The position numbers were made by a program, and so were the translations under genes. Positions 1 through 64,000 of a stretch of DNA of 64,000 nucleotides are shown one piece after another. The notes under the pieces are model-generated. The model was not told the origin of the DNA and ran no database searches. It saw only the letters and a list, made by a program, of their open reading frames with translations. Numbering within the stretch: position 1 is the stretch's first letter; every line of letters begins with the position of its first letter. Source of the stretch: a virus. Location of the stretch: positions 248,001 through 312,000 of the IMG/VR virus record IMGVR_UViG_3300031951_000003. One strand, written 5' to 3'.

Positions 1-1
1 C

Positions 2-214
2 GCACACAGTGTTGGACATATGTTATCAATAATCTCAAACCAAGTGCATGAATTTTTTTTCAAACACCAAATCGACCCAGTAACCTTTAAGTTTAAAGGA
101 GGTGATGTTGATGGTTTAATTATTAATGACCCTATGATATTAGAATTCCATTACAAATTAGATGAACTACATAAAGTTCTTTTATACATAACGATGAACT
201 ATGACCAACAGTAA
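2..214 (+). CDS. Hypothetical protein, 5' end outside window
   Basis: The reading frame is open from the first bases of the window (codons for A-H-S-V-G-H precede the first ATG at 20), so this is most likely the C-terminal part of a longer protein; at least 64 residues are visible. I do not recognise a family. The last 14 bases overlap the start of the next gene, as expected for a translationally coupled phage operon. A perfect-looking Shine-Dalgarno string at 95-106 lies inside the frame and leads only to a five-codon frame, so I regard it as chance. Confidence 0.6.
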   Translation, partial: AHSVGHMLSIISNQVHEFFFKHQIDPVTFKFKGGDVDGLIINDPMILEFHYKLDELHKVLLYITMNYDQQ

Positions 215-1058
215 GATTTATAGATTAGCCAAAAGGATGTTTAGTGACTTTACTAAACCACCTCAGACTCCAAATGATGTTTACAACACATTGACGGGAG
301 AAAAAAACTATTGGGATTACTTTAAGTATATGGGTCCTGACAACTTCATTAAATTATGTATTGCCACTTGGGGTGTTTCACAAAACATACCCCAAGAACA
401 AATAGAAGAATGGTATGATAAAGTCTTTTTTGCAACAGTCTTTTCAACGGAAGACGAAACCTACTACGATGAATGTGGTATGTGTGATGGAGGAGGACAT
501 GTACGATGTGATAACTGTAATGGAATAGGTGATTTGGAATGTGATGAGTGTGAGGGTGACCTTGAAGTCACTTGTCATTTTTGTGATGGTGATGGTAAAA
601 TAGATGGAGATGACGGACCTGAGGACTGTGATGAGTGCGAAGGTAAAGGACAAAGGGAGTGTGACGAATGTAATGGAACAGGTAAGGTTACATGTCACAT
701 ATGTGGTGGTGATGGGGATGTATATTGTGATGATTGTAATGGTGATGGAAATCTCGAAACCGATGAAAAACTATTTGACATTCAATTTATAGTTTGTTGG
801 AATAGAAACCTTTACGACTTATTCGAAATCAAAGAGGAAGAATTTGAAGAAGTTATACCAACAGATAGATTCTATAATAGTAAATCTATAATTATACTCG
901 GAGAAGTGACACAAGAACACGCTGAACTTTCTGATGAAGTAACCCCAGACCAAATATATTGTTTGGGACTTTATAATCAACTTCCAAATGTTAGATTTGA
1001 ACCGAGAAAACCTAAATTCTTCACAACACCAAGTTGGGACATAAGCCATCTCCAATAA
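201..1058 (+). CDS. Protein with eight CxxC zinc-binding motifs, DnaJ zinc-finger-like
   Basis: 285 residues. Residues 92-183 hold eight CxxC motifs, most in the form CxxCxGxG (CGMCDGGG, CDNCNGIG, CHFCDGDG, CDECNGTG, CHICGGDG, CDDCNGDG), which is the zinc-binding repeat of DnaJ/Hsp40. DnaJ has four such motifs binding two zincs; eight would suit four zincs. There is no J domain (no HPD), so it cannot be a normal Hsp70 partner. The flanking N-terminal (1-90) and C-terminal (190-285) parts are not recognised. A zinc-dependent folding or assembly factor is a guess. It starts 14 bases before the previous frame ends and lies 10 bases before the next gene. A full DnaJ is encoded separately at 34.2-35.1 kb. 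Confidence 0.85.
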   Translation: MTNSKIYRLAKRMFSDFTKPPQTPNDVYNTLTGEKNYWDYFKYMGPDNFIKLCIATWGVSQNIPQEQIEEWYDKVFFATVFSTEDETYYDECGMCDGGGHVRCDNCNGIGDLECDECEGDLEVTCHFCDGDGKIDGDDGPEDCDECEGKGQRECDECNGTGKVTCHICGGDGDVYCDDCNGDGNLETDEKLFDIQFIVCWNRNLYDLFEIKEEEFEEVIPTDRFYNSKSIIILGEVTQEHAELSDEVTPDQIYCLGLYNQLPNVRFEPRKPKFFTTPSWDISHLQ

Positions 1059-1068
1059 TTTATATAGA

Positions 1069-1548
1069 ATGGATGTAAAATATTTTTTAAAGGTATTAGA
1101 AAAAGAGGGTTATCCAAATCCTGACATTCAATCTATTGCCAAGATGGTTGGATACAACTTAGATTATTTTCTCCTTGGTATAAGAGACAGAGTTGGTGAG
1201 GAAGGTGTAATCGATTTTTGTGAAAAAGCAATAAATAAATTGCAAGGTGAAGATGGAGTCAGGGTTGACTTGGGTGGAGACGAATATTGTTACATAAAAA
1301 TATTTCCACAATACTACGACGAGAGGGAATCGGAAAATGATGTGATTGCTAAAAGTAGTTGGGGCGATTCAAACATATTGAGTTCAGACCCAGAAACAGG
1401 TGATGAGAGCTACTTTACAATTCAAGTAGTAATCGACAATACAGACATGGGTGGTTGGAGTGACTTGGACGAGTTATTGGACCACATCAAAGAACAAGCC
1501 TACAACATAGTATTCCAAAACTGTGGTTTCGGTGTTTGGTGGGAATAA
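1069..1548 (+). CDS. Hypothetical protein, 159 aa
   Basis: Soluble, acidic protein without a signal peptide, membrane segment or motif that I can name. It begins 10 bases after the zinc-motif gene and closes this plus-strand run; the next genes are on the other strand and meet it tail to tail across a terminator hairpin. Function unknown. Confidence 0.8.
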   Translation: MDVKYFLKVLEKEGYPNPDIQSIAKMVGYNLDYFLLGIRDRVGEEGVIDFCEKAINKLQGEDGVRVDLGGDEYCYIKIFPQYYDERESENDVIAKSSWGDSNILSSDPETGDESYFTIQVVIDNTDMGGWSDLDELLDHIKEQAYNIVFQNCGFGVWWE

Positions 1549-1575
1549 AAAAAAAAGGGGAGACCGAAGTCTCCC
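1546..1575 (-). terminator. Rho-independent terminator, minus strand
   Basis: On the minus strand a 7-bp stem GGGAGAC/GTCTCCC closes a TTCG tetraloop (1558-1575) and is followed by a run of ten T (1547-1556). It ends the three-gene minus-strand operon 1618-2476. On the plus strand the hairpin has no T-run, so it is one-directional. Confidence 0.85.
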
Positions 1576-1617
1576 AATAGGGGCTGAACGGTTTTGCCAG
1601 CCACTCCACCACCAAGT

Positions 1618-1917
1618 TTAACGAACTTGGAAACCTTTTGGAAATAATGTGTTGGCTAAAGAGGTAAGAGCCTCAGAACTTAAATATCCAACAACATCAT
1701 CGTTAGCTTCAGGTAAGTAATATTTTGTCACGAAATCACCAGTCTCACTGTCCATAATTGCAATTTCGAAATCATCTTTGAAATCACCATACAACCCTTG
1801 AGCACCCCCAACAATTGAGAGTCCAATTTTTCCATCAGTCATATATGTCTGACGTGCACCCTCAACCATATTTCTATGGGGTTTGGAGTGTTCTATAATA
1901 TTTTCAATCGTTATCAT
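1618..1917 (-). CDS. Hypothetical protein, 99 aa
   Basis: Last gene of a three-gene minus-strand operon in which each start overlaps the previous stop by four bases (ATGA). Soluble, rich in Gly and Asp in its middle (residues 30-65), with no motif that I recognise. Followed 43 bases later by a strong terminator. Confidence 0.8.
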   Translation of the reverse strand: MITIENIIEHSKPHRNMVEGARQTYMTDGKIGLSIVGGAQGLYGDFKDDFEIAIMDSETGDFVTKYYLPEANDDVVGYLSSEALTSLANTLFPKGFQVR

Positions 1918-2198
1918 AATCCTTTGAGTAATTGTCTTAATTTGATTTCTAAAAGTTCTAATGTGTTCTTATCCTTTGCGGTTTTATTTGGTTTTTTCCT
2001 TAACGAATCTATGAGTTCCTGTATAAAATCAGATTCACTTTTCTCTTGAACCACTTCGGCGTCCTGTATGTCACCCATAGGTTCATCTGCAGGTGTGTAA
2101 GGTAAGGAGCTTTTTTGCCCTTTTTTCTCACCCAATTTATAGGCACCATAAACCAAGGCACCAACTGCTACTATTTTTACTAAATCACTGAATTTCAT
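1914..2198 (-). CDS. Small membrane-anchored protein
   Basis: 94 residues with one N-terminal hydrophobic segment (about residues 7-22, rich in Val, Ala and Gly) followed by a Lys-rich stop-transfer stretch and a charged cytoplasmic or periplasmic tail that looks helical. Overlaps both neighbours by four bases. Function unknown; a single-pass phage membrane protein. Confidence 0.75.
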   Translation of the reverse strand: MKFSDLVKIVAVGALVYGAYKLGEKKGQKSSLPYTPADEPMGDIQDAEVVQEKSESDFIQELIDSLRKKPNKTAKDKNTLELLEIKLRQLLKGL

Positions 2199-2476
2199 TT
2201 TGTTACCTCCGCTTCGATTTTAGATTTATTAATAAGATGGTCAGTTAAAGAATAGAAATCAAGTTTAGTCATAACAATTGAATTAACCAAATGTTTGTGT
2301 GGGATATGAACCAAGAAATCCACACCATTGAAGAAGGTTAAATCAGTTTTCATCTCAATTGAACTTTGAACCATTTTAAGAAAAAGTTTGAACTGAATTT
2401 GATTAACAAAAGTTTCATCCAAAAGGGTTCCGAAAGTTTCATGTAGAATTTTGATGTTGAGACCTGACATGTTCAT
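2195..2476 (-). CDS. Hypothetical protein, 93 aa
   Basis: First gene of the minus-strand operon 1618-2476. Translation may begin at 2476 or at the ATG two codons later (2470). A consensus Bacteroidota-type promoter sits 16 bases upstream. The protein is soluble with alternating helix and strand propensity and no recognised motif. Confidence 0.75.
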   Translation of the reverse strand: MNMSGLNIKILHETFGTLLDETFVNQIQFKLFLKMVQSSIEMKTDLTFFNGVDFLVHIPHKHLVNSIVMTKLDFYSLTDHLINKSKIEAEVTK

Positions 2477-2491
2477 ATTCTTTAATTTCTA

Positions 2492-2522
2492 CAAAGATAA
2501 ACTTTTAAATTCAATTACCAAA
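2492..2522 (-). promoter_or_regulatory. Bacteroidota-type promoter (TTTG-N19-TATCTTTG)
   Basis: On the minus strand TTTG (2519-2522) is followed after 19 bases by TATCTTTG (2492-2499), matching the Bacteroidota consensus TTTG at -33 and TAnnTTTG at -7. Transcription would start near 2486 and give a leader of about ten bases for the gene starting at 2476 or 2470. Confidence 0.8.
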
Positions 2523-2570
2523 AAAAATTACATTTTGGCTCCGTTTTTCAATCCTGAATGAAACTTGTTT

Positions 2571-2579
2571 GTATTTATC
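2571..2579 (+). promoter_or_regulatory. GTATTTATC motif just before a start codon
   Basis: TTTGTATTTATC ends five bases before the ATG at 2585. The same string at the same distance precedes the genes at 6812, 17118 and 57307. If it is a -10-like element the mRNA would be almost leaderless. It also decides the start of the following gene in favour of 2585 over 2558. Confidence 0.5.
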
Positions 2580-2584
2580 TAAGT

Positions 2585-4720
2585 ATGTCAAATCCCGTTA
2601 TAATTATTGGTCAACAAAGAATTGTAAAAAAAACTGAGAAAATTTCTTTTTCCAATCCTACTGACTCTGTCATAACAATAAATTATCAGAAGAGTTCGAA
2701 TTTTCAGTGGGTTTACCAAGACGAAATACTACCTCAACAATCCAAAAGGATTTGGGCTGTTCCATCATCAATACAAATTCCAAATTACTTTTCTGAGAAT
2801 TTAGTTAGTCAAGATGACGGAGATATATTAAACATGATACAGACATATTCTTTGGGGGATGTTGTGAATGTCAACACCGAATCTTGTTATGTATATGAAT
2901 ACCCATATCCGTTTCCAGTCACTTTAAGAATTTCAAGTGAATATGCCTTACCACCCAACGTTAATATAGATTATAGAATTGCAACATACAATCCTCCTTA
3001 CATCGACCCAACAGTGTTCAACGGTATTCCTTGGACAAATTTAGTAACGAATTTTCAAGTTGGTGAGTGTCCCAATTATAACTTAGCAGGAACTGTTTAT
3101 ATCTCTTCTCCTTCTTTGGCTATCCAATATAGAGTGAGGGACTTATCTGACAATAGATTGAATTACTATTACATTATTTACCCTGAAACCTGTTTCGGAC
3201 CTGGAGAGGACCCTTGTAACATCAATTCAATACCTAGAATTTGGGACTTATTATTTTCTGGTTGTTCTATAGATGGTATTTCGATTTATTTATTTGAACC
3301 ATCCCAAATTCCCTTCGCTCAAGATGTTTGGATGGTATTGAAATCTCCTCCAGGAAACATAACCAACTGCACTACCCCAACTCCAACATCGACCGTTACA
3401 CAAACACCAACCAACACTCAAACACCAACAAATACTTCTACACAAACTCCAACGCCAACTAACACTCAAACACCTACCAACACCTCTACCCCGACTCCAA
3501 CGCCAACTAACACTCAAACACCTACCAACACTCAAACACCTACCAACACTCAAACACCTACACAGACCCCTCCTGTTTACTATTATTCAGCTCTTCTATG
3601 TGGGGACCCATCTTTCTTGAGATATTTCCGTTCGTCGAATCCAAATTTAACCGACAGTTGTTCTGTAATTTACGGTTATTGTGATGAGGCACCTCATACT
3701 GAATGTGGGGGAGTTCCTCAATGTTTTGATAATGTAAGCCCTTCGGTTGTCGTGAATTCGAATGATGTTTTAGAATGTTTCGATAGTTGTGAGTGTTGTC
3801 AGGGACTTTGTCCAACACCATCCCCAACTCCTACAATAAACCCGACCTCAACACCAACACCGACCACGACACCATCTCTAACCCCTACATTGACCTCAAC
3901 TCCTACATTAACTCCTACATCGACCTCGACCTCTACACCAACACCAACAACCAGTCCGACAGTCACAGGCACACTTACTCCTACACCAACACAAACGAGA
4001 CTTGCCGATTGTTATCAAAAAATTTATTTCGATGTAACATTAACTGAAACTTTTTTCAGTTACACAGATTGTTGTAGTGGAGAAGTAAATATCCTGAGCG
4101 TTGAAGCTGGTGTTGATTCTTGGGGTGCACCCGAGGGTTGTATAGAATATGGTTCAGTAACTGTTATTTCAGGTGAGTTCAATAATTTGTATTATAATTC
4201 ACCTTGTGCGTGTCCGACACCCACACCAACATTGACAGCCTCTAATACTCCAACTCCAACAACTACTAACACACCAACATTGACCGCTTCTAATACTCCA
4301 ACTCCAACAACTACTAGTACACCAACTAACTCACCAACAACTACCAACTCACCTACACCAACGCTTACACAGACTCCGACGGCCTCTGTAACTCAAACTC
4401 CTACACCAACACAAACAGAACCAACAGTTACACAGTCTGTAACACCATCTCAAACACCTACGCAATCATTTGTATTTTACCCTTATTCAGTTACCTCAGG
4501 ACAAACTTTTGTATCGATAGATTGTAATCCTGTTGTTTTAACTCAGACCTTATATGCCGCAGAATCAAGTTGGTATACAATTACCAAATTTTATTCAGAT
4601 TCAAACCTAACAACACCATACAATGGTAATGACTTGTATTATACCAACAACACTTTAGGTTCCTCCGATTGGTATAGAATCGCAACGAATGGTTCAATAA
4701 CTGATAGCTACGGTTGTTAA
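2585..4720 (+). CDS. PT-rich virion adhesin or structural protein
   Basis: 711 residues from the ATG at 2585 (an in-frame ATG at 2558 lies before the promoter-like motif). The first 260 residues form a beta-rich domain; then three low-complexity Pro/Thr/Gln/Ser linkers (about residues 262-329, 409-473 and 541-627) separate small Cys-containing domains. The linkers are built of repeats such as TPTNTQTPTP. Similar linkers occur in the genes at 57.3-64 kb, so this is probably one of a family of extended tail or surface proteins. There is no signal peptide, as expected for a virion protein. Function as a host-binding fibre is inferred from architecture only. Confidence 0.85.
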   Translation: MSNPVIIIGQQRIVKKTEKISFSNPTDSVITINYQKSSNFQWVYQDEILPQQSKRIWAVPSSIQIPNYFSENLVSQDDGDILNMIQTYSLGDVVNVNTESCYVYEYPYPFPVTLRISSEYALPPNVNIDYRIATYNPPYIDPTVFNGIPWTNLVTNFQVGECPNYNLAGTVYISSPSLAIQYRVRDLSDNRLNYYYIIYPETCFGPGEDPCNINSIPRIWDLLFSGCSIDGISIYLFEPSQIPFAQDVWMVLKSPPGNITNCTTPTPTSTVTQTPTNTQTPTNTSTQTPTPTNTQTPTNTSTPTPTPTNTQTPTNTQTPTNTQTPTQTPPVYYYSALLCGDPSFLRYFRSSNPNLTDSCSVIYGYCDEAPHTECGGVPQCFDNVSPSVVVNSNDVLECFDSCECCQGLCPTPSPTPTINPTSTPTPTTTPSLTPTLTSTPTLTPTSTSTSTPTPTTSPTVTGTLTPTPTQTRLADCYQKIYFDVTLTETFFSYTDCCSGEVNILSVEAGVDSWGAPEGCIEYGSVTVISGEFNNLYYNSPCACPTPTPTLTASNTPTPTTTNTPTLTASNTPTPTTTSTPTNSPTTTNSPTPTLTQTPTASVTQTPTPTQTEPTVTQSVTPSQTPTQSFVFYPYSVTSGQTFVSIDCNPVVLTQTLYAAESSWYTITKFYSDSNLTTPYNGNDLYYTNNTLGSSDWYRIATNGSITDSYGC

Positions 4721-4758
4721 AAAAACAAAAAACCCCACCAGTAGAAACTGACGGGGTT
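4721..4758 (-). terminator. Rho-independent terminator of the giant ncRNA
   Basis: AACCCC (4731-4736) pairs with GGGGTT (4753-4758), and within it CAGT pairs with ACTG around an AGAA loop. On the minus strand the hairpin runs directly into TTTTTTGTTTTTT (4719-4730, as rc), a textbook intrinsic terminator. On the plus strand it is followed by GGCAAAAAAC, so it does not serve the adhesin gene ending at 4720. Its direction shows that the upstream 1.15-kb gene-free stretch is transcribed on the minus strand. Confidence 0.9.
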
Positions 4759-5872
4759 GGCAAAAAACTCTGAGAATACAAGTTTTGGTGAGAATCTTTG
4801 GAAGGATTATGATTTCCCTTCGTTTCCACTTCCTTTTGAGAAGTAATCCTCAGTCACGGTCAATTAGATTAACCAATCCTTAAGTTGTGTACCACTCTCT
4901 CGTTACTCATCACTCTTCGAGGTTGCCACCCCAATTAATCCTTGCGGGATTAGAGAACTTTCAAGAAAATCCTGTCGGGCTTGGGACCCTTCAAGGCTAA
5001 GAACATCTCTTAACTATGTAGTGACCTGTCGCACACAACTGACGAGCACTTTTCCTTGTTTAATTTTGAGTTTGTTAAACCTTAATTAACAAAGTTGGTT
5101 TACGGATGATGAAAGTAGCGGCCCGTCTGAAGCCATGCCATCTTTTGGACGACACGATACTAAGCTACTCTCTGAAGTCTCCCGACCTCCATATTTTGAG
5201 TCAACTTCATAACTAACCTCTTGGTAGAGAGAAAGTTAAGGTTCCATCAGCACCACCTGTTATGAAACTTACCTTGTTCGGTGTTAAGCCAACTCTAATA
5301 TTGAATCACGCAATTACTATGGTGGATGCCATAGTTTCTTACATTAATCCTTCAGGTTATTCTTATTGGTGTTCCCACCTCAATCAAACGACCCGTATCG
5401 CTTGATTACCCAACCACGTTCCCTACAGTGTCACCCTCAGTACTAAAGGTCAGATAATATCCTGATTGCCTACTCGAGTTCCCTTTCGGAAACCGCAGAC
5501 CTCCCAAACCAGGGAGTTCCACTTTATACTATTTTCATAGTTTATTTAATGACCATAGGCGGCCAATATCTTGAACAGAATGTCTCAGAATAAACCCGAA
5601 GGTTTCATCATCAACTAACTGTGAAGATAATATCTTAATTCAAAGAACTTTCAAATTTAAAGGGAAGAAGAATCTTGACGACCATCCGAAGTTGGAACAC
5701 TTACAACTCCTCCCCTTCAATTGTTTCACAAAGTTAAGACACGTTTTTGGAACTGTCAAATCTTTTTGAAACTTTTTTTGACTTTTTCTGATTCGATTCT
5801 AATACCCCCCACTCTTAATGGGACAGGTTCAAATTCAGTCTTTGTCAAAGAACATACGACTCTCATCGTGTG
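4721..5872 (-). ncRNA. Giant structured noncoding RNA (about 1.15 kb), class unknown
   Basis: No reading frame of note lies here, yet the stretch has a perfect promoter (5878-5909) and a minus-strand terminator (4721-4758). Read on the minus strand it holds many exact helices: C(UUCG)G hairpin 5592-5605; GAAA tetraloop hairpins 5478-5493 and 5528-5541; hairpins 5501-5516, 5317-5334, 5071-5093, 4997-5013, 4936-4952 and 4828-4844; a 10-bp stem 5382-5407; an 11-bp stem 5660-5670 with 5707-5717; a long-range 10-bp stem 5031-5040 with 4883-4892; and 4803-4809 with 4844-4850. Several of these contain G-U pairs that would be A-C mismatches on the plus strand, fixing the strand. Size, tRNA neighbour and phage context recall the GOLLD and ROOL RNA classes; membership cannot be decided by eye. 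Confidence 0.85.
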
Positions 5873-5877
5873 TTTTA

Positions 5878-5909
5878 CAAAGATAAGAAGGTTTTTTTAA
5901 ACTCTCAAA
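5878..5909 (-). promoter_or_regulatory. Promoter of the giant ncRNA (TTTG-N20-TATCTTTG)
   Basis: On the minus strand TTTG (5906-5909) and TATCTTTG (5878-5885) are separated by exactly 20 bases, a full match to the Bacteroidota consensus. Expected start of the RNA is about 5872. It lies 10 bases beyond the tRNA-like gene, so the ncRNA can be transcribed on its own. Confidence 0.85.
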
Positions 5910-5921
5910 TCTTTTTTTTGT

Positions 5922-5992
5922 TGCGTCGCCTTGGAATCGAACCAAGCTAAGTGGGCTTATGAGACCCATGGAACACCTTGCCCCCCGCCCGC
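5922..5992 (-). tRNA. tRNA-Met-like gene, anticodon CAU, irregular acceptor stem
   Basis: The minus strand shows a perfect T arm (CTTGG-TTCGATT-CCAAG), an anticodon arm TGGGT-CTCATAA-GCCCA with anticodon CAU at 5959-5961, a five-base variable loop, and a D arm GGGG/TTCC with GG in the loop. The 3' acceptor strand is GCGACGC followed by A-ACA; CCA is not encoded. The 5' strand GCGGGC pairs well only at the first three positions, so the acceptor stem is broken or the G-rich run is an error. It could be elongator Met, initiator Met, or tRNA-Ile2 read with a modified C34. It may also be a decayed tRNA or a tRNA-like element. Confidence 0.6.
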
Positions 5993-5997
5993 AATAT

Positions 5998-6071
5998 AAT
6001 GATTAACTCCTACTTACCCCTCGGTCACCTATCCACGTCATGCGCTGGTTGAACCAGCAGGAGTCATCATT
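5998..6071 (-). ncRNA. 74-nt hairpin RNA element upstream of the tRNA
   Basis: On the minus strand two arms (6059-6071 and 5998-6011) pair over 12 bp with one small internal loop, enclosing a perfect hairpin GCTGG-TTCAA-CCAGC (about 6044-6058) and an unpaired G-rich stretch. It is tRNA-sized and six bases upstream of the tRNA-like gene, but it has no T arm or anticodon arm. It would be co-transcribed with the tRNA from the promoter at 6115-6146. Its role is unknown; a processing element or separate small RNA is possible. Confidence 0.55.
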
Positions 6072-6108
6072 TCAATATTTTTAAGAACTATGTTGTTTTG
6101 AAAAAGAA

Positions 6109-6156
6109 GTCCCACAAATATACGGAGATTTTCTCAAATAACCAAATTCGTGGGAC
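6109..6156 (-). promoter_or_regulatory. Promoter of the tRNA unit framed by an inverted repeat
   Basis: On the minus strand TTTG (6143-6146) and TATATTTG (6115-6122) are 20 bases apart, matching the Bacteroidota promoter consensus; the start would be near 6109. A perfect 7-bp inverted repeat, GTCCCAC (6109-6115) and GTGGGAC (6150-6156), lies exactly at the two outer edges of this promoter, suggesting an operator that could loop it out or a repressor site. Confidence 0.7.
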
Positions 6157-6163
6157 TATTATT

Positions 6164-6224
6164 TCGAGATTACTCTTTTATTCATCTCGAGTGTTTGGGG
6201 TGTTCGTCCTCTCGGACATGAACA
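6164..6224 (-). other. Two strong hairpins between the Nudix operon and the tRNA unit
   Basis: TCGAGAT (6164-6170) pairs with ATCTCGA (6184-6190). On the minus strand 6201-6224 folds as TGTTC-AT-GTCC-GAGA-GGAC-GAACA: two stacked stems with a GNRA (GAGA) tetraloop and a two-base bulge. They lie in the 3' flank of the Nudix operon. Neither is followed by a T-run, so they are not classic terminators. They may be a 3'-UTR structure or part of the RNA locus. Nothing else was seen between 6225 and 6276. Confidence 0.5.
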
Positions 6225-6276
6225 TATAAATATTCCGAAAAGTTCAAAAAGTAACCCTAAGAAAAAATATTTTTTT

Positions 6277-6381
6277 TTAGTGGTCCAAATCGTCAACCAT
6301 TCTTCTGAGTTGTCTCATCATATCGAACCATCCTATGATTCCTATAACGATGACAAACATAATTAAACCTAATACAATCAT
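6277..6381 (-). CDS. Small membrane protein, 34 aa
   Basis: The start codon overlaps the stop of the Nudix gene (ATGA), which argues for real translational coupling. Residues 2-19 are a hydrophobic segment of Ile, Val, Leu and Gly followed by a charged tail ending in D-D-L-D-H. A single-pass peptide of unknown function. Confidence 0.6.
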   Translation of the reverse strand: MIVLGLIMFVIVIGIIGWFDMMRQLRRMVDDLDH

Positions 6382-6797
6382 TGTAAAATAATTTCAGCTA
6401 ATTTATACATATAGTCACCTGTGTTTTCAGCACGGATTTCATCGAAACTGAAATACTTCCAATCAGTATGTTCTTCTCCGTCAATGGCTTTCTCGAAATC
6501 TGGTTCAATACATTCTTCAACAATTAACAAATACACATACATCAACCCTTTAACTTTTTTACCGTCACGAGTGTGTCTTGGAATGAGTCCAATAAAAGTA
6601 ATTTCTTGGTCATCGATACTAACCGCTGTTTCTTCGAAAAATTCGCGTTTGGCACCTTCTTGTGTTGTTTCATTTTCTTCGAGTTTTCCACCTGGAATCG
6701 ACCACATACCTGGGAAAGAACCGAGATTGTTTCTTTTACATAGTAAAACTTTATCCTTACATTTTACCATAATTCCTACATAGCTTTGTTGTTTCAT
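6378..6797 (-). CDS. Nudix hydrolase
   Basis: 139 residues, the size of a single Nudix domain. The Nudix box G-x5-E-x7-R-E-F-x-E-E-x is complete at about residues 37-59 (GKLEENETTQEG, then KREFFEETAV), with Thr in place of the usual last Gly. The family hydrolyses nucleoside diphosphates linked to another group (oxidised dNTPs, NDP-sugars, capped RNA); the substrate cannot be told from sequence. Start at 6797 lies 14 bases from the divergent start of the DUF192 gene. Downstream it overlaps a small membrane-protein gene by four bases. Confidence 0.9.
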   Translation of the reverse strand: MKQQSYVGIMVKCKDKVLLCKRNNLGSFPGMWSIPGGKLEENETTQEGAKREFFEETAVSIDDQEITFIGLIPRHTRDGKKVKGLMYVYLLIVEECIEPDFEKAIDGEEHTDWKYFSFDEIRAENTGDYMYKLAEIILQ

Positions 6798-6798
6798 T

Positions 6799-6807
6799 GT
6801 ATTTATT
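6799..6807 (+). promoter_or_regulatory. GTATTTATT motif four bases before a start codon
   Basis: TTGTATTTATT ends four bases before the ATG at 6812, the same layout as at 2585, 17118 and 57307. Its position also implies that translation of the DUF192 protein begins at 6812 and not at the in-frame ATG at 6797, which lies inside the motif region. Confidence 0.5.
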
Positions 6808-6811
6808 AAAT

Positions 6812-7159
6812 ATGATTGTTGAAATTAATGAAAATTATTTTAATGTTAAAACATTGGTTGACCCAAAATCCCAAGCTATTGGGATGATGAGAAGAAAATT
6901 CGATGATTCATTCAATGGTTTATTATTTTTAATGGGTGGTAAAAAACAATGTTTTTGGATGAAAAATTGTATCATCCCACTTGATATAATAATGATAAAA
7001 AATAATGTTATTGTCAATATACATCACGACTGTCCTCCTTGTTTAGAGGAACCTTGTCCGAGTTATTGTGGAAATGGAAATATCGTATTAGAACTCGAGG
7101 GTGGGACCTGTGAAATGTTAGGGATTGAAGCTGGAGATACGGTAGAATATATCTTCTAA
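6812..7159 (+). CDS. DUF192 family protein
   Basis: 115 residues. The pattern GMMRRKF early and then QCFWMKNCIIPLDIIMI matches DUF192, a small conserved bacterial and phage family of unknown biochemical role, often exported in bacteria. Here there is no signal peptide. A Cys-rich insertion (HHDCPPCLEEPCPSYC, about residues 70-85) is more Cys-dense than I expect in the family and could bind a metal. It is a lone plus-strand gene between minus-strand genes and converges with the DHH gene, overlapping its end by four bases. Confidence 0.8.
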   Translation: MIVEINENYFNVKTLVDPKSQAIGMMRRKFDDSFNGLLFLMGGKKQCFWMKNCIIPLDIIMIKNNVIVNIHHDCPPCLEEPCPSYCGNGNIVLELEGGTCEMLGIEAGDTVEYIF

Positions 7160-9312
7160 ACTGTGAAATCTCTCACAAAAAATTTACTTGACCTCATTCT
7201 CAAAAATATTGTTTTTGGTTTCTCAGGCACTGTTCCAAAAAATGGTATTGTGGTTGAACCTATACTAATATCTGAAATACCACCTGCTTTAGCAACATCT
7301 ACTGCAAAGGTTGCACAATTCGAATCACCACCCTCTGTCAAATCTATGAATGAGTAACTTCTTGGTTTACTAGCCTCGTTCACAGAGTCTGTGAAATTAG
7401 GTAATCTCATAACATTTGTCCACATTGTTAGATTTGGACCGTCTTTGAAAGTTTTGGCTTTACAAGTTCTTGCAACATCACCAGCATTTGTGAAGTTTCC
7501 TTGTGAATCTATAGTCGCAATTTTCCCCATTTCAGTTTTCAAAACCTTTCCGTTTCCATCGTTATCGTAAGGTCCAAACTCATATAATTTTACAATACCT
7601 GTATGGTCAACTAAAATACAACCTCCATGTCCAGTGGCATATATTTTGATTTCTCTCTTTCCAACTTGTTCATTCAAACCTAAATAATCCTCTACCCACT
7701 CCAATGCTCTTCCGTGGAATGCTAATATGCGAGCAATCCAAGAATCTGTCATTGAAGGTCTATATTTCGGAAAAACAAAGAACATAAAAAAACCTGATTG
7801 ATTTTTGTCTATGGGTTGAAGTGACTTAAAAACAAAATCATCCTTCTGTCTTGCAATTGATAAACTTGGTACTCTAATGTCCCCCGAAGAGGGATTGTAC
7901 TGTTCCTCCAATTTTGACTCAGATTGAGAAATTTTTTCCTTTAACTTTCTGAAGAAATCTGAAGCCAACATTTTTGTAAATTTTACATATGGTGCATCTT
8001 CTCTTTCAGGGTCATATCTATATTGACCTTCGGGTGGTCTTTTGGACCTACCAAGATAGTTCAATCCACTTATATTCGTGATACACTTGTGACCTCCAGA
8101 GTTTGCGTTGATTAATTCCCAAGCACTTACATTAATATTATCTAAGATACTTTTTTCTTCATCTGTTAATGATGTAAATGGTTTTGACATCATTTCTTTA
8201 AGTCTATTCAAAGCCTCTTCTCCTCTTTCTTGTTCTGCAAATTTTTCACCATAAACCGCATTAAAATCCTCGAATGTAAACCCAACACTTTCAGGGTTAA
8301 CACCTGTTTCACTAATCCATTTTATCGTTGATAACGGGACTTTTCTTTCCTTGAGTTGAGCTTCATACTTTGCAATGACCTCTTTAGCAATCTCTCCGAG
8401 ATTAACACCTTTGAGCTTCCTTTCCTTTTTAAAAGGATTGCATGATACTTGAAGTAATCCCATCGGCCATGCCATGATGAGAAAGTCTGCTTCAGGGTTA
8501 TTTCTAAATGGGGTATACCTGTCATAAGAGCCAGGCTTAACCATACTACCTCCACCATATTGGTAAATGATATTATCTTCAACATGGGGAAATCCTTTCA
8601 TTTGTTTTGCATAATCTTGTGCGTGTTTTTGTAGTTCTTCTGGTTTTGGTGCATTTGTATCTTTCATCCATGTTTTGATGTTACTAAGTATATTCATCAA
8701 AGATGGTTCTGAATTCATTACAAGTCGCTCCAAAAATCCTTTCTTGTTTTTGAATGCTAAAATGAGTTTGTTTATAACGAAACCCAATAACATTTTGTTT
8801 CTTTGTAACGGCTTTTCTTTATCTAATCTAAAAAGATAATTGACTACCTCCTCGGGACTTATATCTTGTCTAGCGAAATCTGCGGAGTCAACAGTGTTAA
8901 TCAATAAAACGTCAGATGAGGGAAATAAATCTTTGGGTGAAATTATTTGTGAGATTGTTTCCACGTTTGAACGTGCTTGTCTAAATGATTTCGAAGCACC
9001 TTTTTCCGCACCTATTTGTTTGTCATGATGGTCCGTGTGGATAACGAACATTGGTTTACCATGAGCAAAGTCAACCAAAACAGGCATGGTATCACCCTTA
9101 GCGTCATTCTTCTTAACCGCAAATTCTTTTTCCCCATATTGTATTACGTGAACATCTACCACATCAATACCATTGTTCTCAAGGTATTTTTTCATCGCAA
9201 TAGCAGTAGTTACACCATCTAAATCTTGGTGGAAATATATTTCAGCCTTCGGGTATCTTTTTCTTAATGCGGAAATATCTCTTAAACCTGTCTCAGTTAT
9301 TAGGTTCTTCAT
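7156..9312 (-). CDS. DHH phosphoesterase fused to a permuted NlpC/P60-like domain
   Basis: 718 residues. The N-terminus carries the DHH-family metal site: HQDLDG (His28, Asp30, Asp32), Asp81 and the DHH triad at 94-96. This superfamily includes RecJ exonuclease and NrnA/Orn-like nanoRNases. The middle (about 100-480) is not recognised. The last 160 residues have the order of a circularly permuted papain-like (NlpC/P60, LRAT-like) fold: a His in GHGGC (His562) before the strands LYEFGP, then NCATFAVDVAKAGG with Cys666. The fusion is unusual. The N-terminus MKNLITE ends in an I-x-E motif like T4 capsid-targeting peptides. Its start shares one base with the stop of the upstream gene. Confidence 0.8.
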   Translation of the reverse strand: MKNLITETGLRDISALRKRYPKAEIYFHQDLDGVTTAIAMKKYLENNGIDVVDVHVIQYGEKEFAVKKNDAKGDTMPVLVDFAHGKPMFVIHTDHHDKQIGAEKGASKSFRQARSNVETISQIISPKDLFPSSDVLLINTVDSADFARQDISPEEVVNYLFRLDKEKPLQRNKMLLGFVINKLILAFKNKKGFLERLVMNSEPSLMNILSNIKTWMKDTNAPKPEELQKHAQDYAKQMKGFPHVEDNIIYQYGGGSMVKPGSYDRYTPFRNNPEADFLIMAWPMGLLQVSCNPFKKERKLKGVNLGEIAKEVIAKYEAQLKERKVPLSTIKWISETGVNPESVGFTFEDFNAVYGEKFAEQERGEEALNRLKEMMSKPFTSLTDEEKSILDNINVSAWELINANSGGHKCITNISGLNYLGRSKRPPEGQYRYDPEREDAPYVKFTKMLASDFFRKLKEKISQSESKLEEQYNPSSGDIRVPSLSIARQKDDFVFKSLQPIDKNQSGFFMFFVFPKYRPSMTDSWIARILAFHGRALEWVEDYLGLNEQVGKREIKIYATGHGGCILVDHTGIVKLYEFGPYDNDGNGKVLKTEMGKIATIDSQGNFTNAGDVARTCKAKTFKDGPNLTMWTNVMRLPNFTDSVNEASKPRSYSFIDLTEGGDSNCATFAVDVAKAGGISDISIGSTTIPFFGTVPEKPKTIFLRMRSSKFFVRDFTV

Positions 9313-9683
9313 TAATATTTCAGAGTCAACAAGTATTTCGATTTATTAATCAAACCTAACATTTCATCTCTTAGATTCAATAAATCTGTATCATATCTCG
9401 AGTCCAATTGGTCAGAGATTCCAACTAAAAATTCTGTGATTCCGTCCATGAAATTCTGAATACTTAACTTACTGATGTCTTGAAACATCAATCCAAACTC
9501 AGGTTCAAATTCAGGTCTACCATACTTTCCCATCATGGTTTCAGTGAACTCATCAATGAGACCATCTAATCCCTCATAAATTGCACCGTAGGTTTTATGT
9601 TTTGCATCACCAAACGTCTGCCAGTGTAAAAATCTCCATTGAATTTGGATTTGGACTAATTTTTTTATCAATTCTTCTTTCAT
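9312..9683 (-). CDS. Dps/ferritin-like helical phage protein (DUF5856-like)
   Basis: 123 residues, all helical. RFLHWQT near the N-terminus followed by KHKTYGAIYEGLDGLIDEF is the signature of a phage family related to Dps and ferritin-like four-helix bundles (recalled as DUF5856). Conserved His, Asp and Glu in these segments could bind iron at a subunit interface. Function in phages is not established; protection of DNA from oxidation is a guess. Its stop overlaps the DHH gene start by one base. Confidence 0.7.
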   Translation of the reverse strand: MKEELIKKLVQIQIQWRFLHWQTFGDAKHKTYGAIYEGLDGLIDEFTETMMGKYGRPEFEPEFGLMFQDISKLSIQNFMDGITEFLVGISDQLDSRYDTDLLNLRDEMLGLINKSKYLLTLKY

Positions 9684-9698
9684 ATAATTTAAATATTA

Positions 9699-10913
9699 CT
9701 AAGGTAAAGGATTTAACGAACCCGAAAACATATTACTAAACATGTTTTGAACTGGATTATTTTCTTTCGGTTTTTCAGATGAACTTTGAGGTTTGTAAGC
9801 ACCAGAACCAAAAAGAGGTTGAATTTGCCCATACCCTACTTTACCTGAACCACCATCTTGACCTGCATCAGCGTTTATTGCTTGGTTAAAGTCCGACTCA
9901 AAATTATTTTGAGCTTCTTCTGTTTTATTATAGTTTTCCATATTTTTCAGAAGTTCGTCTTCACCAATTTTAGCCGCCAATTCATCGGGTCCGACAAAAT
10001 TTGCAATATTCATATAATCTAATAATCCCATCCACCATTTTGTTTGTCTCATTAAACTTCTTACGGATGCATTTCTATTCAATAGTTGAGGCATTCCTCT
10101 GAAAACACTTTTCCAAGACAAAATTCCTTTGGTTGTTCTATAACCTGAAAATAAACCTGGTGCTTCTTTAGCTAGTTTGGTAAGTTCTTCGAGTGCCGCT
10201 AGTTGTTTAGCTTTTGACCATACTCCAACAGATGTAGTTGCAGTTTTCAATCCTGTCATACCCCTCACTATTTCTTGACCTGTTTTTCTCAAAGGTGCTG
10301 TTGCTTTATTATAATTAGCGAATAAATCAAACCATTGTAAAACAGTTTTCTTTAACCCTCCCATCAATGGCATCGGAACTCTTTCGATATATCCTCTTAA
10401 CTTACCAGCGATTTTACTGAAAGCTGAAACAAATCTTCCTGTCACACCACCCATCGCGGTTATATTATCAAGCATTTTAGCCGCTTCGGCTGTTTTTCCT
10501 GCTTCAACCAAGGCGGTAACTTTTCTCAAATTCTTCACGCCAGGACCACCAATTTTGAGGGCTGCCATCATAGGTTTGGCAACGATGTCTCCAGCATATG
10601 GTAAAGCTGAAATGATTGATAATAATCCGAATAATTTATCTCCTTGTTTCAAATAAGAGATACCGTTTACTAAATCAACTACCCCTGTTGGGTCAAAAAT
10701 TCCAACGATATCACCAAGGGTGTTATACCACTTTGCTTCGTTTACTAATTTACCCTTTGATGGATATAGAACACACAGTGTTTCGACGATTTGTTTTTTT
10801 TCCTCTTTGGAAAACTTTGACCAACTTTCTTCGGCAAGCCTATAATTGTCTTGCTTGAGAATTTCTAAATTCAAAAGTTGGAGTTGTTTTTCAGAAATTA
10901 TAAATTCTGCCAT
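9699..10913 (-). CDS. Unknown protein with a pre-toxin-like hydrophobic segment
   Basis: 404 residues. Residues about 70-110 contain the order DPTGVVDLVNGISYL ... SIISALPYAGD, which resembles the pre-toxin TG/linker motif found ahead of toxin domains in secreted polymorphic toxins (G-D-x-x-D followed by a small-residue helix and P-x-x-G-D). The rest is helical and Lys-rich, with a Gln/Ser/Pro-rich C-terminus. It begins MAEFIISE, another (I)-x-E capsid-targeting-like peptide. A virion-packaged effector or an ejection protein is possible; neither is shown. It lies downstream of a terminator and needs its own promoter. Confidence 0.65.
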   Translation of the reverse strand: MAEFIISEKQLQLLNLEILKQDNYRLAEESWSKFSKEEKKQIVETLCVLYPSKGKLVNEAKWYNTLGDIVGIFDPTGVVDLVNGISYLKQGDKLFGLLSIISALPYAGDIVAKPMMAALKIGGPGVKNLRKVTALVEAGKTAEAAKMLDNITAMGGVTGRFVSAFSKIAGKLRGYIERVPMPLMGGLKKTVLQWFDLFANYNKATAPLRKTGQEIVRGMTGLKTATTSVGVWSKAKQLAALEELTKLAKEAPGLFSGYRTTKGILSWKSVFRGMPQLLNRNASVRSLMRQTKWWMGLLDYMNIANFVGPDELAAKIGEDELLKNMENYNKTEEAQNNFESDFNQAINADAGQDGGSGKVGYGQIQPLFGSGAYKPQSSSEKPKENNPVQNMFSNMFSGSLNPLP

Positions 10914-10945
10914 GGATACTTTTTCTTATAAATATCCCTCGGATA

Positions 10946-10971
10946 TAAAAAAAGGAGGTTAGACCTCCTTT
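10946..10971 (-). terminator. Terminator overlapping the methyltransferase stop
   Basis: On the minus strand AAAGGAGG-TCTA-ACCTCCTTT (10951-10971) is followed by a T-run. The stop codon of the gene above lies inside the loop and stem, so termination is tightly coupled to the end of translation. Confidence 0.8.
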
Positions 10972-11822
10972 TCAAAATCAAGTTCTGGTTGATTTTTTTT
11001 ATCTATAAAATGTTGAACTCTTTTTCGAGCGACTTCCGCATAATTAGGACTGAGTTCAATCCCTATCCACCTTCTATCTAATATCTCTGCCGCACATGCA
11101 CTTGTTCCACTTCCCATGAATGGGTCAAGAACCAAATCGTTCTTATAGGTTAATATTTTTATGGCTTTCGCTGGAATATCCATTGAGAAGGTTGCCTTGG
11201 TAAGTTGTTTTGTATCAGCGAAATAGTCCCATTGACCATATACTAAATCCATAAACTCACGTTTTTGCTCCTCAGTATACATTGTCTTATTTCTTTTTTT
11301 TCCATCCTCACTCTCGATTTCCTCAACAACTCCAACCCATTGCGGCTCCCCCTTAATCTTTTTGATTCTATCTTTTTTATATGCTAAAATCACACATTCT
11401 TTCGGATTGTAGATATAAGGAGAGGACGGTGACATCCATGAGCCCCAAGCAGTGGTCTTACTTCTATGTGGTGAGTTTTCATTCAGGTCAACCAGTCCGT
11501 AAAACTTATAACCAATTTTTTGCATGATTGACCATAATTCCGAAACCATGAAAATTCTCCCACCTTTATCTTGTCTATTGATTTCATAAGGTATGTTCAG
11601 GGCAATTCTTCCGTCGTCTTTCAAAAGTCTGAAAGCTTGGGTCAACCATTTTTTTGAAAATTCCTTGTAATCTTCAAATTGAACGTCGTCGTCATGAACA
11701 TCGTATTCGATTCCAACACCATACGGTGGTGATGTTACAATTAAATCAATTGATTTCTCAGGTAGGGTCTTCATGACTTCAACACAATCTCCTTGAGTTA
11801 TTTTTCTTATATAATTTTCCAT
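10959..11822 (-). CDS. DNA (N4-cytosine or N6-adenine) methyltransferase, beta class
   Basis: 287 residues. Catalytic motif IV TSPPYGVG at residues 30-37 comes before the AdoMet-binding motif I DPFMGSGT near 235-242, the beta-class order. SPPY is common to both m4C and m6A enzymes of this class, so the base cannot be fixed. No restriction enzyme gene is adjacent, so it is probably an orphan methyltransferase that marks phage DNA against host restriction or sets regulatory marks. It follows the nucleotidyltransferase gene with a one-base overlap and ends in a terminator. Confidence 0.9.
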   Translation of the reverse strand: MENYIRKITQGDCVEVMKTLPEKSIDLIVTSPPYGVGIEYDVHDDDVQFEDYKEFSKKWLTQAFRLLKDDGRIALNIPYEINRQDKGGRIFMVSELWSIMQKIGYKFYGLVDLNENSPHRSKTTAWGSWMSPSSPYIYNPKECVILAYKKDRIKKIKGEPQWVGVVEEIESEDGKKRNKTMYTEEQKREFMDLVYGQWDYFADTKQLTKATFSMDIPAKAIKILTYKNDLVLDPFMGSGTSACAAEILDRRWIGIELSPNYAEVARKRVQHFIDKKNQPELDFEKEV

Positions 11823-12223
11823 TACAACTTTCCCTCTTGTTTCATTTGTTCTCTAATCTTTGTTGCAGAGATATCATGAATGTCCTGAGGTGGAACATGT
11901 TCAATAATATCATAACCTACTCCTCTTCCAAAATTGACAGATTCAATATCGGGTATGACAATTACTTTTACCGTTTGGTCACTGAGCAATTGCCATAATT
12001 CTTTTTTTATGTTCGCCTCAACTTCTTGAGCGGAAAAAGGATTTTTTTCATCAGGGGCAATATCCCTAATACAAATCAAAACATTTTTACCTTCGTTGAG
12101 TCTTTGGTCAATCAACCATCTGTGTCCAGCATGCCACGGTTGCCATCTTCCGATAAACATGGAATACTGTTTTGCCCCCGTGTTTTTTAACTTAGGGTCA
12201 CCCTCTACGTGAATTTTTTGCAT
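11822..12223 (-). CDS. Cytidylyltransferase-like nucleotidyltransferase
   Basis: 133 residues. GRWQPWHAGH (about 26-35) is the HxGH-type nucleotide-binding motif, and ISATKIRE near the C-terminus is the matching ISxTxxR motif of the nucleotidyltransferase superfamily that includes NMN adenylyltransferase, phosphopantetheine and glycerol-3-phosphate cytidylyltransferases. The substrate is open. The gene overlaps the APS-kinase-like gene by 26 bases, which suggests coordinated work on one activated compound; similar kinase-nucleotidyltransferase pairs occur in other large phages. Confidence 0.8.
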   Translation of the reverse strand: MQKIHVEGDPKLKNTGAKQYSMFIGRWQPWHAGHRWLIDQRLNEGKNVLICIRDIAPDEKNPFSAQEVEANIKKELWQLLSDQTVKVIVIPDIESVNFGRGVGYDIIEHVPPQDIHDISATKIREQMKQEGKL

Positions 12224-12647
12224 AGTCTAAAACTTTTTTTGCAGATACCTCAACACTTTCATTTGTGGTGTCGATACTAAGATATCTTTCGGTAGGTGCC
12301 TCATATTCTTTAACAAAGAAACTTTCTCTTCCTCTTACCTCTGTTGTATGAATATAAACCTCAACCATATTATCCCCCATCTTCTGTTTGAACTTGTCTC
12401 GTTGGTCTTTGTAAGGGGAAACCAACGATACTAATACATCTTTACCTTTGTTGTGAAGGTATTGAGCGATTTGTTGTGCGAGTTCTATGTTCTTTCTTCT
12501 CCCTGTTTCAGAATAATCTTTATTATCGAATAAATCTCTTAGGTCATCACCGTCGATATGAAATATTCTATGGTCTCTAATGTCCAAGATTTCGTTACAG
12601 ATTGTTGTTTTGCCAGCACCAGGCTGTCCTGTTAACCAGTATATCAT
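12198..12647 (-). CDS. cysC: Adenylylsulfate (APS) kinase-like P-loop kinase
   Basis: 149 residues. Walker A GQPGAGKTT at 7-15; HIDGDDLRDLF around 35-45 matches the DGD-N/L-R stretch of APS kinase; SETGRRKNIELAQQIA fits the following helix. In bacteria CysC makes PAPS from APS, but phage members may phosphorylate other substrates, and the usual PAPS-binding lid is poorly conserved here, so the name is by similarity. Starts four bases inside the small membrane-protein gene above and overlaps the nucleotidyltransferase gene by 26 bases. Confidence 0.75.
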   Translation of the reverse strand: MIYWLTGQPGAGKTTICNEILDIRDHRIFHIDGDDLRDLFDNKDYSETGRRKNIELAQQIAQYLHNKGKDVLVSLVSPYKDQRDKFKQKMGDNMVEVYIHTTEVRGRESFFVKEYEAPTERYLSIDTTNESVEVSAKKVLDYAKNSRRG

Positions 12648-12826
12648 TTTTTGTCCTCCAATTGTTTTATTCTCAATTCATTAACGAATGATGAACCCAT
12701 CCAAAGAAGTGTAATGAACTGCCAAGTAAAGTCTTTACCATCAATAAAAGAAAGTATTATCGAACCTATCACACCAATAAAACCTAACAAGAAACAGGTC
12801 TTTGCTAGTAAACTCAATTTATTCAT
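12644..12826 (-). CDS. Small two-pass membrane protein, 60 aa
   Basis: Two hydrophobic segments (about residues 8-27 and 33-48) flank a short polar turn, and the C-terminus is charged. Four-base overlap with the kinase gene and eight-base overlap with the DUF3310 gene place it in a continuous operon. Function unknown. Confidence 0.7.
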   Translation of the reverse strand: MNKLSLLAKTCFLLGFIGVIGSIILSFIDGKDFTWQFITLLWMGSSFVNELRIKQLEDKK

Positions 12827-13046
12827 TTTCTAAATTTTGTATTTTTCGGTTTAAGTAAAATGAAGCCTTTTTGAGGTCTTCTAATTCTTTTGAAGAATCT
12901 TTTTTACCGGCTCTTGCAACGTATTTGACTACATTGAAGAGATATGCATCTTTGTGTAACTCCCAAGCCTCACAAACTTTAATCACCTCGTAAGGATTTT
13001 CTTCTCCACCATAATGATTCGGGTGGTTTACCATTTCTTTACTCAT
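12819..13046 (-). CDS. DUF3310 family protein
   Basis: 75 residues with the family pattern NHPNHYGG near the start, YEVIKVCEAW, then FNVVKYVARAGKK and LEDLKKASFYLNR. DUF3310 proteins are common in phages and are sometimes called nucleotide kinases, but I know of no firm activity. One-base overlap with the upstream gene. Confidence 0.9.
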   Translation of the reverse strand: MSKEMVNHPNHYGGEENPYEVIKVCEAWELHKDAYLFNVVKYVARAGKKDSSKELEDLKKASFYLNRKIQNLENE

Positions 13047-13234
13047 TATCTAGCATTTAAAGTTGAATCTGAGATTTGACTGTGATTTGTGGGATATGAA
13101 TCCAATTCTTTTTTTATGAACTCTTCTTGGATGTGATTTTGATTTTCATAGTTAACCAAATAAATTATAATTGTTACCCAAGAAGCTAACAAAATAGACA
13201 AGTATATTTTAAGTCCATCATCTAATTTGTTCAT
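13046..13234 (-). CDS. Single-pass membrane protein, 62 aa
   Basis: I place the start at 13234, where ATG overlaps the stop of the 41-aa gene above (ATGA); an earlier in-frame ATG at 13249 would lie inside that gene. Residues 9-27 form one transmembrane segment, followed by a polar tail. Function unknown. Confidence 0.65.
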   Translation of the reverse strand: MNKLDDGLKIYLSILLASWVTIIIYLVNYENQNHIQEEFIKKELDSYPTNHSQISDSTLNAR

Positions 13235-13356
13235 TTTTTTGAGCCCCATTTGTTTTCCATGTATTCAATATATCTATGAGTCTTATTTCCATTATACAAC
13301 ATCCATACAATGTAATAGTCAAACCACCAATCTATTTTTTTTAATATTTTTTTCAA
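13231..13356 (-). CDS. Small Trp/Tyr-rich protein with TTG start, 41 aa
   Basis: An open frame reads IDWWFDYYIVWMLYNG in its middle and then THRYIEYMENKWG; this Trp/Tyr-rich pattern with HRYIEYME recurs in small phage proteins as far as I recall. The only upstream start is TTG at 13356, five bases after the previous stop; its own stop overlaps the next start by four bases (ATGA). The exact spacing on both sides argues that it is expressed. Function unknown. Confidence 0.6.
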   Translation of the reverse strand: MKKILKKIDWWFDYYIVWMLYNGNKTHRYIEYMENKWGSKK

Positions 13357-13361
13357 TGTAA

Positions 13362-13550
13362 TTAAATTTCTTCTACGTTTTGAACGTGAAAGTCTTCACC
13401 TCCTGATGTTTCTTTTTGCCAATGGTCGTCATTGTCATCAATCTCACCACTCTCAACCATTTCGATTGCCTCATCTTCAGTCTCGGCTTCAACGGTGTAG
13501 GTGACATATTCATCAATAGTTCTCACACCTACGATTGTGAATCTTTTCAT
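13362..13550 (-). CDS. DpnD/PcfM-like small protein
   Basis: 62 residues with the pattern Y-x-V-E-A-E-T-E-D-E-A-I-E-M-V-E-S-G-E-I typical of small DpnD-PcfM-like proteins found in phages and mobile elements. The fold is a short alpha-beta unit; no activity is known to me. One base separates it from the upstream gene. Confidence 0.7.
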   Translation of the reverse strand: MKRFTIVGVRTIDEYVTYTVEAETEDEAIEMVESGEIDDNDDHWQKETSGGEDFHVQNVEEI

Positions 13551-13551
13551 A

Positions 13552-13767
13552 TTATAAAAAGTATTTTTGTAATGTTTCTAATTTATCATCGGCATCCACC
13601 AACATTTGGAGTGCTTCTTCAGCATTTTTATAGAAATCTCCTGTAGAGTGGTCTCCAATTCCTGATGCATGATTTGATAACAATTCCAAAGTAAGTAATG
13701 CTTTGGCTTTTTGTGCTTCAGCTTCTAAACGAAGCATTTCGATTAAATGATTCTTAACGTTTCCCAT
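13552..13767 (-). CDS. Hypothetical helical protein, 71 aa
   Basis: Entirely helical by composition, with an Ala/Leu/Lys-rich first half that could form a short coiled coil. One-base overlap with the upstream gene. No family recognised. Confidence 0.7.
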   Translation of the reverse strand: MGNVKNHLIEMLRLEAEAQKAKALLTLELLSNHASGIGDHSTGDFYKNAEEALQMLVDADDKLETLQKYFL

Positions 13768-14000
13768 TATTGTTTGTTTTTATGTTTTTCAGATTTTTGA
13801 CCCTTCTTGTAGGGTTTCTTTTCTACTTGTTCGGTTACTTGCTCTGTAGTTTTAGTTTTACGGTTTACAAGTTTCCATTCTGATTTGGGAATATATGCCC
13901 ACATACTCCCAACCATGTTGTAAGCGGTTTTGTCATCAACTCTTTTGATGTCACCGACCTCAACGTCTTTCGATGCTTTTAAAGCTTTAATACACTTCAT
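13767..14000 (-). CDS. Hypothetical protein with basic tail, 77 aa
   Basis: Residues 1-45 look like a small beta fold (K-x-x-K-A-S-K-D-V-E-V-G-D-I then WAYIPKSEWK), resembling short SH3-like domains often seen in phage proteins. The last 25 residues are Lys/Thr/Gln-rich and disordered. It overlaps the upstream gene by 14 bases. Confidence 0.65.
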   Translation of the reverse strand: MKCIKALKASKDVEVGDIKRVDDKTAYNMVGSMWAYIPKSEWKLVNRKTKTTEQVTEQVEKKPYKKGQKSEKHKNKQ

Positions 14001-14199
14001 TGGTTTTTTCCTCCATGTTTTTTATAGTTAATAGAATTTCTTTTTCGTTTTTTCCACTTTTGTAATATTCATAAACTTTTGAACTCAGTTCATCTTCAAA
14101 AATTAACATATCACTTTTTCCATAATAATCTTTAAGACTATTGTTTTCAAGTGCTTTCAATGTGTATTCAGCTGAAATAATTCTTTTGTTGAATCCCAT
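13987..14199 (-). CDS. Hypothetical protein, 70 aa
   Basis: Small, mixed-charge, mostly helical protein. No motif seen. It starts 18 bases after the end of the 259-aa gene and overlaps the next gene by 14 bases. Confidence 0.65.
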   Translation of the reverse strand: MGFNKRIISAEYTLKALENNSLKDYYGKSDMLIFEDELSSKVYEYYKSGKNEKEILLTIKNMEEKTNEVY

Positions 14200-14217
14200 A
14201 AAACAAAAATAATAATT

Positions 14218-14997
14218 TTATAGTTCAGAGTCAAAATTATTTATTTTTTCTAAATTAACAATCTGAAAAACGTATGCCATTATTTTTCTTTTCATTATGG
14301 GTAAGAAAGTTTCCTCCATTGGGAAATCATTCGTGGACTTCAATTCAAAAATAGGTAAATCTTTAAAATGTTCTTCTTCATTCCAAGTTGAGAAGGTTTC
14401 TATAATTGAGTTCAACGTTACATCACTTGGTAATGTGTTGTATATGAGGTTTAAATAAATTTTACTATTGAAATTCTCGTTCTCGGGTTTTTTTATTTCA
14501 TATTCCCAAATGAAAATTTCATTCAAGGATTTTTTGAAATAGTAAACATACCCCTTCCCCGCGGCTAAATTATTTTTATTTCTTTTGAGACTGAGGTCCA
14601 TGTGGTCGTAAGCCATGTTCCAAATTGACTTAGCCATATTGAAGGCGTCAAATAATTTGTTACCAGAATATTTGATTGTCTTGTCAAGTTCATTGGATTC
14701 AGAATCACTTAATTGTCTTGGTTTTTTTTGAACCAATTCTTTAAGAAGAATCTCATCATCACATGACTCGAATGTCTTATTTGTAAGTAGTAACCTATTT
14801 TCTTTGACAAGTGATTGTATGTTAGCCAAATGAAGTGAAAGTTCTACAAAGTCAGGATAAATTTGTAGATTGTTGAAATTGTTTTCGCACTTCTGAAGGT
14901 AATCCAATAAAGTATATTTGTTGTATTCGAAGTCAACAGGTTTTTTCAACATCCAATCGGGCTTCAATCTGAACGGTTGTTTCTTTTGTCTAGCCAT
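14218..14997 (-). CDS. Hypothetical protein, 259 aa
   Basis: Soluble, Lys/Asn-rich helical protein with no signal or membrane segment. I do not recognise a family. The basic N-terminus (MARQKKQPFRLKP) could contact nucleic acid, but this is weak. It stands 26 bases downstream of the large GTKWCT-domain gene. Confidence 0.75.
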   Translation of the reverse strand: MARQKKQPFRLKPDWMLKKPVDFEYNKYTLLDYLQKCENNFNNLQIYPDFVELSLHLANIQSLVKENRLLLTNKTFESCDDEILLKELVQKKPRQLSDSESNELDKTIKYSGNKLFDAFNMAKSIWNMAYDHMDLSLKRNKNNLAAGKGYVYYFKKSLNEIFIWEYEIKKPENENFNSKIYLNLIYNTLPSDVTLNSIIETFSTWNEEEHFKDLPIFELKSTNDFPMEETFLPIMKRKIMAYVFQIVNLEKINNFDSEL

Positions 14998-15023
14998 AAC
15001 AAAAAGATAATTTATTATAACTA

Positions 15024-16784
15024 TTAATCAATTCTCATTACGTAAAACCATTGGTCTTGAATTTTCACCTCATCAGCATTCCCATCGTAAGAATTAAGTG
15101 TTTGCCCAAATCCATCAGCATCTATCACCCCTTGTATAAATTCATCTTTGTCTATAAATTGTTCCCAGTCAATCCCATGCTCATTTAAAAAACCTTCGGG
15201 GTCTCTCATAACATCATCAACTAATTCATCAACTTTTTCTTCAACCAAATCATCAGGGAATTCTCCATCAGGGTCGTTCTCAATATCATCGATTTCATCC
15301 TGATATTCTACTATCAATTCACTTAGTTCATCTATTTTATCTTGAATCGAATCATCATCTCCCCCGTCCCCAATTAGTTCCTCAAATCTCTCAATTTCTA
15401 CTTCGGTTCTTTTTATTCTCATTTTGAGAATTTCGATTTCTTCTTTTTGTTTGGAAGATAATTGTCTCTCACTTTCATCCAAATAAACCTCAGGATTTTG
15501 ATATACATCGTCCCCTAAGTAGTCTCTTGCATAGTCCGCGACTTGTTCATCGTCAATGAAACCTCTCGCAAACCCACTACTGAAACCGCCATAACCAATA
15601 TCGTCAATTAATGAATCCACCCTTTCCTCACAACTTGATTGCATTTCACCCTCCGTTCCCACCGCATATTTTCTATCACTCAAACCTGCATCTATTACCT
15701 CAAATTCCGTGCAATCATAATACTCTCCTGTGGGTATTATGTTGTATACATCAATTTTTTCCTCTAATTCATTCAACTCATCCTCTAAGTCACTGATTTC
15801 GTCTAAAATGTCTGTTTCTACTTCCTCACTATTATCGTATTGGTTTTTAAGTCTCTCGATTTCATCTTTAAGTCTCTGAATTTCTATTCTGTCCTCATTT
15901 GTCAACGCTGAAACGTCACTTGTGTCAACCAACCAATCTAAAAGGGCGTGGGCTTTCAAACCCTCTTCAGGACAATCGGGACCAAGAGCCCATTCATTTT
16001 CCATCCTTCTCTCCTCAGCATCGTCTCTCATTTGCCTTAATATTCTTGCTTGTCTTAGTGCTTCTTGTCTCTCTTTTTCTTTTTTCGCGGCTTCTTTGTC
16101 ATTAAAAATCTTTATTTGTTCAGAATACTCTGAGTTCATGTATTCAGTTATCTGATTAATTATCTCATTGTATTTAGCGGTGCCCACATGAGCAGGATAT
16201 ATATTTGTTTGTTGGTCTGTGGCCGTGAAAAAACTTTTGTTACCGTCAAATTTGTTGAGCAAGGCTACTTTGTAGAATGGGTCAGATGAATCAGCACTTC
16301 TATCTAAAATATAAAACAATTTACCCTCTGTGTTATAATAATTGAATTGGTGGTCTGAACTTGCCACGGTGCACCACTTTGTTCCTTTACCGTAATAGCA
16401 TGAAGCCTGATGTGTTTGAGGATTCACAACAAAAAATCTTCCATCATCGAAAACAACTTTACCACCCTCAACTTGTTTATAATCTCTTCTTGGTCTGTTC
16501 GCATATTTTTGTAATTCATCACTGAGTTCGGAAACACTTTTATATGAATTAATATCAGTTTTAGGTAGGTTTGATGAAATCTTATCAAATTCTCTAAGTT
16601 TTCTGACTAAGTCTTGAAAGTTAGATTCAAAGTTCATCACCTCAAAGTTTTTGGCAACCCAATCCCAAAATTTTTGAGGAACGTTATCAATGATTTTTTT
16701 CAATTGCTCCTCAGAAAATTTCGTTCCATACTTAGCTTTGAGTTCTTCTGATTTGTTTTCTAATATTAATTCTAAAATTTTCAT
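15024..16784 (-). CDS. GTKWCT-domain phage protein with coiled coils
   Basis: 586 residues. ATG at 16784 is preceded by a TTG that is probably not used. Residues about 110-175 hold a conserved-looking module: FFVVNPQTHQASCYYG then GTKWCT (134-139), NYY and LFYILDR. A related module occurs in the gene at 31664. The rest is two long acidic coiled-coil regions (about 215-345 and 430-500) and a Gly/Asp-rich C-terminus. The start MKILELILE ends in I-x-E, like a capsid-targeting peptide. Function unknown; the invariant Trp-Cys-Thr suggests a catalytic or binding pocket. Confidence 0.75.
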   Translation of the reverse strand: MKILELILENKSEELKAKYGTKFSEEQLKKIIDNVPQKFWDWVAKNFEVMNFESNFQDLVRKLREFDKISSNLPKTDINSYKSVSELSDELQKYANRPRRDYKQVEGGKVVFDDGRFFVVNPQTHQASCYYGKGTKWCTVASSDHQFNYYNTEGKLFYILDRSADSSDPFYKVALLNKFDGNKSFFTATDQQTNIYPAHVGTAKYNEIINQITEYMNSEYSEQIKIFNDKEAAKKEKERQEALRQARILRQMRDDAEERRMENEWALGPDCPEEGLKAHALLDWLVDTSDVSALTNEDRIEIQRLKDEIERLKNQYDNSEEVETDILDEISDLEDELNELEEKIDVYNIIPTGEYYDCTEFEVIDAGLSDRKYAVGTEGEMQSSCEERVDSLIDDIGYGGFSSGFARGFIDDEQVADYARDYLGDDVYQNPEVYLDESERQLSSKQKEEIEILKMRIKRTEVEIERFEELIGDGGDDDSIQDKIDELSELIVEYQDEIDDIENDPDGEFPDDLVEEKVDELVDDVMRDPEGFLNEHGIDWEQFIDKDEFIQGVIDADGFGQTLNSYDGNADEVKIQDQWFYVMRID

Positions 16785-16871
16785 CAAGTTTTCTTTAATA
16801 AATATCTTTTTTTAATTATAATTGGTTGGAAGTAATATTTATATAAATAAAAACTAAAAAATCTTTTTACC

Positions 16872-17051
16872 ATGGGATGCGGATGTAAAAACAAACAGAA
16901 TACCTCGCCTGAAGCTCAAAAGCTAGCTCAAGAGGCAGTTCAAAAAACAATTATGACCAAAAATCAAGAATTGAAAGAAACAGTTAAAAAAACTGTTGAA
17001 AAATATTATAACACCAACAAAGGACAAACTAACGGATACATTAGGGACTAA
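16872..17051 (+). CDS. Small Cys-containing helical protein, 59 aa
   Basis: Starts MGCGCKNKQN, then a helical Lys/Glu/Gln stretch. The CxC pair could bind metal. A TATTTATA element lies 28 bases upstream and a strong terminator 28 bases downstream, so it appears to be a single-gene transcription unit. Short proteins beginning MGCGCK occur in related large phages by recollection; no function is known to me. Confidence 0.7.
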   Translation: MGCGCKNKQNTSPEAQKLAQEAVQKTIMTKNQELKETVKKTVEKYYNTNKGQTNGYIRD

Positions 17052-17078
17052 TATGTCCACTTCACAAAAAAATAATTC

Positions 17079-17104
17079 AAGGGACAAAATTTGTCCCTTT
17101 TTTT
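17079..17104 (+). terminator. Rho-independent terminator, plus strand
   Basis: AAGGGACAAA pairs perfectly with the following TTTGTCCCTT (17079-17100), directly followed by TTTT. It ends the 59-aa gene unit and overlaps the GTATTTATA motif of the next gene. Confidence 0.85.
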
Positions 17105-17113
17105 GTATTTATA
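17105..17113 (+). promoter_or_regulatory. GTATTTATA motif four bases before a start codon
   Basis: TTGTATTTATA ends four bases before ATG 17118. The upstream terminator leaves no room for another promoter, so this motif itself is the best candidate promoter for the three-gene unit 17118-19754, implying an almost leaderless mRNA. Confidence 0.55.
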
Positions 17114-17117
17114 TGAT

Positions 17118-18128
17118 ATGGAAAATGAATATTCTATACGTGGTTTCTTGGAATCATTCAATAATAATGACTTGGATGTAAAAAAATATTTTGGTGATTA
17201 TGAAACATGGTTCAATGTGTTGAAGAAAAGAGGTTTGATGGGTGAAATCGACCCGAAGAATGCTGCGGGTTCCGAAGATTGGCAAAATGAATATCTTTTG
17301 TGGTTATACGATAATGATAGAGAAAAATATTACAAATGGATGAATGAGATTTTATCTGATGTTGTAATAGAAGGTAAAGATGTTTATTGGCAAGGTGACA
17401 GAGTTGATTTAGCAATTTTATTTTGTGATGATAGAAGAGACGGTCCGAGTAGAGATACAATTGAAAGTATTTTAGTTGGTGAGGATGTTTTCGAACCTTA
17501 TTGGGACACAACCGATGATGTTTACAGAGATGTCATTGAAGAACTAACCAAAGAGAATTTAGAAATTTTTAAAGAAAGGATTGTTAAAGAATTATCAGGT
17601 CAACAGTTGAGTCCTGATACGGAAGAAATGGAGTTAATAGCCACTGAGCAAGGACATGAAAATTATTGGACTATAGATTCAGAAAATGTGACGAGAATAA
17701 TCGACGATGAGGAGTCCATGAATAGTTTACTAAAAGATGAGCTTGCCGATGTAAAATCTGATTTATACTCTGTTCATTCTAATTCATATAATTCTGCTTA
17801 CGAAAGTGAGGTATATAATAGCATTTTCAATAAATTGGATGAATATTTCAACACCGAAAAAAAACAATGGATAAATGTTCCCCACCCATACAAAAAAGAA
17901 ACTGTGGTTGAAAAATTCAAAATACCAATATATGATTTCGAAGGTATCGTGAATGATTTTTTACATTCTAACAAAGGTTATGGAAATTCAGGAACACTTG
18001 ATTACCATGGAAGTTTTATAGAAATAATTAGGGAAGAAAAGGATTGTCTCAGATTGTGGTTTCCTGATTACCCTGACTCAAGATTGCTTGACAAAAACAT
18101 AAATGAAATATTTTCTGATTATTTTTAA
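17118..18128 (+). CDS. Hypothetical acidic protein, 336 aa
   Basis: Start chosen at 17118, after the promoter-like motif. The protein is acidic and helical, rich in Asp, Glu and Tyr, without signal peptide or recognised motif. The stop shares one base with the start of the next gene, so the three genes to 19754 form a coupled unit. The N-terminus ends its first helix in F-L-E, near the (L/I)-x-E pattern of its neighbours. Function unknown. Confidence 0.75.
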   Translation: MENEYSIRGFLESFNNNDLDVKKYFGDYETWFNVLKKRGLMGEIDPKNAAGSEDWQNEYLLWLYDNDREKYYKWMNEILSDVVIEGKDVYWQGDRVDLAILFCDDRRDGPSRDTIESILVGEDVFEPYWDTTDDVYRDVIEELTKENLEIFKERIVKELSGQQLSPDTEEMELIATEQGHENYWTIDSENVTRIIDDEESMNSLLKDELADVKSDLYSVHSNSYNSAYESEVYNSIFNKLDEYFNTEKKQWINVPHPYKKETVVEKFKIPIYDFEGIVNDFLHSNKGYGNSGTLDYHGSFIEIIREEKDCLRLWFPDYPDSRLLDKNINEIFSDYF

Positions 18129-18910
18129 TGGCTTACGTAAAATACATATTAGTTGAACAAAGAGGCTTTACTCCAAGAAAAACTCCTCCACCAAACATCA
18201 AAAATATTTTATCCCAAATAGAACTTTTCGAGATGTATCCAAAGATTTTTGCTCTTGTCATCAAAGACGACAAATTAAGAGCAAGAGTTTTTATGAGGTA
18301 TCAGGAGTTTTATGAGTCAGATTCCGAGACATTTAGAGGAAAAGGTTTCAAATGGTATGACTACGTGAAACATTACAAGAAAAAGACCAAGAAAGATTAT
18401 TTCTCTTATCATGAAGATTGGGCAGGTTATAATATCCCTTGTAACTCAATTGAATCTTGTATGAAAGTTATTCCAGACGTAAATTTTTATGATTTGATAA
18501 TGTTTAGTGTAATAGATACGATTAGAACGTTAGTAGGTGGAGAGGATTTCTATTTAATTGGTATTGACCAAAGTAATGGTGAAGACCCTTCACTTATTTT
18601 TCACGAAGTAGCACATGGTCTTTGGTTTTCATCTCCAATTTATAAGAACAAACAAATGAAAAACATAGAAAGACTCGAGCCAAATGTAAGAGAATCGGTA
18701 GCAAGAAAAATAACTGGTATGGGATATGGAGAAAATGTGGTAGATGATGAGATTCAAGCCTATTTATCTACAGGGATAGGAGATAACATGACAAGAATCA
18801 AAAACATCAAACAAGCTCAATTACCTTTCAAACAAGTATTTGATTCTTATACAGGTAAAATCAAACCTAATAAAATAAACATAGATTGGAGGACTGATTT
18901 GAATGCCTAA
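18128..18910 (+). CDS. HExxH zinc metalloprotease-like protein
   Basis: 260 residues. HEVAH at 159-163 is a zincin active-site motif, and DEIQAYLS (Glu208) about 45 residues later fits the third zinc ligand of gluzincins. There is no signal peptide. The start MAYVKYILVE ends in L-x-E, like capsid-targeting peptides. It is followed with an eight-base overlap by a second HExxH gene. It may act in virion maturation or on a host target after injection; substrate unknown. Confidence 0.75.
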   Translation: MAYVKYILVEQRGFTPRKTPPPNIKNILSQIELFEMYPKIFALVIKDDKLRARVFMRYQEFYESDSETFRGKGFKWYDYVKHYKKKTKKDYFSYHEDWAGYNIPCNSIESCMKVIPDVNFYDLIMFSVIDTIRTLVGGEDFYLIGIDQSNGEDPSLIFHEVAHGLWFSSPIYKNKQMKNIERLEPNVRESVARKITGMGYGENVVDDEIQAYLSTGIGDNMTRIKNIKQAQLPFKQVFDSYTGKIKPNKINIDWRTDLNA

Positions 18911-19754
18911 ATTCATCAACATATTATCCGATATTTTATCTGAAGCTAAAAGATATAAATTCACACCTGAATTACTACAAAAAATTAATTCGGTCGTAGA
19001 AAACCTTTGGAATGACCGAAACAAAAATTACGGTAATAAGAAAGAGGTTGTTGATGTTATCCCCTTCAAAACTGCAAATGGTGTTGACGGTTTGGTAAAA
19101 GTGATTGTTAATCCAAGATTGAAATACTTGGGATTTATGGGAACTAAACCGAGTAAATCTTATGACCCCGCAGACATTTATATCGAGGTAAATCCAAAAT
19201 ATTACGAATCTAAGAAAAATCTTTATCTTACAATCTATCATGAGATGATACACGCCAGTGACCCAACTCAAAGTAGTTCTTGGTCTCCAAAATATATGTT
19301 GAGCTATGATGAAAAGTCTGATGAAAAGTATTGGGGTCATCCAATAGAATTCTTTGCGATATCAAATGAGTTCTTGGAAGGTCTTGTAAGAGAATTTGAA
19401 AGAAGAGCAAAAAGATTAAGAAAAATTGAAAACAAAGAGATTTTGGATAAGTCTTTGAAAAATATTCTCAACTATTTTGCCAAGGGTGAGCCATTAAATA
19501 AGCTCAGTCAAGACATTCTTTTCAGAATCAATGACGAACACGTAGGACAAGATTCATTCAAAGTTCTTAAGAATCTGACCGCAGATATGCCCCATTTGGC
19601 GGACTTACTTCCTGAAAGAGGTGAGGAACCATATTATTTACACTATGTCGAATTGATTAAGAAATTTAATCCTGAAATATGGAAAAAGTTCCTAAGTATG
19701 TTCTACAATACAACTTTCGAGATTAGAGACATTATCAACAAAAACTATAAATAA
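18903..19754 (+). CDS. HExxH zinc metalloprotease-like protein
   Basis: 283 residues. HEMIH at 113-117 with GHPIEFFA (Glu149) as a likely third ligand gives a zincin-type site; HASDP after the motif resembles SprT- or reprolysin-like small proteases. The C-terminal half is helical. N-terminus MPKFINILSDILSE ends in L-x-E. It ends at a bidirectional terminator shared with the collagen-like genes coming the other way. It is not clearly related in sequence to the previous gene outside the zinc motif. Confidence 0.75.
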   Translation: MPKFINILSDILSEAKRYKFTPELLQKINSVVENLWNDRNKNYGNKKEVVDVIPFKTANGVDGLVKVIVNPRLKYLGFMGTKPSKSYDPADIYIEVNPKYYESKKNLYLTIYHEMIHASDPTQSSSWSPKYMLSYDEKSDEKYWGHPIEFFAISNEFLEGLVREFERRAKRLRKIENKEILDKSLKNILNYFAKGEPLNKLSQDILFRINDEHVGQDSFKVLKNLTADMPHLADLLPERGEEPYYLHYVELIKKFNPEIWKKFLSMFYNTTFEIRDIINKNYK

Positions 19755-19784
19755 AAAAAAGGGATTTTTAAATCCCTTTTTTTC
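19751..19784. terminator. Bidirectional terminator
   Basis: AAAAAAAGGGATTT pairs with AAATCCCTTTTTTT around a two-base loop, giving a T-run on both strands. It lies between the plus-strand protease gene (stop 19754) and the minus-strand collagen gene (stop 19768), whose stop is within the stem. Confidence 0.85.
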
Positions 19785-22110
19785 CGCTTGCTAACATTTC
19801 CAATTTTTCTAATTTCCTTTCATGGAAATCTAAAAGGGTGGATTGTTCTTTGATTGCCTCTAAACAAGCTGATATAATCGTTTCAAATCTTATTGATAAC
19901 ATTGTGGTTTCTGGGTCTTCATAAACGAGTTCAGGAAATACCAACTGCAACTCTTGTGCAATAAAACCTATCTGAAGTAACTCGGGTCTTTCATCATCTT
20001 TTATTAGATGGTAGGAAACACCTCTAGTCTTTAATATTTTGTCCAAACTATCTGTAATTGGTCTGATATTAGTTTTGAACCTTAAATCCGATGGTCCAGG
20101 TGCACCTGATGCACCTTGTGCCCCTGTTGGTCCTGTGCCACCTTGTGGACCAGTTCCACCACCTCCACCTTGAGCACCTTGTGGACCTGTTCCTCCTGTT
20201 CCACCACCAGTCCCTTGAGCACCTTGATTACCCGTAGGACCGGTTGGTCCTCCAGGACCTTGAGCACCTTGTGCACCTTGGTTTCCATTACCTTGTGATG
20301 GACCTTGGGCTCCTTGAGAACCAGTTCCACCTCCTCCACCAGGAGGTCCTGTGTGACCTTGAGCTCCCTGTGGACCTCGGTTACCCGTTGGTCCGCCAGG
20401 ACCCTGAGCACCTTGTGCTCCGCCAGGACCCTGAGCACCTTGTCCACCTTGAGAACCTTGAGCTCCTTGAGCTCCTGTTGCACCACCACCACCTTGAGAA
20501 CCTTGTCCTCCCTGTGAACCTTGGGCTCCTTGGTTTCCACCACTGCCTTGAGCTCCTTGCGCACCTTGTCCTCCTGCCGGTCCTTGTGCTCCTTGGTTAC
20601 CTTTACCACCTTGAGCTCCTTGCGCACCTTGTCCTCCTGCCGGTCCTTGTGCTCCTTGGGCTCCTCCTGGGCCTTGAGCTCCTTGCGCACCTTGTCCTCC
20701 TGTTGGTCCCTGAGCTCCTTGGTTACCTTTACCACCTTGTGCTCCTTGAGCACCTTGTCCTCCTTGAGAACCTTGTGAACCTGTGGCACCTACAGGCCCC
20801 TGTGCTCCTTGTGCTCCCTGTCCACCTTGTGAACCTTGACCACCTTTGGCACCTTGTGAACCTTGTCCTCCTTGAGCTCCTTGTCCACCTGTTGGTCCTT
20901 GTGCTCCTTGATTACCACCCGAACCTTGCGCTCCTTGAGCTCCTTGTCCACCTGTTGGTCCTGTAGCACCCTTACCACCTTGAGAACCTTGTCCTCCTTG
21001 AGCTCCTTGTCCACCTGTTGGTCCTTGAGCTCCTTGATTACCACCCGAACCTTGCGCTCCTTGAGCTCCTTGTCCACCCTGTGAGCCTTGGGAACCTGTG
21101 GCACCCGCAGAACCTACTGGACCTTGTGCTCCTTGGCCTCCCTGCGAACCTTGTGAGCCCGTGGCCCCTTGTGCACCTACTGGCCCTTGAGCTCCCTGTC
21201 CACCTTGTGAACCTTGGGAACCTGTGGCTCCTGCTGAACCAACGGGACCCTGAGCTCCCTGTCCACCTTGTGAACCTTGTGAACCTATGGCACCTTGTGA
21301 ACCTTGTCCACCTTGAGCTCCTTGTCCTCCCTGTGAACCTTGGGAACCTGTAGCTCCTTGTGACCCAACTGGTCCTTGTGCTCCTTGACCTCCTTGTGAC
21401 CCTTGGGAACCAACCGCTCCCTGAGAACCTGTGGCACCTTGAGCACCTTGACCTCCTTGTGAACCCTGAGAACCTGTAGCACCTTGTGACCCTACCGGCC
21501 CTTGAGCACCTTGTCCACCTTGTGAACCCTGAGAACCGACCGCTCCCTGTGAACCTGTGGCACCTTGAGCACCTTGACCTCCTTGTGAACCCTGAGAACC
21601 AGTATCGCCTTGTGCACCTATTGCACCCTGAGCACCTTGACCACCTTGTGCGCCTTGTGGACCTACAGCACCTTGGGAACCTTGTGAGCCAGTAATACCT
21701 TGAGCCCCTGTTGGACCTTGTGCTCCTTGACCCCCTTGTGAACCTTGAGCACCTTGACCACCTGTCACTCCCTGGGAACCTTGATTTCCTTGAGCACCTT
21801 GTCCCCCTTGAAAACCAATACTACCTTGAGCACCAGTTGGTTCTCTATTACCAACCCATCCTGTAGAGTTGATAAGTGTTCCTGCTGAATTTTTTAAACT
21901 AGTTGTTATCTTGAGGTTACTATTGTAAGTTACAAATGAAGGTTTATCACTTCTCCAAGCAAGATAAACAATATTACTATTATCTGTCCAATGCAAATGT
22001 AGTAGTGGTGAATCGTCTTCAAGCTTCAAATATGTTGAGGTTGAGCCAGAATCAACGAATTCGACCGTGGGAAACGCATAATCAGGATATATTATTATAT
22101 TTTCAGACAC
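19768..22110 (-). CDS. Collagen-like fibre with S74 intramolecular chaperone
   Basis: 780 residues. An N-terminal beta domain (1-85) is followed by about 590 residues of uninterrupted Gly-X-Y triplets, mostly GAQ, GSQ, GGQ and GPT, and then a C-terminal S74 domain starting at SDLRFKTN with [15 protein letters not shown] and a final coiled coil. S74 domains trimerise fibres and then cut themselves off just before the Ser of the SD motif. The product is therefore expected to be a trimeric collagen-like tail fibre. It overlaps the upstream paralogue by eight bases. Base composition is much richer in GC than the neighbours because of the Gly/Ala/Gln codons. Confidence 0.92.
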
Positions 22111-25100
22111 TTAAATTATCTTTTAAAATTTTTATTCTCTCCATTATTGAGATTATTCTTTTCTGTTGTTCTTGAAGTGCACCAATACCCAAACTTACCA
22201 TAAGACCATATTCAACTGATTTAAAGCCCTCCTCGTCTGTCCAAACAACTTCTGGGACGATATCTTCAATTTGCTGTGCAATAAAACCTATTGTTTCACC
22301 AGTAAATGCACTTGGAAGAGATATTGCACGGTTCATTGATATTTTAGGATGGTCAACCCATTCGAATCTAACACCCTCAATACCTTTAACTTTTTCTAAT
22401 ACATTTGTTAAGGATTGAATATTATCTTTAAGTCTTTGGTCTGAAGGTGGACCCTGAGCTCCTTGAGCTCCTTGACCTCCTGTTGGACCAGTTCCACCCT
22501 GAGGACCTGTAGGTCCTACGTTACCTTGAGCACCTTGACCACCTTGGCCCCCACCTGAACCTGTAGCACCTTGGGCACCTTGACCCCCTTGACCACCACC
22601 CGAGCCTTGAGCCCCTTGGGCTCCCGTAGCTCCTGGTCCTCCACCAGGCCCCACTGCTCCTTGGGCACCTTGTCCTCCTGTTCCTCCTGTAGGTCCTGTT
22701 GGTCCCTGTGCTCCTTGGAATCCTGTTGCACCTCCCCCTCCTGTTCCACCTTGAGCCCCAACAGGACCCTGAGCGCCTTGAGCTCCCTGAGCACCACCCT
22801 GTGCTCCTTGAGCACCTGTGGAACCACCTCCACCTTGGCTTCCTTGAGCACCTGTAGTTCCACCTTGAGCTCCTTGAGCACCTGTTGGTCCTTGAGCACC
22901 TTGGTTACCTTGTGCACCTTGGTTACCACCTTGAGCTCCTTGGGCTCCTTGTGAACCTTGGACACCAGGAGCACCTTGTGCACCCGTATTTCCTCCTTGG
23001 GCTCCTTGAGCTCCTTGTGAACCTTGGACACCAGGAGCACCTTGTGCACCTGTTGAAGCTCCTTGAGCTCCCTGAGCCCCTTGAGAGCCCTGAACACCAG
23101 GAGCTCCCTGTGCTCCCGTTGAACCACCTTGAGCTCCTTGGGCTCCTTGGGCACCCTGATTACCTGTCGCACCTTGGGCACCTGTTGAACCACCTTGAGC
23201 ACCCTGTGAACCTTGTGCCCCTTGTGCTCCAGTATTACCTTGAGCTCCTGTATTGGCTCCTTGTGCTCCTTGAGCACCTTGTGGTCCTTGTGCACCTTGG
23301 TTTCCTTGTGCACCTGTATTGGCTCCTTGTGCTCCTTGAGAGCCTTGAGCTCCTTGAGCACCTGTATTACCTTGAGCTCCTGTATTGGCTCCTTGTGCAC
23401 CTTGAGCACCTTGTGGTCCTTGTGCACCTTGGTTTCCTTGTGCACCTGTTGAAGCACCCTGTGCACCTTGCGCTCCCTGTCCTCCTTGTGAGCCTTGACC
23501 ACCTTGAGCACCTGTTGTTCCTCCTTGGGCTCCTTGTGCTCCTGTTCCACCTTGAGCTCCTTGACCTCCTTGTGCCCCCGTGGTTCCCCCTTGGGCTCCT
23601 TGAGCACCCTGTCCTCCTTGTGAACCTTGAGCTCCTTGGGCTCCTGTTGTTCCTCCTTGTGCTCCTTGAGAACCTTGTGCACCTTGTGCTCCAGTTGAAC
23701 CCTGAGCACCTGTTGTTCCTCCTTGAGCTCCTTGAGCTCCTTGTCCTCCTTGTGCCCCCTGTGCACCCTGAGCACCTGTTGTTCCTCCTTGGGCTCCTTG
23801 TGCACCTTGTCCTCCTTGGGCTCCTTGTGCACCCTGAGCACCTGTATTAGCTCCCTGAGCTCCTTGTGAACCCTGTCCTCCTTGTGCTCCTTGAGCTCCT
23901 TGAGCACCAATTGTTCCACCTTGAGCACCTTGAGCACCTTGTCCTCCTTGTGCACCTTGTGAACCCTGAGCACCTGTGTTAGCTCCTTGAGCACCTTGAG
24001 CTCCTTGACCACCTTGAGCTCCTTGACCACCTTGAGCTCCCGTATCCGCTCCTTGAGCTCCCTGTGCTCCCTGTCCACCCGTAGCACCTTGAGCTCCTTG
24101 AGGTCCTATCGAACCTTGTGAACCTTGAGCACCTACATTTCCTATTGCTCCCTTAGCACCTTGAGAACCTTGCGCTCCTTGAGCACCTATTGACCCCTGA
24201 GAGCCTGTAGTTCCTGAAGCACCTTGTGCTCCTTGAGCACCGGTAAATCCAGATATACCCTCAGCAGGTCCTACCCATTCGCCAACTTCATTAATCATTT
24301 CTATACCACCCACATACAATCCATATATTCCTCCGGTGACCTTTGCACCATCAACGAGTAATTCAGCTCCGATAGTTGCTATGTTACTTTTTGTTGTTGA
24401 TGAAACTTGGATATTTCCAGAACCATTAACAGATAATTGTATTTTGTCCGCGGATGAAATCCCTTCAAATTCCATATGAGGGTTAGGGTTTCCACCACTT
24501 TTACCATTGGGATATATTATAACGTCAGACATTAATTAAGAAGGTTTTCAAGTTCATTTATTTGTTTTTCGATATCTGATATAAATACTTGTTGCTCTTT
24601 AATACCTTCAATCAAAACGGCGTTCATTCTATTATATTCAACAGTATAAAAACCATCAGAACCGATTTTAACTACTGTCGGGAAAAATTCTTTAACATTT
24701 TGAGCTATCAGACCAATCGAGTGAAGCTTGTTATTGTTTAATCTTTTAATGTAATCGCTTTTCGTCAACTTTTCATTCCAATCGTATTCTACGACTCTAA
24801 GTTCAAGAATTTTTTCAAGTGTATTATCAAGTGATTTAACATTATATTTGACTCTTCTATCAGAGCAGCTGCCCCCGTATGTAAAATAACCATTGAAGTT
24901 AGTAGAACCATAATACAAATATGTAACACCAATCGTAATTGAACCATAGGTCCACTGAAATGTTGAGTTTTGACAAGTTGTAACATCTGAAGCGAGTTGG
25001 ATGCTAAAATTTGCTTGCCAGTTAATATCTTGGGAATAAACTGTTCTGTTTTGACATGCCCCCGCGTTTACACAAATGGCGTAATAAGAATCACCACATA

Positions 25101-26890
25101 GATTCTGAACAAAACAAGAGGTGAACGAGCCAGGTCCTGTTGCACCTTGTGCACCTTGGGCTCCTTGTCCTCCCGTAGGACCCGTAGGACCCGTAGGACC
25201 ACCCGACCCTTGTGCACCTTGGTTACCCGTAGGACCAGTAGGACCACCTGGTCCTTGTGCACCTTGGTTACCTTGAGGTCCTGTTACACCTGGTGCACCT
25301 TGAGCACCTTGACCTCCGTTTGGACCTTTCGGTCCAGCAGCTCCTTGCGCCCCTTGGCTACCCGTAGCACCCCCACCACCTTGAGGACCTTGAGCACCTT
25401 GAGCACCCTGACCTCCTGTTCCACCTTGTGGTCCTGGAGCACCTTGAGCACCTTGATTTCCTGTTGCTCCTTGTGCACCTGGATGACCTGTAGCACCCTT
25501 ACCACCCTGTGAACCCTGAGCACCTGTTGCTCCCTGAGGACCAATTGCACCTGTATTACCCCCTGCACCTTGTGCACCTTGTGGTCCTGTGGCACCTTGT
25601 GCTCCTGGATGTCCTGTTCCTCCACCAGAACCTGTTGGACCTTGTGGTCCTGTGGCTCCCTGTGCTCCTGGATGTCCTGTTCCTCCACCTGAACCTTGAG
25701 GACCTTGTGGTCCTGTGGCTCCTTGTGCTCCTGGATGTCCTGTTCCTCCACCCGAACCTGTTGGACCTTGTGGTCCTGTGGCTCCTTGTGCTCCTGTATG
25801 ACCAACGGCACCTTGAGCACCTTGAGGTCCTGTTGGTCCTGTTGCTCCTTGAGCTCCTGGATGTCCTGTGGCTCCTTGAGCACCCGTCGAACCTGCATTA
25901 CCTGTAGCACCTTGAGCACCAGGGTGACCTGTGTTTCCTGTTGGCCCCTGTGCACCTTGTGGTCCTGTAGCACCTTGAGCACCCGCATGACCCGTCGCAC
26001 CTTGTGCCCCAGTAGAACCAGCATTCCCCGTAGCACCTTGTGCACCTGGATGACCTGTATTTCCTGTTGGTCCCTGTGCTCCTTGTGGTCCTGTAGCACC
26101 CTGAGCACCAGCATGACCCGTCGCACCTTGTGGTCCTTGAGCCCCTTGAGGACCTGTAGCACCTTGAGGTCCTACTGCACCTGTAGAACCTGTAGGTCCT
26201 TGTGCACCTGTATTACCTGTGGCTCCTTGTGGGCCAACATTTCCTTGTGCTCCTGTATTACCTTGTGCTCCTGTGTTACCTGTGGCTCCTTGTGGTCCTA
26301 CGTTACCTGTAGCCCCGGTAGCTCCCTGAGCCCCTGTGTTACCTGTGGCCCCTTGTGGTCCAACATTTCCTTGTGCTCCTGTATTACCTTGTGCTCCTGT
26401 ATTACCTGTGGCCCCTTGTGGACCAACATTTCCTTGTGCTCCTGTATTACCTTGTGCTCCTGTGTTACCTGTAGCTCCTTGAGCACCTGTATGACCCTGT
26501 GCACCTGTATTTCCTTGTGCTCCTGTATTACCTGTGGCCCCTTGTGGTCCAACATTTCCTTGAGCTCCCGTGTTACCTTGCGCTCCTGTGTTACCTGTGG
26601 CTCCTTGTGCACCTGTATTACCCTGTGCACCTGTATTTCCTTGTGCACCGGTATTTCCCGTGGCTCCTTGTGCACCTGTATTACCCTGTGCACCCTGGGT
26701 TGTGCCTTTAGCACCCTGTGCCCCTTGGGGTCCAACCTGACCTTGTGCACCTGTATCACCTTGTGCACCTTGTATTCCTTGTAACCCTTGTGCACCCAAA
26801 TTTCCCTGTGCACCCGTATCACCCTGTGCACCTGTATTGCCCTGCGCACCTTGGTGACCCTGAGCCCCTTGAGCTCCTGCAATACCTGTG
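20100..26890 (-). repeat. Collagen-like Gly-X-Y coding repeats in three tandem genes
   Basis: Three long blocks of nine-base units coding Gly-X-Y (commonly GGTGCTCAA-type codons) fill most of 20.1-26.9 kb. Larger periods are visible: roughly 33-51-base modules such as [13 protein letters not shown] and [15 protein letters not shown] recur with small changes. These tracts create long shadow frames on the other strand and are likely recombination and slippage hot spots. Confidence 0.9.
22103..24532 (-). CDS. Collagen-like fibre with S74 intramolecular chaperone
   Basis: 809 residues with the same plan as its neighbours: N-terminal beta domain (1-88), about 600 residues of Gly-X-Y with frequent GAQGAQ and GGTTGAQ modules, then an S74 domain from SDQRLKDN with [16 protein letters not shown] and a C-terminal coiled coil ending in a short basic tail. 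The Gly triplets are often interrupted by double Thr (GGTTGAQ), which would add kinks. It shares one base with the upstream gene and overlaps the downstream one by eight, so all three are probably made from one mRNA. Confidence 0.92.
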
Positions 26891-27156
26891 GTTGGTCCAA
26901 TCCAATCCAAAGTTCCATCAATTACTTGAACTGAGTCAATAGCAAAATAATCAGAAACATTAAGCGTTACAACACCAATTGTTTGGCTAGAACGGTCAAT
27001 AACTAATTGATTAGTAACTGATGCTGAGCTAAGATTAATCTTACCCGTTGGCACAACTCTCCAAACACTTGTTCCACTGTTAACCCAATTTATATAAGGG
27101 ACTCTGTCTGGTGTTCTAGAAATGGAATTACTCGGAACTATTAAAATATCACCCAT
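24532..27156 (-). CDS. Collagen-like fibre with extra Cys-rich domain and S74 chaperone
   Basis: 874 residues, first of the three fibre genes. N-terminal domain (1-95), about 565 residues of Gly-X-Y ([15 protein letters not shown] and GHPGAQ modules), then, unlike its paralogues, an inserted Cys/aromatic domain of about 90 residues (from [13 protein letters not shown] onwards) before the S74 domain at SDRRVKYN ... [16 protein letters not shown]. The inserted domain sits where the fibre tip would be and is the best candidate for receptor contact, as S74 is removed after folding. TTGTATTTATA precedes the gene by 19 bases. Confidence 0.92.
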
Positions 27157-27175
27157 GAATGTTTTTTTCTATTTA

Positions 27176-27186
27176 TATAAATACAA
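27176..27186 (-). promoter_or_regulatory. TTGTATTTATA motif upstream of the fibre operon
   Basis: On the minus strand CTTGTATTTATA lies 19 bases before ATG 27156 and continues into the palindrome TATTTATATAAATA. It is the only promoter-like element before the 7.4-kb three-fibre operon. Confidence 0.45.
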
Positions 27187-27256
27187 GTTGAATAGAATTT
27201 GTATTCATTTTTATTTTGGAAAATTTTATAATTGACACTATTATAATTATTAATTT

Positions 27257-27970
27257 ATGACATTAAAAAAAATAGGTAGCAAATCTTACGTTGTAAACTT
27301 ACTTTCAGACTACATTCTTTCTGAGATATCAACTGAAGAGAACTCAATAATAAAAGTAATCGACTGTGGTAATTTTTTTGTTATCAAAGGAAAAACCACT
27401 TCAAAAGAAGTTTTATTTTTACCAAACATAATTTCTAAATTTAATGAGAGATTCGAAATACCCTCTAAACTCACCCATACAATTGACTTAATTGAATATG
27501 ATTCTGATTTACCTGATGTAAAGTCAATTTCCCACACATACCACAGTAATACCTCCAACTGTTCATATAATCAAACCGAAATCGAAAAAAATGAGATTTC
27601 CGAAGAAACTGATGAATTAGTATACGTTTCTTCATTTCCCCACGGTTATTCCCTAACTCAGGGTAGATTACTTTATTATTATGGGAAAAAAATATTCTAC
27701 AACATTCCATCCAATTACCTTGTCACGAGTTTGGAATTTCATCTAACAAATGAGAGAAATGATGAAAATGAATTTGGATTCAGCGTTTACGATGGATTTT
27801 ACAAAACAAAGGATGAAGTGCTTCGTTCTGCGGTCTTAGATATATTTGATTTCAATATGGAGCCAATCGCCAAAGAAATAAAAAAAGTGGATTGGAGTAT
27901 CGAACTCACAGACCCACTTTACGAATATGATTTTTTGAAAGAAAAGGTTGAGGGATTTATTATTATATAA
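27257..27970 (+). CDS. Hypothetical protein, 237 aa
   Basis: Isolated plus-strand gene between the divergent fibre operon and a convergent redox operon, whose end it overlaps by eight bases. Residues 15-75 (SDYILSEI, GNFFVIKGKTTS, then LPNIISKF) weakly resemble the N-terminal domain of S-adenosylmethionine synthetase, but the catalytic GHPDK start is absent, so an active enzyme is unlikely. Otherwise unrecognised. Confidence 0.65.
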   Translation: MTLKKIGSKSYVVNLLSDYILSEISTEENSIIKVIDCGNFFVIKGKTTSKEVLFLPNIISKFNERFEIPSKLTHTIDLIEYDSDLPDVKSISHTYHSNTSNCSYNQTEIEKNEISEETDELVYVSSFPHGYSLTQGRLLYYYGKKIFYNIPSNYLVTSLEFHLTNERNDENEFGFSVYDGFYKTKDEVLRSAVLDIFDFNMEPIAKEIKKVDWSIELTDPLYEYDFLKEKVEGFIII

Positions 27971-28262
27971 TACCTAATTTTTTTCTGTGTCCTTGTATAA
28001 TTTGAATTGCCTCAGTTAATTCATTATAATTTCTTTCTGGAGCATATAAATGAGGTTCATAATCTTTATCGTCACCTTCGATAATCATCAAAGCTGGAAC
28101 CATGTCATTTTCCGTCACTTCAGAATACATATTATATTCTTTGGAATACTCATCGATGTCTCGTTCAAAGAAGTCTATGTTTTCGGTTCTCAACATTTTT
28201 TTGAATTCATCACAATGAGGACATCCTTTCATTGTGTATACTATAACGTTTAAATTTTTCAT
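27963..28262 (-). CDS. Glutaredoxin-like protein
   Basis: 99 residues. YTMKGCPHCDEFKKML gives the dithiol site Cys14-Pro-His-Cys17; the following DFFERDIDEYSKEY and MVPALMI (cis-Pro region) fit the glutaredoxin fold. T4-like phages use such proteins to supply electrons to ribonucleotide reductase; no reductase gene is in this window. One base separates it from the thioredoxin gene. Confidence 0.85.
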   Translation of the reverse strand: MKNLNVIVYTMKGCPHCDEFKKMLRTENIDFFERDIDEYSKEYNMYSEVTENDMVPALMIIEGDDKDYEPHLYAPERNYNELTEAIQIIQGHRKKLGII

Positions 28263-28263
28263 T

Positions 28264-28587
28264 TTAATCTAAAAGATTTAATACTTCGGGTGCAGTCATG
28301 ACACCAGGTTTAGAAAACACCTCTTTACCTTCTTTAAATATTTTAATTGTTGGAACACTTCTGATTTGAAGTTCGTTTACGACATACTCTCTATCGGAAT
28401 CAATATCCAACTTATAGATTGAATACTTGGGTGAACTTGTTGACTCACTAATCAGGGATTCGTTCACCTTTTCGAGATTGTATAACATTATTTTACAAGG
28501 TCCGCACCATGTTGCAAACAAATCCAATACAAAATTTTCTCCGTTGTTAATTTTTTGTTTAAGTTGTTCCGTTGTTATCTGTTCCAT
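28264..28587 (-). CDS. Thioredoxin
   Basis: 107 residues, the usual thioredoxin length. FATWCGPCK carries the active site Cys28-Gly-Pro-Cys31, followed by YKLDIDSDREY and SVPTIKIFKEG with the cis-proline. It reduces protein disulfides, in phages mainly for ribonucleotide reductase or host takeover. The start overlaps the gene above by 29 bases and the glutaredoxin gene follows directly, so the two are co-expressed. Confidence 0.92.
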   Translation of the reverse strand: MEQITTEQLKQKINNGENFVLDLFATWCGPCKIMLYNLEKVNESLISESTSSPKYSIYKLDIDSDREYVVNELQIRSVPTIKIFKEGKEVFSKPGVMTAPEVLNLLD

Positions 28588-28918
28588 CTTTGAAGGGTTT
28601 TAAAAGTTGAGTTGTTAAAAAAACAAGTTCTTTAAATTGTTCAGGTTTATAATAAATAGTGAGTCCAAACTCATCTTCTCCATTTACGTTTATTGTATTA
28701 ACTTGAAGATAGAACTTTTGAGCTGTTTCGTAAATGACTTCCTCCCATTTAGCTTTGCCTCGGTTGGAAACTACTCCTCTCTCATAAACTCTCTTAAGTT
28801 TTTTTTCATCCAAATACTTGATTAAATCATCTGGATATCTGTGAAAATCCAAAAGGGAAAAAATACCTTCTTTTTTTTCTAATTGATTAATAAAATCTGG
28901 TTTACCTAAAAATCCCAT
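28559..28918 (-). CDS. Hypothetical protein, 119 aa
   Basis: Soluble alpha-beta protein ahead of thioredoxin in the same operon, overlapping it by 29 bases and the 537-aa gene by 13. No motif recognised. Confidence 0.75.
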   Translation of the reverse strand: MGFLGKPDFINQLEKKEGIFSLLDFHRYPDDLIKYLDEKKLKRVYERGVVSNRGKAKWEEVIYETAQKFYLQVNTINVNGEDEFGLTIYYKPEQFKELVFLTTQLLKPFKDGTDNNGTT

Positions 28919-30519
28919 GTGTAATAATTGTTTGTTGTTTTTCTCTCAGTCCAAATCAAGTTTCCATCATCATCAAAATGAGAACCTGAGGAAAGTTTGA
29001 TTCCGTTGTTACAAACTTTTTCTATCGAGACTGTTTCGAATTTTTTATCCTCAAAGCAAGATAAGACAACTTCATCTAATTTCAATAGAACCTTACTCCA
29101 AGATGAATCAAGTTTTTGATTGAATTTTCCTAAAGTTTGAACTCTATCCACATGTATTTTGTCTATATTTTTCAGAAAAACAATTCTATATTCAATCGTT
29201 GCTCTTTCTGTGGAATCAATTGAATTTTTTCTAAGTGAAATTATCATGGAACCCGCTTTACCAATATATCCTTTTACACAGTTGGATTGATTAAAACTTT
29301 CATGATTATATTCTTCACTAGTTTTCAATAAGACAGGAAAAAAATCATCTAAAGGTTTTTCGATTCTGTCATAAAAATACTCAGGATAAAGTCTTATGTA
29401 AGACCCTTTACGATAATGGTCCAATTTATCAGTCCAATCCAAGTGTTCTGCTTGGAATTTATTGTAATCATTACCATCAGTCGTCCACCTTGTTTCAGTC
29501 TCACCGAATTCTTTTAAGGAAGTGTAGGTTCTTACATGGTCATTAAATGTCCAATTGTTCATTGTGTCATTGAGAATCATTCCTTTAAAAACAGAATAAA
29601 CTTTTTTCAATTCTTCGTTGGAAAGATAATTTTTGAAATTATCAGGTATTGATATGGATTTCCCTTGAGAACTTAGAATTTCTTTGATGATATCACCATC
29701 TTGATTTAACCAATCCTCTCCGAATAATTTCTTAGCACAAGTATAAAGTTCAACATTGAGAAAATTTACTTCATGTAGATATTTTTTAAGTTTTTTTCCT
29801 TTAAAACTCCAAACTTGCATAAATGTATCAACAATTTTCTTGTCATTTTTTTTCAAGATTTTTCTGTAATCCTTACCCCACATGAAATTCACATAAATCC
29901 AAAAATTATTTGGATACTTGAAACCCTTTTTGTCCAAATAGAATTTCATTAATTTTTCATCATTATCCAATTTATCCAAATTTAAATCTATTCTTTCGAA
30001 GAATTTATTAGCAACTTCGAAAATAACCTCAGATGAGTTGTCACAAAAATTGGAGAGATGATTTTTGATACTTGACAGTATAGAGGAAAAAGGGTTATTA
30101 GGAAAATAATTTCTTCGTATGGATTTAGTGAATTTTTTTTTCTTTTGGTAATTGTGCAAATATCCTCTATAAAAATCGCCCGTCTTTTTGTTTACGGTTA
30201 GAAATTCAACATTTTTAGAGACTTTGAACCATGGCTTCCCAACCCCTCTGGCCTTTCCACCATAGAAAAATTTCAAGGATAATTTATCATCTTTTTCTTC
30301 AATTACAATCATACTGTAATACCTGTTTACAGCATAGATGGGGTTGGCAAAATTCTTTACGAATGTTTCCTCATCGTGAAATTTGTTTTCAATTACGAAT
30401 AAAGGATGTCTCAAGTCCTCTGTTTCTCCAAAAACTATATTCCTCTCATTCAAAGATGAGTGGTCTCTATATTTTTCAGAAATGAATTTTGTAAAATTTA
30501 CTTTATAGATTTCAGTCAT
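28906..30519 (-). CDS. PcfJ-like protein
   Basis: 537 residues. The C-terminal part has the order seen in PcfJ-like proteins: NCVKGYIGKAGSMIISLR (about 405-425), then an R-A-T-I-E-Y strand and V-Q-T-L-G-K-F-N-Q. PcfJ was first named on a conjugative plasmid and occurs in many phages; its activity is unknown. The N-terminal 150 residues are a separate domain. The start MTEIYKVNFTKFISE ends in I-x-E, like capsid-targeting peptides. It follows a terminator and a -7 element, so it heads the operon down to 27963. Confidence 0.7.
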   Translation of the reverse strand: MTEIYKVNFTKFISEKYRDHSSLNERNIVFGETEDLRHPLFVIENKFHDEETFVKNFANPIYAVNRYYSMIVIEEKDDKLSLKFFYGGKARGVGKPWFKVSKNVEFLTVNKKTGDFYRGYLHNYQKKKKFTKSIRRNYFPNNPFSSILSSIKNHLSNFCDNSSEVIFEVANKFFERIDLNLDKLDNDEKLMKFYLDKKGFKYPNNFWIYVNFMWGKDYRKILKKNDKKIVDTFMQVWSFKGKKLKKYLHEVNFLNVELYTCAKKLFGEDWLNQDGDIIKEILSSQGKSISIPDNFKNYLSNEELKKVYSVFKGMILNDTMNNWTFNDHVRTYTSLKEFGETETRWTTDGNDYNKFQAEHLDWTDKLDHYRKGSYIRLYPEYFYDRIEKPLDDFFPVLLKTSEEYNHESFNQSNCVKGYIGKAGSMIISLRKNSIDSTERATIEYRIVFLKNIDKIHVDRVQTLGKFNQKLDSSWSKVLLKLDEVVLSCFEDKKFETVSIEKVCNNGIKLSSGSHFDDDGNLIWTERKTTNNYYTWDF

Positions 30520-30526
30520 TAGTATA

Positions 30527-30534
30527 CAAATATA
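30527..30534 (-). promoter_or_regulatory. -7 element TATATTTG
   Basis: TATATTTG lies seven bases before the start at 30519, just after the terminator of the previous gene. A TTTG at the expected -33 distance is missing (nearest is 28 bases away), so strength is uncertain. Confidence 0.45.
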
Positions 30535-30539
30535 ATAAA

Positions 30540-30565
30540 AAAAGAAGGGAGAAAACTCCCTTCAA
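30540..30565 (-). terminator. Rho-independent terminator, minus strand
   Basis: GAAGGGAG-TTTT-CTCCCTTC on the minus strand is followed by seven T. It ends the DUF932-like gene four bases after its stop codon. Confidence 0.85.
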
Positions 30566-30568
30566 AAA

Positions 30569-31324
30569 TTAACCACAATATGATTCAGCCAATTCCCAAA
30601 GACCGGTGTTGATTTTATTAATGGTTTGGAAGTTTTTCAATTCCTTCATTGTAACCAAACGACCTCTCTTGGATTGATATTTAGTTCCACCACGGACAAA
30701 TTTTTCTTGAATCACATTAAAGACTTTCCAAACAGAATTACCGCTATCAGCATCTCTCTCGGGACGAAGTAATTCTTCAACGTTTATTGAGGTAGGAACT
30801 GAACCTTTTTCCCAACGAAGGAGGGATGCCTTATTCATCATATCAATTGTTCTTTCTTCGTTGAGTTCTGTCGTTTCCATACGACCTACAGCTCTTTGGA
30901 TAAGTGGGAGACGGTCAGCGAACTCATCAGTGATTTGACGAACAACCCCCATGTCAACACGCATATGTTTAACAGAAATACTGTCAGCAACTGATGTTGG
31001 AACAGTAAGACCATTTGAGCAAACCAAACGGAAAAGACCGGCGCTCACTGAAAAGGTGCTCATGCCATTGTGTGAATTTCGAATCACTGCCTCAACCAAT
31101 GAATCTCCGACTTGAGGTAATTCTCCATTTCTTAAACGTAGTTCGTGACTCGAAAAACGACCTTGACCTATTTGTTTTGCGGAATAGAGTCTCCAACCTT
31201 CACGGTCAAAATTTTCCAAAATTTCCATGGTTGGAACGAAGGTATACTTCTCAGACATTTTAGGGTCTGCACTTGTAGAGAAAACGGCGGGAACTGTGTT
31301 ACGAATAGAATCGAGTGTAATCAT
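30569..31324 (-). CDS. DUF932 family protein
   Basis: 251 residues with the DUF932 plan: an N-terminal E-K-Y-x-F-V-P-T segment, RLRNGELPQVGDSLVEAVIRNSHNG, then LFRLVCSNGL, and helical C-terminus with WEKGS. DUF932 proteins occur in phages, plasmids and next to defence genes; their role is unknown. It is a monocistronic unit with a consensus promoter 19 bases upstream and a terminator directly downstream, suggesting early, strong expression. Confidence 0.85.
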   Translation of the reverse strand: MITLDSIRNTVPAVFSTSADPKMSEKYTFVPTMEILENFDREGWRLYSAKQIGQGRFSSHELRLRNGELPQVGDSLVEAVIRNSHNGMSTFSVSAGLFRLVCSNGLTVPTSVADSISVKHMRVDMGVVRQITDEFADRLPLIQRAVGRMETTELNEERTIDMMNKASLLRWEKGSVPTSINVEELLRPERDADSGNSVWKVFNVIQEKFVRGGTKYQSKRGRLVTMKELKNFQTINKINTGLWELAESYCG

Positions 31325-31342
31325 GTTTATTAATTTAGATTA

Positions 31343-31372
31343 CAAAGATACAGTATTAATTTGAATTACAAA
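31343..31372 (-). promoter_or_regulatory. Bacteroidota-type promoter (TTTG-N18-TATCTTTG)
   Basis: On the minus strand TTTG (31369-31372) precedes TATCTTTG (31343-31350) by 18 bases. It drives the DUF932 gene with a leader of roughly 13 bases. Confidence 0.8.
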
Positions 31373-31374
31373 AA

Positions 31375-31653
31375 TTAATTTAAACAAACTAGACCAAATT
31401 TAGTCTTGAAGAAAGGTGCAAATAATTCTTTAGTTTCGATTGGTTTCTGATTAAGCTCTCTACACACGTCAATGAGTTGTTTCTGAGTTAAACTAACCTC
31501 TTTACCATTTTCGATATTATCAAAGGCTACCTCACGAATCTTTACATAAAATTCTTCTTCCTTGTCTTTTGGAATAAGATTAAATAAGTCTTTTGGATTT
31601 TCCTTGAAAAACTTGACGATGTTATTCATATATATGTCAACATCTACGCTCAT
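31375..31653 (-). CDS. Hypothetical protein, 92 aa
   Basis: Start placed at the ATG at 31653 (MSVDVDIYMNN), because the longer frame would run far into the LRR gene; the 11-base separation from that gene is the usual spacing here. Small helical protein. No family recognised. Confidence 0.65.
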   Translation of the reverse strand: MSVDVDIYMNNIVKFFKENPKDLFNLIPKDKEEEFYVKIREVAFDNIENGKEVSLTQKQLIDVCRELNQKPIETKELFAPFFKTKFGLVCLN

Positions 31654-31663
31654 AGTGAAATGA

Positions 31664-32986
31664 TTATTCCTCACCTTCCAAATCCCACATATTGTTACCC
31701 ATGTCACTACCTTTTCTTTTGATACATTCAGGAACTTGACAATTGTCACTTCCTTTCAGATTAATAAAGAAAAGACTCGGCATGTTACACACACATTCAG
31801 GGATAGAAGTAAGTTGTTTGTTATTAATAAGTGCTAAGAACTTCAACTTTGGTAATTCACAAATTGAATCGGGCACAGTTTCAACACAATTATCAAGTAA
31901 TATCATTCTCAAGTCTTTGAATCTAGAAATCGATTCAGGAATGTTAATAATAATATTATTTTTGTCTCTATTTTGGATTTGAAATTCAGTCAAGGTAGAT
32001 GGTAAGTTATCTATCAAATCGTCTAAACCATAAAGGGCAATGAATTTTCCAATTGCACCATGAGAAAAACTATCAATAACAAGTTTTTCACCTCCAACAG
32101 TCAAACCTTTTGCAAATTCTGGTTTGAATAACGGTTTCAATTCAGACATTCTTCCATTGAGTAGCCCAACTAAATCTTGTTGACGGTCATCCTTGTCCAT
32201 AAATTGATTGGATGGGAAATGGAATTGAAATCTTTCAACAGGTAAACCTGTTTCAGAGGCTTTGTTAGGGTCATTTGGATTGAACACAACATATAATGGA
32301 CCGTCCTTAATATATCTATCAAACCAAGACAATCCAGGTGCAGAAGTGCACCATCTAGTCTCTCTATTATTTCCACCGTAAAAACATGCGGCTTCTTTTC
32401 CTGATAAACCCTTGTCTTCAATCTTAATCACTCTCCAATCTTCACCGTCATACATGAGTTCAGCACCAGGGTGAACTTCGGCAGTTTTTCTTTCTGCTTT
32501 AGTTGTTGTTGCCATCGTAAGGTCGAAGTCTTTAACTTCGTCATACAATTGGTCAGGAGTCAACTTCATTATATCCCTTTTTTCCAAAGGAATACGTTTG
32601 TAAAATCTTCCGAATTTCTTCAAATCATCTGTAACCTTATACAGGTCTTCCAAGAATGTTTCCTTTACTTGAGCAAGTTCTCTTTCATAACCCGTATCAC
32701 CAGGTTGTCTTTCAGTCTTAACGTTCAAGAAACTTTTGATGAGCCAGTTAACATACTTACCTGCCTTTATTTTTTCAAGTTCTTTGGAGTCTGCACTCTC
32801 AGGGTCAACGTTATTTAATTTAGTGGTAGGGTCTGCCTGCACCAATTTTAAAAATTCAGCCACGGTCATCTTGGGCTTTTGTTTTTTTCCCTTCTTGTCT
32901 TCAGTAGGTTTTGTTAAAGCATTTCTCAAAATCTCAAATCTTGATTGCTCCAACAAAATATCTTTAAGTAATGATGTAAATTTCAT
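31664..32986 (-). CDS. WCT-domain protein with leucine-rich repeats
   Basis: 440 residues. Residues 165-270 carry the same module as the gene at 15024: Cys-Phe-Tyr-Gly, then RWCT (211-214), LYVVF and a final QFMDKDD stretch. Residues about 310-425 form four or five leucine-rich repeats (IPESISRFKDLRMILLDN, VPDSICELPKLKFLAL, IPECVCNMPSLFFINL). LRRs usually bind proteins and are rare in phages. The start MKFTSLLKDILLE ends in L-x-E, like a capsid-targeting peptide. Possibly an injected protein that meets a host target; this is inference. Confidence 0.75.
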   Translation of the reverse strand: MKFTSLLKDILLEQSRFEILRNALTKPTEDKKGKKQKPKMTVAEFLKLVQADPTTKLNNVDPESADSKELEKIKAGKYVNWLIKSFLNVKTERQPGDTGYERELAQVKETFLEDLYKVTDDLKKFGRFYKRIPLEKRDIMKLTPDQLYDEVKDFDLTMATTTKAERKTAEVHPGAELMYDGEDWRVIKIEDKGLSGKEAACFYGGNNRETRWCTSAPGLSWFDRYIKDGPLYVVFNPNDPNKASETGLPVERFQFHFPSNQFMDKDDRQQDLVGLLNGRMSELKPLFKPEFAKGLTVGGEKLVIDSFSHGAIGKFIALYGLDDLIDNLPSTLTEFQIQNRDKNNIIINIPESISRFKDLRMILLDNCVETVPDSICELPKLKFLALINNKQLTSIPECVCNMPSLFFINLKGSDNCQVPECIKRKGSDMGNNMWDLEGEE

Positions 32987-33030
32987 CTACCACGAATTTA
33001 TTAATAAATATATTGATTACACAAAAATAA

Positions 33031-33870
33031 CTAATAATTCAATATCAAGAGCTCTTCACCCATATTTTGTTTCGTCCCTTTTTTCGCAGCAGCTGCTTTA
33101 GCAAACTTCTTCTTTTCCCATCTGAATCTATCTGTTGAATACCATTGACTTAAAAGGTCAAAATCGTAGTAAGATAAACTAAACTTACTTTGGACTGAAT
33201 TCAACACATTTGCCAATCTTTCGTGGTCTGCTCTGTCGAAATCATGGTTGGAATAGTAATTTTCAGTTTTCCAATATGGTGGGTCCAAGTAAATATAAGT
33301 TGACGGGGAGTCGTATTTCTCTATAACCTTTTGGAAATCCATATTTTCAACATGAGTAATCTTATTAAAGTGTTCGACCCATTTTGGATTAGATAGTTTG
33401 TCTCTGAAAGACAAATATTTTGAACGATACTTTCCCTTCAAATCTATAAAGTTAGAAGTTTCAGGTTTACTTCCACTGAACACTTGAGTGACAATGTAAA
33501 CGTATTTTGCAGCAACTTCGTAGTCAGGGTAATTTATAGTAAATCCCGATGAAAATAATTCAGTTTGATACTCTCTGAATCTATCCTTGTAACTTATGTC
33601 TGTAACTAATTTACCAAACTCTTGAACCGGTATGGTGTCCAAAACTCTTTGGAGTTCAGCAGGATTCTGAACACATTGAAATAGATTGTAGTTTAGTGGG
33701 TTGAAGTCATTGTAGACCACTCGTTTGAGGTTTGTGAATTTTTCTAAATTCATGTTGAAATAACACCAAAACATTCCCCCGAATGTTTCGACATATGTTT
33801 CCATATCCTCAGGATAGTATTCGACTATCCATTTTCCAATTTTTGATTTTCCTCCGATATAACTTAACAT
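33031..33870 (-). CDS. dam: Dam-type adenine-N6 DNA methyltransferase (D12 class)
   Basis: 279 residues. SYIGGKSKIGKWI near the N-terminus and ETFGGMFW match the AdoMet-binding FxGxG region of the alpha class; YIYLDPPYW near residue 196 is the catalytic DPPY. T4 and relatives carry Dam methylating GATC; the target site here is unknown. No endonuclease is adjacent. A TATATTTC stretch lies just before the start. Confidence 0.9.
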   Translation of the reverse strand: MLSYIGGKSKIGKWIVEYYPEDMETYVETFGGMFWCYFNMNLEKFTNLKRVVYNDFNPLNYNLFQCVQNPAELQRVLDTIPVQEFGKLVTDISYKDRFREYQTELFSSGFTINYPDYEVAAKYVYIVTQVFSGSKPETSNFIDLKGKYRSKYLSFRDKLSNPKWVEHFNKITHVENMDFQKVIEKYDSPSTYIYLDPPYWKTENYYSNHDFDRADHERLANVLNSVQSKFSLSYYDFDLLSQWYSTDRFRWEKKKFAKAAAAKKGTKQNMGEELLILNY

Positions 33871-33906
33871 ATAAGAAATATAATAAAAAAAATCAAAAAA
33901 GCAAAT

Positions 33907-34083
33907 TTAGTTATAACAATTTTTGTAAGGTCTACATGAAGCTTTCTGAGTAAATCCCATATCTGAGCATGATGTAGATTTACAATATGATTTACTATAT
34001 TTCCTTGGTTTCTTAAATTTCTTTTGTTCTTTCTCGTCCAAATATTGGTAAAGAACTCTTTTAATAATTTGTTCCAAAATCAT
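33907..34083 (-). CDS. Small Cys-rich phage protein, 58 aa
   Basis: Reads SYCKSTSCSDMGFTQKASCRP near the C-terminus with four Cys spaced C-x4-C-x10-C-x5-C, and a basic helical first half. Small proteins ending in this SYCK...MGF-QKASC pattern recur in large phages by recollection. A zinc-binding or DNA-associated peptide is possible. ATG at 34083. Confidence 0.7.
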   Translation of the reverse strand: MILEQIIKRVLYQYLDEKEQKKFKKPRKYSKSYCKSTSCSDMGFTQKASCRPYKNCYN

Positions 34084-34093
34084 AATTATAAAT

Positions 34094-34234
34094 ATGGCAT
34101 GTAGTAGTTGTAAATCAAATCGTCCAATAAATAGAGTTAAATGGGGCGTGTTAATTTTAGGAAGTTATATTGTTTTCTCATCTGTTTACGGAACAATCGA
34201 AATATTCAAAATTATAATAGAATTTTTTAAATAG
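34094..34234 (+). CDS. Small membrane protein with N-terminal CxxC, 46 aa
   Basis: MACSSCKSNRPINRVKWG is followed by one transmembrane segment (about residues 17-40) and a short basic end. It diverges from the 58-aa Cys gene (11 bases apart) and converges with dnaJ, overlapping its end by eight bases. Function unknown. Confidence 0.6.
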   Translation: MACSSCKSNRPINRVKWGVLILGSYIVFSSVYGTIEIFKIIIEFFK

Positions 34235-35147
34235 GTCTCTCGAATTTCAAATTGAGTTTAACATAAAAATCACCACCTTTATATCCTTTTCCTCTTAATC
34301 TTAAAGGTTTAGATGTGTCTATTATTTTTGGTGCTTGTAAATTTAAATCACCATCTGGATGTGGAATTAAAAATTTATCATTTTGTATTTGTTCCAAATT
34401 CAGTGTCAAATTATAAACCAAATCTGAATTAATCTTTTCAAACCCATCTTTCGGGACCATTTCCACTTGAATTACCAAATCCCCCATACCTCCGTTTTTG
34501 AAATCACCCAAGTTTGGTAGTTTGAGAAACTGTCCACTATCAATACCTTGTGGGACTTTGACCCTAATGCTATGAATGGTCTGACTTGTTCCTTTTCCAC
34601 CACACAAATAACACCTTTCAACTAAAATGGTTCCTTGACCATTGCAGTTCCCGCAAATTGTCCTTATTTGTTGAACCATGAATCCTGTCCCAAATGTTTT
34701 GATAAAGAAACCTTGACCACCGCAAGACCCACAGGTTTGATGCTGGCCCCCGTTACCTTGACAAGAATTACACGGAATATCTCTACTATATTGAATTTCC
34801 TTTTCCCCACCCAAATAGGATTCAATTGGTGAAACTTGAAGTCTCACAACTTTGTCTGGTGCATGCCTCGGTCTTTGTCCTTGGAAATGAGGATTGCGAC
34901 CAAACATGTTATCAAAGAAACTCTCAAAATTGGTTCCTTGATATGGGTTGGACTTTTGATTATTATACTGAGCTCTTTTTTCTCTGTCTCCCAAAACTTC
35001 GTAAGCTTCGTTTATCTCTTTAAATTTTTCAGCACCATCGGGATTGATGTCAGGATGAAATCTTTTTGAGAGGTTTCTGTAACTCTTTTTGATTTCATCT
35101 TCTGAGGCATTCTCTTCAACTTCTAGAATTTTGTAGTAATTTTTCAT
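34227..35147 (-). CDS. dnaJ: DnaJ (Hsp40) co-chaperone
   Basis: 306 residues, shorter than cellular DnaJ (about 375). J domain with HPD at 31-33; a shortened Gly/Phe-type linker; then four zinc motifs (CNSCQGNG, CGSCGGQG, CGNCNGQG, CYLCGGKG) and the C-terminal client-binding domain with RVKVPQGIDSGQ. It would recruit host DnaK for virion folding or replication. Motif spacing is tightened between the second and third zinc motifs. The start lies only two bases from the divergent gene at 35150. Confidence 0.93.
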   Translation of the reverse strand: MKNYYKILEVEENASEDEIKKSYRNLSKRFHPDINPDGAEKFKEINEAYEVLGDREKRAQYNNQKSNPYQGTNFESFFDNMFGRNPHFQGQRPRHAPDKVVRLQVSPIESYLGGEKEIQYSRDIPCNSCQGNGGQHQTCGSCGGQGFFIKTFGTGFMVQQIRTICGNCNGQGTILVERCYLCGGKGTSQTIHSIRVKVPQGIDSGQFLKLPNLGDFKNGGMGDLVIQVEMVPKDGFEKINSDLVYNLTLNLEQIQNDKFLIPHPDGDLNLQAPKIIDTSKPLRLRGKGYKGGDFYVKLNLKFERPI

Positions 35148-35149
35148 AT

Positions 35150-35794
35150 ATGGCTAATTACCTCGTGGTATTATTCAAGGATAAAAAAAAGAAAAGAATA
35201 ATAAATAAGTTTATCACCCCTTCCAAGGCTAAGGATTTTTTCAACAAAAAAATGAAAGAATCCAGTGACGTAATTTTTGATGTAAAATATGAATCAGGAA
35301 AGGAAGTCGACTATGAAATGGGTATAATACATATGAGTTCAAAACAAGAAGTGCCAATCTATCTAACCGACGATTTGGGTAGAAATTTGAGAGTAAAACT
35401 TGATGAACCTGGTATGACATTGATTTTAATATCTCCATACAAAAAGGAGGAAAAGGTTTTCGACATTCAAACGAAAAAGAAGATAGAAGTCCAAAGGTTG
35501 ATAAAAACTTATTTGAAGGGCGAAGGTGTAAAAATGATATCAATGTTGAATAATAAGGTTATCATTCAAGATGAGGAAAAAGTCTTTTTGTTCACTTTGA
35601 AAAATGAATCAGAAGCATCACGTTTTATTGATTGTCTATCAAATTACTTTTGGAAAATCAAAAGGGGTGATTGTCTGTTTGTTAAGGACTTTTCTAAACC
35701 ACAGAAAAAATACTTATATCAATTGTTGGAAAATAAAGGATTTGATAAGTCCATCTTATACAGAAGATTTACTTCTCTTCCTCATCAAGAATAA
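35150..35794 (+). CDS. Hypothetical protein, 214 aa
   Basis: Starts two bases from the divergent dnaJ start, so its promoter must lie within the dnaJ coding sequence. Soluble, Lys-rich alpha-beta protein; no motif recognised. Converges with the 76-aa gene, overlapping it by 26 bases. Confidence 0.75.
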   Translation: MANYLVVLFKDKKKKRIINKFITPSKAKDFFNKKMKESSDVIFDVKYESGKEVDYEMGIIHMSSKQEVPIYLTDDLGRNLRVKLDEPGMTLILISPYKKEEKVFDIQTKKKIEVQRLIKTYLKGEGVKMISMLNNKVIIQDEEKVFLFTLKNESEASRFIDCLSNYFWKIKRGDCLFVKDFSKPQKKYLYQLLENKGFDKSILYRRFTSLPHQE

Positions 35795-35999
35795 AGTGAA
35801 ATTCAGTTCCTGAGATGTCTATTGAAAATTGTTTGTGATGTCTTTCAATCTCTCTGAAATGATTAATGACTTTGGTATATTCTTCCTTTTTCAGCTCGAA
35901 TATCATTGTTGCTTTTCCGACAAAAACGTTTTGACAAGCGTCGGCAATCAAAGCTAACTTTTCTAATTCCCCAAAATCAGTATTTTTATTTTCTGCCAT
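35769..35999 (-). CDS. Hypothetical protein, 76 aa
   Basis: Small alpha-beta protein ending in an acidic tail. Overlaps the gene above by 37 bases. Similar short proteins occur in T4-like phages by recollection, without a known role. Confidence 0.65.
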   Translation of the reverse strand: MAENKNTDFGELEKLALIADACQNVFVGKATMIFELKKEEYTKVINHFREIERHHKQFSIDISGTEFHFILDEEEK

Positions 36000-36151
36000 A
36001 AGGTTAGTTTTTTTGGTTTGGGAAATATGTCTTCTTTATTCAACTTTTTTATTTGACGTATGAAGCTTTCTTTTTCCCTTTCCAATTCTTTTTTATCCTT
36101 CGCTTTCTCGCTGTTCAGCCATTGTAATATCTTCTCCTGTCTCTGACTCAT
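35963..36151 (-). CDS. Hypothetical basic protein, 62 aa
   Basis: Lys/Glu-rich helical peptide with a hydrophobic C-terminus (WQKIKILILGN). It overlaps the 149-aa gene by 59 bases and the next gene by 37; such long overlaps lower confidence that the first ATG is used. Confidence 0.5.
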   Translation of the reverse strand: MSQRQEKILQWLNSEKAKDKKELEREKESFIRQIKKLNKEDIFPKPKKLTLWQKIKILILGN

Positions 36152-36542
36152 CGTTAATTTCTAATTCAGTTTGTTCTAATTCGAAATCGAAATATAATGT
36201 TTTAAGTTTATCTAAATCAGTCTTTTCGAAAGTTTCTTTCAACTGTTCTATTGTATGTTTGAAAAGTTTTTCTTTGATTTCTTTTTCTTTATTCAATTTA
36301 ATTATTTTTGAAATCTTAGACAAGGTAGAAGAGGTGTTGGCCTCATCCAAGGGTGTAACGAACGAAATCCCTTTTTTATTGGAATCCTCTGTTTCGAAAG
36401 AAACTACTTGTCCTTCCTCAACCATACTCTTTGGAATTACCCATTTAGAAGGAAACTCTATGTCGAAACTCAAATAGGTTTTGAGCTTCCTGATTGAACG
36501 TATGTATTCAATGAACGGGGCTATTTCTTTGTAAAAACTCAT
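36093..36542 (-). CDS. Hypothetical protein, 149 aa
   Basis: Soluble, helical second half that may form a coiled coil, acidic end. Four-base overlap with the membrane-protein gene above. No recognised family. Confidence 0.7.
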   Translation of the reverse strand: MSFYKEIAPFIEYIRSIRKLKTYLSFDIEFPSKWVIPKSMVEEGQVVSFETEDSNKKGISFVTPLDEANTSSTLSKISKIIKLNKEKEIKEKLFKHTIEQLKETFEKTDLDKLKTLYFDFELEQTELEINDESETGEDITMAEQRESEG

Positions 36543-36727
36543 TTCGTAATAAGATATGTTATTATGTAACTCAACGATAAACCTAAGAAGATAAGTTCCC
36601 TGTTACTATAAACCATTGGTTTTGGTTCTTTTTGTAACAGGGCGCTTAAAAATTTTGTGACATTTTTTAATGTTACTAATATTGTGAAAACAAATATAAA
36701 AATATATATCGTTTCAATATTATGCAT
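36539..36727 (-). CDS. Two-pass membrane protein, 62 aa
   Basis: Start placed at ATG 36727 (MHNIETIYI), overlapping the histone-like gene by eight bases; an earlier ATG would add residues from inside that gene. Hydrophobic segments at about 5-22 and 46-61. Function unknown. Confidence 0.65.
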   Translation of the reverse strand: MHNIETIYIFIFVFTILVTLKNVTKFLSALLQKEPKPMVYSNRELIFLGLSLSYIITYLITK

Positions 36728-36902
36728 TATCCTCTGTCTTTTTGTGTTCAAGAATTTCACCTCTGAGTTTCTGTAAAAGAGCTTTCAATTCTTGTGCAGA
36801 TTTTCTTGCTCTTGTTCCCGCACTCTTATTTCCTTTGAAAAACTTTGTTGTGTCAACTGAAAGTAGTTCGGTCAATTCTTTGATTTTTTCTAATGTTTCC
36901 AT
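36720..36902 (-). CDS. Hc1/histone H1-like DNA-binding protein
   Basis: 60 residues. KFFKGNKSAGTRARKSAQELK followed by a second basic helix is the pattern of small Hc1-like histone proteins that are widespread in Bacteroidota (KFYxKGNSAAGTRxRK in cellular copies). These bind and compact DNA. A phage copy could help condense genomic DNA or reshape the host nucleoid. It is good evidence for the host phylum. Confidence 0.85.
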   Translation of the reverse strand: METLEKIKELTELLSVDTTKFFKGNKSAGTRARKSAQELKALLQKLRGEILEHKKTEDNA

Positions 36903-36982
36903 TTTTCTATGGTTATAGTTGTTTATTAATAGTTATAATATTAACTTTTTTACGTCTGGTGTAAATAGAATCAAGATTTTTT

Positions 36983-37450
36983 TCAAATCATATTTTTTTC
37001 CATTAACTTATATAGCTCGGTCAGTATGTCCAAGTCAGACTTACTAAAATCTTTTTCGACATCAAAAACATCATTGAGGAATTTGGGTATTGACATTTTT
37101 ACGTTATCTTGTTGTTGATTATAAAAACTGTCTGAAAAAAATTCTTTGAAATACTCTTTGTGGTCCCCTTCTCTGTTTATTTTAATATTTTCCGCTAGAA
37201 AATTCTCTAATAATTTATTCCAACACCACTCGAAATGTTTTTCTTTATCTTCTTGCGAAAGGTAAATCTTAGTTTCACCCTCGGTGTCTCCCATATAAGT
37301 GTTGATAATAATATGGTTTAAACTTTTGAATAGGTCACCATATAGCTCAATCTTTTCATAACTCATGTTATGAGTATTGAACCAAATCAAAACTTCATCT
37401 TTAGGTATTGTCTTGGACATCCAATTAAAAAAATTCTCCATAGAGTTCAT
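36983..37450 (-). CDS. Conserved phage protein of unknown function, 155 aa
   Basis: The stretch FEWCWNKLLENFLAENI, then YFKEFFSDSFY, recurs in large T4-like phages from water environments, as I recall, without a known function. Two start codons are possible (37450 and 37441); both lie in a perfect inverted repeat. It is preceded by no terminator and follows the charged structural genes. Confidence 0.75.
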   Translation of the reverse strand: MNSMENFFNWMSKTIPKDEVLIWFNTHNMSYEKIELYGDLFKSLNHIIINTYMGDTEGETKIYLSQEDKEKHFEWCWNKLLENFLAENIKINREGDHKEYFKEFFSDSFYNQQQDNVKMSIPKFLNDVFDVEKDFSKSDLDILTELYKLMEKNMI

Positions 37451-37460
37451 CTATGGAGAA
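37434..37460 (-). promoter_or_regulatory. Perfect 11-bp inverted repeat over the start codon
   Basis: TTCTCCATAGA-TGAAC-TCTATGGAGAA: eleven exact base pairs with a five-base loop. The ATG at 37450 begins at the end of the first arm and runs into the loop, and the second ATG (37441) is in the 3' arm. In RNA this would hide both starts; in DNA it is an ideal dimer-binding operator. Confidence 0.75.
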
Positions 37461-37489
37461 TATAATAAATTAAATTTCAATGTGAATTT

Positions 37490-39277
37490 TTACTGAGTCT
37501 TTCTGTCGTAACTAATAAGATTTTTCATCTTTTCCATTTCTTCAGAAATTATTTTTGATTTCTTGTCCTCAGTTGATTCTAATTGGTTGAATATTTTTGC
37601 AGATTTTTCAGTTGATGATTTTATTTTTTTGAGACTTCCAGTTGACTTGGTCTCACCTGCAACGTCTACAGGTTGAGGTTGTCTTTTATAAGATGCGTTT
37701 TGTTGTTCTGCACCGTATAGGTTGTCCTTATAATTTTTCATGAACTTTTCACCTACCTCACTCGGGACCACGTTACCTAACGCTTTACCATCTTTGTCCT
37801 TGACAGCATTACCTGTTTTTGAATTTCCTTTCAAATACATTTCGATTTTTTCATCTTCAGGTTTGATTTCATCATAAACAAGATTTGTCATACCAGGGTA
37901 TGCGAATGCATCAATATATTCATCGACTGCTTCAGACGGATGATACTTTTTTGTTTTTTCTTTCATACCTGAAAGGTCATAATTACTCTCTGGAAACGCC
38001 TCAGGGTTTTCACTAAATTCACCATTCGAACCTGATTTGAGATAATCCTTCATTTTTTTCACAACACTCTTAGCATAATCTTCATTTTCTTTTTTCGACG
38101 CGTTAAGAGCTTTCATTGTTTTTTTCAAACCTTCGGGTTCTTTCTTTGAGATGTTTGATTTTTCCTTTTTTTCTTTTTGCTCGATGACAATATTTTCAAT
38201 CAAATCTATAAGTTCATTTTCAGTGAAAACGATTTTATTTTCATTTTCCTTTATTCCTTTGAGGGTCAGAACTAAATTAACTTGTTTCAAAGTTTTTAAG
38301 TCCGAAGAAGACAATTTTTTATCCCCTTCAGCTTTCTTCATTAATTCTTTTTTCAATGATTTCAATTTTGATTGAGGAATTTTCTCATCATCTGGGACAT
38401 TCAATTTCTTGTGAAGTGCACCTTTTTTAATATCAGTTTTTTGAATCCATTTTTTTTCAGATTCTTTAGTTTCTTTTTTGTGATTACATTTACAATTCAT
38501 CATACCACACTTCGCACACTTCTTACCTTTAGATTCTTTAACATGATATTTTTTTCCATCTACTTCAAAAGAATCTCTTCCGTCTTTTTTAGCATCCGCT
38601 AAAGCCCCTGTAAAAGCATTTCCTTCTTCAGTCTCAGCTTCTTCTTCTAAACCTTTCATGATTCTAATTTTCATTGGACCATATTTGTCCTTATACATGT
38701 CGAAAAATTTCTTACCTTCTTCACCAGGTGCAAACCAATTAGTTTTTTCACCAAATTTTTGGAACATAGGTTCGAACTCATCGTATTCTTCTTCATCAAA
38801 ATCGAAATCAAAATCTCCTATATGAGCTCTATCTTTTTCATCAAACCAACCATGTTCATCGCTAAATGAACCAAATATTTTGTTTTTGAGGTTAGCTTTC
38901 ATTTTATTGTCTTCCAATCCTTTACCAACGTAAGTTGGTTCATTCTGAGACAATTCTTCTGCATCCTCTTCAGCCTCTTCATCACCTTCGTAATCACCAT
39001 GTGTTGATTTATCTTTATCATAAAAAAACCATTCATCCATTTCTTCGGTTTCTTTAGTCTCTTTCTTTTTACTTCTTAATTTTTTGAAGTCTGCAGCATC
39101 TAATTTACCCTTTGGCTCTGCAACATCTAATTTCTTTTGACCTCCTTTGAGTCCTTCCTCAACTTCAATTTCCTGCCATTCACCTTTTTCTTCGGTAATT
39201 TGTTTAACCTTGCTCTCGATTTCCTCATTGAGGATTTTAGAAATAAGATTGTCAATATGTTTTTGAAACTTGTCCAT
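37490..39277 (-). CDS. Large acidic/Lys-rich structural or head-core protein
   Basis: 595 residues, extremely charged (Lys plus Glu plus Asp dominate), mostly disordered or helical. A zinc-knuckle-like KCAKCGMMNCKCNHK is at about 257-271, and GNAFTGALADAKKDGRDSF (220-238) resembles a repeated module of virion-associated proteins of marine T4-like phages. The start MDKFQKHIDNLISKILNE ends in L-x-E. Scaffold or head-internal protein is plausible. A TATTTATA element lies 15 bases before the start. Confidence 0.7.
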   Translation of the reverse strand: MDKFQKHIDNLISKILNEEIESKVKQITEEKGEWQEIEVEEGLKGGQKKLDVAEPKGKLDAADFKKLRSKKKETKETEEMDEWFFYDKDKSTHGDYEGDEEAEEDAEELSQNEPTYVGKGLEDNKMKANLKNKIFGSFSDEHGWFDEKDRAHIGDFDFDFDEEEYDEFEPMFQKFGEKTNWFAPGEEGKKFFDMYKDKYGPMKIRIMKGLEEEAETEEGNAFTGALADAKKDGRDSFEVDGKKYHVKESKGKKCAKCGMMNCKCNHKKETKESEKKWIQKTDIKKGALHKKLNVPDDEKIPQSKLKSLKKELMKKAEGDKKLSSSDLKTLKQVNLVLTLKGIKENENKIVFTENELIDLIENIVIEQKEKKEKSNISKKEPEGLKKTMKALNASKKENEDYAKSVVKKMKDYLKSGSNGEFSENPEAFPESNYDLSGMKEKTKKYHPSEAVDEYIDAFAYPGMTNLVYDEIKPEDEKIEMYLKGNSKTGNAVKDKDGKALGNVVPSEVGEKFMKNYKDNLYGAEQQNASYKRQPQPVDVAGETKSTGSLKKIKSSTEKSAKIFNQLESTEDKKSKIISEEMEKMKNLISYDRKTQ

Positions 39278-39303
39278 TATGTGTGTTTTTAATATAAATA
39301 TCT

Positions 39304-40509
39304 TTATTTTGGTCTTTTATTAATTTTCTCAAACTCGTGCTCCAATATTGTGATAATAACATTTTCACTGATTTTGAATTTTTTGGAAATTGATTTTATT
39401 GCTTCTTTTACAGACTCATTTTTCGTAATTTTCAAAGCATTTATGTCACCCTGATTACAATATGGGAATTTCGTGCATTTCTTTTTTACTTTTACAAATG
39501 AACCACCAGGGACTTGGGTTTTCCTACTTGGCCCCCAATCTTTTTTCTTTGTGGATTTAGCCCACATTGCAGGTGTTTCATAACCACCAACTGAACCCGA
39601 ACCTGTCGCTTCTTTTGTTTCAGCCTTTTCAATACCATTGAGGCCCATTGCATTTACTGCAATACCCTCTTTAAGTTTTGGAGTTTCAGCAAAACTCTTT
39701 CTTAGAAAATCACTGTCTTTAAATGCAATAGGACCCGCAAATGCCCCTGATGAACCTGACCCTGTCGCCTCCTTATTTTCAATTTTTTTTCCCAACCCAC
39801 ACTTTTGAAAAAAGTCATCGTAATCAAACTTTACACCTTCTTTCTTAAATTTTTGAACCATGTTTTTAGCAACCTTCATCTTATTTCCTTTATCATTAAT
39901 TTGATTCAGAATTTCAATGATTCCGTCCACCATATCTTTATCATTACCTTTCAACTCCTTATCTACTTTTTCATTCGTTTTCTCTTTGCCAGGTCTACCC
40001 CACTTTCTTTTCTTGATGTAAGGGTCATCTTTCGTTACATTGGGTAAACCGAAGTTAAACTCCTTATATCCTTGTTTGTATTTCGCTCTCTTCTTAAAAT
40101 CGATATAGTCTTTATCGGCTTGTAAATCTGTCGCAAATTGTCTTTTTGCGGTAACTTTATCGTCCTCCTTAGTTTCTATTTTACTCAACTTAGAATAATA
40201 TTTTGGGTCTTCATATAAGTGGTCCATAGCGATTTCTTTGGCCATGTTCTTATCCTTGGTGTGTTCAGTCTCAATTTTGACTCCTTTAAGAAATTCATGT
40301 GTAAGTTTTTTGACATCAACCTTGTGTTTGTGAGCAATGTCACCCAAACTCATTTTATCTGCCTTACCACCCTCTAGTTTCTCTTCTTTAAATGATTGTT
40401 TCAATCTAGTTGCATCTTTCATAGTTGAGGAATTCAACTTTACATTTGGTTGTGTTGTGAAAGCCTTGTCTATGGCTTTTTTGAATTGTTCTGCAGCATT
40501 AAATCCCAT
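39304..40509 (-). CDS. Virion-associated protein with DUF5661-like motif
   Basis: 401 residues. GVKIETEHTKDKNMAKEIAMDHLYEDPKYYSKL (given here as pattern; about residues 76-108) is a phage module recalled as DUF5661: a G-x-x-x-E-x-E-H-T start and a later D-H-L-x-E-x-P-x-Y-Y. The same GSGSSGAFAGP and GSGSVGGYETP boxes occur twice, as short Gly/Ser linkers after KEATGS. Lys-rich. A head or core protein is likely; function unknown. Confidence 0.65.
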   Translation of the reverse strand: MGFNAAEQFKKAIDKAFTTQPNVKLNSSTMKDATRLKQSFKEEKLEGGKADKMSLGDIAHKHKVDVKKLTHEFLKGVKIETEHTKDKNMAKEIAMDHLYEDPKYYSKLSKIETKEDDKVTAKRQFATDLQADKDYIDFKKRAKYKQGYKEFNFGLPNVTKDDPYIKKRKWGRPGKEKTNEKVDKELKGNDKDMVDGIIEILNQINDKGNKMKVAKNMVQKFKKEGVKFDYDDFFQKCGLGKKIENKEATGSGSSGAFAGPIAFKDSDFLRKSFAETPKLKEGIAVNAMGLNGIEKAETKEATGSGSVGGYETPAMWAKSTKKKDWGPSRKTQVPGGSFVKVKKKCTKFPYCNQGDINALKITKNESVKEAIKSISKKFKISENVIITILEHEFEKINKRPK

Positions 40510-40510
40510 G

Positions 40511-40756
40511 TTAAGCGTTTTTCAATCTAGGTTCCCAATAACCTCTGTTGGTCCACATGAACTGGTAAAATTCACGGAACATCCTAAGAGTTATATCTTT
40601 TATATCACCTTCGAGTTTTCCTTTTTTGATTTCTTTTCTTATTGTATCAAGAAGTTTATCCTCGAATTGTTTGACAGTATTATTCTGCATAAAGTTTCTA
40701 ACCTCCTTGCGGACTAATGTTTCAATTTCTTTTATTTCTGAATTTGTAAATGCCAT
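40511..40756 (-). CDS. Conserved small phage protein, 81 aa
   Basis: Helical protein with a C-terminal MFREFYQFMWTNRGYWEPRLK motif known to me from small proteins of large water phages, no role assigned. One-base overlap with the gene above. Confidence 0.7.
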   Translation of the reverse strand: MAFTNSEIKEIETLVRKEVRNFMQNNTVKQFEDKLLDTIRKEIKKGKLEGDIKDITLRMFREFYQFMWTNRGYWEPRLKNA

Positions 40757-41166
40757 TATTTGGTTATTAAAAAGAACGTTAATACAGCAATCAGACCTGT
40801 GCCAAGGATAGAATTGAATTTACTTTTTACTTTCTCTTTCTTCAAATCAAATTCTAATTTTTTTGAATATCTTTCCATGATATCAAACTTTTGTTTCTCA
40901 GAATCAATTATTGTGAGATAATTCGTTTCTTTTGCTCTAAGAATTGTAATAACGCTGTCCTTGAGTCCTACTTTTTTCTCGGTTTCAATAAGTTGGAATT
41001 CAGTGAGTTTCAATTGTGCCTTTGCAGAATCTCCACTTATTAAGTCTTTCATTATTTGCTTAACCACAGGTAAGGGAAAACACTTTTCAGTCTTACTTGT
41101 ATCTATCTGTGAAAAAGCTATCGACTTCACGAGAAGTAAGCTTATCAATATTGCTAATTTTTTCAT
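40756..41166 (-). CDS. Secreted, C-terminally anchored protein; spanin-like
   Basis: 136 residues from ATG 41166 (an ATG six codons earlier is also possible). MKKLAILISLLLVKSIAFSQ is a Sec signal peptide; the mature part is a long coiled coil, and a hydrophobic segment closes the protein (TGLIAVLTFFLI). It overlaps the end of the N-anchored coiled-coil gene by 74 bases in another frame, the arrangement seen in Rz/Rz1 spanin pairs. Assignment as outer-membrane or periplasmic spanin partner is inferred. Confidence 0.65.
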   Translation of the reverse strand: MKKLAILISLLLVKSIAFSQIDTSKTEKCFPLPVVKQIMKDLISGDSAKAQLKLTEFQLIETEKKVGLKDSVITILRAKETNYLTIIDSEKQKFDIMERYSKKLEFDLKKEKVKSKFNSILGTGLIAVLTFFLITK

Positions 41167-41455
41167 GATAAATTTCTTTGACAATTGTTTTTTGATTTTT
41201 TATTTTGCCGATAGTTTGGTCTACTTTTTCAATTTCATTGTTGAAATCAGAAATCTTGTTTTCCAATTTCAAATTATCTTCGTGAAGTTGCTTAATAACA
41301 ACATTGAGTGAATCAAGTTGTTGTTTTTGGTCGGCAGCCATTTGGACCCTTGGTGTCAGGAAAAATATTAAATAATAAAGGATGAACAATCCGAAAATAA
41401 CTTTAAGGATTGTTATGTAATGTTTCTTTAAGAAATTTAGAATTTTACTAATCAT
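41093..41455 (-). CDS. Inner-membrane spanin-like protein (N-anchor, coiled coil)
   Basis: 120 residues: one N-terminal transmembrane segment (about 13-34) followed by a periplasmic coiled coil to the end, the layout of an i-spanin (Rz). It neighbours a signal-peptide coiled-coil gene that overlaps it and an amidase gene 560 bases upstream. Spanins fuse inner and outer membranes at lysis of Gram-negative hosts. No sequence similarity to known spanins is claimed. Confidence 0.6.
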   Translation of the reverse strand: MISKILNFLKKHYITILKVIFGLFILYYLIFFLTPRVQMAADQKQQLDSLNVVIKQLHEDNLKLENKISDFNNEIEKVDQTIGKIKNQKTIVKEIYHEKISNIDKLTSREVDSFFTDRYK

Positions 41456-41456
41456 A

Positions 41457-42038
41457 TTAAATTGGTGATTCTTTTGTTTTCTTTCTACTCGCCAAAACTT
41501 TACCCCATTTGGATTTGAATTTTTGGTAGAATTGTTGAAGTTTATTAATTAAATCCAGAAATTCTTGGTCAACCTTAACCATTTGTCCATTGATATAAAT
41601 TCCACTATCTTCCCCAATTGTGAAGATAAATTCCAAGTCTTCATCAATTAATTTCCCAGACCATTCAACATTATTTTGATAAACATTCAAGACATTGAAA
41701 TCTACAAGGTCAGAAACCTCTTCTACGAATTCATCCATGGTTTCTTGGAATGCAACTTTATCGTCTGTTGTAATATCCAATTCACTTCTGTCCTTACCAT
41801 GAAGGGCTAAGATTCCACCTGAAATTCTATATTTCTGAGTTTTGTCTTCAGGTGTTGGTTTTTCACCTTTCTCTTCATCAGAAACCGCAGTATCATATTG
41901 ATTGTCTCTTTCAATCCTTTTTTCAAGGTCTTTGGCGACATTGATTTGTGTCTCTTGTTCGAATATCAGTCTCGATTTTTTCAAAAGAGATTTGATTTCA
42001 TCGTATCTTTCTTCGTTAAGCATATTGTTCATTTTCAA
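41457..42038 (-). CDS. Hypothetical virion-associated protein, 193 aa
   Basis: Begins MKMNNMLNEERYDEIKSLLKK, with L-x-E at 7-9 as in capsid-targeting-like starts, then a disordered acidic stretch and an alpha-beta domain (residues 75-180) with GEDSGIYINGQ. Overlaps the endolysin gene by 23 bases. No recognised function. Confidence 0.65.
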   Translation of the reverse strand: MKMNNMLNEERYDEIKSLLKKSRLIFEQETQINVAKDLEKRIERDNQYDTAVSDEEKGEKPTPEDKTQKYRISGGILALHGKDRSELDITTDDKVAFQETMDEFVEEVSDLVDFNVLNVYQNNVEWSGKLIDEDLEFIFTIGEDSGIYINGQMVKVDQEFLDLINKLQQFYQKFKSKWGKVLASRKKTKESPI

Positions 42039-42621
42039 AATATTTTTGTAAGGTCTCGAATTGAAATGAAGGATTTAGGTCCGTATACATTGTGTCGATA
42101 TTACTCCTTGAAATTATTCCCTCCCAATCAGTAATCCCATCGATTTTTGTGTTATGACCTATTGACCTCAGTTTTATGTTAAGCGACTCTCCTAGCATTT
42201 TACACAGTTCAGCTGTTGATTCCATTTGAATGTCAGTGTAAGGTTGCCAAAAAAAGTAGTCTCTCCATTTTTTTTCATAAACCTTGTCATTATAAATACT
42301 TCCAATCCAGTTAATATAATGATTGGTTAATGGTTTCTTTTCCAACCATCCAAGGTTCTCAAGACATATTATGACTGAGTTCTTATTGATTTGTTCCTTA
42401 GGAAATATGTTCGAATGACCTAACTCTGGTAGAAGTTGTAAAACCTCACCCTTTCTTGTTACAACGTAGTTTGGGATTTTATCATATTGTCCATTATATC
42501 TAAATTTAAGGGAGACCAGGAATTCCCCGACCTCCCTTGAAGTATGACATAATATTATTTGATTTTTTTTCTTTTGTTTCCCAATCGGTTTGAAGTTTCC
42601 GTATTTTTGGATTTTAAGCAT
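42016..42621 (-). CDS. N-acetylmuramoyl-L-alanine amidase-like endolysin
   Basis: 201 residues. IILCHTSREVGEFL (His26) then PNYVVTRKGEVLQLL match the first zinc ligand and core strands of Amidase_2/T7-lysozyme-like enzymes; IGHNTKIDGITDWEG supplies a second His and an acidic residue. It cleaves the bond between muramic acid and the stem peptide. There is no signal peptide, so export needs a holin, for which the neighbouring multi-pass protein is a candidate. A 14-bp imperfect palindrome lies inside the gene at 42508-42538. Confidence 0.75.
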   Translation of the reverse strand: MLKIQKYGNFKPIGKQKKKNQIILCHTSREVGEFLVSLKFRYNGQYDKIPNYVVTRKGEVLQLLPELGHSNIFPKEQINKNSVIICLENLGWLEKKPLTNHYINWIGSIYNDKVYEKKWRDYFFWQPYTDIQMESTAELCKMLGESLNIKLRSIGHNTKIDGITDWEGIISRSNIDTMYTDLNPSFQFETLQKYFENEQYA

Positions 42622-43333
42622 CTCTTCTCAAATAACTCAATACCTTTTTATTATTAGTTTCTTTAACTGAGGGTGTTTCATCATAAACAATTGGTTCTTG
42701 TAGGTTTCCAAACTTTTGTTCATTTAGTTTCCTCAGTTCTTCTTCAAGTTTTTTTAATTCATCTTCAGTTGGAGTGAATTTTTCTTTTTCGATTTCGGCC
42801 TCTTTCAGTCCAGCTTGTTTACTCAATTCTTCTATATCCAAGTCGAAATTATTGACCGGTAGTTTTCTTTTTTCTTCCTCTTCGAATTTCACAAGCATGT
42901 GTAGGAACGATAAGGATATCAATGGTAACATACCACCTGCGAACAAAGCCAAGAATCTTTTGTGTCCAACGAGGTCACCAGATTCTACACCTAAAAATGA
43001 AACGATGGGGTCAACCATATCAACCCAATCTTTGAAAGATTCGCTGTTTATATCAATATATTGATATGCAAAAAATATGTTTCCAATGAATTGTATCAAC
43101 GTAACAATGATGAATGGGAAATATACTTTTTTACCCATTTGAGCCGCAATTGCGGCTAACGCTGATAAAGCAGCGATTTCAATCCCTATTGAAAGATATA
43201 TCGACCAACTCAATGGATTAGAAATACCATACCAAGTTGTTACGTGAGAAATGGAAACAATAGCAACCGTAATAATCGGAACCAAGAAGGCAACGTATAT
43301 TAGGGTTTTAAAGTTTTTTTGTATCCAGTTCAT
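42614..43333 (-). CDS. Four-pass membrane protein, holin candidate
   Basis: 239 residues with hydrophobic segments at about 11-29, 41-64, 70-93 and 126-150, then a charged coiled-coil tail of about 85 residues facing the cytoplasm. It overlaps the endolysin start by eight bases and shares one base with the gene above. The position makes it the best holin candidate here, though it is long for a holin. Confidence 0.6.
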   Translation of the reverse strand: MNWIQKNFKTLIYVAFLVPIITVAIVSISHVTTWYGISNPLSWSIYLSIGIEIAALSALAAIAAQMGKKVYFPFIIVTLIQFIGNIFFAYQYIDINSESFKDWVDMVDPIVSFLGVESGDLVGHKRFLALFAGGMLPLISLSFLHMLVKFEEEEKRKLPVNNFDLDIEELSKQAGLKEAEIEKEKFTPTEDELKKLEEELRKLNEQKFGNLQEPIVYDETPSVKETNNKKVLSYLRRDA

Positions 43334-43614
43334 TATTTTTTATTTAATTTTTTTATTTCTTCTTCGATTTCAGTTTGTCTTCTTACATCAAGAAGTTTTC
43401 TATCTGTCGCTTGAATCATTCTTTTTTCAGCCTCAAGACCTGAAATCTTAAGTTCCTTATTCAACTCGGTTTTAGTATAAGTTGAATCTTTTATTGCTCT
43501 TATTTCTGATTTAATCCTACTTAAATCTCTTGAATCTCCACATCCCTTAAAAAAGGTTAATACCGCAATTACCAATACGATAACTGTGAAATTGTTTTGA
43601 ATAAATTTTTTCAT
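43333..43614 (-). CDS. N-anchored coiled-coil protein, 93 aa
   Basis: One transmembrane segment (about 9-24) ends in FFKGCGDS, then a charged coiled coil. The Cys might be lipidated, but the preceding residues do not match a good lipobox. First gene of the lysis cluster. It could be another spanin component. Confidence 0.6.
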   Translation of the reverse strand: MKKFIQNNFTVIVLVIAVLTFFKGCGDSRDLSRIKSEIRAIKDSTYTKTELNKELKISGLEAEKRMIQATDRKLLDVRRQTEIEEEIKKLNKK

Positions 43615-43660
43615 AATTTTATAATTTTAATACAACTTAGATTTATAATTTTAATATCAT

Positions 43661-43697
43661 AAAAATATAAAAGGTGTATCTAATAAATACACCCTTT
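43661..43697 (-). terminator. Rho-independent terminator, minus strand
   Basis: On the minus strand GGTGTAT (from 43687-43693) pairs with ATACACC (43673-43679) around a seven-base loop, then TTTTATATTTTT. It ends the sigma-factor operon nine bases after its stop. Confidence 0.75.
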
Positions 43698-43705
43698 ACC
43701 TTTAA

Positions 43706-44503
43706 TTACATGTAGTCGAACAAACTACCCGTTTCATTCCTAAGTTTTCTGAGGGCTTTTTCTTTGATTTGTCTAACCCTTTCCTTAGTTAAATCAAAGT
43801 CATTACCAATATCTTCTAATGTTCTTGTTGAGCCAGATAACCCGAAATAATCTTGGATGATTACCTTTTCTCTTTCATCGAGAACATCGAGAAGTGAAAG
43901 TAATTTATCTTTAAGTGTTTGCTCTGAAGAAAGTCCTGAGTCCGCACTTTCAGCATTTGGATTTGGAACAACATCCAAAAGCGTATCTCCCTCTTCGTTA
44001 AGTGGGCTATCCAAGTTCACAATAGATGGTAGGTTGAGAAACTTCTCAGGAAGTTCAGTCCCCACCTTGTCAAGTTCTTTTTTCGCCTTATGTAGTTCTT
44101 GAACCACATTTACTGGTAGTCGAATTGTTCTAGCATTTTCATTCAAGGATTGAAGTATGGATTGTCTAATCCACCACACAGCGTATGATATGAATCTAAG
44201 ATTTTTTGACCAATCAAAATTCTCAATCGCTTTCATAAGACCATAATTACCTTCAGCGATAAGGTCAGGTAAATCTAACCCTTGGTTTTGATATTGTTTG
44301 GAAACAGTAATCACAAACCTTAAGTTACCCTCGAGAATTTCTTTTTTTATTTCTTCCTTCTCTTGGATTGAGATTCTACCTGATAACATTTTTCTAGAAA
44401 GTTCTCTTTCTCTCTCTACCGTCATTACCTTAAGTTTTCTTACTTCTTTAAGGTAGGCGTTAATTTCTTCCTGATTAATTGGGATTACACTTTTTTCCTT
44501 CAT
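43706..44503 (-). CDS. Sigma-70 factor of primary (RpoD) type
   Basis: 265 residues with region 1.2 (INAYLKEVRKL), region 2 (NLRFVITVSKQYQNQG, LIAEGNYGLMKAIENFDW, RFISYAVWWIRQSI), region 3 and region 4 with a helix-turn-helix (TLEDIGNDFDLTKERVRQIKEKAL). It is close to the compact primary sigma factors of Bacteroidota and unlike the divergent late sigma gp55 of T4. It probably redirects host RNA polymerase, perhaps to the TAnnTTTG promoters in this genome. Stop is next to a terminator; the gene above is three bases away. Confidence 0.95.
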   Translation of the reverse strand: MKEKSVIPINQEEINAYLKEVRKLKVMTVERERELSRKMLSGRISIQEKEEIKKEILEGNLRFVITVSKQYQNQGLDLPDLIAEGNYGLMKAIENFDWSKNLRFISYAVWWIRQSILQSLNENARTIRLPVNVVQELHKAKKELDKVGTELPEKFLNLPSIVNLDSPLNEEGDTLLDVVPNPNAESADSGLSSEQTLKDKLLSLLDVLDEREKVIIQDYFGLSGSTRTLEDIGNDFDLTKERVRQIKEKALRKLRNETGSLFDYM

Positions 44504-44506
44504 AGA

Positions 44507-45025
44507 TTAATTTTTACTATAACTCTTTAATATATCTTTTTCGAACTCTGTAAGATTTTCAAACCCTTTGTCAATCATCTTGTCCAAAATTTGGTCTAAG
44601 GATGGTTTAGGAAACAGGTTATTCTTTTCACCCAAAAGTAATGCCACAAAATCGTCATCTTCCTCTTCGTCCATGAAATCTAAATTCCTTTTAATTCTAT
44701 TAAGGTCGATATTCATCTCAACGTCATCACTTGAATTTTCTAAGTCTAAAAGATGACTTTCTATTTCTTTCGGCATAGACAATGTCATATTGTCATGTAA
44801 TTCTGTCAGAATAAATGCTTCGGTTATACCATAGAGAATTCCACGGATGTATTCAAATATTTCACTTTTTTCAACCTCAGAGGCAAAATGGAATATCAAA
44901 ATACCGTTTGTGTGTTGGAATTTCATGTGAGGTGAGTCAACAATAGGGGTTAATGATAGTGCTAACTCTTGACACATCTTCTCGTTTTCGAATTTACCAA
45001 TTACTGATAAAATGTATTTTTTCAT
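44507..45025 (-). CDS. Hypothetical protein, 172 aa
   Basis: N-terminal alpha-beta domain; C-terminal FPKPSLDQILDKMIDKGFENLTEFEKDILK-type ending (pattern at 140-169), a helical motif found at the end of many Bacteroidota proteins such as rhomboids. It lies three bases before the sigma gene and shares its promoter element at 45031-45038. Confidence 0.7.
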   Translation of the reverse strand: MKKYILSVIGKFENEKMCQELALSLTPIVDSPHMKFQHTNGILIFHFASEVEKSEIFEYIRGILYGITEAFILTELHDNMTLSMPKEIESHLLDLENSSDDVEMNIDLNRIKRNLDFMDEEEDDDFVALLLGEKNNLFPKPSLDQILDKMIDKGFENLTEFEKDILKSYSKN

Positions 45026-45030
45026 AAAGC

Positions 45031-45038
45031 AAATATAG
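45031..45038 (-). promoter_or_regulatory. -7 element TATATTTG before the sigma operon
   Basis: TATATTTG lies five bases before the start at 45025; GTTG at about the -33 position is a near match for TTTG with a 22-base spacer. The mRNA would be nearly leaderless. Confidence 0.45.
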
Positions 45039-45039
45039 G

Positions 45040-45579
45040 TTAAACTCTCTTGGATAATCCAACTATTTGATAAAAATCTTTTTTTCCTTCACAATACTCT
45101 TTTACCAAAGTAAGTAGCCCGCGAAACATAAAAGCATCATCTGATTGTTTTTCACACTTTGAAAAAAGTTCAACAAATGCTGTAATTGTTTCAACTGTAT
45201 AATACCCATGACCCCTAAGTTGAGAGTGTTTATTACCCATAACTTGTGGGTGTTTCAAATCGTATGTATTTCTTTCTTGAATAGATGAGAACTTTTCGGA
45301 CTCATCGTAGATTTTTATGAGGTCATTAACAAAACTATATAGATAGTTCATTTTGAAAACTGAACTATGAGACCCTTTAACCAATAAGTCAACTATCCAA
45401 TGTGTGTGAGATGGGGTTCTCAACCTTTTTCCCTCTTCTTTATACTTAACCACAAAATCAAGCTCGGGGTTTTGACCTCGTTCGCCTTGATAAATAGCAA
45501 CTTCTGTAACTAAGTCAGTTTTCCAAACTTTGATTGGGTGATGTTCAACCCCTATTTTCTTGAATGTTAAATGTTTCAT
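45040..45579 (-). CDS. Hypothetical protein, 179 aa
   Basis: Soluble, His- and Tyr-rich protein with no family that I recognise. It overlaps the glycosylase-like gene by four bases and is thus in the same transcript as the possible restriction-modification genes. Confidence 0.75.
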   Translation of the reverse strand: MKHLTFKKIGVEHHPIKVWKTDLVTEVAIYQGERGQNPELDFVVKYKEEGKRLRTPSHTHWIVDLLVKGSHSSVFKMNYLYSFVNDLIKIYDESEKFSSIQERNTYDLKHPQVMGNKHSQLRGHGYYTVETITAFVELFSKCEKQSDDAFMFRGLLTLVKEYCEGKKDFYQIVGLSKRV

Positions 45580-46052
45580 AGATATACTCTTCCTTTTTTT
45601 CCTGAATGTTGTTCATACCATTTACCTTCATTATCCAACCATACGTAAGGGTCTGAAGGGTCTTCGGACCACCCATATTTTTGATAAAATTCAGGTTCTT
45701 TTTTCAAAAGATTGGCACGGTGAGATGAATGAAATCTTTCGTTTCCAATGAATGGTGGTATAATAACATCATTCTCAATGTATTGTTCAAAACTCATCGT
45801 ATTCTTGAATCCTCGACAAATCCATTCTGCAATTGAATAATTCATATACAATTTCAACGCAGGGACATAGTCTCTCCACATAACCGTGCAAGGATGGTTT
45901 AACCAACCTTTGTATGGTGTTCCATCTAACTTAGGCCTACGGGTGATTGCTGATATTATTTGATAAGTTTCAACTCTTTGTTTACCGAGACGTTTGTTGT
46001 CGAGGGATTTAAGAGATTTTCTCATATCGGAATATGGTAAGAAAATTTGCAT
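45576..46052 (-). CDS. Pyrimidine-dimer glycosylase-related protein (MSMEG_6728-like)
   Basis: 158 residues from ATG 46052 (MQIFLPYSD); the longer open frame would run into the upstream gene. LDNKRLGKQRVETYQI, GWLNHPCTVMWRDY and PPFIGNERFHSSHRANLLKKEPEFY match a family related to T4 endonuclease V (pyrimidine dimer DNA glycosylase), recalled as MSMEG_6728-like. Activity on UV-damaged DNA is plausible but untested. A near-consensus promoter lies just upstream. Confidence 0.8.
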   Translation of the reverse strand: MQIFLPYSDMRKSLKSLDNKRLGKQRVETYQIISAITRRPKLDGTPYKGWLNHPCTVMWRDYVPALKLYMNYSIAEWICRGFKNTMSFEQYIENDVIIPPFIGNERFHSSHRANLLKKEPEFYQKYGWSEDPSDPYVWLDNEGKWYEQHSGKKGRVYL

Positions 46053-46056
46053 GCTG

Positions 46057-46087
46057 CAATGATACTGAATATTTTTACAATTACAAA
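46057..46087 (-). promoter_or_regulatory. Near-consensus promoter (TTTG-N19-TATCATTG)
   Basis: TTTG (46084-46087) and TATCATTG (46057-46064) are 19 bases apart; one mismatch in the -7 element. It lies at the 3' end of the methyltransferase gene and would drive 46052-45040. Confidence 0.6.
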
Positions 46088-46851
46088 ATTTGGTCCAACT
46101 TAATAATAAGTTCATTTTTGGGTATACTTCTTGGACCTGTAGTATCACCTGAACTAAATTGAATTTGTGATATTAAACGTTGAGCTGTTTGAGGGTCTTC
46201 GACTCTAAGAAAATAATGTGAAGTAATTGATACATCTGTATCAGTGAAAACATCTCCAGCATTGATACCAACTCTTCTGATTGCTAAATTCGCATGTTGT
46301 TTTGTGGTGAAAGTAAATTTTGTGGGAGAAAGTTTTATTTCTTTCTCTCTAAGAACTTCGGTTTTTTTCAAGATAACCCAAACACATGGGACCATGAAAT
46401 CTTTTCCTTCGAACGTAAAAATATCCTCAGTTAAATCCTGAATTAATGAAACCTCAAAGTTGAGAGGAATCTTGTCAATCATTGACCTTTTTTTGAAACC
46501 TTTGGGTAATATGAATGCGATTGTGTCTGCGTGAAGACAACACTTTTTTATAAATTTTAATGCAAGACTTGAATTTCTCCCAAATGGAGGATTACCAAAG
46601 AAAAGCACTTTACGATTCCCCAAGAAACTTAAATCCTTAGTCAAAAAATTACATTGTTCTATATCATCAGACTTAGGTTCAATGTCGTAGGCTATTTTGT
46701 CTTGGTGTTCCGCCAAATGAAAAAAAACACCCTCTCCTGCCGATGGCTCTATGATTGTATCATAATCAGTTAGATTCAGAGTCTCTAAACACCTTCGAGC
46801 GACCTCAGATTTTGTATAAAATTGGTCTAAACCATACTTACTTTTTGACAT
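46081..46851 (-). CDS. N6-adenine DNA methyltransferase (NPPF type)
   Basis: 256 residues. EPSAGEG (about 36-42) is the AdoMet-binding motif I and FFGNPPFGRNS (about 84-94) the catalytic motif IV, the gamma-like order seen in TaqI-type enzymes. Only a short C-terminal part could serve target recognition. It overlaps the endonuclease-like gene by 14 bases, so the two may form a restriction-modification pair. Confidence 0.85.
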   Translation of the reverse strand: MSKSKYGLDQFYTKSEVARRCLETLNLTDYDTIIEPSAGEGVFFHLAEHQDKIAYDIEPKSDDIEQCNFLTKDLSFLGNRKVLFFGNPPFGRNSSLALKFIKKCCLHADTIAFILPKGFKKRSMIDKIPLNFEVSLIQDLTEDIFTFEGKDFMVPCVWVILKKTEVLREKEIKLSPTKFTFTTKQHANLAIRRVGINAGDVFTDTDVSITSHYFLRVEDPQTAQRLISQIQFSSGDTTGPRSIPKNELIIKLDQIL

Positions 46852-47356
46852 AATCTAAAAAAGTTTCCAAGTTTTTGTAAGAAACCGCAGATTGTATTCT
46901 ACGTTGGGTTTTATGGTCTCTTTTGAATCTAGGTTGAACGATTCTTTCTTCACCCCACTTTTCTTTCCACTCTTTTACTTCAGACTTCCAAGTGGTATCG
47001 TAGTCATAACTATTGGAAACAACATTTTTAATCCAATGTTTAAGTTCTTCGAAGTGTTCCCAAGTGAATAACTCTTTCCATTTTTCAACGTCTACTAATA
47101 TAACTTTTTCTTCAACAATGTTTGATTTTTTACCTTTCCAAACACCATACATTAAATAGAAGTCTTTATCTCTCGATACATTATTGAATATATCGGCCAA
47201 GGGAATTTCCGAATTTTGTTTGAAGGTTTTAACTACACATGGGGTTCCATCTTGACGATAGGCATCCCAAATACCCGTGTAGTTATCATCTGAAGATAGG
47301 TTATATCTTTCACAGAGTTGTCTTTGGTAATCAAAACCGTGACCTTGTCTTTCCAT
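46838..47356 (-). CDS. Putative PD-(D/E)xK restriction endonuclease
   Basis: 172 residues. NYTGIWDAYRQDGTPCVVKTFK holds Asp31 and Val-Val-Lys43, a reduced D-x(n)-x-x-K nuclease site, followed by IPLADIFNNVSRD and FYLMYGVW as expected for the core strands. Position directly before an adenine methyltransferase (14-base overlap) strengthens the reading as a type II restriction enzyme. The third acidic residue of the site is not certain. A -7 element lies five bases upstream. Confidence 0.6.
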   Translation of the reverse strand: MERQGHGFDYQRQLCERYNLSSDDNYTGIWDAYRQDGTPCVVKTFKQNSEIPLADIFNNVSRDKDFYLMYGVWKGKKSNIVEEKVILVDVEKWKELFTWEHFEELKHWIKNVVSNSYDYDTTWKSEVKEWKEKWGEERIVQPRFKRDHKTQRRIQSAVSYKNLETFLDYVKK

Positions 47357-47360
47357 ATCG

Positions 47361-47368
47361 CAAATGTA
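47361..47368 (-). promoter_or_regulatory. -7 element TACATTTG before the endonuclease gene
   Basis: TACATTTG fits TAnnTTTG and ends five bases before the start codon at 47356; no good TTTG at -33. Confidence 0.4.
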
Positions 47369-47374
47369 TGGCTT

Positions 47375-49753
47375 TTATTGAGAAACTTTAGAAATATTTT
47401 CCGTTTTTGAAATTCTAACCACATTATTAGCCCAATTGTTTACCAAAGGATTGTGCGTGATAACAAAAATCTTCTCGAAGTATTCTCTCATCTTAGAAAA
47501 AAACTCCCCTACCATTTCTAAGTTTTCGTTTGAAATCTTACCAAAAACTTCGTCCCATACAATAATGTTTGGTTTTGGTAATGAACACACTTTTGACAAC
47601 ACGGCTCTTAGTGCCATAGCAGCTATCGTTCTTTCATAACCAGACCCTGATGTCATTGGTTTTTCGATTCCAGTTGAATTATCAATCATCATGAATTCTA
47701 CCTCATTTTTATCGTTAATTCTTATTTCAAGATTGAAATAACAAGAATCCATGAGGAGTCTTTGAAGTTCTTGATTGATTAACGGCATCATCGTCTTCAT
47801 TATAATTTTCGAGATACCATTTTTACCAAATACCTCCAAATATATCTTATATATTTTTTCCCTTTCAAACTCCTCGGTAATTGTTTGAATCATTTCGAGA
47901 TTCTTATCGATTTGTTGTTTGAGGTTTTTTATTTGAAGTTGGTTAGATGTTATAGTTCTTTCGTAATCTCTCTTCTCATTAATTAAATCGTCTATCCTCA
48001 TTCCCGCCTTCACTAACTGAGCATCAATATCATTGTTCTTTTTAATCTTATCTTGAACTTCTTCATATCTTGTCAGTTTGTCTTGAGCTTGCTCGAGTTT
48101 AAGTTTCGTAGACTCCAAAGACAATTCATACTTTTCTTTTATGAGTTTGTTTCTTTCATACTCATCAAAGTCTTTTTTCAGTTGGGTGAAAGACTGTTCT
48201 TTTTTTTCTAAATCTCCGATTTCTTTTCTGAATTCCCTGACAAGTTTTTTATATCCTTCTAACTGTTCTATTTTTTTCTTTGTTAGGGATGCCTCCATTA
48301 ATTTGATTCCGCAGTGCTCGCACTGGATTCCATCCCCATACTTTTCTATCAATTCTTGTATTTCTTCAACTTTATTTTCTGCTAACACCAACTCACCATT
48401 TCTCGATTTGATTACATCTTTCACCGCGTCGTGTTGGTCTTCATGATAGAACTCTTTGGGCTCAATAATCTTAACTTCGTTTATTTGAGTTTGAATCGAC
48501 TTAGATGAATTTTTGAAGTTTTCTATTTCTGTCTTGAGAGTATTTGGATTTAGTCTAACAAGTTCTTGGTCTATGTCGTTATGCTTGGATTTAAGAAGAT
48601 TTTCTTTATAATCTTGACCCTTTTGAAGCCTGTTATCAACATCTTTCATTTTTTCCTGAGAATCGATAATTTGACTGTCGAGAACTTTTATTTCTTCATT
48701 TGACTCTGAATTGTTTTGCTTCAAAGTTTCAGTATTATATACATTGGACAACATACCTTTAGAAAAGTCAGAATAAATTTCTTTACCTGTTTCTTCTTTT
48801 TTCTTCAGGAATTCGAGCCCCAAAAATCTACTCAACACTTGTCCACGTGCTGTTGGCTTTGCCTCCAATAAATCCTCTAAATTCGAAGCGGTAGTCACAA
48901 TGGTCATCAAAAAGTCATCGATATTACCTATCGATTTTTTGATGAAGTCCTCAGTCTCTCTCCTTTGTTCACCAGTGAAGTTTTGAAGTTGTCCATCAGC
49001 GAGTTTTTTGAAAAACTCCAATTCAGTTTTAACATTCCATTCTCCTGACTTAGCCTTTTTTCTTTCAATTTGTCTTGCAATAACATATTCCTCACCATCA
49101 ATAACAATTTCACCTCTAACGGTTACTTTGTTTTTGTCAGAAAAACGGTTAAAGATTTCCTCTGCTTTCTGTGTTTTGGTTGTTGAGTTAAAGAATAAGA
49201 ACAATAATAAATCTACCGTCAATACAGTTTTTCCTCCAAAGTTTGGTGGGTCAGATTCAACTACTGTGATACCATTACACTTGTCAAAATCAATTACTTG
49301 ATTTTCCCCGTAAGAAAGAAAGTTACTAAACTCTATCTTTTTGATATACCATCTCTTGAAGGGGGTTACTTCGACCTCATTTATCAACATTCTATTTTCA
49401 ACCGCTAAGTCGATATTCATGACTTGGTCAAAATACTGATGTTGGTTTTTAGATTCCAAGAAATTTCTGACCAACTCTCTGAGATAGTTTTGGTCCATGA
49501 TATTCATGGTAACATCTATAGTTTGCTGGGTATCGTCTGTTGTTTTTACTTTGGTAATTACATTTACGTTTGTTGAGGCATACTTCTTCATGAAGTATTG
49601 CTTAACAGACTTGATTCTTTCTTGTGTAAAATTTTCAGAAGAGTCTTCCCAAATCACTTGAATGTAAGGGTTATCCAAAGCTGAAGTATCGAGTTTGTGT
49701 GACATCTCTTTGTAGTTAAATTCTGGTTTTGGATTGAACAAATCCCATTTCAT
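47375..49753 (-). CDS. Recombination nuclease subunit gp46 (SbcC/Rad50-like)
   Basis: 792 residues. Rad50-type ATPase: KKIEFSNFLSYGENQ at 138-152, Walker A in NFGGKT (171-176), long coiled coils, zinc hook CEHC (478-481), signature SGSGYERT in place of LSGGE, and Walker B IIVWDEVF (about 730-737). With gp47 it resects DNA ends for recombination-dependent replication. Unusual: about 135 residues precede the usual start of the family. Overlap and order with the gp47 gene, three genes upstream, are as in an expanded T4 46-47 operon. Confidence 0.95.
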   Translation of the reverse strand: MKWDLFNPKPEFNYKEMSHKLDTSALDNPYIQVIWEDSSENFTQERIKSVKQYFMKKYASTNVNVITKVKTTDDTQQTIDVTMNIMDQNYLRELVRNFLESKNQHQYFDQVMNIDLAVENRMLINEVEVTPFKRWYIKKIEFSNFLSYGENQVIDFDKCNGITVVESDPPNFGGKTVLTVDLLLFLFFNSTTKTQKAEEIFNRFSDKNKVTVRGEIVIDGEEYVIARQIERKKAKSGEWNVKTELEFFKKLADGQLQNFTGEQRRETEDFIKKSIGNIDDFLMTIVTTASNLEDLLEAKPTARGQVLSRFLGLEFLKKKEETGKEIYSDFSKGMLSNVYNTETLKQNNSESNEEIKVLDSQIIDSQEKMKDVDNRLQKGQDYKENLLKSKHNDIDQELVRLNPNTLKTEIENFKNSSKSIQTQINEVKIIEPKEFYHEDQHDAVKDVIKSRNGELVLAENKVEEIQELIEKYGDGIQCEHCGIKLMEASLTKKKIEQLEGYKKLVREFRKEIGDLEKKEQSFTQLKKDFDEYERNKLIKEKYELSLESTKLKLEQAQDKLTRYEEVQDKIKKNNDIDAQLVKAGMRIDDLINEKRDYERTITSNQLQIKNLKQQIDKNLEMIQTITEEFEREKIYKIYLEVFGKNGISKIIMKTMMPLINQELQRLLMDSCYFNLEIRINDKNEVEFMMIDNSTGIEKPMTSGSGYERTIAAMALRAVLSKVCSLPKPNIIVWDEVFGKISNENLEMVGEFFSKMREYFEKIFVITHNPLVNNWANNVVRISKTENISKVSQ

Positions 49754-49755
49754 TA

Positions 49756-49941
49756 TTATTGAGGTGTTGTTGTTAGACCTGATGTTTGAGCATCTTTCTT
49801 CTTCATTTCCTCTATCTGTAGTTTCATTTGTTCCTCAAACAATTTTTGCATAACATTTTTTTGTGCATTGATTTGAGTGTTTCTTGATTGAACTCTTTTT
49901 CTGTGAGCCTTTGCTCCACCTCTTTTTTTTGACGTTCCCAT
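49756..49941 (-). CDS. Small basic conserved phage protein, 61 aa
   Basis: MGTSKKRGGAKAHRKRVQSRN is a highly basic start shared with small proteins of cyanophages and other marine T4-like phages near gp46, followed by a helical Gln/Met/Glu-rich part. Possibly nucleic-acid binding. Two bases separate it from the gp46 gene. Confidence 0.75.
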   Translation of the reverse strand: MGTSKKRGGAKAHRKRVQSRNTQINAQKNVMQKLFEEQMKLQIEEMKKKDAQTSGLTTTPQ

Positions 49942-49944
49942 TTT

Positions 49945-50298
49945 TTAATTGTTTTGTTGTGGTCTATTTTGTTCAAACCACTCGATTATTGAATTAATTG
50001 CCCATACAGAACCAGAAGCCAACATCCCATCAAAAAACCACGATACAAATGGTGATACTTCAAGTATAGTATGAACTGGTGAATATAAGAAAATTCCGAA
50101 GAAAAATCCAACCCAAGTTGGTGTGCACATCATACATTTCAACATATCGGATAAGAAAACCCAAAATCCATTGAATAGTGTATGCTCGCTTGCCGCCAAT
50201 TTGTTTATTTTATTTCTCGGTCCGTTGAAAATGCTCCCATAAACCAAGATGTTGCTTATTCCATAAGTCATTATCATCCATAAAATTAATTGTGTCAT
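49945..50298 (-). CDS. Membrane protein with CMMC motif, DUF1360-like
   Basis: 117 residues, two or three membrane segments. YGISNILVYG near the start and LKCMMCTPTWVGFFFG in the middle resemble DUF1360-type small membrane proteins (C-x-x-C-x-x-x-W-x-G). Function unknown. It sits between the coiled-coil gene and the small basic gene in the gp47-gp46 operon. Confidence 0.65.
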   Translation of the reverse strand: MTQLILWMIMTYGISNILVYGSIFNGPRNKINKLAASEHTLFNGFWVFLSDMLKCMMCTPTWVGFFFGIFLYSPVHTILEVSPFVSWFFDGMLASGSVWAINSIIEWFEQNRPQQNN

Positions 50299-50304
50299 AA
50301 AATA

Positions 50305-51120
50305 TTATTTATAAAGATTATCATCAAGATTCGAGCCCCTCAAGAACATTGCTTTTTTATCTTCTTGGAACTTTTGAATATCTTGAATTGTTTTTTCGTA
50401 TTCTTTTATTTTTTTGTCTTTTTCTATGTTGTCTTGTTTTAGTTTCTGAACTGTATTCTGTAAAGCATCCAGTTTAGGTTGTAAATCCCCTCCTGTGACT
50501 TTTTCAATCACCACTTCTTTGATGACCTCAATTGGAATTTCTTTAGTAACCTCCACTATTTTTTCCTGTATCACAACTTTGTCAACAGGGATTTCTTTTA
50601 CAACTTCAACAATCTTTGGTGGTTGATTTTCCAACTGTTGTATTTTGAACAACAACTCATTTATTTGAGTATCGTCTGAAACTTTTACGATTTTTTCAAT
50701 CACTTTTTCAACAGGCACCTCTTTTACTATTTCTTTGACCACAACTTTTTCAACAGGGATTTCTTTGATTACCTCGACCACATTTTCAACTACCTTTTCA
50801 ATTGGAATTTCTTTTATGACCTCAACAATTTTTTCTACAATAACCTCTTTGATAACTTCGACTGGTTTTTCAATCTCCACATATTCAATTTTGACAACTT
50901 CTTTTTCAATTTCCACCGGTATCTCAACTCTCTTTACAACTTCTTTGATGACTTCTTTTTCGGTCACTTTTGGTCCAGCATTTAACAAACCATATCTTTC
51001 AATGTTGAATCCAGTTGTAAAGGATTCCTTGACAACTGAGCTTATAAGTAAATCGTTGAGATTACAATAAGAAACCAATTCTTTAAGTTCATCTTTGGAA
51101 AGATTAAGTTTAACTTCCAT
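50305..51120 (-). CDS. Repetitive coiled-coil protein with VEKVV/KEIPV repeats
   Basis: 271 residues. Residues 55-205 are built from near-repeats of about 10-14 residues (VEVIKEIPVEKVV, VKEIVKEVPVEKVI), alternating Val/Ile with Lys/Glu. The last 60 residues are a classic coiled coil. Such strings may form long beta or helical rods. It lies directly after gp47 (one base apart) and before gp46. An accessory tether for the nuclease complex is conceivable but not shown. Confidence 0.75.
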   Translation of the reverse strand: MEVKLNLSKDELKELVSYCNLNDLLISSVVKESFTTGFNIERYGLLNAGPKVTEKEVIKEVVKRVEIPVEIEKEVVKIEYVEIEKPVEVIKEVIVEKIVEVIKEIPIEKVVENVVEVIKEIPVEKVVVKEIVKEVPVEKVIEKIVKVSDDTQINELLFKIQQLENQPPKIVEVVKEIPVDKVVIQEKIVEVTKEIPIEVIKEVVIEKVTGGDLQPKLDALQNTVQKLKQDNIEKDKKIKEYEKTIQDIQKFQEDKKAMFLRGSNLDDNLYK

Positions 51121-51121
51121 C

Positions 51122-51901
51122 TTAATAATTAACTAACTTTTCAGTTCCCTTCTCTAAATTATCAATTGAATTAATATAGAATGAAAGGAAAGGTTTAGGG
51201 TTAGGTAAATCAATGAAAGTGTATTCGTCTTTTTCGATTTCGTATACTCCGTATCCGTGTTTCCTTACTGTTTCACCAAAGTTTTGTTGTATAGTGGAAC
51301 CAATCATATAAGCTTTCTTACCACCAGGTATGTCAAATATCTGCCTTTTGTGAATATCGCCACATAGAACTAAATCACACCCTTTGAATTTGTTCGAATC
51401 GAAACCATCCTCAAACTTATAACCAATATCAGTGTATAATCCTTGAACGGGTCCATGAAATAAACCTATATTAATTCTTTCTGACTTTTTTATTTCAGGT
51501 GGAATGTTATGCTCCATGAGAGAGAACACACACCAATTAATATTATCATCCTCATAAACACCTCTGTTTTTGAAATAAGAAATGTTTTCGTTTTTGAGTG
51601 AGTCTATTATCGGTGTCAATGCATCGAGACGAGTGTTGTTGTTTTCCAAAAAATCATGATTACCGATAATTACAATTGTTTTTGTTATTTCAGCACATTG
51701 AGCCAAAACCCAAGCAACAAATTCAACCAATTCAGGTGTCATTTGATTTTTGGAGTGAACCAAGTCACCTGTGAATACAATTCTATCAGGCGCAAGAGCT
51801 TTCCACTCGCTAAGTGCTTGCATCAAAATCCCACGATAAAGTTCGTGGTCTTTGAACAACCTAATATGAAGGTCAGAAAAATGGACTAATTTTTTAATCA
51901 T
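51122..51901 (-). CDS. Recombination nuclease subunit gp47 (SbcD/Mre11-like)
   Basis: 259 residues. The metallophosphoesterase motifs appear in order: HFSDLHIR (Asp10, His12), FTGDLVHS, IGNHDFLEN, LFHGPV and LCGDIHKR. It is the nuclease partner of the Rad50-like gp46 encoded three genes downstream. Shorter than cellular SbcD, lacking the long capping C-terminus. It overlaps the zinc-ribbon gene by eight bases. Confidence 0.95.
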   Translation of the reverse strand: MIKKLVHFSDLHIRLFKDHELYRGILMQALSEWKALAPDRIVFTGDLVHSKNQMTPELVEFVAWVLAQCAEITKTIVIIGNHDFLENNNTRLDALTPIIDSLKNENISYFKNRGVYEDDNINWCVFSLMEHNIPPEIKKSERINIGLFHGPVQGLYTDIGYKFEDGFDSNKFKGCDLVLCGDIHKRQIFDIPGGKKAYMIGSTIQQNFGETVRKHGYGVYEIEKDEYTFIDLPNPKPFLSFYINSIDNLEKGTEKLVNY

Positions 51902-52130
51902 TAATTAATGATTTTGTTTCTTCTTCAAATGGATTAAATCCTTTATTAACATGTCCACAACTATCACACTTTGTTACTGAGAAGGGAACATTTGTGTCTT
52001 CTCGGGAACCTGTCATCAGTGCAGGAACTCTTTTTAGAAGTAATACTTCACGGAAAAAAATCCCACCACAGTTCTCACACTTGACGTTGTCACATTGTCT
52101 CAAATCAATTTTTGGGGTTAAATCTTGCAT
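51894..52130 (-). CDS. Zinc-ribbon protein, 78 aa
   Basis: CDNVKCENCGG and CDSCGH provide a four- to five-Cys zinc-ribbon site. Small zinc-ribbon proteins next to gp47 are common in T4-like phages, without a defined role. A transcription or DNA-binding cofactor is possible. Confidence 0.75.
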   Translation of the reverse strand: MQDLTPKIDLRQCDNVKCENCGGIFFREVLLLKRVPALMTGSREDTNVPFSVTKCDSCGHVNKGFNPFEEETKSLIND

Positions 52131-52161
52131 ACAGTTTTTATTTAAAATATAGTAAAAATTA

Positions 52162-53004
52162 TTATTTATTCAAATATTTTTTGATGTCCATACCCATCAC
52201 AGTTTCGATTACTTTTTTTGGAACTCTGAACTCTTCAAATTGTGTATCTTCTCTGAGATGTGCAATAATACAACCATAAACTTTGATATTTTCATATTTG
52301 GAACCCTTTAACATTTTCAATAAGAGTTTTCCATAAAGAGGTAATTGAACAAAATAATGTCCCAAGGCATTATTCGGTAATTCCTCGAAAGGTTCATACA
52401 TTCTTTCTGTGTAATCATTTTCAAGGAAGTTTTTTGGTTTATTTGTTTTCCAATCTGTAATTAACAATCCGAAGTCATTTTTATTAACATTATGGGTTAA
52501 CCATACTTTATCAGGTTGACCCGTATAACCAAGTTCAGGGTCTCCGAGAACCATCTCGGTATCTAACAATACAACTTCTCTTTGTTCCAATAAATCCAAA
52601 TATCTTTTACCCGCAACTATCATTTTATCACTTTTCATGAGTTGGGTTAAATCGCATTCGAAAACAGGTTTTCTAACCTCTTTATAGGAACCATATCTCT
52701 TAATGGCTTCTTCTTCCAAAACGAAGTGCACTCTACTTCCCAAATTCGTGGAATAAGAACCAGCTGCCGCCCATTCCTCGATAAGTTGTTGTTGTTTTTC
52801 AGGGTCACCACCAGCTTTATTATACGCAGCTTCCTCGGTGGGAAATGGCTTATAAAAATGTTTCAAGACTTTCGAAACTGATGGCCAACTTGTCTTACCA
52901 TCCATTGTGTATATATGTTTTTCTTCTTGGAAAGTAAGACCTAATTCGTCTTGTCTTCGGGAAATTATTTCCCTTAATTCATTGGCTACGTTACTTAATT
53001 TCAT
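52162..53004 (-). CDS. RecB/Cas4-type PD-(D/E)xK exonuclease
   Basis: 280 residues. GSRVHFVLEE (about 90-99), TEMVLGDPELGYTGQPDKVW and LLITDWKTNKP give the H, E, D and DxK residues of the RecB-like nuclease fold. Family members degrade DNA ends; Cas4 proteins have an FeS cluster, which is absent here. Expected role is processing phage or host DNA during replication. It overlaps the primase gene by 14 bases. Confidence 0.85.
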   Translation of the reverse strand: MKLSNVANELREIISRRQDELGLTFQEEKHIYTMDGKTSWPSVSKVLKHFYKPFPTEEAAYNKAGGDPEKQQQLIEEWAAAGSYSTNLGSRVHFVLEEEAIKRYGSYKEVRKPVFECDLTQLMKSDKMIVAGKRYLDLLEQREVVLLDTEMVLGDPELGYTGQPDKVWLTHNVNKNDFGLLITDWKTNKPKNFLENDYTERMYEPFEELPNNALGHYFVQLPLYGKLLLKMLKGSKYENIKVYGCIIAHLREDTQFEEFRVPKKVIETVMGMDIKKYLNK

Positions 53005-53908
53005 AATAGAATTCTTCGATGTTACCTTTCAAATCACAAACGTCTTTGTCTTTAGGTAATTTAACAATTTTTATTTTATTATACAAACGACCTCCATTCA
53101 GTTCGTGATACATTTTGAGACCGTCATCCCAAGCATCACCATCGACACATATTGTAATATTTCCATTTGCCCTTGTATAAAGGGTTTCGAAAATGAGTTT
53201 ACTCATTTTTTTACCAAGCATCACTAACGGGTTTGGAAGAAAGAATGAGTCAAAGGCACCTTCTACGAGGTATATTTCCTTATCCCAATCAATTAGTTTT
53301 TCATTGAATATGATTTCGTCTTTAGGGACTGAAGCAGGATTTTTGTATTTCATCTTTTTATTAACCCATGCTCTACCAACAAAATAATTCAAGACACCTT
53401 CTTTGTCAAAAGACGGTATAATTACTCTATATGCAAAATCTCCTTGAACCGTATATCCAATCTTATATTTTTCAATCATTTCATCTGATATACCACGAGA
53501 TTGAAGGTATTTGTAAGCTTCAATATGAGGAATGAATCTAGGATTTGAATCTTTAAATAAAGTGAACCCTTCAGGTAGTCTTAATCTGAGTCTTTTTTTA
53601 TCCTCCTGTTTGAACTCTTCGGGTTTGATAAGATTGTAAACTTTCTTTTGTTGTTTTGTTGCATGTCCATCGAAAAGTTTACCCAAGGGTCCGTGTGTTC
53701 CGTGAGTTTCACCACAAGCCCAACATTTGTAAACGTGTCGGATATAGTTAATCTCAAGGTTTCCTTTACCGTCTCCTTTATCCAAACCTTTTTCATCCGC
53801 ACAGACAGGGCAGTCAAAAGATATTTGCCCCTTTGATTCATAGTGCTGATTAGGTTCACCTAAAAAATCACTAAGGAGTTCAACTAAAACCTCTATTTCA
53901 TCACTCAT
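52991..53908 (-). CDS. DNA primase (zinc ribbon plus Toprim)
   Basis: 305 residues. N-terminal zinc site CPVC (33-36) and CWAC (62-65), then the Toprim domain with EGAFDS (Glu of the metal site) and ICVDGDAWDDG (DxD). It makes RNA primers for lagging-strand synthesis. It lacks the helicase-binding part of cellular DnaG, as in gp61-like phage primases. Start and stop are coupled to neighbours. Confidence 0.92.
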   Translation of the reverse strand: MSDEIEVLVELLSDFLGEPNQHYESKGQISFDCPVCADEKGLDKGDGKGNLEINYIRHVYKCWACGETHGTHGPLGKLFDGHATKQQKKVYNLIKPEEFKQEDKKRLRLRLPEGFTLFKDSNPRFIPHIEAYKYLQSRGISDEMIEKYKIGYTVQGDFAYRVIIPSFDKEGVLNYFVGRAWVNKKMKYKNPASVPKDEIIFNEKLIDWDKEIYLVEGAFDSFFLPNPLVMLGKKMSKLIFETLYTRANGNITICVDGDAWDDGLKMYHELNGGRLYNKIKIVKLPKDKDVCDLKGNIEEFYYEIK

Positions 53909-54066
53909 ATGTCGATATCTTTAGGTGCTTCTGCCACAACGTGTTTTCTCCACCATTTTTTTACCGGATGATTTTCATCAAAATTTTTTTCTATGAAACC
54001 AGCAAAAATGAAGAAAACGACCGTTATAATAAGAAGCGTGACCCAAATGTAAAAAAATATTATCAT
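53905..54066 (-). CDS. Small membrane protein next to primase, 53 aa
   Basis: One transmembrane segment (residues 2-24) and then HPVKKWWRKHVVAE. Short proteins with this WWRKHVV ending precede primase in other T4-like phages from water, as I recall. Both ends overlap neighbours by four bases (ATGA), a strong sign of real coupling. Confidence 0.75.
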   Translation of the reverse strand: MIIFFYIWVTLLIITVVFFIFAGFIEKNFDENHPVKKWWRKHVVAEAPKDIDI

Positions 54067-54431
54067 TTCCAAATAATTTTCTTAATCAAATCATAATAGG
54101 GTATTTCAATATCGAAATACTTTAAGTAAGTTTTAACATCAAAAAAAATGTTTCGTCTTATGAATCGATTGACTTTAATTTTTGAAACTCTTCCCCCATT
54201 TGGAAAAACGTCAGTCATGACTGAAGAACTATACCAATCTTTTTTCCTATTATAGTGAACGAAAATTTGCCCTTCGAATATTATATCTACTTCTTCGAGG
54301 TGAGAGTATGAACGGTAGTTTTTGATTGTAAAAGTTCCTTTGAGTTGTGAGTTGGATATGGGTATCTTGTTACCAAATTTTTTTACAACTTTGGAAATTG
54401 ACTTTGTGTGTGGTGTTCTCAACATGTGCAT
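54063..54431 (-). CDS. Hypothetical protein, 122 aa
   Basis: Basic alpha-beta protein headed by a consensus promoter five bases upstream, first gene of the primase, exonuclease and gp47-gp46 transcript. No motif recognised. ATG at 54431 or 54425 may be used. Confidence 0.7.
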   Translation of the reverse strand: MHMLRTPHTKSISKVVKKFGNKIPISNSQLKGTFTIKNYRSYSHLEEVDIIFEGQIFVHYNRKKDWYSSSVMTDVFPNGGRVSKIKVNRFIRRNIFFDVKTYLKYFDIEIPYYDLIKKIIWK

Positions 54432-54435
54432 ACCA

Positions 54436-54467
54436 CAAAGATATGCTTTGTTCTTTAAATCACCAAA
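54436..54467 (-). promoter_or_regulatory. Bacteroidota-type promoter (TTTG-N20-TATCTTTG)
   Basis: TTTG (54464-54467) and TATCTTTG (54436-54443) are 20 bases apart, matching the consensus exactly. It lies over the end of the RuvC-like gene and drives the replication and recombination operon; the leader would be very short. Confidence 0.85.
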
Positions 54468-55062
54468 TTTCTTTCATCTTCATGTAACCTAGTGCTGCAC
54501 AGTAAGCGTCTGTTTGGTCGAAGTTTTCTTTTTTAAGGGTGTTGTTTTTTGTGTATAACCAAGTAATTTGTGGTTCTCTTTTCGCAATCAACTCCCATAT
54601 GATAACTTTTTTATCTATGTCTTTAGGAAAACCCCCGAACAATACAAATTTACCTTTATCATTTTTCTGAACTAAGTGTGGGAATGCAAATTTTCTTGAG
54701 TTGTAAGTAGACATAAATTCAGGAACTACTCCTAAGATATCATACACTTCTTTACAAATCAAAGTGTTGAACCTCATAAGAGTTCCAACCGTATACACGT
54801 TGTTTGAATTAAGTAGTGGTTCCTCGATAATGACATTTTGGATTCCTAATCCTACATATTCAGAAAGTTTGTTCCTAAAAATGCCCGATTTGAGAATGAG
54901 TTCCTCGATTTTATTTTCACTTTTTGGTTTTGGGACCGGTGAAATATGTGTAAGTTCTAATAAATTTTTTGATTCAATATCAAACAAAGCCCATCCAATA
55001 GTTTTGGTGGACACATCCAATCCTAAAATCTTAGGGGAGTCTTTAACAATATTTTTAGCCAT
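54460..55062 (-). CDS. RuvC/RNase H-like resolvase
   Basis: 200 residues. ILGLDVSTKTIGWALFD has the first catalytic Asp, VIIEEP the Glu, and NFDQTDAYCAALGY the C-terminal Asp residues of the RNase H-like RuvC fold. It probably cuts Holliday junctions or branched DNA before packaging, in place of T4 gp49. It directly follows (one base) the structural gene at 55064. Confidence 0.85.
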   Translation of the reverse strand: MAKNIVKDSPKILGLDVSTKTIGWALFDIESKNLLELTHISPVPKPKSENKIEELILKSGIFRNKLSEYVGLGIQNVIIEEPLLNSNNVYTVGTLMRFNTLICKEVYDILGVVPEFMSTYNSRKFAFPHLVQKNDKGKFVLFGGFPKDIDKKVIIWELIAKREPQITWLYTKNNTLKKENFDQTDAYCAALGYMKMKEIW

Positions 55063-55063
55063 A

Positions 55064-57307
55064 TTAAAAATCTAATTTCACTACGTATTGTTGAATACCT
55101 TGTCTCAATTCGGGAGACTGTAGCTTAGATATAACAATAAGGTCTTTATTGGAATCGTAAAGACCAATTTCGGTAACATATGAAGTAGTTCCACTTGTCC
55201 ATGTTGGGTTAGAAGTGTTAGTGAATTGATTTCTTCCCAAATTTATCAAGTATCTCATCTCATATATTGTTGCCGAAATATCTGTTGTGAAATTACCATA
55301 GAAGTAATACTCATCACCAAAATTCAAATAATCTGTTTGATTGTTTGTTGGAATGTCTATGTAAGAGGCGAGGTTATATATATCACTGTTTGTAACTGCA
55401 CTTTGATACGTTGCCAAATCTATTTGGAATGTTGTGCCTGTCAATCCTGACATTGTAATATATCCATTAACCGATGAACCAGATATTTGGTCTGTAACAT
55501 CAATGTATTTCCAATCAGTTGGACTTGGTCTAGTGTCACCTGAAACCATTTGACAAAGAATCATCAATGAGTTTGCACAATATCCTGTCAGATTAATAGC
55601 CGTAGAAGAAGGTGAAGGTTGATTCAAAAATTGAAACTCTGGTCCGAATCTGACAGCAACATTTTGACTTGTGTCTGTGCAACCTGTTGAAGGTCCAACA
55701 ATTTTCGAATAATAATTACAGTGTAATGAATCAGTAAATCCTGTATTGTTGAATCTATAGGTTACCCAAAGTGTTTGTGTATCAGCAGTAAGTAAACCTG
55801 TGGCGGTTGAGTTGTTCGTGAAACAAGTATTAGGTGCCAAATAAGAAAGTTTAGGTGCTGATAGAGTCCAGTTTCTATTAGCCTTATAAGACATAGCCGC
55901 TATTACCTCCTCATCGTCAATTACAATGGTCTGTGAATCAGGGAAAACCTTGCCAATTCTATTCAAATTACCATTACTATCAGGATTTGTATCCCAAAGA
56001 TGATAATAACGAATACCAGGGTCGTTCATATCAATGTTTTTGGTTGATTTGATATAGTATGGTTTACATAAATCATAACCTGGTGGGTCGATAAAGAATG
56101 TTTGACCAATTGTGTTTCCTGTCGACTTATGCCACATCAAAGTAGGTATTGTAACCTTAAGGTGTCTCGCTAAACCTGTTTGATTCGAAGGGTTCTGTGG
56201 GTCATAAGGAATAGTTGAAAACTTCTCGCCATAAACATGGTCAATATCTTGATTAGTGTAGTGTATGATTGCAATTGCTTTTTGGTCTTGGGGTCTAACA
56301 ACTACTTTCTCATCAAACGAATTGTAATAAAAAACTTGACTTGTATCGGTTTGACCTGAAGGCTCTTGATATCCCAAATATTCTTTAGTCCCGATGTAAG
56401 TTACTGAACCGTATTTTGTATAATCTTCATAAGCGTTACTGAAAAGACCAGCAGGACTTTCTGACCAAGGAATATTCATGTTCCAAATTAAAGTATTTTC
56501 ACGGTTTGAAACATCACATGGTGATTCAAAATTAATAGTGTCAGTCTGCCAATAAGGTGCTGGTGTTATGAAATCATAAAGAACAGTCATACCTGAAGGA
56601 TATATCAGAACTCTTGCATATTCTCCTGATAATGAAAAAGAACTTAAATCTGGAACACTTCTATCTAAGGTAAGTGTCCATGGAGTTGTTCCAGAGGTTC
56701 CTGTTGAAGGGCTTATGTTTTGAATTTTATATGTGAAAACAGGATAGTTACCTACAAAACCTGTAAGTCCTACTCCGAGTATTAATGTAACAAAATCACC
56801 TATTGAGGGTGTTCCTGATGATGGCTCGAGTGTAAGTGGGTTTGTATCTAATTCGATGTCTATCGTTGTTTGACCTGTGAGCGTATCTTGTGCAACCCAA
56901 TAGTTAGAAGTTATTGTATATGCAGATGAAGTTTGTGCCGTCCAACTACCTTGAGTTCCTCCCGTCATGAAAAATCCTTTTTCACCAGCAGAATTATAAA
57001 CTTCTTGAAATGTAGAATCCATGTAAGGTATTCCGTATGTGTTACCGATACCACCCTGAACATAGTAAGGATATTTCACATTTTCTTTGTTGGACTGAGG
57101 GGAACCTGTGTCATTTTGAGCATTGAAATCAGGCATCAAAATGTTATTATTAGTTTGATTATAGTTAGGAACGGCCTGATAATTAACTTCACTATCCCCT
57201 ATTTGGAAATAAGAAATGTTGAAATTCCCTTGTGATATCTTTCTACGACCAACGTCAGTTAATCTTGTGTTAATTAGACCCGAAGTATTTTTAATTATAT
57301 AAGCCAT
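55064..57307 (-). CDS. Tail or baseplate structural protein, 747 aa
   Basis: Begins MAYIIKNTSGLINTRLTD then GRRKISQGNFNISYFQIGDSEV, a start shared by large structural proteins of related phages, as I recall. The rest is beta-rich with many Thr, Ser and Asn and scattered Cys, as in virion appendages. It lies at the head of the late adhesin cluster; the motif TATTTATT ends four bases before its ATG. The precise place in the virion is unknown. Confidence 0.75.
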   Translation of the reverse strand: MAYIIKNTSGLINTRLTDVGRRKISQGNFNISYFQIGDSEVNYQAVPNYNQTNNNILMPDFNAQNDTGSPQSNKENVKYPYYVQGGIGNTYGIPYMDSTFQEVYNSAGEKGFFMTGGTQGSWTAQTSSAYTITSNYWVAQDTLTGQTTIDIELDTNPLTLEPSSGTPSIGDFVTLILGVGLTGFVGNYPVFTYKIQNISPSTGTSGTTPWTLTLDRSVPDLSSFSLSGEYARVLIYPSGMTVLYDFITPAPYWQTDTINFESPCDVSNRENTLIWNMNIPWSESPAGLFSNAYEDYTKYGSVTYIGTKEYLGYQEPSGQTDTSQVFYYNSFDEKVVVRPQDQKAIAIIHYTNQDIDHVYGEKFSTIPYDPQNPSNQTGLARHLKVTIPTLMWHKSTGNTIGQTFFIDPPGYDLCKPYYIKSTKNIDMNDPGIRYYHLWDTNPDSNGNLNRIGKVFPDSQTIVIDDEEVIAAMSYKANRNWTLSAPKLSYLAPNTCFTNNSTATGLLTADTQTLWVTYRFNNTGFTDSLHCNYYSKIVGPSTGCTDTSQNVAVRFGPEFQFLNQPSPSSTAINLTGYCANSLMILCQMVSGDTRPSPTDWKYIDVTDQISGSSVNGYITMSGLTGTTFQIDLATYQSAVTNSDIYNLASYIDIPTNNQTDYLNFGDEYYFYGNFTTDISATIYEMRYLINLGRNQFTNTSNPTWTSGTTSYVTEIGLYDSNKDLIVISKLQSPELRQGIQQYVVKLDF

Positions 57308-57311
57308 TACG

Positions 57312-57319
57312 AATAAATA
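57312..57319 (-). promoter_or_regulatory. TATTTATT motif four bases before a start codon
   Basis: On the minus strand AAATATTTATT ends four bases before ATG 57307, as at the plus-strand genes 2585, 6812 and 17118. Confidence 0.45.
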
Positions 57320-57337
57320 TTTGTCATCCTTTTTTTA

Positions 57338-60187
57338 TTAATCCTGTGCACATTTACAGCTCGCGTTTGAACATTGTTTTGATGAACAAGAGATAAGAGA
57401 ATTATCTACGCTGTCAATACAATAAGCAACTATTGTTGGGTCAGGTCCTGGACTTCCTGAAACGTTGTCTATCATATTACCCGAAGAATTTCCACTTGTT
57501 ATTGTTACGGTTTTATAAAATACCCCATAGTTACTCGTCTCAATCTGAATCGAAAAACTAGTATCAATTGTCACAATGTTTTGCGTAGTAATTACTATGT
57601 CCACTGCGGGTTCACCCAAATTAGTAGTTGGTGTCACAATCAAACTTGTCACAGGATTACAAACAATACTTCCACCATCACTATTATAAACCATCTTGAA
57701 CACATCACCTGCAACAAGATTAATCGGGTTATACATAACAACACTAACACTTTCATTTATTCCCGCAGAACAGAATCCGTTGAAAATACCCGAGCCAACT
57801 TCAACGTCATTCAGCATTGCTTTAACCTCAACATAATAATTGTCGCTTGTTGGTGTTTGGAAGTTTGCCTGCATGTATTGAACATTATTATTTGGGGATA
57901 TACCACACGGATATGTGGATAGTCCTGAATCAATTGTAAGAACACCACCAGTAGGGCTATATCTGAAATTTTGGAAACAACCCACCTTATTTGGTCCTGA
58001 ACAAATTAATCCTCCAACTAATTGATTCATGTTGAGATAAATGTTACCACTTTGAATAACACCTTGACATGTTACACATTCAGGTGTATCAACCTGACCT
58101 TGATAGGTGATTGAGTTGTTATTCACCTGTGTTTTTTCTGTATCACCTACCGCTGAACAACAAGTGCATCCTTTGATGACTACATCAGAAACTTGAAAAG
58201 AAATTGTCTGTTGTAGATTAGTTGTGCAGTTGGACTGAGCTCCAACTTGACCATCGGTTATTGTTAATATCGAAGTAGTAGAACCTGAAACAGTGCTAAA
58301 ATTTGAGAGTTCCAACGAATATTGGTCAGTCTCAGTATCAATTCTTTGTGTCTCGGGATTACAGTTTGGTCTACTTCCAATAACAGTATCTATGTCTGTG
58401 GAGAAAGGTGTCTTTGTTGAACCATTTTGTAGAATAGTAAAGTTGTCTACACAAGTTCCTGTTCCTGGTCCATTGAATGTCTTGATAGATGATGTTGTCA
58501 AATTGAAATTAACCACAACTCCATTAGGTATAGGCGGAACCGAAGTAACATAAAAATATGTTGTTTTCGTTGAAATATTATTTGAAGATACCTCAGTGTT
58601 TAATTGTGGTTGTGTTATAATATTAATTTGATATGTTTGTGGACTTCCCACTGAACTTATTTGAACCGATTGATTAACTATATTATTCGCGGCATCTATA
58701 ACTCTAATATTGTATGTGTTCGGGCAAAGATTTGTAAAAATATTTGAGGTTTGATATGATACCCCGTTATTAATCGAATATTGATATGGTGCTAATCCAA
58801 ATCTCGCACTAACCGTTATTGAACCATCACAGTTCGTTTGGTTGTTGCAAGACGCATCTTGTTTTGTTGTTGTCACTTGAAGTGGTATTATTGTAGGACA
58901 AGAACCTAAAGTTACATTTATAGTATAAGTTTGTGTTCCACCAAGTAAACTCCAACCACCTAAAGGTGGTAATGAAGTGGTTGAGGACGCAAAAATACCT
59001 CCCCCCACAGGGTTTATTGGTGTTATCAAATCTGAACCAACAAGTTCCCATCTTGTTCCTTTCCACACAATGTTCTGTGAATTACTACTTGTCCATCTTG
59101 GTTTACCATTAGACGTTCCATTTTGACTGAACGTTGTTGGTCCTACAACGTTAGAATTGTTGTATGCCAAGAAACAAATGTTGGCGTAAACTGGTGGAGG
59201 TGTTGTGGATGGCGTTACAGTTGGGGATGGAGTTGGACTTGCTGTCGGTAAAAGTATGGAGCAAACTGTGTTTGCAGTATAGTCACCGTAATAATCAACA
59301 ACGGTAACAGGATAATAACCAGGTCCTATGTTAGTTAAAGTTCTTGTTCTTTGACCATTTGCCCAATAAATTGAATACGGACTTGTTCCTCCTGTGATGT
59401 TCAAAGTGAGAATCCCATCATATGATTCTGAGTTTGAAGGCATTTTGAGAAGATTACAATTCACACCCAAATCGAAAAGGGTAAACGGTTCACAATTGTT
59501 TTTCGGACGATAAACTGGTGTTGGGTTAGGTGTTGGTGTTTGACTTGGTGTTACATTTGGTGTCAGACTTGGCGTTTGAGTAGGGGTCGGTGTAGTTGTG
59601 AGAGTAGTTGTTGGTGAGGCTGTTTGTGTTGGTGTTGGGGTCAGGCACGCTGTGGTTGCAGGCTCGTTCAATAAAACTACACCACTATAAACTTGAGTAT
59701 AATCTAACGAAACAAGGACTTCAAAACTTTCACCTTTTTGGAAATTACCACAACAATCTGTATACCAAAATATTCCAGTTGTATAAGCACTTCCACACAC
59801 TATTGGGGTGGATGATGGGGTCTGCGTTGGTGTAGGGGTATTAGTGGGAGTTTTGGTAGGGGTCGGTGTTTGGGTTGGAGTTTTAGTTTGCGTAATAGTT
59901 TGTGTTGGTGTTGGTGGTGGGGTTTGAGATTGGGTTGGCGGGGGGGTTTGAGTCGGTGTTTGTGTAGGGGTTTGGCTCGAAGAAGGAATAGGGGGCGTGG
60001 GACAAGCACCGAGAACTGTGAGTATTATGAACTCACCTGGAGCTTGACCTGGCACAGTATAGGAACAAACAGTTATTGTGCCGCTCGGTGGAATTGTAGG
60101 AATAGGATTCAATTCACAGTCAAACCCTATAGGAGTTGCAGGTAAAATTGCGGACCCATTTGTTATTTGATAGTTAATACAAGCCAT
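57338..60187 (-). CDS. PT-rich adhesin with SprB-like repeats
   Basis: 949 residues. Three Pro/Thr/Gln linkers (about 62-129, 183-230, 315-335) separate small domains. Two domains follow the SprB/gliding-adhesin repeat: about 243-315 (GILTLNITGGTSPYSIYW then TLTNIGPGYYPVTVVD) and about 435-510 (CDGSITVSARFGLAPYQYSI, FTNLCPNTYNIRVID). SprB repeats are known from cell-surface adhesins of gliding flavobacteria. The C-terminus is beta-rich and ends in a Cys-dense stretch. No signal peptide. Probably a long tail fibre reaching the host surface. Confidence 0.85.
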   Translation of the reverse strand: MACINYQITNGSAILPATPIGFDCELNPIPTIPPSGTITVCSYTVPGQAPGEFIILTVLGACPTPPIPSSSQTPTQTPTQTPPPTQSQTPPPTPTQTITQTKTPTQTPTPTKTPTNTPTPTQTPSSTPIVCGSAYTTGIFWYTDCCGNFQKGESFEVLVSLDYTQVYSGVVLLNEPATTACLTPTPTQTASPTTTLTTTPTPTQTPSLTPNVTPSQTPTPNPTPVYRPKNNCEPFTLFDLGVNCNLLKMPSNSESYDGILTLNITGGTSPYSIYWANGQRTRTLTNIGPGYYPVTVVDYYGDYTANTVCSILLPTASPTPSPTVTPSTTPPPVYANICFLAYNNSNVVGPTTFSQNGTSNGKPRWTSSNSQNIVWKGTRWELVGSDLITPINPVGGGIFASSTTSLPPLGGWSLLGGTQTYTINVTLGSCPTIIPLQVTTTKQDASCNNQTNCDGSITVSARFGLAPYQYSINNGVSYQTSNIFTNLCPNTYNIRVIDAANNIVNQSVQISSVGSPQTYQINIITQPQLNTEVSSNNISTKTTYFYVTSVPPIPNGVVVNFNLTTSSIKTFNGPGTGTCVDNFTILQNGSTKTPFSTDIDTVIGSRPNCNPETQRIDTETDQYSLELSNFSTVSGSTTSILTITDGQVGAQSNCTTNLQQTISFQVSDVVIKGCTCCSAVGDTEKTQVNNNSITYQGQVDTPECVTCQGVIQSGNIYLNMNQLVGGLICSGPNKVGCFQNFRYSPTGGVLTIDSGLSTYPCGISPNNNVQYMQANFQTPTSDNYYVEVKAMLNDVEVGSGIFNGFCSAGINESVSVVMYNPINLVAGDVFKMVYNSDGGSIVCNPVTSLIVTPTTNLGEPAVDIVITTQNIVTIDTSFSIQIETSNYGVFYKTVTITSGNSSGNMIDNVSGSPGPDPTIVAYCIDSVDNSLISCSSKQCSNASCKCAQD

Positions 60188-60218
60188 TAATTTATAATTA
60201 TCTTTTCCATTTTTTTAT

Positions 60219-61559
60219 TTATGAACATCCACCACAATCTACGCTATCAGTGCAAATAGTTACACTACTACAAGGTTGAATTGATGTAACCCCACCTGAA
60301 AAATCACCCGACCCAGCTCGGATGCACCTTTCGACTTTTGAACCTGCAGAAAGTGGTTCACCAACTACTGAACCATCACATAAAGTATATTGTATTGTTG
60401 AACCCACAACATCTTGATTTTCAAAGTAATAACACAAACATGGACAAACATAAGTTCCACAAGAGCTTATATCATCGAAATTAGTTATTGCCACTACAAC
60501 ACCATTTAAGATTTCCATAACATAAAGTGGTGGTGACGATATATCAGGATTTGCTGGATACGTAGATGGTCCGTATACATATTTTCCTGTAAGAGTTGTG
60601 TTTACAAAAAATATTCCAAAAAGATTATAATATAATTGACTGCCAGGTCCTAAAGTAGTTGAAGAATTGTAATAATACCCTGCGTTTCCATCTACCTCAA
60701 CTAATGGGTCGAAAGCTTCTATAAAATCACATTTCACTTCTTCTTTTGTTTTTGATGTCCAATTTATTTCTGACCCACATATAGTTGCCCCATATGATAA
60801 AAGAAACTCAACAAATGAAGGTGTAACCGTTGGCGTTTGTGAAGGGGTTTCTGTTTGGGTAGGAGTTTGAGGAGGTGTTTCAGATTGGGTAGGAGTTTGG
60901 GTTTGGGATGGAGTTTGAGTTTGTGTTGGTGTCGATGGAACACAAAGTGAAAAAGATACTATTTTACCTTGGGAATCAATTACCACTTGATATAATGTTC
61001 CTCCGAAAGAAATGATATATGTGTTCCCACCCCCATTCAAAGGGTTATATAATACCCCGTTTAGAAGTGTTTGGTAAATTGTGGCACCTACAACAGGGAC
61101 TAAATTTGCCTCTGAAATGTATGTATAATAACCTGTTAGATTGAGTGGTGATGAACAACTATCAGCTGTCGGGTGAAAAACAACAAGAGGTGTTGCGGTT
61201 GGTGTTGATGATATAGTTGCTGTATTCGAGGTAGTGGGTGAATTTGTTGGTGTCATGGATGGCGTTTGGGTTGGTGACAAGGTAGGTGAATACGACGGGG
61301 TTGGTGTCATGGTTGGGGTTTTAGTGACATTTGGTGTTGGTGTGGGAGTTATATCTATAGGAATCTCATCAATACAACCTTGGGTATCTTCAATTTTAAT
61401 AACAATTGTTGATTCACTATATGGTGATGGGACATAGAATGAGAATGGAAATGTTGCAACCGACGCAACAAATTGACAGTCGCCACCACCCGAGTTACAA
61501 TAATATATGTCAACTGGTGTATTTGCAGTTACAGATTGGATAGTTACAAATTGACTCAT
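60219..61559 (-). CDS. PT-rich virion protein with N-terminal beta domain
   Basis: 446 residues from ATG 61559, which overlaps the previous stop (ATGA); a longer frame starts inside that gene. The first 80 residues are homologous to the whole 72-aa product of the gene above. Two PT/QT linkers follow (about 80-120 and 205-245), and then a Cys-rich beta domain to the end. Likely part of the tail-adhesin set. Confidence 0.8.
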   Translation of the reverse strand: MSQFVTIQSVTANTPVDIYYCNSGGGDCQFVASVATFPFSFYVPSPYSESTIVIKIEDTQGCIDEIPIDITPTPTPNVTKTPTMTPTPSYSPTLSPTQTPSMTPTNSPTTSNTATISSTPTATPLVVFHPTADSCSSPLNLTGYYTYISEANLVPVVGATIYQTLLNGVLYNPLNGGGNTYIISFGGTLYQVVIDSQGKIVSFSLCVPSTPTQTQTPSQTQTPTQSETPPQTPTQTETPSQTPTVTPSFVEFLLSYGATICGSEINWTSKTKEEVKCDFIEAFDPLVEVDGNAGYYYNSSTTLGPGSQLYYNLFGIFFVNTTLTGKYVYGPSTYPANPDISSPPLYVMEILNGVVVAITNFDDISSCGTYVCPCLCYYFENQDVVGSTIQYTLCDGSVVGEPLSAGSKVERCIRAGSGDFSGGVTSIQPCSSVTICTDSVDCGGCS

Positions 61560-61774
61560 GCTACATAAGTTACTCCTGAGATTATGCAATTCTGCGAATC
61601 AATTACTTTCAACATGTAAGCCAGTCCAGTATCATATGGTTGTGGTATATCAAAATCATATGGAAGAGTTGTTATAGTATTAATATAAAAGCAACCACTA
61701 CCGTTTGGTTGACAGATATAAATGTCAAATGGTGATTGTCCTGTTATACCATTTATTGTAACTTGAACTGCCAT
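61556..61774 (-). CDS. Single-domain homologue of the adhesin N-terminus, 72 aa
   Basis: VTINGITGQSPFDIYIC, then Y-I-N-T-I-T-T-L-P and VIDSQNCIISG, aligns along its whole length with residues 1-75 of the next gene (VTIQSVTANTPVDIYYC ... IEDTQGCIDE). It is a stand-alone copy of that module, perhaps a cap or a connector of the fibre. Overlaps the next gene by four bases and follows the previous by one. Confidence 0.75.
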   Translation of the reverse strand: MAVQVTINGITGQSPFDIYICQPNGSGCFYINTITTLPYDFDIPQPYDTGLAYMLKVIDSQNCIISGVTYVA

Positions 61775-61775
61775 C

Positions 61776-64000
61776 TTATGTTGTTCGTTTTATAAAAATT
61801 TTATACAAAGTTCCTGTCACTGATGGGAAAACAATTGTGTAACATCCTACAAGAGGTTTGTAATTGAATGGTGGATTTGTAAGTTGAACTGAATTCAACA
61901 CGAAACCGCCATACTTGTTACATTCAACAACTTTTGTTGTTTGTGAGTTACCTGAAAGGAGATACCAAGTTCCACTGACATCAACAAACCCACATTGTGC
62001 ACCGTAACGAATGTATTGTCCGAATTCATTACCAATATCAAACGGAAGGGTGGTTAGGTTAATTTCATCAGGTGTGCTAGATAAGACGAAGTTCATATTA
62101 TAAGTTCCGTCTCCATTATTTTCCAAACTTACATTCAAATAAACCTCAACTTCATCAACACTACTCAAACACGTATCACAACTCAAATAGGTTTTATCAG
62201 GTGCTGAAGCAAAGTAATCTCCATCGAATCTTTGTGAGGTTGCAATTTTGATAGGTGCAAAATAATTACAATCAAATTCACCCTCATAGGTCCAACAATT
62301 TCCATCAGCATCTTTAAATTGTCTTCCAACTGTAGTCTGTATTGGTGATTGTTGTGTTTGAATCATATATGTTCTGACTGTATTTGGACTAATTGGAATA
62401 CAACTTGAATAAACATATACCAAACAAGGGGTTTCACTTGGCGTTGGGGTCATCGTTGAAGTAGGACTATAAGACGGTGTTTGTGATGGAGTCTGAGTTT
62501 GGGTTGGCGTTGATGAATAACTTGGCCTTGGTGTTGCTGTTGGTGTAAGACCAGGAGTTGTTGTCTGTGTTGGAGTTGGCGTGAATGTAGGAGTCGAGGA
62601 CGAAGTTTGTGTCGGCGTAATTGTCATCGTTGGTGTTGATGTAGGTGTTGATGTTATCGTCGTTGAAGGTGATGGTGAAGGGACTGTTGAACATTTCGAA
62701 CAATCGTTTCCAAAAATATCAATTATCGAGTCTACGTTCGTGTTAGATGATAAGTTTGAATCATCCCTCAAATACTTCAAGCAAAGAATTGTTTCATTAA
62801 TAACCGCCGAGAATACCATCTCAGTTTGGATTGGAATTTCCTCAAACACAAGTGGGTCAGAAGTGTAGAAATAATTTTCAGTTCCACATTGATTCAATAC
62901 CTTAACCGAAACACAACTGAATGTTTCTTCAAATATATTGAAGGTAACTTGTCCATCCGCAGGAACTGTTCTTGTCAGTGTTATCGTTGGTGTGTTTGAA
63001 GGGGTTGGGGTTGAATCAGGAACATAATTAATCTCAAAGTCGACACTTTTCCCAAGACATATCAATCCTGTTGGTGATGGAGTTGGCGTTACACCTATGG
63101 AAGTGAAAATGAAATTCACATCGTCACAAGGAACTGACGGACTTGGTGTTGGGACTGGTTCCCAATCACAGTCAAAGTATGCATTGAAATCGAAGGTGTC
63201 ACAATTTATTGGCGTTGGAGTTGGAGTTGGACAAACTCCTGGTTCAAAAGAACCGAAAGATATATCAGGACACGCAGAGTAACATGGAGACGAGCCCTTC
63301 AATAAACAAGTCCCACCGAGAGAGGTGCTCAGACACCAATAACTCTCAGTAACTGATGTAAAATAATAAATGTAACCCAAGCTGACGCTTCCACCAGAAT
63401 AGGAGATTCTACCATTATAAGTTGCACCTGAAACGTAAAGTCCATTGTAATTCAACAAAGAAGGTAGGGTTGTAGTAAAGCAAAATTCACCCGAATCACA
63501 AGCCGCTGGTGTCGAAGATACTGTCGGAGTGTTTGTTGGTGTTGAATACGGGGTTGGCGTTGGTGTGTTCAATAGACAAGCTCTACAACTACCCCAATCA
63601 GGTGCACCCAAATCAGGTCCACCAGGACCTGAAAACTCTTCGAATCTATAACATCTATTGTTATATTCATAAACCGCTCCTTGATAAGCGGTATCTTCAT
63701 CAACATTGGCATAAAATATTTCTTCAGTGGAACAGTCAATCAATAATGCAGCAACACTCGCAACTCTTGGACAAAGTGTAGAACCGCAACCTGTTACATT
63801 TGTAAATGTAACCGATGTTCCATCATATATTGGACCACTTCCCGAATCAACAACTGTCGCACATCCTTCATATTCTGTAGAACCTGTGATAAGATAGACA
63901 TCGTCAACCACAACTGCAACTGGTAAATCCTCAAATCTGAATAAAGTCCCTGAAACACAATCACGGAACCCTATTAGGTTTTGTGTCGGTGTTTGAGTGT
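61776..64000 (-). CDS. PT-rich adhesin, N-terminus outside window
   Basis: More than 740 residues. The frame stays open through 64000 and already carries a TQTPTQ linker at the window edge, so the gene starts beyond it; the GTG at 63911 is not the start. It alternates Cys-rich beta domains with PT/ST linkers (for example at 62.4-62.7 kb). The C-terminal domain of about 200 residues is beta-rich. It heads the adhesin genes 60219-61774 in the same transcript. Confidence 0.85.

Follow-up and report, generated by a model that had tools for sequence, protein, structure and literature searches.

The minus strand of the window (the whole 64-kb stretch analysed, positions 248001-312000 of a virus record of 321,139 bases) encodes a new member of the known RNA class GOLLD. 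GOLLD itself thereby gains one more member; the new part is the boxA-headed stable-RNA array in which the gene lies. The joint explanation that we favour, and hold with good confidence, is that this is the GOLLD gene of a 321-kb phage, with transcription that would start at the promoter named P2 below, antitermination through a boxA-like element and assembly of the RNA into a cage. The features of the array are as follows:

6115-6146, minus strand: P0, promoter of the stable-RNA array, TTTG-N20-TATATTTG (exact pattern match)
6080-6088, minus strand: degenerate boxA-like sequence GTTCTTAAA after P0 (in some relatives GCTCTTTAA or GTTCTTTAA)
6006-6064, minus strand: structured RNA motif of 59 nt with the nearly invariant core GGTNCAACCAGNGCATGACNTGGATNGGTGAC, between the promoter with its boxA-like element and the CAT tRNA
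5920-5998, minus strand: atypical CAT tRNA with an irregular acceptor stem (ARAGORN, at relaxed threshold only)
5878-5909, minus strand: P1, the promoter named in the original prediction, TTTG-N20-TATCTTTG (exact pattern match)
5804-5853, minus strand: short P1 unit, consisting of the boxA-like GTTCTTTGA (5853-5845) and then the conserved AACCTGTCCCATTAAGAGTGGGGGGT (from sequence)
5729-5760, minus strand: P2, the GOLLD-proximal promoter, TTTG-N20-TAACTTTG (exact pattern match)
5649-5724, minus strand: transcribed leader with a long hairpin (11-bp stem 5717-5707/5670-5660), before the boxA-like element (predicted start site)
5640-5648, minus strand: boxA-like sequence GTTCTTTGA within the GOLLD transcript (resembles an element of Bacteroidota 16S leaders; putative function)
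5571-5639, minus strand: variable insert that contains a C(UUCG)G site and separates the boxA-like element from the 5' domain (alignment gaps)
5173-5570, minus strand: GOLLD 5' domain of about 400 nt (conserved in 34 aligned sequences, covarying helices)
4767-5172, minus strand: GOLLD 3' domain (full-length match to RF02032)
4721-4758, minus strand: intrinsic-terminator-like hairpin, 12-pair stem 4758-4731 followed by a T tail (hairpin scan)

The whole 64-kb window was scanned with the Rfam covariance models, a search that the original prediction had proposed, and GOLLD (RF02032) was the sole match above gathering cut-offs. The match runs from 5172 to 4767 on the minus strand and covers the complete model (1-416/416; 322.1 bits against a cut-off of 150, E 1.9e-91). 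The RNA had been suggested to be either a member of GOLLD or ROOL or a new class; GOLLD stands and the other two fall away. ROOL gave no match at the gathering cut-off in the window, nor at E values up to 10 over 4400-6400, and OLE, HEARO and raiA were ruled out along with it, there being no Rfam match to any of them in the window. Hits to L10_leader (28 bits) and PyrR (23.7 bits) were below the cut-offs of their own models and located on the terminator side. The size of about 1 kb and a 5' half lying outside the Rfam model would suit ROOL or a giant RNA of a new class, but the full-length RF02032 match, the missing ROOL match and a 5' domain common to other RF02032-positive phages make this extremely improbable. 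Phage origin and proximity to a tRNA, both traits of GOLLD, are also seen here, with a CAT tRNA upstream of the RNA in the virus record, which holds one GOLLD copy.

All seven near-identical IMG/VR contigs carry a GOLLD match of the same score as that of the window. The 718-aa neighbour protein is 100% identical across them, and they represent one phage, or a near-identical one, recovered from several samples. Twelve of twelve more distant contigs also exceed the RF02032 cut-off; since both groups were fetched with GOLLD-derived patterns, these counts are to be read as confirmation and not as frequency. Among 49 contigs with a relative of the 718-aa protein, many of them short, a GOLLD match was found in five and was above the cut-off in four. 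A strict-pattern scan of genome contigs for GOLLD found none, which, owing to the strictness of the pattern, is no evidence of absence.

The interval had been predicted to hold no credible reading frame, and among ORFs of at least 50 aa only one of 59 aa and one of 82 aa lie inside or reach into it. Relatives differ by indels across the RNA interval (judged by eye), and no conserved frame was seen among them on an inspection in which frames were not scored systematically. Protein coding was rejected on the basis of the short ORFs and the indels; a coding signal, which had been named beforehand as evidence against the RNA, was looked for and did not refute it. For comparison with relatives, at least 155 fetched loci with the 3' pattern, several of which cover the same place, were reduced to 61 distinct loci whose sequence extended 700 nt or more upstream and included 420 nt or more of the 3' domain. 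Thinning at 90% identity left 35, of which 34 (L104 was left out) were aligned from the upstream promoter to the terminator, and RNAalifold predicted a structure of 228 pairs on these 34 sequences. Pairing cells amounted to 96.4% (82.0% in shuffles); 145 of the 228 pairs changed on both sides (95.1 in shuffles, 0/500 as high), as did 1143 cells (316 in shuffles, 0/500 reaching this), where the shuffles do not keep relatedness. With partners slid by 1-3 columns, at most 64 pairs and 198 cells changed on both sides, a comparison that favours the structure over its slid versions since it was derived from the same alignment. The lack of covariation that would have spoken against a structured RNA was therefore not found.

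Individual helices of the original prediction are likewise present on the minus strand: 5660-5670/5707-5717 with two G-U pairs, the hairpin 5382-5391/5398-5407 with one (6 of its 10 pairs changed on both sides) and the long-range stem 4883-4892/5031-5040 with one (8 of 10 changed). Its UUCG and GAAA loops were also recovered, with two CTTCGG sites and eleven NGAAAN sites counted. The comparison shows more RNA structure than expected by chance, with covarying helices throughout both domains, and the RNA very probably folds as GOLLD. Nothing was found in favour of an interval that is not an RNA gene at all (degenerate coding sequence, regulatory DNA or an attachment site), and the chance of this is close to nil in view of the covariation on both domains, the presence of a promoter and a terminator-like hairpin, and the indels noted by eye between relatives.

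RF02032 models the 3' domain only, and alignments show a second conserved domain upstream (5570-5173), which holds an invariant GAAA-loop hairpin. A separate 5' domain directly upstream, less conserved than the modelled part, is a trait of GOLLD, and this one agrees with it. A sequence profile of this 5' domain found LR745206.1 (E 9.8e-66) and LR756502.1 (E 5.6e-57) and weakly matched two Acinetobacter phages (E 4.3e-4 and 1.2e-3). It was not found in four of the eight loci tried (two Mycobacterium, one Streptococcus and one DSS3_MAL1 phage), and all eight passed the RF02032 cut-off. LR745206.1 and LR756502.1 (L326 and L327) carry GOLLD with the same type of 5' domain in phage genomes of 634 and 642 kb. 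Upstream of the 5' domain, the gap pattern of the alignments shows that the insert at 5571-5639 is absent from several relatives. Folding of 10 relatives placed a hairpin at the corresponding position of the leader in each, with differing sequence and length.

In PMC12286853, GOLLD env-38 is described as a hollow homo-14-mer cage resolved by cryo-EM, with a 5' domain of residues 1-420. The RNA of the window resembles it in its full 3' domain match, its separate 5' domain of ~400 nt, its phage-borne location and the adjoining CAT tRNA, and the invariant GAAA-loop hairpin possibly corresponds to L11a of that description. It differs in its longer leader and the hairpin insert before the 5' domain, env-38 having been likened by description and not by sequence, and also in its boxA-like element and tandem Bacteroidota-style promoters. 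ROOL, according to PMC12286853 and PMC7567579, is large, phage-borne, found near tRNAs and able to form RNA cages (cage formation per PMC12286853). It is similar to the present RNA in these respects but differs in that no ROOL model matched here, and its sequence and secondary structure are described as distinct (PMC12286853).

The strict promoter pattern (spacer 19-21) has seven matches in the 64-kb window. Three exact TTTG-N20-TAnnTTTG sites, which we take to be the Bacteroidota promoter style, are arranged in tandem on the minus strand as P0 (6146-6115), P1 (5909-5878) and P2 (5760-5729). A boxA-like element occurs within 110 nt after three of the seven strict promoters, all in the array, and the other four are without one. 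The original prediction had an RNA of ~1.15 kb start from its own promoter at P1. A promoter of its own was retained and P1 does match the pattern exactly, but P2 replaces it as the start because it is nearer and a promoter match occupies the equivalent position in all 10 aligned relatives; the GOLLD transcript is therefore likely to span about 5724-4721, with a length of roughly 1.0 kb. The predicted terminator exists as a 12-pair hairpin with a T tail, but the scan by itself found no more than chance (1 found against a shuffle mean of 1.4). What supports it is its position at the 3' end together with equivalent hairpins with changed arms, seen by eye, in several relatives.

A boxA-like element beside GOLLD, of the form GTTCTTT[GA], was identified in 61/61 distinct full-length viral loci among the matches listed. 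It takes the form GTTCTTTGA in 57, GTTCTTTGT in three and GTTCTTTAA in one of these listed loci, and in 59 of the 61 (among the matches listed) it is located 12-94 nt past the end of a promoter -7 box. Within -650..-350, an interval that can take in P1 elements as well, GTTCTTT[GA]A occurs in 59/61 loci among the matches listed, compared with a mean of 0.7 and a maximum of 3 in shuffles. The sequence GTTCTTTG lies 380-530 nt upstream in 59/61 loci, again among the matches listed, the exceptions being L123, with GTTCTTTAA at -480, and L169, with GTTCTTTGA at only -245. The distance from the element to the 5' domain varies in the alignments. A boxA-like sequence comes after each of the three promoters, in degenerate form in the case of P0. 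The element recurs after P1 and, as GCTCTTTAA or GTTCTTTAA, follows P0 of relatives, with no GOLLD core directly after it.

A boxA as a universal feature of GOLLD was rejected, as five of six GOLLDs checked outside the main set (AM24 and Papyrus left out) lack the element beside the RNA. LR745206.1 is the one that has it, with GTTCTTTGA right before GOLLD; it is not beside GOLLD in LR756502.1, which itself has Bacteroidota-style promoters, or in Acinetobacter phage Herod, Mycobacterium phage Weiss13 and Streptococcus phage Javan636. For DSS3_MAL1, none was found beside GOLLD, and GCTCTTTGACAATT occurs about 1.5 kb upstream, heading a tRNA-GOLLD-tmRNA array. This array (L333, 591-3025) contains tRNAs, a GOLLD 3' domain enclosing tRNA-Arg, and tmRNA.

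A different reading accepts the GOLLD RNA but takes GTTCTTTG as a structural piece that pairs with an AAGGA conserved in the 3' domain, and not as a boxA. The near-invariance of the element and the three loci with GTTCTTTGT rather than GTTCTTTGA, both among the matches listed, agree with this, and RNAalifold indeed pairs GTTCTTTG with AAGGA (columns 906-911, helix 1), with 98.5% of cells paired. However, no pair of this helix changed on both sides, and it is because GTTCTTTG almost never varies in GOLLD that RNAalifold can pair it with AAGGA. The recurrence of the element after P1, and of its variants after P0 of relatives, without a GOLLD core, its absence beside the GOLLD of LR756502.1 and an Acinetobacter phage, its varying distance to the 5' domain and the matching sequence in many 16S leaders also argue against such pairing, which we consider unlikely, and a boxA-like role is preferred.

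The comparison with host rRNA leaders served as an independent check, for which Bacteroidota genomes were taken by a 16S-start pattern and the leader was defined as within 270 nt of this pattern (109 among the matches listed). The pattern GTTC[AT]TT[GA]A is present in 62 of these 109 listed leaders (shuffles: mean 0.98, maximum 4) and absent from the remaining 47, and exactly GTTCTTTGA occurs in 19/109 among the matches listed. Leaders differ from the phage element, which has T, in favouring A at the fifth base (GTTCATTGA type; 43 to 19 among the matches listed). On a recount of 105 leaders among the matches listed, a promoter match stands before the element (within 110 nt) in 45 of the 59 having it. 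The spacing is similar, the element starting 21-108 nt after the -7 box in those 45 leaders and 12-94 nt after it in 59 GOLLD loci, in both cases among the matches listed; the product differs, being rRNA there and GOLLD plus tRNA-like RNA here. The boxA-like element thus matches the rRNA-leader element of Bacteroidota; by promoter and boxA style, the sole basis for an assignment, the phylum of the host is probably Bacteroidota.

From the presence of the element before GOLLD, its match in 16S leaders and its recurrence after P1 and P0, we infer that these phages may transcribe GOLLD with rRNA-type antitermination of the host. NusB, S10 and partners are the host rRNA antitermination factors and counter Rho. 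According to the mechanism proposed here, RNA polymerase would start at P2 and may also read through from P0 and P1, and the boxA-like element would recruit these factors, which would prevent premature termination of the untranslated 1-kb RNA by Rho. The GOLLD RNA would then accumulate late in infection and assemble into a hollow homo-multimeric cage like the env-38 14-mer; cage formation by the RNA of the window is proposed by analogy. As the stable-RNA array also carries a CAT tRNA, the likeliest guess for a cargo is tRNA or something related to translation. PMC7567579 describes GOLLD as rising in lytic growth and, for one Lactobacillus brevis prophage, as not required to produce phage. In searches of open-licence papers, none was seen to connect GOLLD with antitermination or boxA.

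Three further elements accompany GOLLD in the array. The neighbouring tRNA noted in the original prediction is present, with a CAT anticodon, but it is not a standard one, having been missed by ARAGORN at default settings and reported at the relaxed threshold. The same form of the tRNA (TTGCGGGCGGG...GCGWCGCAAC) is found again in L009/L030 and in L123/L161, which represent two further divergent phages. An ordinary tRNA-Met(CAT) lies upstream of P2 in L032, L033, L035, L096, L098 and L099, most of them with C1 opposite A72, a mark of initiator tRNAs (L096 differs). The tRNA of the window is 82.3% identical over about 61 nt to the tRNA-Met of Aeromonas phage 1233, and this phage was rejected as a GOLLD relative because the match is to tRNA-Met.

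The core pattern of the 59-nt motif was found in 48 IMG/VR stretches. Across 24 distinct contexts, a promoter match lies upstream in 23 and CTCATAA downstream in 19; four of the five contexts without CTCATAA end within 62 nt, while L341 lacks it. In a set of 11 sequences, 5 of the 16 predicted pairs show changes on both sides, mostly owing to the single sequence L009, and the outer stem shows some covariation. The motif gave no Rfam match over the cut-off, and a sub-threshold Fluoride hit (14.8 bits against 34, 6051-6078) overlaps it. The short P1 unit, to which similar sequence occurs in L035, L033, L032, L098, L096 and L099 and is absent from L030, may represent either a small RNA or a leader of GOLLD.

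The broader proposal, slightly better than even in our estimate, is that Bacteroidota phages carry the 59-nt motif, the CAT tRNA, the short RNA and GOLLD as one stable-RNA array. As many as three promoters would stand in tandem in it, with a boxA of rRNA type after each, and the phage would borrow host antitermination so that the RNA cage is produced in amounts similar to those of rRNA. If true, this would link GOLLD, which belongs to a small number of RNA-only cages described so far, to how the infected cell manages its ribosomes and tRNAs. A conserved antitermination signal of host type would explain how a kilobase of untranslated RNA is made in quantity by a phage, and mutation of the boxA would be a simple handle for lowering GOLLD in cells. 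It also suggests that GOLLD should be studied jointly with its companions in the array, the tRNA and the small RNA motif.

Elsewhere in the window, two large proteins of 809 and 874 aa are encoded at 22103-27156 on the minus strand, and many of their PHROG matches are to tail fibre and collagen-like families.
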